Of a DNA stretch of 14,146 nucleotides, positions 1 to 14,146 are shown piece after piece. The stretch is taken from contig JAPDJS010000004.1 of the NCBI GenBank assembly GCA_029258975.1, forward strand, positions 1 through 14,146. Reading direction: 5' to 3'. The position numbers and the translations under genes are program-made. Below the pieces are notes generated by a model that was given only the letters and a program-made list of their open reading frames with translations, was not told the origin of the DNA and did no database searches. The stretch comes from Thermoplasmatota archaeon. GTDB taxonomy: Archaea > Thermoplasmatota > B47-G6 > B47-G6B > 47-G6. Positions within the stretch are counted from its first letter, which is position 1; every line of letters starts with the position of its first letter.

Positions 1-465
1 CGTTAATAAGTACAAAAGAAAGCGTTGATATGCTCAAAGCCATTTCTTTCGATTTTTTGCTTAGGGCTTCCATTATAACTCCCCTGAACGATATTTCCTC
101 CCATAAAATAAAAAAGAGTGCCTGAGGTAACATTATGAGGACATATATCAAATAGTTCTCTCCAAAACCAACATTCATGCCATAATTCCTAAAAACAATT
201 GAAAGTACAAAAATGATCGAAACATAAAAAATTCCTAATAATGTAGAAAATCCGATTTTTCTTTTTTGAAATTTTTTCTTATTGAAAATGTACAACACAA
301 ACCCAAATACTCCCAAAACAGCATATATGACATTATACACAAAATAATACTCAAAAAGACTCCTATAACTAAACAACTTGATTATGTACGGGATTAATAA
401 AAATACGTGATCGAAATCAATATTAGCCTGTACGAAATTTGGATAAACTTTTTATTATCAGCCAT
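1..465 (-). pseudogene. CPBP (Abi/Rce1-like) intramembrane protease, partial, apparent frameshift
   Basis: This is a hydrophobic membrane protein fragment cut by the left edge. The frame of 1-451 encodes several membrane segments, then WEEISFRG at about 81-103. That is the EExxxR motif 1 of the CPBP/Rce1 glutamate intramembrane protease family. The helix for motif 2 follows, reading STLSFVLIN up to base 2. An ATG at 463-465 (start MADNKKFIQISYR) lies in another frame, which stops at 394-396. One extra base in the A5 run at 399-403 would join the two frames into a continuous protein (ITYFLLIPYIIK). Motif 2 should be FxxxH but ends in Asn (AAC, bases 2-4). GGTG lies only 2 bases before the ATG, so the start is uncertain. 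The gene follows gcvPB by 45 bases on the same strand. A decaying gene is the best reading; a sequencing error or an alternative internal start is possible. The family call is fairly sure, its activity is not. Confidence 0.6.
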
Positions 466-510
466 CACACCACTAAAATTCAAGAAAAATGTAAAGATGG
501 CCTAAATAGA

Positions 511-1944
511 CTAAATATCCTTCCACGTTAATCTAAGCTTTCTATTGGCTTCAGCTTCTTTTATTCTCCTTACACTAGTGTTTACTGGCGCATTCTTTAA
601 GGTTTCAACGTCTTCTTCTACTATTTTCTTTAATATTTCTGCATACATATCAAGATCTCTTTTGCTCTCGCTCTCAGTAGGCTCTATCATTAAAGCTTCC
701 TCAACAATCAGAGGGAAATATACCGTAGGCGCGTGAACGCCATAGTCTAATAGTCTCTTTGCAATGTCCATTGTCCTTACTCCTTTTTCCTTTAAAAGTT
801 TCTTTGCAGAAGCTACAAATTCGTGTTTCTTCAACGATTTACCTGGAACATCAATGAATTTCCCTATCTTTTCTTTGAGATAGTTGGAGTTAAGCACTGC
901 CTGCTCAGTAACTTTCTTTAGGTCATTCCCAGCCATTTTGATGTAAACGTATGCCTTTAAGAGGACTAAAAAGTTCCCATAGAACATCTTTACTTTGCCT
1001 ATGGTTTTCGGGATTTCGTAGTCCAAGTAGTATCTATCTCCCTCCCGTGAGACTATAGGTACTGGCAAAAACTCCTTTAAGTGGCTCTTCACTCCTATTG
1101 CTGCAGCTCCTGGTCCGCCTCCTCCGTGTGGTGCGGAAAATGTCTTATGGATGTTTATGTGTACCATGTCAAATCCCATATCTCCGGGACGGGTATACCC
1201 CATTATTCCATTAAGGTTCGCTCCGTCATAATATAAAAGTGCACCTTGGTCATGAAGAAGTTCTGCTATTTCGAGTATATGGTCCTCGAATATTCCAAGA
1301 GTATTCGGATTTGTCAGCATCATTGCCGCTGTTTTCTCAGAAATTGCGTTTTCTAGGGCCTTTAAATCTACTGTGCCATCATCCCTAGAAGGAATTTCTA
1401 CGACTTTAAACCCTGCCATAGCAGCAGATGCTGGATTAGTACCGTGAGCAGAGTCCGGTATTATTACTTCATCCCTATGTTCGCCTTTGTCTTCAAAGTA
1501 GGCTCTAGCAATCAACATCCCTACAAATTCTGCATGAGCCCCAGCAGCAGGTTGTAGAGATATTGCATCCATACCAGTAATCTCTGCGAGCAAATTCTGA
1601 AGCTCGTACATTATCCTTAGCGCACCTTGAATTGTGCTTTCATCTTGATATGGATGAAGATATGCAAAATTGGGGAACTTTGCTATTAATTCAGATATTT
1701 TAAGATTATATTTCATAGTACATGAGCCTAACGGATACGTACCTATGTCGATGCCATAATTCATTTGGGAAAGCCTTGTGAAGTGTCTGACCACTTGGGG
1801 CTCTGTAAGTTCGGGAAGTGGCAAATCTTTTCTTTCCCACTCTTCGGGTATATCCACATCAACTTCTGGCAATGTGATACCGTAGGCGCCTTTAATGCTA
1901 AGTTCCTTTAAAAGAGGTTCTTCATATCTTGCCTGCCTGTACAT
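511..1944 (-). CDS. gcvPB: Glycine dehydrogenase (decarboxylating) subunit 2, P-protein beta
   Basis: This is the C-terminal half of the glycine cleavage P protein, encoded as a separate subunit. With GcvPA it decarboxylates glycine using pyridoxal phosphate and passes the aminomethyl group to the lipoyl arm of GcvH, in the cytoplasm. At 477 residues it has the usual length. The PLP-binding lysine is K267 in the motif [16 protein letters not shown]. Other family blocks are [22 protein letters not shown] near residue 60-80, [14 protein letters not shown] near 166-179 and [12 protein letters not shown] near 238-249. The N terminus [11 protein letters not shown] matches known archaeal and Thermotoga-type subunits. 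The start is supported by GAGGTGA six bases before the ATG. That site lies within the last codons of gcvPA, because the two genes overlap by 23 bases, which suggests coupled translation. This is the last clear gene of the gcv operon. The identification is firm. Confidence 0.97.
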
Positions 1945-3298
1945 CTCTGCTCACCTCTTCTAGAGCTTTTATGAGCTTATCGTAGTCTTTATCCGTATGA
2001 ATCTCGGTCGTAGCATATAATGTGACTTTATAAAGTTCTGGAAATTCCTCGGCCAAAATAAGCCCTCCATGAACGCCTTTCTTTAGTAGGCCTTCATGTA
2101 GGAGGTAGGGGTCTACTTCTGAAAATACTGTGAACTCATTGAAATGGTAACCGTCAAAATATGGGGCCCTAAATCCATCAAGGGCATTTATTAATTTCAT
2201 AAGTTTCCTAGCCTTGTACACGTTCAATTTTGCAAGTCTTCTAAGACCATTTTTACCCAATAATGCAAGATATACTGCCGAGGCTATAGCACATAATGCC
2301 TCGTTTGTACAAATGTTTGATGTTGCCCTATATCTCCTTATGTGTTGTTCTCTCGCTTGTAGCACCATAACAAATGCTCTATTTCCATCCACATCTTCAC
2401 CAAGTCCGATTAGCCTCCCTGGCATTTTCATTACATATCTTTTCTTCGTCGCAAAAATTCCCAAAAGAGGTCCTCCAAAGCCGGGGAAGTTTCCTAAAAG
2501 CCCACCTTCTCCGATAACGATGTCTGCATCAAATTCGCTTGGAGGTTTTATTACTCCCAATGCTATAGGATCAACACCAGTTATAAACACAGCATTATTC
2601 TCCTTTGCAAGTTCTGAAGCCAACTTTACGTTCTCATTTATAATCCCGAAAAAGTTGGGGTATTCTACATAAACGGCGGAGGTTTCTTTATCTATTGCTT
2701 CCTTTAGACATTCCTCATCTAAAATACCCTTTTCTCTATTATATGGAACCTCCACAATTTTTATTCCTAGACCTTTAACATAATTTTCCAAAACGCTTCT
2801 TTTTTCCCAATTTATGTGCTTGGGAATTACGATTTTACTCTTCTTATTAATCGCATATGCCATCCTTGCAGCTTCTCCTAGAGATGTTGCGCTATCATAA
2901 ATAGATGCATTTACAACTTCCATGCCAGTAAGTTCTGCTATAAGGCTCTGATACTCAAAAAGTGCCTGTAGAACGCCCTGACTCACCTCAGGCTGATAGG
3001 GTGTATAAGCAGTATAAAACTCAGACCTAGAAAGAACCTCAAGAACAGCAGCAGGTATATAATGGATTCTAAGACCTCCTCCCAAAAATATTGGCATGTC
3101 TAATGCGCTTTTGTTCATTTTTGCTATTTCGTAGAGCTCTCTGAATACTTCGAACTCGTGCAAACCTTTTCCTATATTAAAGCTTTTTCTTGCTTCCTCA
3201 GGTATATCTGAAAAAAGTTCTTCAATAGATTCTATTCCAAGATCCCTAAGCATCTCCTCTTTAGAAAAAAGTGTGGGGAGGAGATGTTCTATAGGCAT
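1922..3298 (-). CDS. gcvPA: Glycine dehydrogenase (decarboxylating) subunit 1, P-protein alpha
   Basis: This is the N-terminal half of the split P protein. It pairs with GcvPB to form the PLP-dependent glycine decarboxylase. At 458 residues it has the normal length. Visible family blocks are [21 protein letters not shown] near residue 71, [22 protein letters not shown] near 95, [17 protein letters not shown] near 131 and [20 protein letters not shown] near 315. The segment usually reading GEGQSLG reads [18 protein letters not shown] here, a modest variation. The ATG shares its A with the last base of the gcvH stop (TAATG), and the GGAGGAG run in the gcvH tail serves as ribosome binding site. 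This subunit shares the aminotransferase fold but lacks its own PLP lysine motif, as is normal. No defect was seen. Confidence 0.97.
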
Positions 3299-3696
3299 TA
3301 CTTCTCCTCCTCTTCTATCAATTTCTTGTAGTCTTCTGGCTTTAGAAGTTCATTTATTTCATCTGGATTCGAGATTTCCATTACAAAAAGCCACCCCTCG
3401 TCGTATGGGGATTCCATAATTTTTGTTACGTCCTCTGTAACTTCAGAATTTACCTCTATTATTTTTCCACTTAACGGGGCGTAGATACTTTCTGAGGCCT
3501 TAACAGAGTCTACTGTCCCTGCCTCGGATTCTTTAGTAACTTCGGTGCCAACTTCTGGAAGTTCAACATAAACTATATCGCCCAGCTTTTTAACTGCGTA
3601 GTCAGTAAGACCTACTCTGGCCTTGTTCCCTTCTTCTAACTTTACCCATTCGTGAGTTTTCGTATAAAGCATATCACTCCTAACTTCGTACTCCAT
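3298..3696 (-). CDS. gcvH: Glycine cleavage system H protein (lipoyl carrier)
   Basis: This small lipoylated protein shuttles the aminomethyl group from the P protein to the T protein and its electrons to the L protein. It has 132 residues, the usual length. The N terminus carries the family block YTKTHEWVKLEEGNKARVGL. The lipoyl-lysine loop reads GTVDSVKASESIYAPLSG, with K66 as the predicted lipoylation site. The C terminus DEGWLFVMEISNPDEINELL is typical. The start has an almost ideal ribosome binding site, GGAGGTG, seven bases upstream. The gene follows gcvT after 30 bases and overlaps the gcvPA start by one base. Lipoylation needs a ligase or synthase that is not in this window. Confidence 0.98.
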   Translation of the reverse strand: MEYEVRSDMLYTKTHEWVKLEEGNKARVGLTDYAVKKLGDIVYVELPEVGTEVTKESEAGTVDSVKASESIYAPLSGKIIEVNSEVTEDVTKIMESPYDEGWLFVMEISNPDEINELLKPEDYKKLIEEEEK

Positions 3697-3703
3697 AGAA
3701 AAA

Positions 3704-3710
3704 CACCTCC
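3704..3710 (-). promoter_or_regulatory. Ribosome binding site of gcvH
   Basis: GGAGGTG on the minus strand, extended to AGAGGAGGTG, is nearly a full complement of the archaeal 16S rRNA 3' end. It sits seven bases before the gcvH ATG. It suggests strong initiation of the small carrier protein, which fits the need for H protein in excess over P protein. That last point is inference. Confidence 0.8.
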
Positions 3711-3726
3711 TCTAATTTATACAGAC

Positions 3727-4791
3727 TTATTTCTTTATAAATGGTGGCTTTACAATTTTTCCAGAAATTAATTTACTTCTTATCTTCACTTGGACTTCGT
3801 TACCCTCATATGCCTCCTCTTTCTTTAAGTAGGCAAGGGCTATGGACCTCTGAAGAATTGGAGAGTATCCTCCACTTGAGATTTTTCCTATATATTTTTC
3901 ATCTTTATAGACTTCGAATCCATGTCGCGGTATAGCTTTGGATTCTAAAGTAATACCTATTAATACTTCATCTATTTTGTCCTTTTTCTCTAAAAGGGAT
4001 TCTTTACCTATAAACTCATGATCCCAATCAATAACAAAGTCTAAACGTGCTTCTAATGGTGTTCTACCACCAGCAAACTCGTTTCCCGCTAGTGCGAATC
4101 CCATTTCGAGACGAAGCGTATCACGTGCACCTAAACCACAAGGCTTTATTTCATTGCCGCCAGCCTCAAGGATTTCATCCCAAATCTTTCCTGCATATTC
4201 ACTAGGCATTATTATCTCGAATCCATCCTCGCCAGTGTATCCGCTTCTTGAAATTATAACTTCAATACCCGCAATTTTGCACTCAGTACACCTAAAGAAC
4301 TTTATTGCACTCAAATCACATTCAGATATTTTTTGGAGAATTTTCTCGGCTTTAGGTCCCTGAACTGCTACCATAGCATACTTCTCAGTAACAATGTTGG
4401 CTATCTCTTTTCCCGCGTGTTTGTTTATCCAAGAAGCTATTATTTCGTCATTTCCTGCATTTGGCACTATTATAAACTTTTGTGGAAGCTTATATACAAT
4501 CATATCGTCTATAATTGTTCCATCTTCGCGAAGCATAAGATTGTATTTAAGCTTGTAATCTTTCATCCCCTTAACGTCATTTGTAAGGAGTTTACTTAAG
4601 ACGTCCTCGTATTCATCGCTCACTATAATGCGTGCCATATGGCTAACATCAAAAATACCTGCAGAATTCCTTACAGACATGTGCTCATCTATGATACTTG
4701 TATACTGAACAGGCATTTCCCAGCCTGCAAACTCTATAAACTTTGCTCCCATCGCAACGTGCTTATCATAAAGCGGTGTTCTTCGTGACAA
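3727..4791 (-). CDS. gcvT: Aminomethyltransferase, glycine cleavage T protein
   Basis: The T protein takes the aminomethyl group from GcvH, releases ammonia and transfers the methylene unit to tetrahydrofolate or an archaeal pterin. From the proposed start it has 354 residues, close to the Thermotoga protein. Family blocks are RRTPLYDKHVAMGAKFIEFAG at the N terminus, AGIFDVSHMARI near residue 44, the acidic catalytic segment TIIDDMIVYKLP with D95/D96, VAVQGPKAEKIL, ISRSGYTGEDGFEI and GARDTLRLEMGFALAGNE. The frame is open to a TTG at 4804-4806. That start has no ribosome binding site, while GGAGGTG at 4798-4804 lies exactly six bases before the TTG at 4789-4791. The latter also places the N terminus as in known T proteins, so TTG 4791 is chosen. 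This is the first gene of the gcv operon. Confidence 0.95.
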   Translation of the reverse strand: MSRRTPLYDKHVAMGAKFIEFAGWEMPVQYTSIIDEHMSVRNSAGIFDVSHMARIIVSDEYEDVLSKLLTNDVKGMKDYKLKYNLMLREDGTIIDDMIVYKLPQKFIIVPNAGNDEIIASWINKHAGKEIANIVTEKYAMVAVQGPKAEKILQKISECDLSAIKFFRCTECKIAGIEVIISRSGYTGEDGFEIIMPSEYAGKIWDEILEAGGNEIKPCGLGARDTLRLEMGFALAGNEFAGGRTPLEARLDFVIDWDHEFIGKESLLEKKDKIDEVLIGITLESKAIPRHGFEVYKDEKYIGKISSGGYSPILQRSIALAYLKKEEAYEGNEVQVKIRSKLISGKIVKPPFIKK

Positions 4792-4797
4792 TTTCCG

Positions 4798-4804
4798 CAC
4801 CTCC
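4798..4804 (-). promoter_or_regulatory. Ribosome binding site that fixes the gcvT start
   Basis: GGAGGTG on the minus strand is followed by the six-base spacer CGGAAA and then TTG at 4791-4789. It would lie inside the coding region if the TTG at 4806 were used. It therefore argues for the shorter protein. Confidence 0.75.
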
Positions 4805-4832
4805 AAAACCTTTCAATGGAAACCTTAATAAC

Positions 4833-4842
4833 CATATATAGG
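4833..4842 (-). promoter_or_regulatory. Putative TATA box of the gcv operon
   Basis: The minus strand reads CCTATATATGG here, a good archaeal TATA element. A start about 25 bases downstream would give a leader of roughly 20 bases ending at TTG 4791, just enough to hold the ribosome binding site. No riboswitch-like structure fits in such a short leader. The site is predicted by position and sequence only. Confidence 0.5.
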
Positions 4843-4875
4843 ATTAAACTCTCGCAATAGTTATACAGATTTATG

Positions 4876-4886
4876 TTTTAAAATAA
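4876..4886 (+). promoter_or_regulatory. Putative TATA box for the zinc-ribbon/pcm pair
   Basis: TTTTAAAATAA is the most TATA-like element before the plus-strand gene at 4921. Transcription starting near 4905 would leave about 15 bases of leader, including GGTGG at 4910-4914. The site is weakly supported because the whole divergent region is AT-rich. Confidence 0.3.
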
Positions 4887-4920
4887 TCATTAAATGAGCT
4901 ATTAAGCATGGTGGATTACG

Positions 4921-5538
4921 ATGGAGCTTTACTGCCCCACATGTAATAAAGTCACTGAGCACGAAATCATAAAAATTCGTGGGAAGAAAGTCAAAGAAGG
5001 CATCGCCCAGTGTAAAGTCTGTAATACTATTCATGATTTTCGTATTGATGACTCTAAGCCCCCTTATGTAGAGGTCAAAACCATCGTTAGTGATGTAGAT
5101 AAATCATGGACGGAAAGAATAAAATTAGAAAGAACTAAAGTCCTTCGTGTTGGAGAAGAGTTCTGGGTAAATGGTAAAAAATTAAGACTAAAAATTACTG
5201 CAATAGATTGTAAGGACGGTCTAAGAAGAAGGGCTGCAAAAGCAGAAGATGTAGATACTCTGTGGACCATAAGATACGATAGAATTCGCGTAAAGTTCTC
5301 AGTTCATCGGGGGCCATTAACCAGTTCTCATATCGTTTGGATGGTCCCTGAGGAGTACATAGAAATCGGTGATGTATACAAGTTTGGAGAGCTTTATGGA
5401 GTGGTAACAAAGATAAAAACAGAAAGCGGCGTAATAAACAAAGGAAGGGTTCAAGCAAAGGATGTTGTAAGGGTGTATTGTCGTGCCCTTAAGAGAAGGT
5501 TGGGAAGAGCAATCGAAGAGGCGGGAGGCACTTATTAG
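4921..5538 (+). CDS. HVO_0476-family zinc-ribbon protein
   Basis: This is a 205-residue cytoplasmic protein of unknown role. An N-terminal zinc ribbon is formed by C5-x2-C8 and C31-x2-C34. A mainly beta-strand basic domain follows, with blocks [21 protein letters not shown] near residue 76 and [24 protein letters not shown] near 107. The block [17 protein letters not shown] (residues 53-69), the AEDV...TLWT segment and the tail [19 protein letters not shown] (near 178-196) resemble the conserved archaeal family named after Haloferax HVO_0476, as I recall it. No enzyme motif was seen; nucleic-acid or protein binding is only a guess. GGTGG lies six bases before the ATG. The next gene, pcm, starts 56 bases before this gene ends, which points to co-expression and perhaps a shared task. 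Confidence 0.88.
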
Positions 5539-6142
5539 AAAACTTCAACGGGAGGGGATTATAAAGAGCAATAAGGTAAAAAGAGCAATGCTTAAAGTTC
5601 CCAGACACCTTTTTGTTCCACCACACTTAGCAAAATATGCATACGAGGATTCGCCTCTTCCCATAGGACATGGCCAAACCATTTCTGCGCCCCATATGGT
5701 AGCAATGATGAGCGAGCTTTTGGATCTTGAGGAGGGTCAAAAGGTATTAGAGATCGGTACGGGCAGCGGCTATCAAGCTGCAATTCTTGCCGAAATTGTT
5801 GGTAATGAGGGTCTTATAGTAAGTGTGGAATACATACCAGACCTAGCAAAAGGTGCATATAGAACTCTTAAGTCTCTAGGATATGATAATGTCCTCGTGG
5901 TTATTTTTGATGGTTCCCTAGGATTTCCGTCCTTAAAACCATACGACAGAATAATTGTCACGTGCGCATCTCCAAGATTTCCAGAACACCTTCTAAGGCA
6001 GCTTAAGCCGGATGGTATTATGGTAGTTCCTGTTGGAGGGTCCTTTTATCAGAAACTAGTAGTGTATAGGAGAGGAAAAATAGAGGATTACGGCTATGTC
6101 GCCTTCGTACCAATGAGAGGTAAAAAAGGTTCTTTTCCTTAA
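5483..6142 (+). CDS. pcm: Protein-L-isoaspartate O-methyltransferase
   Basis: This enzyme repairs aged proteins by methylating L-isoaspartyl residues with S-adenosylmethionine. It has 219 residues, the usual length. The substrate-side block [20 protein letters not shown] is at residues 54-73, followed by SAM motif [19 protein letters not shown], near 90-107. Further on are [12 protein letters not shown] near 153, [16 protein letters not shown] near 170 and the C-terminal [10 protein letters not shown]. The post-II position usually reading GDGS reads FDGS here, a small deviation. The GTG start at 5483 is preferred because residues from about 7 ([20 protein letters not shown]) align with the N terminus of Pyrococcus Pcm. 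GGGTG also lies seven bases upstream. This start makes a 56-base overlap with the zinc-ribbon gene. The stop overlaps the convergent FEN-1 stop. Confidence 0.95.
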
Positions 6143-7158
6143 AATAACGTTTTTTGTCTAGCCTTTTTAGACCTATACTTTTGAAGGGCATTTAATACCC
6201 TGTCCTTTGAGAAGTCATGTTCTTCACAAAGAATTTCCACTACCTTGTCCTCGTCAGGTTCCTTCCATTTCAGAGCATAGTCATCTGTTGTAGGGGGATT
6301 AAGGAAGAATTTCCTAATTTCGAAAAGGACTTCATCGTATTTTACTCCTAAAACCTTTAATGCTCCCTCAAGGTCTCCTGCGCTCCTTACTATTTCGTAT
6401 GCTCTCTTGGGACCTACGCCTTCAAAACCCTCGTTGTAATCCGTACCGATTAAAATTGCAATATCAATGAGCTGTTCACGAGTAATTCTCATAGCATTTA
6501 GGAGGTCATCTAAAACGATTAGTTCTGGCTTCACTTCAACATAAACATTCTTTCCTGGAAGTTTCCTTTTACCAGTAAGCGTAAGGTTTCTTATTAGCCG
6601 CGGACTTCCAAATAACAAAGAGTCATAGTCCTGCGAGACCGACGCATATACGTCTCCTTTCTTTGCCATATAGGCTGCCTGGGCCTCACCTTCAGACGGT
6701 GCTTGAACATATGGAATTCCCAAGGCTTCTAAAAGCCTTTTTGCATCTTCAACCATTTCTGGAGTTAACTTTGAAGCCATAGCAGCCAGTTTTCTAGCCT
6801 CTTGAAGATTTCCTGTCCTTAAAGCTTCTATATACTTCTTCTCAGCTTCTTCCTTTCTTTCTACTCTTTCTTCTATTTCTCTCTTCTTAAACTCGGGAGG
6901 TTTTCCATCAAACACATAAACTGGTCTAATCCCAACCTCTACAAGATTTGCTGTCCTATAATACAAACCACTAAGATGCGACGTCACCCTCCCTTGTCTG
7001 TCCATTAGGGGTTTTCCGTCCGGCTGTCTAATAGTAGTTATAAACTGATATAAGGCATTAAAGGCGTCTATAGCTACAACTTTACCCAAAAGTGAATTTA
7101 ACTCTACATCCTTTCCAACTCCTTCCGGAAAAATCTTTCGAAGGTCACTTACTCCCAT
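6139..7158 (-). CDS. fen: Flap endonuclease 1 (FEN-1)
   Basis: This structure-specific 5' nuclease removes flaps during Okazaki fragment maturation and repair. At 339 residues it has the usual archaeal length. The metal-binding acidic residues are present: D31 in [14 protein letters not shown]84 in [13 protein letters not shown]156 and E158 in [14 protein letters not shown]177 and D179 in [11 protein letters not shown], and D240 in LIGTDYNEG. The helical arch region is about 90-135. The helix-turn-helix segment [14 protein letters not shown] follows at 244-257. The C terminus is unusual. The PCNA-interacting box should read QxxLxxFF-like, but the protein ends as RQKTLF, just after QxxLF. A GGGGAGTGAT run abuts the ATG and serves as ribosome binding site. 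The gene lies 45 bases after the rhomboid gene and is probably in the same transcript. Its stop shares the palindrome TTAA with the convergent pcm stop. Confidence 0.97.
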
Positions 7159-7203
7159 ATCACTCCCCTTTATATTTTAATAAAGACATTTATGATAGAG
7201 TTA

Positions 7204-8202
7204 CTACTCCCTAATTCTAACTTCGTAGCCACAGTTTATGCATCTTACGATACCATCAATATCGTCGTATTCTAAAGAGAATCCACAAACAGGGCAAGGC
7301 TTATTATTAATAAGCCTAGAGATCCAATAATCTCTATACTCCTCGTCATCAATTGCCCTTTGCAAAAGTTCTTCGTCATATGGAGAATATACAAACTTTC
7401 TCAAAACATCAAACCGATATTCTTTCTTTATAGGCCATAAAGACACTCTTCTGGAAGAATATCTCCTTGATCTAGGAAATACTATCTTGGGCACCACGGA
7501 TGTCCTTTCATGTATATAATATGCATAGATAATGCCGCCTATAGCTCCACCCACGTGGGCAGTGTGGGCTATCGTGGAGAATGGCTGGTATATTATTGCC
7601 ATGAGTTCAAACAAGAGTGTTATCATTACTGCAAAGTATATAGGCACTCCTGGAAGGGGTATAAACCCCACGAACATAGTAACTCGATGGGTAGGGAACA
7701 AAATCGCATAAGCAGCCAATACTCCAAAAATGGCTCCAGATGCTCCTACAAGGGTTACCCTAAGCATCGCACTAGTTACTACAGGACCATAAATACTCCT
7801 AAAAATTGTAAGAGTAATGATTAGGTGCACTAAATCAGCAGTTATGGCAGAAAATATGAAGACTTTAATAAAGTTCCTTTTACCAACAAGATATTCAAAA
7901 TATGAACAAAGAAACATTAAAACCAATGAATTAAAGAGCCAATGGAGGAATCCTCCGTGTACGAAAATAGAAGTTATAACAGTATATATTGTCCAGGGTC
8001 TTAGAGCAATAACTGCGGGGTTAAAACCTAGATATTCATACATTGGATATCCCAAGCTCTCTCCTATCCCTACAATAATTGTTGCAACCATACTTAGAAG
8101 CACTACAGAAACGGAAACCTGTAGTGGAGTAAACTTGTAAAAATAGTAAAATAAAAAGATGATTGTTGCAGCTACTATGAGAGGAACTACGAGCTCTTCC
8201 AA
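7204..8202 (-). CDS. Rhomboid-family intramembrane serine protease with C-terminal zinc ribbon
   Basis: This is a 332-residue multi-pass membrane protein. After an N-terminal helix (residues 5-22), the rhomboid core spans about 28-230. It carries H82/H87/N91 in SIFVHGGFLHWLFNSLVL, the catalytic serine S155 in VGASGAIFG, and the catalytic histidine H216 in HTAHVGGAIGG. All residues needed for a Ser-His dyad are present, so activity is expected. A basic cytoplasmic stretch (about 231-300) follows. The protein ends in a zinc ribbon, C303-x2-C306 and C321-x2-C324 (CPVCG, CINCG). The start is TTG: AGAGGTGA lies six bases before it and contains the TGA stop of the upstream surface protein gene, so translation of the two is probably coupled. 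The stop is doubled (TAG TAA). FEN-1 follows downstream. The native substrate is unknown; the neighbouring C-terminally anchored surface protein is a natural candidate. Confidence 0.92.
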   Translation of the reverse strand: MEELVVPLIVAATIIFLFYYFYKFTPLQVSVSVVLLSMVATIIVGIGESLGYPMYEYLGFNPAVIALRPWTIYTVITSIFVHGGFLHWLFNSLVLMFLCSYFEYLVGKRNFIKVFIFSAITADLVHLIITLTIFRSIYGPVVTSAMLRVTLVGASGAIFGVLAAYAILFPTHRVTMFVGFIPLPGVPIYFAVMITLLFELMAIIYQPFSTIAHTAHVGGAIGGIIYAYYIHERTSVVPKIVFPRSRRYSSRRVSLWPIKKEYRFDVLRKFVYSPYDEELLQRAIDDEEYRDYWISRLINNKPCPVCGFSLEYDDIDGIVRCINCGYEVRIRE

Positions 8203-8208
8203 CAGTTC

Positions 8209-8216
8209 TCACCTCT
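8209..8216 (-). promoter_or_regulatory. Rhomboid ribosome binding site overlapping the upstream stop codon
   Basis: AGAGGTGA on the minus strand contains both the final Arg codon and TGA stop of the surface protein gene. It precedes the rhomboid TTG by six bases. This is a typical arrangement for translational coupling. Confidence 0.75.
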
Positions 8217-10974
8217 TACTAGTATAATAATAGGCCAAAACTACAGCGGCCACTGTCGCTACTACAATTATGGCTATTACTGCCGATGAGGGGAATTGAG
8301 CCGGTTTAGCGCCAGTTGAGGCCACAGCATAAAGACCATCGTTCTGAACCATGGCTTTATAATAGAGATTTCCTTGAGCATCATTACCTAAATATGCTGT
8401 AGGTATCACTTTCCACGTGCCGCTGGACTCGTCATAGTAGAATAACGATACGCTTTCCTTACCTCCCAAGGTTTCTGCAAGATCTTCACTTACTTTAAAC
8501 TGTATGGCCCCTACAGAATTTTGTGGGAGCGTAGATACGTATAGATACCTCACGCCATCAAGTCCTTCTACAGGACTTATATCATAAACTTCCCAATAAA
8601 CTGTAGCAGGGCTCTTTAGATACACTGCAACGAAAATAACGTCATTTATTGTCGTAGACGTCTCGGCTTCCTCCATTCCGGATGAAATCACATGACCCTC
8701 CCAAGGTGGGGGGTACGGTGTAAGCGTTGGAGTGGGTGTTGGTGTTTCAGTAGGCGTCTCGGTAGGAGTCTGGGTTGGGGTCTCTGTTGGAGTCTCAGTA
8801 GGTGTTTCGGTAGGTGGTGGAGAGATCTCTACGTCAAAGACCTTTTCAGCTACGTTCCCCGCAGCATCGTATACTTTTACATATACGCGATGATATCCGT
8901 ATGAAACTTCAAATTCTATATAGCCCAGAGCATTATAAGAGACGTCTATGGATATTTCATCTACTTTAACCTCATAATTTGCTATGCCACTAAACTCGTC
9001 CGTGACGTTCACGTGCACTGTGGAGTCTTCTACCCACACGTCTCCGATAATGGGTGGCGTAAGGTCTACTTTAAATCTAACTTCTACAGGATCTCCTATG
9101 TTTCCTAACGAATCCACACCACGAACTAGAAGTACGTACTCTCCTTCAGGTAAACTTAATTCTGTCTCTCCATCAAACATCTTCCAGGTTGCTCCACCGT
9201 CTAGTGAATATTCGTAATAGCTAATATCCGCATCATAGGAGCTTACCTTCAAAGTAATGGGCATATCATTCTTACCGTACAAGCTCCCAGACTTAGGTTC
9301 AATAATCTTTACTTTAGGACCCGTTTGGTCTACTTCAACAATAAACGTTTTCTCATTAACATTTCCGGCTATATCTCTTGCAATAACCTTATACTCGTAG
9401 GTGCCTTCCTCAAGAGTGTCTTTAATTGATTTTACAACTCCAGAAACTGGATCTACAAAGGTCGTTCCAGCAATCATTTCATTGTCCCTATAAATCTCAT
9501 ACGACGCAAGATAGGTGTTATCTTCGATGGTTATGTTTATAGTGATCGTGTTCTCTTTAGTTCTGTAATACGAGAATGGAAGACCAATACTTGGTCCTGT
9601 AACATCATAAAAAACTGTAAAGTTTGAAATGGGCCCTACATTCCCAAGATCGTCTATTGCAGCCATTTTTACTTCGTGTAGACCCTCAGACAATTCTGAG
9701 AAGTCTATAACGATTTTTGCATATCCATGTGGGGCTTCTACCATGTACCATTTGCTGTCATCAATTGCATACTTGAACATTACACAGTCTCCACTTGACG
9801 ATGTTAACGTTAGGTTGATGTGACTATTTGTAAAGTAATATGGTGACCAAGGAGGCATTATGGCATCCTCTACAAAATATGTGAAAAGAGGTCCCGTGGT
9901 ATCTACCACATAAGTCCACGTAGCATTAGCGATGTTTCCTCCATAGTCTTCAAGATATACGCTAAAGACATATTCCCCGTCATTAAGATCAGAAACTGGT
10001 TGGAGAGCCATTTTGTATACGTGAACCTGTGTTCCGTTTATCGTAATCACATAATGATCATAAACGAATATCTTCCACTCAGATAGCTCCGATATTGGTA
10101 CTCCGTTTATCGTAATGTTCATTACTTTTGCTCCAAGATCTTCAGTGTAATTGAAAAATATTAGGGGCCTTGCATTAGAGAACCTTCCCTCTGGACCGTA
10201 GCTTAGAATGGTAATTGAATAGGAATCCTCCTTATCCGTTACTATAACTTTTATCGTGGTTTCATTTTTATTTCCAAAGTAATCGTAAGCAACAGCCCTA
10301 ATATACAGCTCCCCTGTGACTGTAGGTACATAGCTCGCTTCATACCTGTTTGGACCTATTTTCTCAACTGATACAAGATTTTCGGATCCGTATTGTCCCT
10401 GTCTTACGTAGAGGTTTACGCTTTCAATAAGGAAGTTCTCTTCTACGTTTATTATAATGTCAAGGGGTTCGCCAGGTCTCACAACACCTTCGGGAGTAGG
10501 CGTTATAAAAGTAATAACCGGAGGTTTATTATCCTCATCAGGAAGATAAAACGAGCTAGGATACGGCTTAAGTTCTAGAGAATCATATATTATCTTTCTA
10601 ATAACAAAATAACGGGCATTTGGAAGTCTTATTTCTGGTGGGAGAGGAAAATATCCCTGGTTAGTTACATATACTGGAATTAAATCACCTAATATGGACG
10701 TTCCGTTTTCCGCTAACACGTCAACAAACATCGTAGCATTATGCACGGGAGTCATGTTGCCCCAGTAAAGTCTCATATACCAATTTTCCTTCAAATATTG
10801 GTCGTTAAAGATACTTTTCGGAATCTCAGTAAAAATATCGCCCATATTGTTTAATATATACATTTTTTCGCTGTCTGCCAGAGCCAAGACGTTATTGCCT
10901 ACCATTCCTAATAAAATCACAAAAGATGTTGCTATGATTAACCCTACTTGTATAAGAGCAAACAATCTCTTCAT
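8209..10974 (-). CDS. Membrane-anchored surface protein with Ig-like repeats and Thr/Pro stalk
   Basis: This is a 921-residue secreted protein. Residues 1-32 form a signal peptide (MKRLFALIQVGLIIATSFVI start, cleavage probably after VLA). From about 150 to 720 there are at least six Ig-like units. Each ends in a repeat of the type YxVxAxDxxGN followed by VDxTGP: YDYFGN, LEDYGGN, IDDLGN, ARDIAGN, GVDSLGN and VYDAAGN, with VDTTGP, YDVTGP, VDQTGP and VDLTPP between. A Thr/Pro stalk of eight TxTP units lies near 722-757. The next domain contains FYYDESSGTWKVIP and resembles the PGF-pre-PGF domain of archaeal surface proteins. The protein ends in a membrane helix (SSAVIAIIVVATVAAVVLAY) and the basic tail YYTSKR. 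There are many NxS/T sequons and a single cysteine. GGGTGA precedes the ATG. The likely role is an S-layer stalk or anchor. The architecture is firm, the function inferred. Confidence 0.85.
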   Translation of the reverse strand: MKRLFALIQVGLIIATSFVILLGMVGNNVLALADSEKMYILNNMGDIFTEIPKSIFNDQYLKENWYMRLYWGNMTPVHNATMFVDVLAENGTSILGDLIPVYVTNQGYFPLPPEIRLPNARYFVIRKIIYDSLELKPYPSSFYLPDEDNKPPVITFITPTPEGVVRPGEPLDIIINVEENFLIESVNLYVRQGQYGSENLVSVEKIGPNRYEASYVPTVTGELYIRAVAYDYFGNKNETTIKVIVTDKEDSYSITILSYGPEGRFSNARPLIFFNYTEDLGAKVMNITINGVPISELSEWKIFVYDHYVITINGTQVHVYKMALQPVSDLNDGEYVFSVYLEDYGGNIANATWTYVVDTTGPLFTYFVEDAIMPPWSPYYFTNSHINLTLTSSSGDCVMFKYAIDDSKWYMVEAPHGYAKIVIDFSELSEGLHEVKMAAIDDLGNVGPISNFTVFYDVTGPSIGLPFSYYRTKENTITINITIEDNTYLASYEIYRDNEMIAGTTFVDPVSGVVKSIKDTLEEGTYEYKVIARDIAGNVNEKTFIVEVDQTGPKVKIIEPKSGSLYGKNDMPITLKVSSYDADISYYEYSLDGGATWKMFDGETELSLPEGEYVLLVRGVDSLGNIGDPVEVRFKVDLTPPIIGDVWVEDSTVHVNVTDEFSGIANYEVKVDEISIDVSYNALGYIEFEVSYGYHRVYVKVYDAAGNVAEKVFDVEISPPPTETPTETPTETPTQTPTETPTETPTPTPTLTPYPPPWEGHVISSGMEEAETSTTINDVIFVAVYLKSPATVYWEVYDISPVEGLDGVRYLYVSTLPQNSVGAIQFKVSEDLAETLGGKESVSLFYYDESSGTWKVIPTAYLGNDAQGNLYYKAMVQNDGLYAVASTGAKPAQFPSSAVIAIIVVATVAAVVLAYYYTSKR
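8716..8814 (-). repeat. Degenerate 12-base tandem repeat encoding TETP units
   Basis: Eight in-frame 12-base units encode TETP, TETP, TETP, TQTP, TETP, TETP, TPTP and TLTP. Third-codon bases vary between units, so the repeat is kept at protein level and is not a fresh duplication. Such Thr/Pro tracts are usually O-glycosylated extended spacers. Confidence 0.85.
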
Positions 10975-11035
10975 CGTTAGTCACCCAAAGATTTCATGGG
11001 ATGATGTAGAGTGCTATGAGCATGAACGTGTCCTA

Positions 11036-11046
11036 CTTTAAAATAG
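11036..11046 (-). promoter_or_regulatory. Putative TATA box of the anchored surface protein gene
   Basis: The minus strand reads CTATTTTAAAG within CCCTATTTTAAAGTAGG. It lies about 65 bases before the ATG at 10974, which would leave a leader of about 40 bases. The flanks CCTA and TAGG form a short inverted repeat around it, which may be chance. A second AT-rich block at 11055-11075 is an alternative. Confidence 0.35.
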
Positions 11047-11119
11047 GGTAATCTCAAATAAAAAGATATTTTTCATTATTCAACAAAAAAGCTTCTTATG
11101 CAAAACCCAGAAACCTCAC

Positions 11120-11172
11120 TTTTATTCTAAAAATATGGTACAACAAAAATTTAAAAATGAAAAGAAAGGAAA
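11120..11172 (-). terminator. T-rich terminator after the large surface protein gene
   Basis: Directly after the stop codon the minus strand is pyrimidine- and T-rich, with TTTCCTTTCTTTTC, then TTTTT, then TTTTTG and ATATTTTTAG. Runs of T like these are the usual intrinsic termination signals of archaea. No strong hairpin was seen. Partial read-through into the next surface gene is possible. Confidence 0.5.
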
Positions 11173-14146
11173 TCATAGAAGAAAGCGAACAGGTGAAAAG
11201 TCTGCAGCCATTGTTCCCTCTGAGAATGGTGCTACGGTGAATGTAATTACTGTTCTTGCGCCATCGAATGGTAGTACAGATCCTGCTGGTCCAAGTTCAA
11301 TGAATCTGTCCCAGTCATGTAGAGTAATTACCATCGTGTAGTCTCCTGCAGGCATTGTTGGTGGCAACAGTACGGGTATTCTCACAGTTCTCTCTTCGTA
11401 TGGCTGTAGCTGTACGTATGCAGTAGTAATTGTCCACTCACCGCCTTCGAGTCCAGTACCAGTGCGGTAGATGCTTATGTAAACTGTGATGTTCGTGACG
11501 AGTGGTGTGTTGGACTTGAGCGTTATGTCAATGTAGAACGGTGTTCCTGGCATAATCACAGATCCGGTAACTGGTGTAGGCTCTGACACGTCCTCAATGA
11601 CTACGTATGGATAGTACGCTAGGATTGTGAACTCGATCTCCACACTGAAGACATATGTTCCGTTTACGTATACCTCAGCAATTAGCTTAGCCGGTGTGTC
11701 TTCTCTGAAGAGGCTTGGTGAATAGCTGAATGTGGCCTTACCTTCTGCATCTGTAGTAACGTTCTCGTCTACAATCTTCACGGTGCTGTCAGTTATCTCC
11801 TTGAGTGTAACTTCTGCGCCAGATATTGGTCCGTATGCATCGTTGGAGACTAGTACCGTTACGTCATAGATGTTGTACGCCTCTACCTCCTCAGGTATGC
11901 CGCTAATCTCTGCGGTGTTAGGCAGTGGCTGTATCTCTACTGTAATGTTCTTGTATATGCTTCCGTAGCTTACGTTGATCCATGCTGTGCCAGCTTCAAT
12001 TGGCCAGATCTCAAATGATACGCTCTCGTTGTTGTATGTAGCCTCGGTTGGTGCAATGATGTGTTCTGAGGTCTCTATGCTTAGTACGTGCTCACCATAT
12101 GCTGGGTTGCCATACTCGTCGTATACATCTACTGTTACCGTTATCTTCTCAGTAACTAGTGCCGGATCTGGCGTGTATGTTACAACAATCTCTGCTGGAG
12201 GTCCTGCACGAACTTCAAACGTGGTGCTACCTACCTCGTTGCCTGCATAATATGCAGTTACCGTTTCGTCTACTTTGTACGTTCCTATGGACTCTGGTGC
12301 CGTGTATTCTACAGTCACGCTTCCGTCTACTCCCGTTGTCACCTCAGTTGCTTCGAGTGTGCCATATATGGTCTCAAGAGTGATTGGCGCGTATGGTACC
12401 TTCACTTCGAAGGACTCTTCGCCGAAGTAGTTGACAAACTTACCCTCGGTCTCGTTATAGTATGCAGTAATCGTTAATGTTGTGCTCTCGCCAACAGTAA
12501 CTACAGTAGGTCCACTTATCACAACTTTGTTGACCTCAGGTATAATGTACAACGTTACTGTAGAGCTTACATTGCCCTCCCAGATTTCCTTGGTCTCTCC
12601 AGTAACGGGATCTGTGTATCTTAGCAAGTGTGCTTCAATGACTACTGGTCCGTATGCAAGTGCCTCAAACTTTGCCCAGTCACCTACTTCAGGTATCTCT
12701 ACAGCTCTTACTGCACCGCTCTCGTTTCTTAGCACAATCTTCCACTTGAGCTTAACGTCTTCTGAGCTCAATACGTTATCATACTGGTCATATATCGTTG
12801 CCTTAAGCATGAAGTGGTCTCCTACAAATACCACATAGTAATCCGCACCCTCAGTAAAGTCTGTTGTCTCTCCATTGAGTTCTACTAGATTGATCTTAAG
12901 CTCTGTTGGTTCAGCAGGATATATCTCTATTGTACCCAACGTTACAGTTCTGTTGTTGCCCTCAGCGTCTTCAAGATATATTGTGATGTCGTATGTTCCA
13001 GCCTCATCTGGTACTTGGATAGTAATTGTATCGTTCCAGTACCAGACGTTGTTACCTTCAACAGCCGTAAACGTGTCGTTATAGACGTACTGGTCTCCTA
13101 TTGTAAGGTTATACACCACAGGCTTGGATGGCCAATCTGTTATGTTCACTTGAATGTTTATTGTGTTTCCAGCATAGGTCTCCTCAGGTGCTGAGATTAG
13201 TGTTGCTTCTGGTCCAGCATTATCAACCTTCACTTGTACAGTCTTTTCGCCTATGTTTCCTGCAATGTCAGGCACAGATATCGTAATGTTGTATATTCCA
13301 GTAACTCCCTTGTCAAAGGTTATCGTAACGTTAATCCAACCATTTGTGGCGTTGTATATCCAAGTAGCTCCGCTAGCATTTACTGCGCTTGCGTCAACGG
13401 TTATGTTGTTCCAATCAACTCCAGTACCCTCATCAGTTACAGAATAGTTGATGTATATGCTCTCACCATCGACGTACACGTCATCTAAGTCTGAGCTCTC
13501 ACTAACAGTAATCTCTGGCTCTGCGCTATCATATATCGATTGTACAGTATCGCTATCTGAGCGTGCATCGTGAGTTATTGCATATACCTTGAAGTAGACT
13601 GTTTGTGCTGTACCATAGCTGATTGATAGCTTCTCCTCCAATGTACTGTTGTCTATGGTAACTGTGGTGGCTGTTGATCCTAGACCGTTATATACAAGTT
13701 CCCACGAGCCTGATGTACCGGTCTTGGAGGCATATACTAAGAATCCTGAATAGTTTCCTGTACCGTCAATCTCCCATGAAAGTGTTACCTTTCCGTCCTT
13801 CTGAGGTGTTGCAGTAAGGTTATATATGTCTATGTTCTGCTCGCTGAGTTGATAGTTCTTATAACCAGATGCTGTTGGTCCGTTGTTGCCGCTAAAGTCC
13901 TTGGCGTTCCAAGTAACAATAAGCGGCACTCCAGTATCCATTGCTGTCGAATCTACTGTTATCGTAATATTTACATAATACGTGAAGTCTTCGAGAGCTC
14001 CCTTTCTTTCTACAGATATGTCATCTACAGTAACATAAACGCTATCAGCACTATTCTTCTTGTAGTCGTAATTCTCAACTAAAGTCTCGTTATAAATTGG
14101 ATCCTTAAGGAACTCTACATATGCCTTTGCCTCATACGACGCTATG
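11173..14146 (-). CDS. Large S-layer-like surface protein, Ig/FnIII-type domains, N terminus outside window
   Basis: About 990 residues are visible and the frame stays open to the right edge, so the N terminus and any signal peptide are missing. The Met at 13941 is internal. Near the visible start is a fibronectin III-like unit (KVTLSWEIDGTGNYSGFLVY). Ig-like units of bacterial Big type follow, with linkers VSVPDIAGNIGEKTVQVKVDN, VYDEYGNPAYGEHVLSI and VTTDAEGKATFSYSP. The last domain is beta-rich, and the protein ends in GTMAADFSPVRFLL with no membrane helix or sorting motif. I saw no cysteine and more than twenty NxS/T sequons. Codon use looks more biased than in the neighbours; for example, nearly all the lysines I checked are AAG. 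This suggests very high expression. The protein is probably the main S-layer (canopy) protein, by analogy with SlaA-type proteins. A secreted adhesin is the alternative. Sequence-level family assignment is not possible by eye. Confidence 0.8.
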   Translation of the reverse strand, partial: IASYEAKAYVEFLKDPIYNETLVENYDYKKNSADSVYVTVDDISVERKGALEDFTYYVNITITVDSTAMDTGVPLIVTWNAKDFSGNNGPTASGYKNYQLSEQNIDIYNLTATPQKDGKVTLSWEIDGTGNYSGFLVYASKTGTSGSWELVYNGLGSTATTVTIDNSTLEEKLSISYGTAQTVYFKVYAITHDARSDSDTVQSIYDSAEPEITVSESSDLDDVYVDGESIYINYSVTDEGTGVDWNNITVDASAVNASGATWIYNATNGWINVTITFDKGVTGIYNITISVPDIAGNIGEKTVQVKVDNAGPEATLISAPEETYAGNTINIQVNITDWPSKPVVYNLTIGDQYVYNDTFTAVEGNNVWYWNDTITIQVPDEAGTYDITIYLEDAEGNNRTVTLGTIEIYPAEPTELKINLVELNGETTDFTEGADYYVVFVGDHFMLKATIYDQYDNVLSSEDVKLKWKIVLRNESGAVRAVEIPEVGDWAKFEALAYGPVVIEAHLLRYTDPVTGETKEIWEGNVSSTVTLYIIPEVNKVVISGPTVVTVGESTTLTITAYYNETEGKFVNYFGEESFEVKVPYAPITLETIYGTLEATEVTTGVDGSVTVEYTAPESIGTYKVDETVTAYYAGNEVGSTTFEVRAGPPAEIVVTYTPDPALVTEKITVTVDVYDEYGNPAYGEHVLSIETSEHIIAPTEATYNNESVSFEIWPIEAGTAWINVSYGSIYKNITVEIQPLPNTAEISGIPEEVEAYNIYDVTVLVSNDAYGPISGAEVTLKEITDSTVKIVDENVTTDAEGKATFSYSPSLFREDTPAKLIAEVYVNGTYVFSVEIEFTILAYYPYVVIEDVSEPTPVTGSVIMPGTPFYIDITLKSNTPLVTNITVYISIYRTGTGLEGGEWTITTAYVQLQPYEERTVRIPVLLPPTMPAGDYTMVITLHDWDRFIELGPAGSVLPFDGARTVITFTVAPFSEGTMAADFSPVRFLL

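What the first reader, a model, noticed from the sequence alone, without database searches (positions are those of the whole stretch)
7204..14146. Candidate S-layer module: anchor-less canopy protein, membrane-anchored stalk protein and rhomboid protease in a row
Seen: a huge cysteine-free Ig-like protein without a C-terminal anchor, then an Ig-like protein with a Thr/Pro stalk and C-terminal membrane helix, then a rhomboid protease, all on one strand. Known: in Sulfolobales slaA (canopy, no anchor) and slaB (stalk with C-terminal anchor) are adjacent, and a rhomboid mutant in Haloferax volcanii alters the S-layer glycoprotein. Inference: this is an independently built canopy/stalk pair with a dedicated membrane protease for assembly, turnover or release.
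Basis: partly seen in the sequence, partly recalled or inferred. Interest (0 to 1): 0.72.

Follow-up and report, generated by a model that had tools for sequence, protein, structure and literature searches.

The report
Archaeal surface protein with partner protease
In an uncultured archaeon, a gene for a membrane-anchored surface protein is followed at once by the gene for a protease that cuts inside membranes; related archaea pair the same kind of protease with other anchored surface proteins, so it may cut its neighbour's anchor, whereas the proposed cell-coat pair remains plausible but unproven.

Summary
The row exists: a large secreted Ig-like protein without an anchor (5' end outside the window), a 921-aa Ig-like protein with a Thr/Pro stretch and C-terminal membrane helix, and an active-type rhomboid with a zinc ribbon. 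Its two links differ in strength. Stalk-rhomboid is solid: the rhomboid starts 7 nt after the stalk stop behind a ribosome-binding site, and a second species (L001) has stalk C-terminus, rhomboid and FEN1 in the same order. In other genomes of the phylum this rhomboid family lies, mostly overlapping, behind a different C-anchored surface protein (phospholipase-D, usually lamin-tail domains): 37 of 60 fetched high-scoring loci (one a remnant); 4 of 60 follow a giant cupredoxin-domain protein. The protease keeps an anchored neighbour while the neighbour changes, which favours a dedicated rhomboid-substrate pair like single-target rhombosortase. Against an obligate pair: nine loci lack an intact partner (seven show decayed remnants) and six of 60 have a housekeeping setting. 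Canopy-stalk is weak: adjacency seen only here, few canopy orthologues. Canopy traits (no anchor, 25 sequons where 9 are expected, strongest codon bias of ten genes) fit an abundant coat protein, but SlaA/SlaB membership is not met. Partly supported.

The parts
11173..14146 (-). Canopy candidate: large secreted Ig-like protein, C-terminal 990 aa visible, no membrane anchor, gene cut by the window edge
10975..11172 (-). AT-rich intergenic gap between canopy and stalk genes, with T-runs after the canopy stop
   Evidence: role as a transcription break is inference
8209..10974 (-). Stalk: signal peptide, Ig-like domains, Thr/Pro stretch, beta domain, C-terminal membrane helix (921 aa)
8824..10518 (-). 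Stalk residues 153-717: chain of Ig-like beta domains
8665..8817 (-). Stalk residues 720-770: Thr/Pro-rich stretch (TETP repeats; SP repeats in L001)
8233..8289 (-). Stalk residues 896-914: C-terminal membrane helix; over FPSxAV...AYY 18 of 23 residues are identical to L001, against 74 of 139 in the domain before it; proposed rhomboid target
   Evidence: target role is inference
8200..8215 (-). GAGGTGA (ribosome-binding-site-like) overlapping the stalk stop codon, then the TTG start of the rhomboid
7204..8202 (-). Rhomboid protease with C-terminal zinc ribbon (332 aa)
7507..7995 (-). Rhomboid domain PF01694, catalytic-type Ser155 and His216
7228..7296 (-). Zinc ribbon CPVCG...CINCG of the rhomboid
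6139..7158 (-). Flap endonuclease FEN1, next gene also in L001, not part of the surface module

Best explanation
The solid unit is stalk plus rhomboid. The stalk is exported, stays in the membrane by its C-terminal helix and projects Ig-like domains outward (read from the sequence; topology inferred). The rhomboid is made right behind it (shown: 7-nt spacing and ribosome-binding-site-like sequence; one message and translational coupling inferred) and most likely cuts the stalk's C-terminal helix near its outer end, releasing or turning over the stalk (inferred). The canopy is most likely an abundant secreted glycoprotein of the cell coat, possibly held by the stalk (inferred, weaker). The zinc ribbon is on the cytosolic side by the usual rhomboid topology and may control the enzyme (inferred).
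For: Stalk C-terminus, rhomboid and FEN1 in the same order in L001, with stop and start overlapping. The rhomboid family keeps an anchored surface neighbour of changing kind: a PLD protein in 37 of 60 fetched loci, one of them a remnant, and a giant cupredoxin-domain protein in 4 of 60. From the other side, of 60 high-scoring PLD proteins matched into the C-terminal region, 50 are directly followed by a listed rhomboid and 5 more on fetching; 1 is unclear and 4 are not. 31 of 55 rhomboid genes against 7 of 312 other genes in the same DNA follow a large C-anchored protein. One rhomboid per genome in 38 of 38 searched. Tree: the window clade falls on the side that holds 35 of the 37 PLD-linked rows (root drawn at the midpoint). 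[quoted passage not shown]
Against: No cleavage was shown. Nine loci lack an intact partner but keep an open rhomboid frame, so it has other work at least there. Six of 60 rhomboids sit in a housekeeping setting and 13 of 60 had none of the neighbours sought. Unpaired PLD relatives also carry hydrophobic C-termini (17 of 20 fetched), so an anchor needs no rhomboid beside it. The stalk-rhomboid pair itself rests on two species.
Confidence: 0.5

Rival explanations
1. One reading: canopy and stalk are a two-layer S-layer like SlaA/SlaB, and the rhomboid serves its assembly, turnover or release.
For: Same order and orientation as slaA-slaB, where slaB lies downstream of slaA and is cotranscribed (PMC6712394, passages). 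Canopy: no anchor, 25 sequons where composition predicts 9, lowest effective number of codons of ten genes (42.6) and 136 of 216 C-ending two-fold codons against 249 of 685 in the other nine, as expected of a very abundant protein. P0121 (stalk) and P0154 (canopy) are listed with a longest contig of the same length, 140976.
Against: Canopy-stalk adjacency seen once; only local matches in 15 of 389 genomes, at most two candidates scored in each row listed; the stalk does not share the canopy's codon bias (80 of 215); no long helix before the membrane segment; the bias could not be calibrated on ribosomal-region genes of G001.
Confidence: 0.35
2. The rhomboid is a general membrane quality-control protease; adjacency to anchored surface proteins reflects shared regulation by translational coupling, not a protease-substrate relation.
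For: Rhomboid kept where the partner decayed and in housekeeping settings; the only rhomboid found in each of 38 genomes; the DWRKRxW tail of the PLD partner encodes the rhomboid's ribosome-binding site and start codon, which explains its conservation.
Against: The neighbour is a C-anchored surface protein in three different settings, which shared regulation alone does not predict.
Confidence: 0.35
3. Chance row of unrelated genes left by rearrangement.
For: The canopy link rests on one contig. FEN1, PIMT and a zinc protein also stay near the rhomboid in L001, and zinc protein and PIMT lie near it in L086, L088, L095, L100 and L101, so its place may be set by an old housekeeping neighbourhood.
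Against: Overlap or 7-nt spacing in two species and the recurrence of anchored neighbours in distant genomes.
Confidence: 0.15

Closest known systems
Rhombosortase / GlyGly-CTERM, single-target form (Haft and Varghese 2011, PMC3237569)
   Same: Rhomboid next to a signal-peptide protein with one C-terminal membrane helix and basic tail (abstract and one section read).
   Different: TIGR03902 16.2 bits against a cut-off of 84; no GlyGly motif seen; archaeal, with zinc ribbon.
SlaA/SlaB S-layer of Sulfolobales
   Same: Anchor-less large secreted protein followed by a membrane-anchored beta-sandwich protein on one strand.
   Different: No SlaA or SlaB among sequence matches in solved structures; Thr/Pro stretch and beta domain in place of SlaB's 132-residue helix; tied to a rhomboid.
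Haloferax volcanii RhoII (HVO_0727)
   Same: Archaeal rhomboid with an envelope phenotype.
   Different: Known effect is on an N-glycan at N732, suspected substrates are PibD and Agl15 (PMC9263693, passages); its gene neighbours were not examined here.
Archaeosortase A processing of the H. volcanii S-layer glycoprotein
   Same: C-terminal sorting signal of a surface protein processed by a membrane protease (PMC9263693, passages).
   Different: Different enzyme (recalled as unrelated to rhomboids); no PGF-CTERM model was listed for the stalk or its C-terminal pieces.

Membership tests
Rhomboid protease S54 (PF01694) | Rhomboid domain with Ser-His catalytic pair | tested here: met
   88.3 bits against 22.6; Ser155, His216, H82, H87 and N91 invariant in A1
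Rhombosortase (TIGR03902) | Score above the curated cut-off | tested here: not met
   16.2 bits against 84
Rhombosortase (TIGR03902) | Target with GlyGly-CTERM motif, helix, basic tail | tested here: not met
   Helix and basic tail present, but the residues before the helix are FPS[S/T/G]AV; no GlyGly-CTERM model listed
Rhombosortase (TIGR03902) | Protease encoded next to its only target in single-target genomes | tested here: inconclusive
   Genes adjacent in window and L001; neither that the stalk is the target nor that it is the only one is shown
SlaA/SlaB two-component S-layer | Adjacent genes, anchor-less protein first, same strand | tested here: met
   cotranscription not testable
SlaA/SlaB two-component S-layer | SlaB: three beta-sandwich domains, long C-terminal helix forming a coiled coil, membrane segment | tested here: not met
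   Between 721 and 895 only a six-residue helix (830-835) is predicted, in a low-confidence region; SlaB from passages of PMC10903991
SlaA/SlaB two-component S-layer | Forms a two-dimensional lattice on the cell | not testable with these tools
   Needs cells or envelopes
Archaeosortase / PGF-CTERM substrate | PGF-CTERM motif before the helix | tested here: not met
   No such model listed for the stalk or its C-terminal 45 and 168 residues

The most novel reading that the evidence does not exclude
Thermoplasmatota have their own rhombosortase-like system: a zinc-ribbon rhomboid co-translated with one dedicated C-anchored surface protein, whose body has been swapped during evolution (PLD/lamin-tail enzyme, giant cupredoxin protein, Ig-like stalk) while the protease stayed. 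In the window's clade the swapped-in partner is the stalk of the cell coat, so an intramembrane protease would set how much coat is tethered.
Probability: 0.3. Interest if true: 0.68.

Novelty: new variant of a known kind. Interest (0 to 1): 0.5.

Why it matters
The roles and natural substrates of prokaryotic, and above all archaeal, rhomboids are little explored (PMC11985538, passages). An anchored neighbour read right before the protease gives a direct, testable substrate for one archaeal family, and partner swapping would show that the protease goes with the anchor rather than with the surface domain. If the canopy is a coat protein, it would also be an independently built canopy-and-anchor coat outside Sulfolobales.

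Tried and rejected
Whole genome of the window: none held. AlphaFold of stalk (mean pLDDT 54.6) and canopy (48.9) with 3- and 4-row alignments was poor; the fold search of the stalk gave generic Ig and beta chains, with S-layer SbsC and EA1 among many others, and is not used as evidence. The canopy model was not fold-searched.

I first read the DWRKRxW tail of the PLD partner as a sorting signal. Rejected: it encodes the ribosome-binding site and start codon of the rhomboid, which explains why it persists in decayed remnants. I also thought that a match running into the tail marks paired PLD proteins; on fetching 20 of the 30 others, 17 have a hydrophobic C-terminus too, so the split reflects a subfamily, not the presence of an anchor. 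The helix of PLD partners is not more conserved than the enzyme part (0.46 against 0.56 mean pairwise identity in 27 sequences).

Codon bias of the canopy could not be calibrated: genes of a ribosomal region of G001 show little bias against other G001 genes; gcvH, a small gene of the window, has 12 of 21 C-ending codons. Stalk C-terminal domain: 5 of 389 genomes, G001 and four weak local matches. Viral contigs: no canopy or stalk relative. Papers: none held rhomboid, Thermoplasmata and lamin tail domain together, nor Thermoplasmata, S-layer protein and Guaymas; rhomboid, S-layer, archaea and stalk gave one review on other systems (listing only); rhomboid protease with archaea, zinc ribbon and gene neighborhood (three of four terms) gave 19 papers of which 10 were listed and none opened.

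Counting notes. The 60 fetched loci are 60 of the 70 best-scoring rhomboid places after G001 (247 genomes had a match); skipped were G149, G257, G214, G129, G097, G262, G213, G042, G009 and G087. With G240 the answer shows 61 and 51; I report 60 and 50 without it. 30 rows stop before the tail, 0 of them next to a listed rhomboid; 20 of the 30 were fetched. G163 is among these 30 although its gene is split over two contigs, one piece next to the rhomboid. Four of the 7 control genes are the GatD-like genes of L086, L088, L100 and L101, which follow an anchored protein themselves.
Full report
What is there. The window is from an archaeon near an uncultured Thermoplasmata MAG: its rhomboid is 64% identical to that of L001 (Thermoplasmata archaeon B1_G16), and the closest homologues that bear a name, P0004 and P0122, are called Thermoplasmata. 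On the minus strand lie, in order, the 3' part of a large Ig-like gene (canopy), an Ig-like gene with C-terminal membrane helix (stalk), a rhomboid gene and FEN1. Beyond them stand an isoaspartate methyltransferase, a zinc protein and glycine-cleavage genes (names of the last two by my reading).

The canopy. 990 residues are visible; the 5' end is outside. P0152 has 1562 residues with a signal peptide, and P0152 and P0153 end like the window's protein. It has no membrane helix, no Cys in the visible part, and 25 N-glycosylation sequons where its composition predicts 9. Its codon use is the most biased of ten genes in the window: effective number of codons 42.6, and 136 of 216 two-fold codons end in C against 249 of 685 in the other nine. 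This fits a very abundant protein but could not be calibrated. Three homologous proteins were found among 7988 scored candidates; in 15 of 389 genomes of the phylum there are local matches only, with at most two candidates scored per genome in the rows listed.

The stalk. Signal peptide, beta domains between residues about 153 and 717, Thr/Pro stretch, another beta domain and a membrane helix at 896-914 with basic tail TSKR (the model has low confidence). P0121 is 77% identical over the full length, P0122 52% over 64% of it. Over the C-terminal 172 columns L001 is 56% identical: 18 of 23 over FPSxAV...AYY, the helix, against 74 of 139 before it. That is more than an anchor alone would need, but it is one comparison.

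The rhomboid. Catalytic-type residues and the four Cys of a C-terminal zinc ribbon are invariant in seven aligned sequences, window included. It begins 7 nt after the stalk stop, with GAGGTGA overlapping that stop; in L001 stop and start overlap. Translational coupling is the natural reading.

Related genomes. The rhomboid alignment matches 247 of 389 genomes of G001's phylum, Thermoplasmatota by the label of L001. I fetched DNA around 60 of the 70 best-scoring places. Directly upstream, same strand, within 60 nt, 37 of 60 have a PLD-domain protein; 32 of these 37 overlap the rhomboid frame as first called. Ten such proteins scanned with Pfam all had PLD domains and nine the lamin-tail domain; two more, one a fragment, had PLD only. 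One of the 37, L065, is only a remnant, and several are cut by contig ends. Four of 60 have a giant protein 97-105 nt upstream, with C-terminal helix and, in the two scanned, a cupredoxin domain. Six of 60 have a housekeeping setting: five with HemK-like, PIMT and zinc-protein genes, four of these with GatD and GatE, and L091, a short stretch, with one such gene (GatD, GatE and HemK are names by my reading). Thirteen of 60 have none of these. By a crude rule, 31 of 55 rhomboid genes with an upstream gene, and 7 of 312 other genes in the same DNA, follow a large C-anchored protein; four of those 7 are the GatD-like genes.

Seen from the partner, 254 of 389 genomes have a PLD match at E up to 1e-20. 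Among the 90 best rows, 60 match into the C-terminal region, and 50 of these 60 are followed at once by a listed rhomboid. Of the ten others, all fetched, five more are, one (G129) is unclear and four are not. Of the 30 rows that stop before the tail none is next to a listed rhomboid; 20 were fetched, 0 of 20 has one downstream, although 17 of 20 have a hydrophobic C-terminus. So the pairing belongs to one PLD subfamily, not to every anchored PLD protein.

The tree of 104 rhomboids keeps the window clade together (100/99) on the side that holds 35 of 37 PLD-linked rows; the root is drawn at the midpoint. The PLD label lies on several deep branches, so it may be the older state and the stalk a later swap, but some of these branches are long and unsure. 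Each of 38 genomes searched has one rhomboid match.

Results against a strict pair. In nine loci without an intact partner, seven still show a decayed stretch of its C-terminal end just before the rhomboid (tail remnants by tblastn in five genomes), while the rhomboid frame is open. The protease therefore outlives this partner. The DWRKRxW tail, found once in 27 of 30 genomes, twice in one and not in two, encodes the ribosome-binding site and start codon of the rhomboid, so its conservation is no evidence for a sorting signal.

Mechanism. I hold it most likely, at about one in two, that the rhomboid cuts the membrane helix of its neighbour. Shown: architecture, spacing, recurrence. Inferred: cleavage, its site (small residues at the outer end of the helix, FPS[S/T/G]A; the preference for small residues is recalled), and its use for release, turnover or re-anchoring. 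[quoted passage not shown] It may work like such a pair but is not a member: the rhombosortase model scores 16.2 bits against a cut-off of 84.

The S-layer reading. The layout resembles slaA-slaB, which lie in the same order and are cotranscribed (PMC6712394, passages), and the canopy's traits fit a coat protein. But adjacency was seen once, the stalk model lacks SlaB's long helix, and the gap of 198 nt with T-runs suggests separate transcription (inference). P0121 and P0154 seem to share one 140976-base contig, yet P0154 lacks its C-terminus, so their spacing is unknown. I put the two-layer model at about one in three.

Verdict. Observation confirmed; interpretation partly supported. The row hides a broader pattern than an S-layer pair: an archaeal rhomboid that travels with C-anchored surface proteins of changing kind.

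Noticed in passing
L065, L054, L061, L069, L080, L073, L052, L051, L075: Loss of the PLD surface gene between a tRNA-Cys gene and the rhomboid in nine loci; in seven the last codons are still recognisable, and they carry the rhomboid's ribosome-binding site and start.
   Followed up: partly
L044:3020-6880: The translated start of the PLD partner's longest frame reads like a tRNA gene, so its listed N-terminus is probably too long (my reading by analogy with the tRNA-Cys called).
   Followed up: no
L042 to L096: A convergent multi-helix membrane protein lies directly downstream of the rhomboid in 39 of 60 loci, often followed by a 10-helix membrane protein.
   Followed up: no
L084, L087, L089, L092: Open frames of 1838-2142 aa, cut by the stretch ends, with a C-terminal helix 97-105 nt before a rhomboid; cupredoxin domain found in the two scanned, L084 and L092.
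   Followed up: partly
L086, L088, L095, L100, L101: Rhomboid near a metal-hydrolase-like gene, zinc protein, PIMT, a HemK-like gene and, in four of the five, GatD/GatE; in L095 a relative of the cupredoxin protein lies 759 nt upstream. The window also has zinc protein and PIMT beyond FEN1.
   Followed up: partly
L086, L088, L100, L101: The GatD-like gene of these clusters follows a large C-anchored protein of its own.
   Followed up: no
window 4921-6142: The zinc-protein and isoaspartate-methyltransferase frames overlap by 56 nt as listed, and by the same length in L001.
   Followed up: no
L096:3549-4613: A papain-family protease gene abuts the PLD partner of a rhomboid.
   Followed up: no
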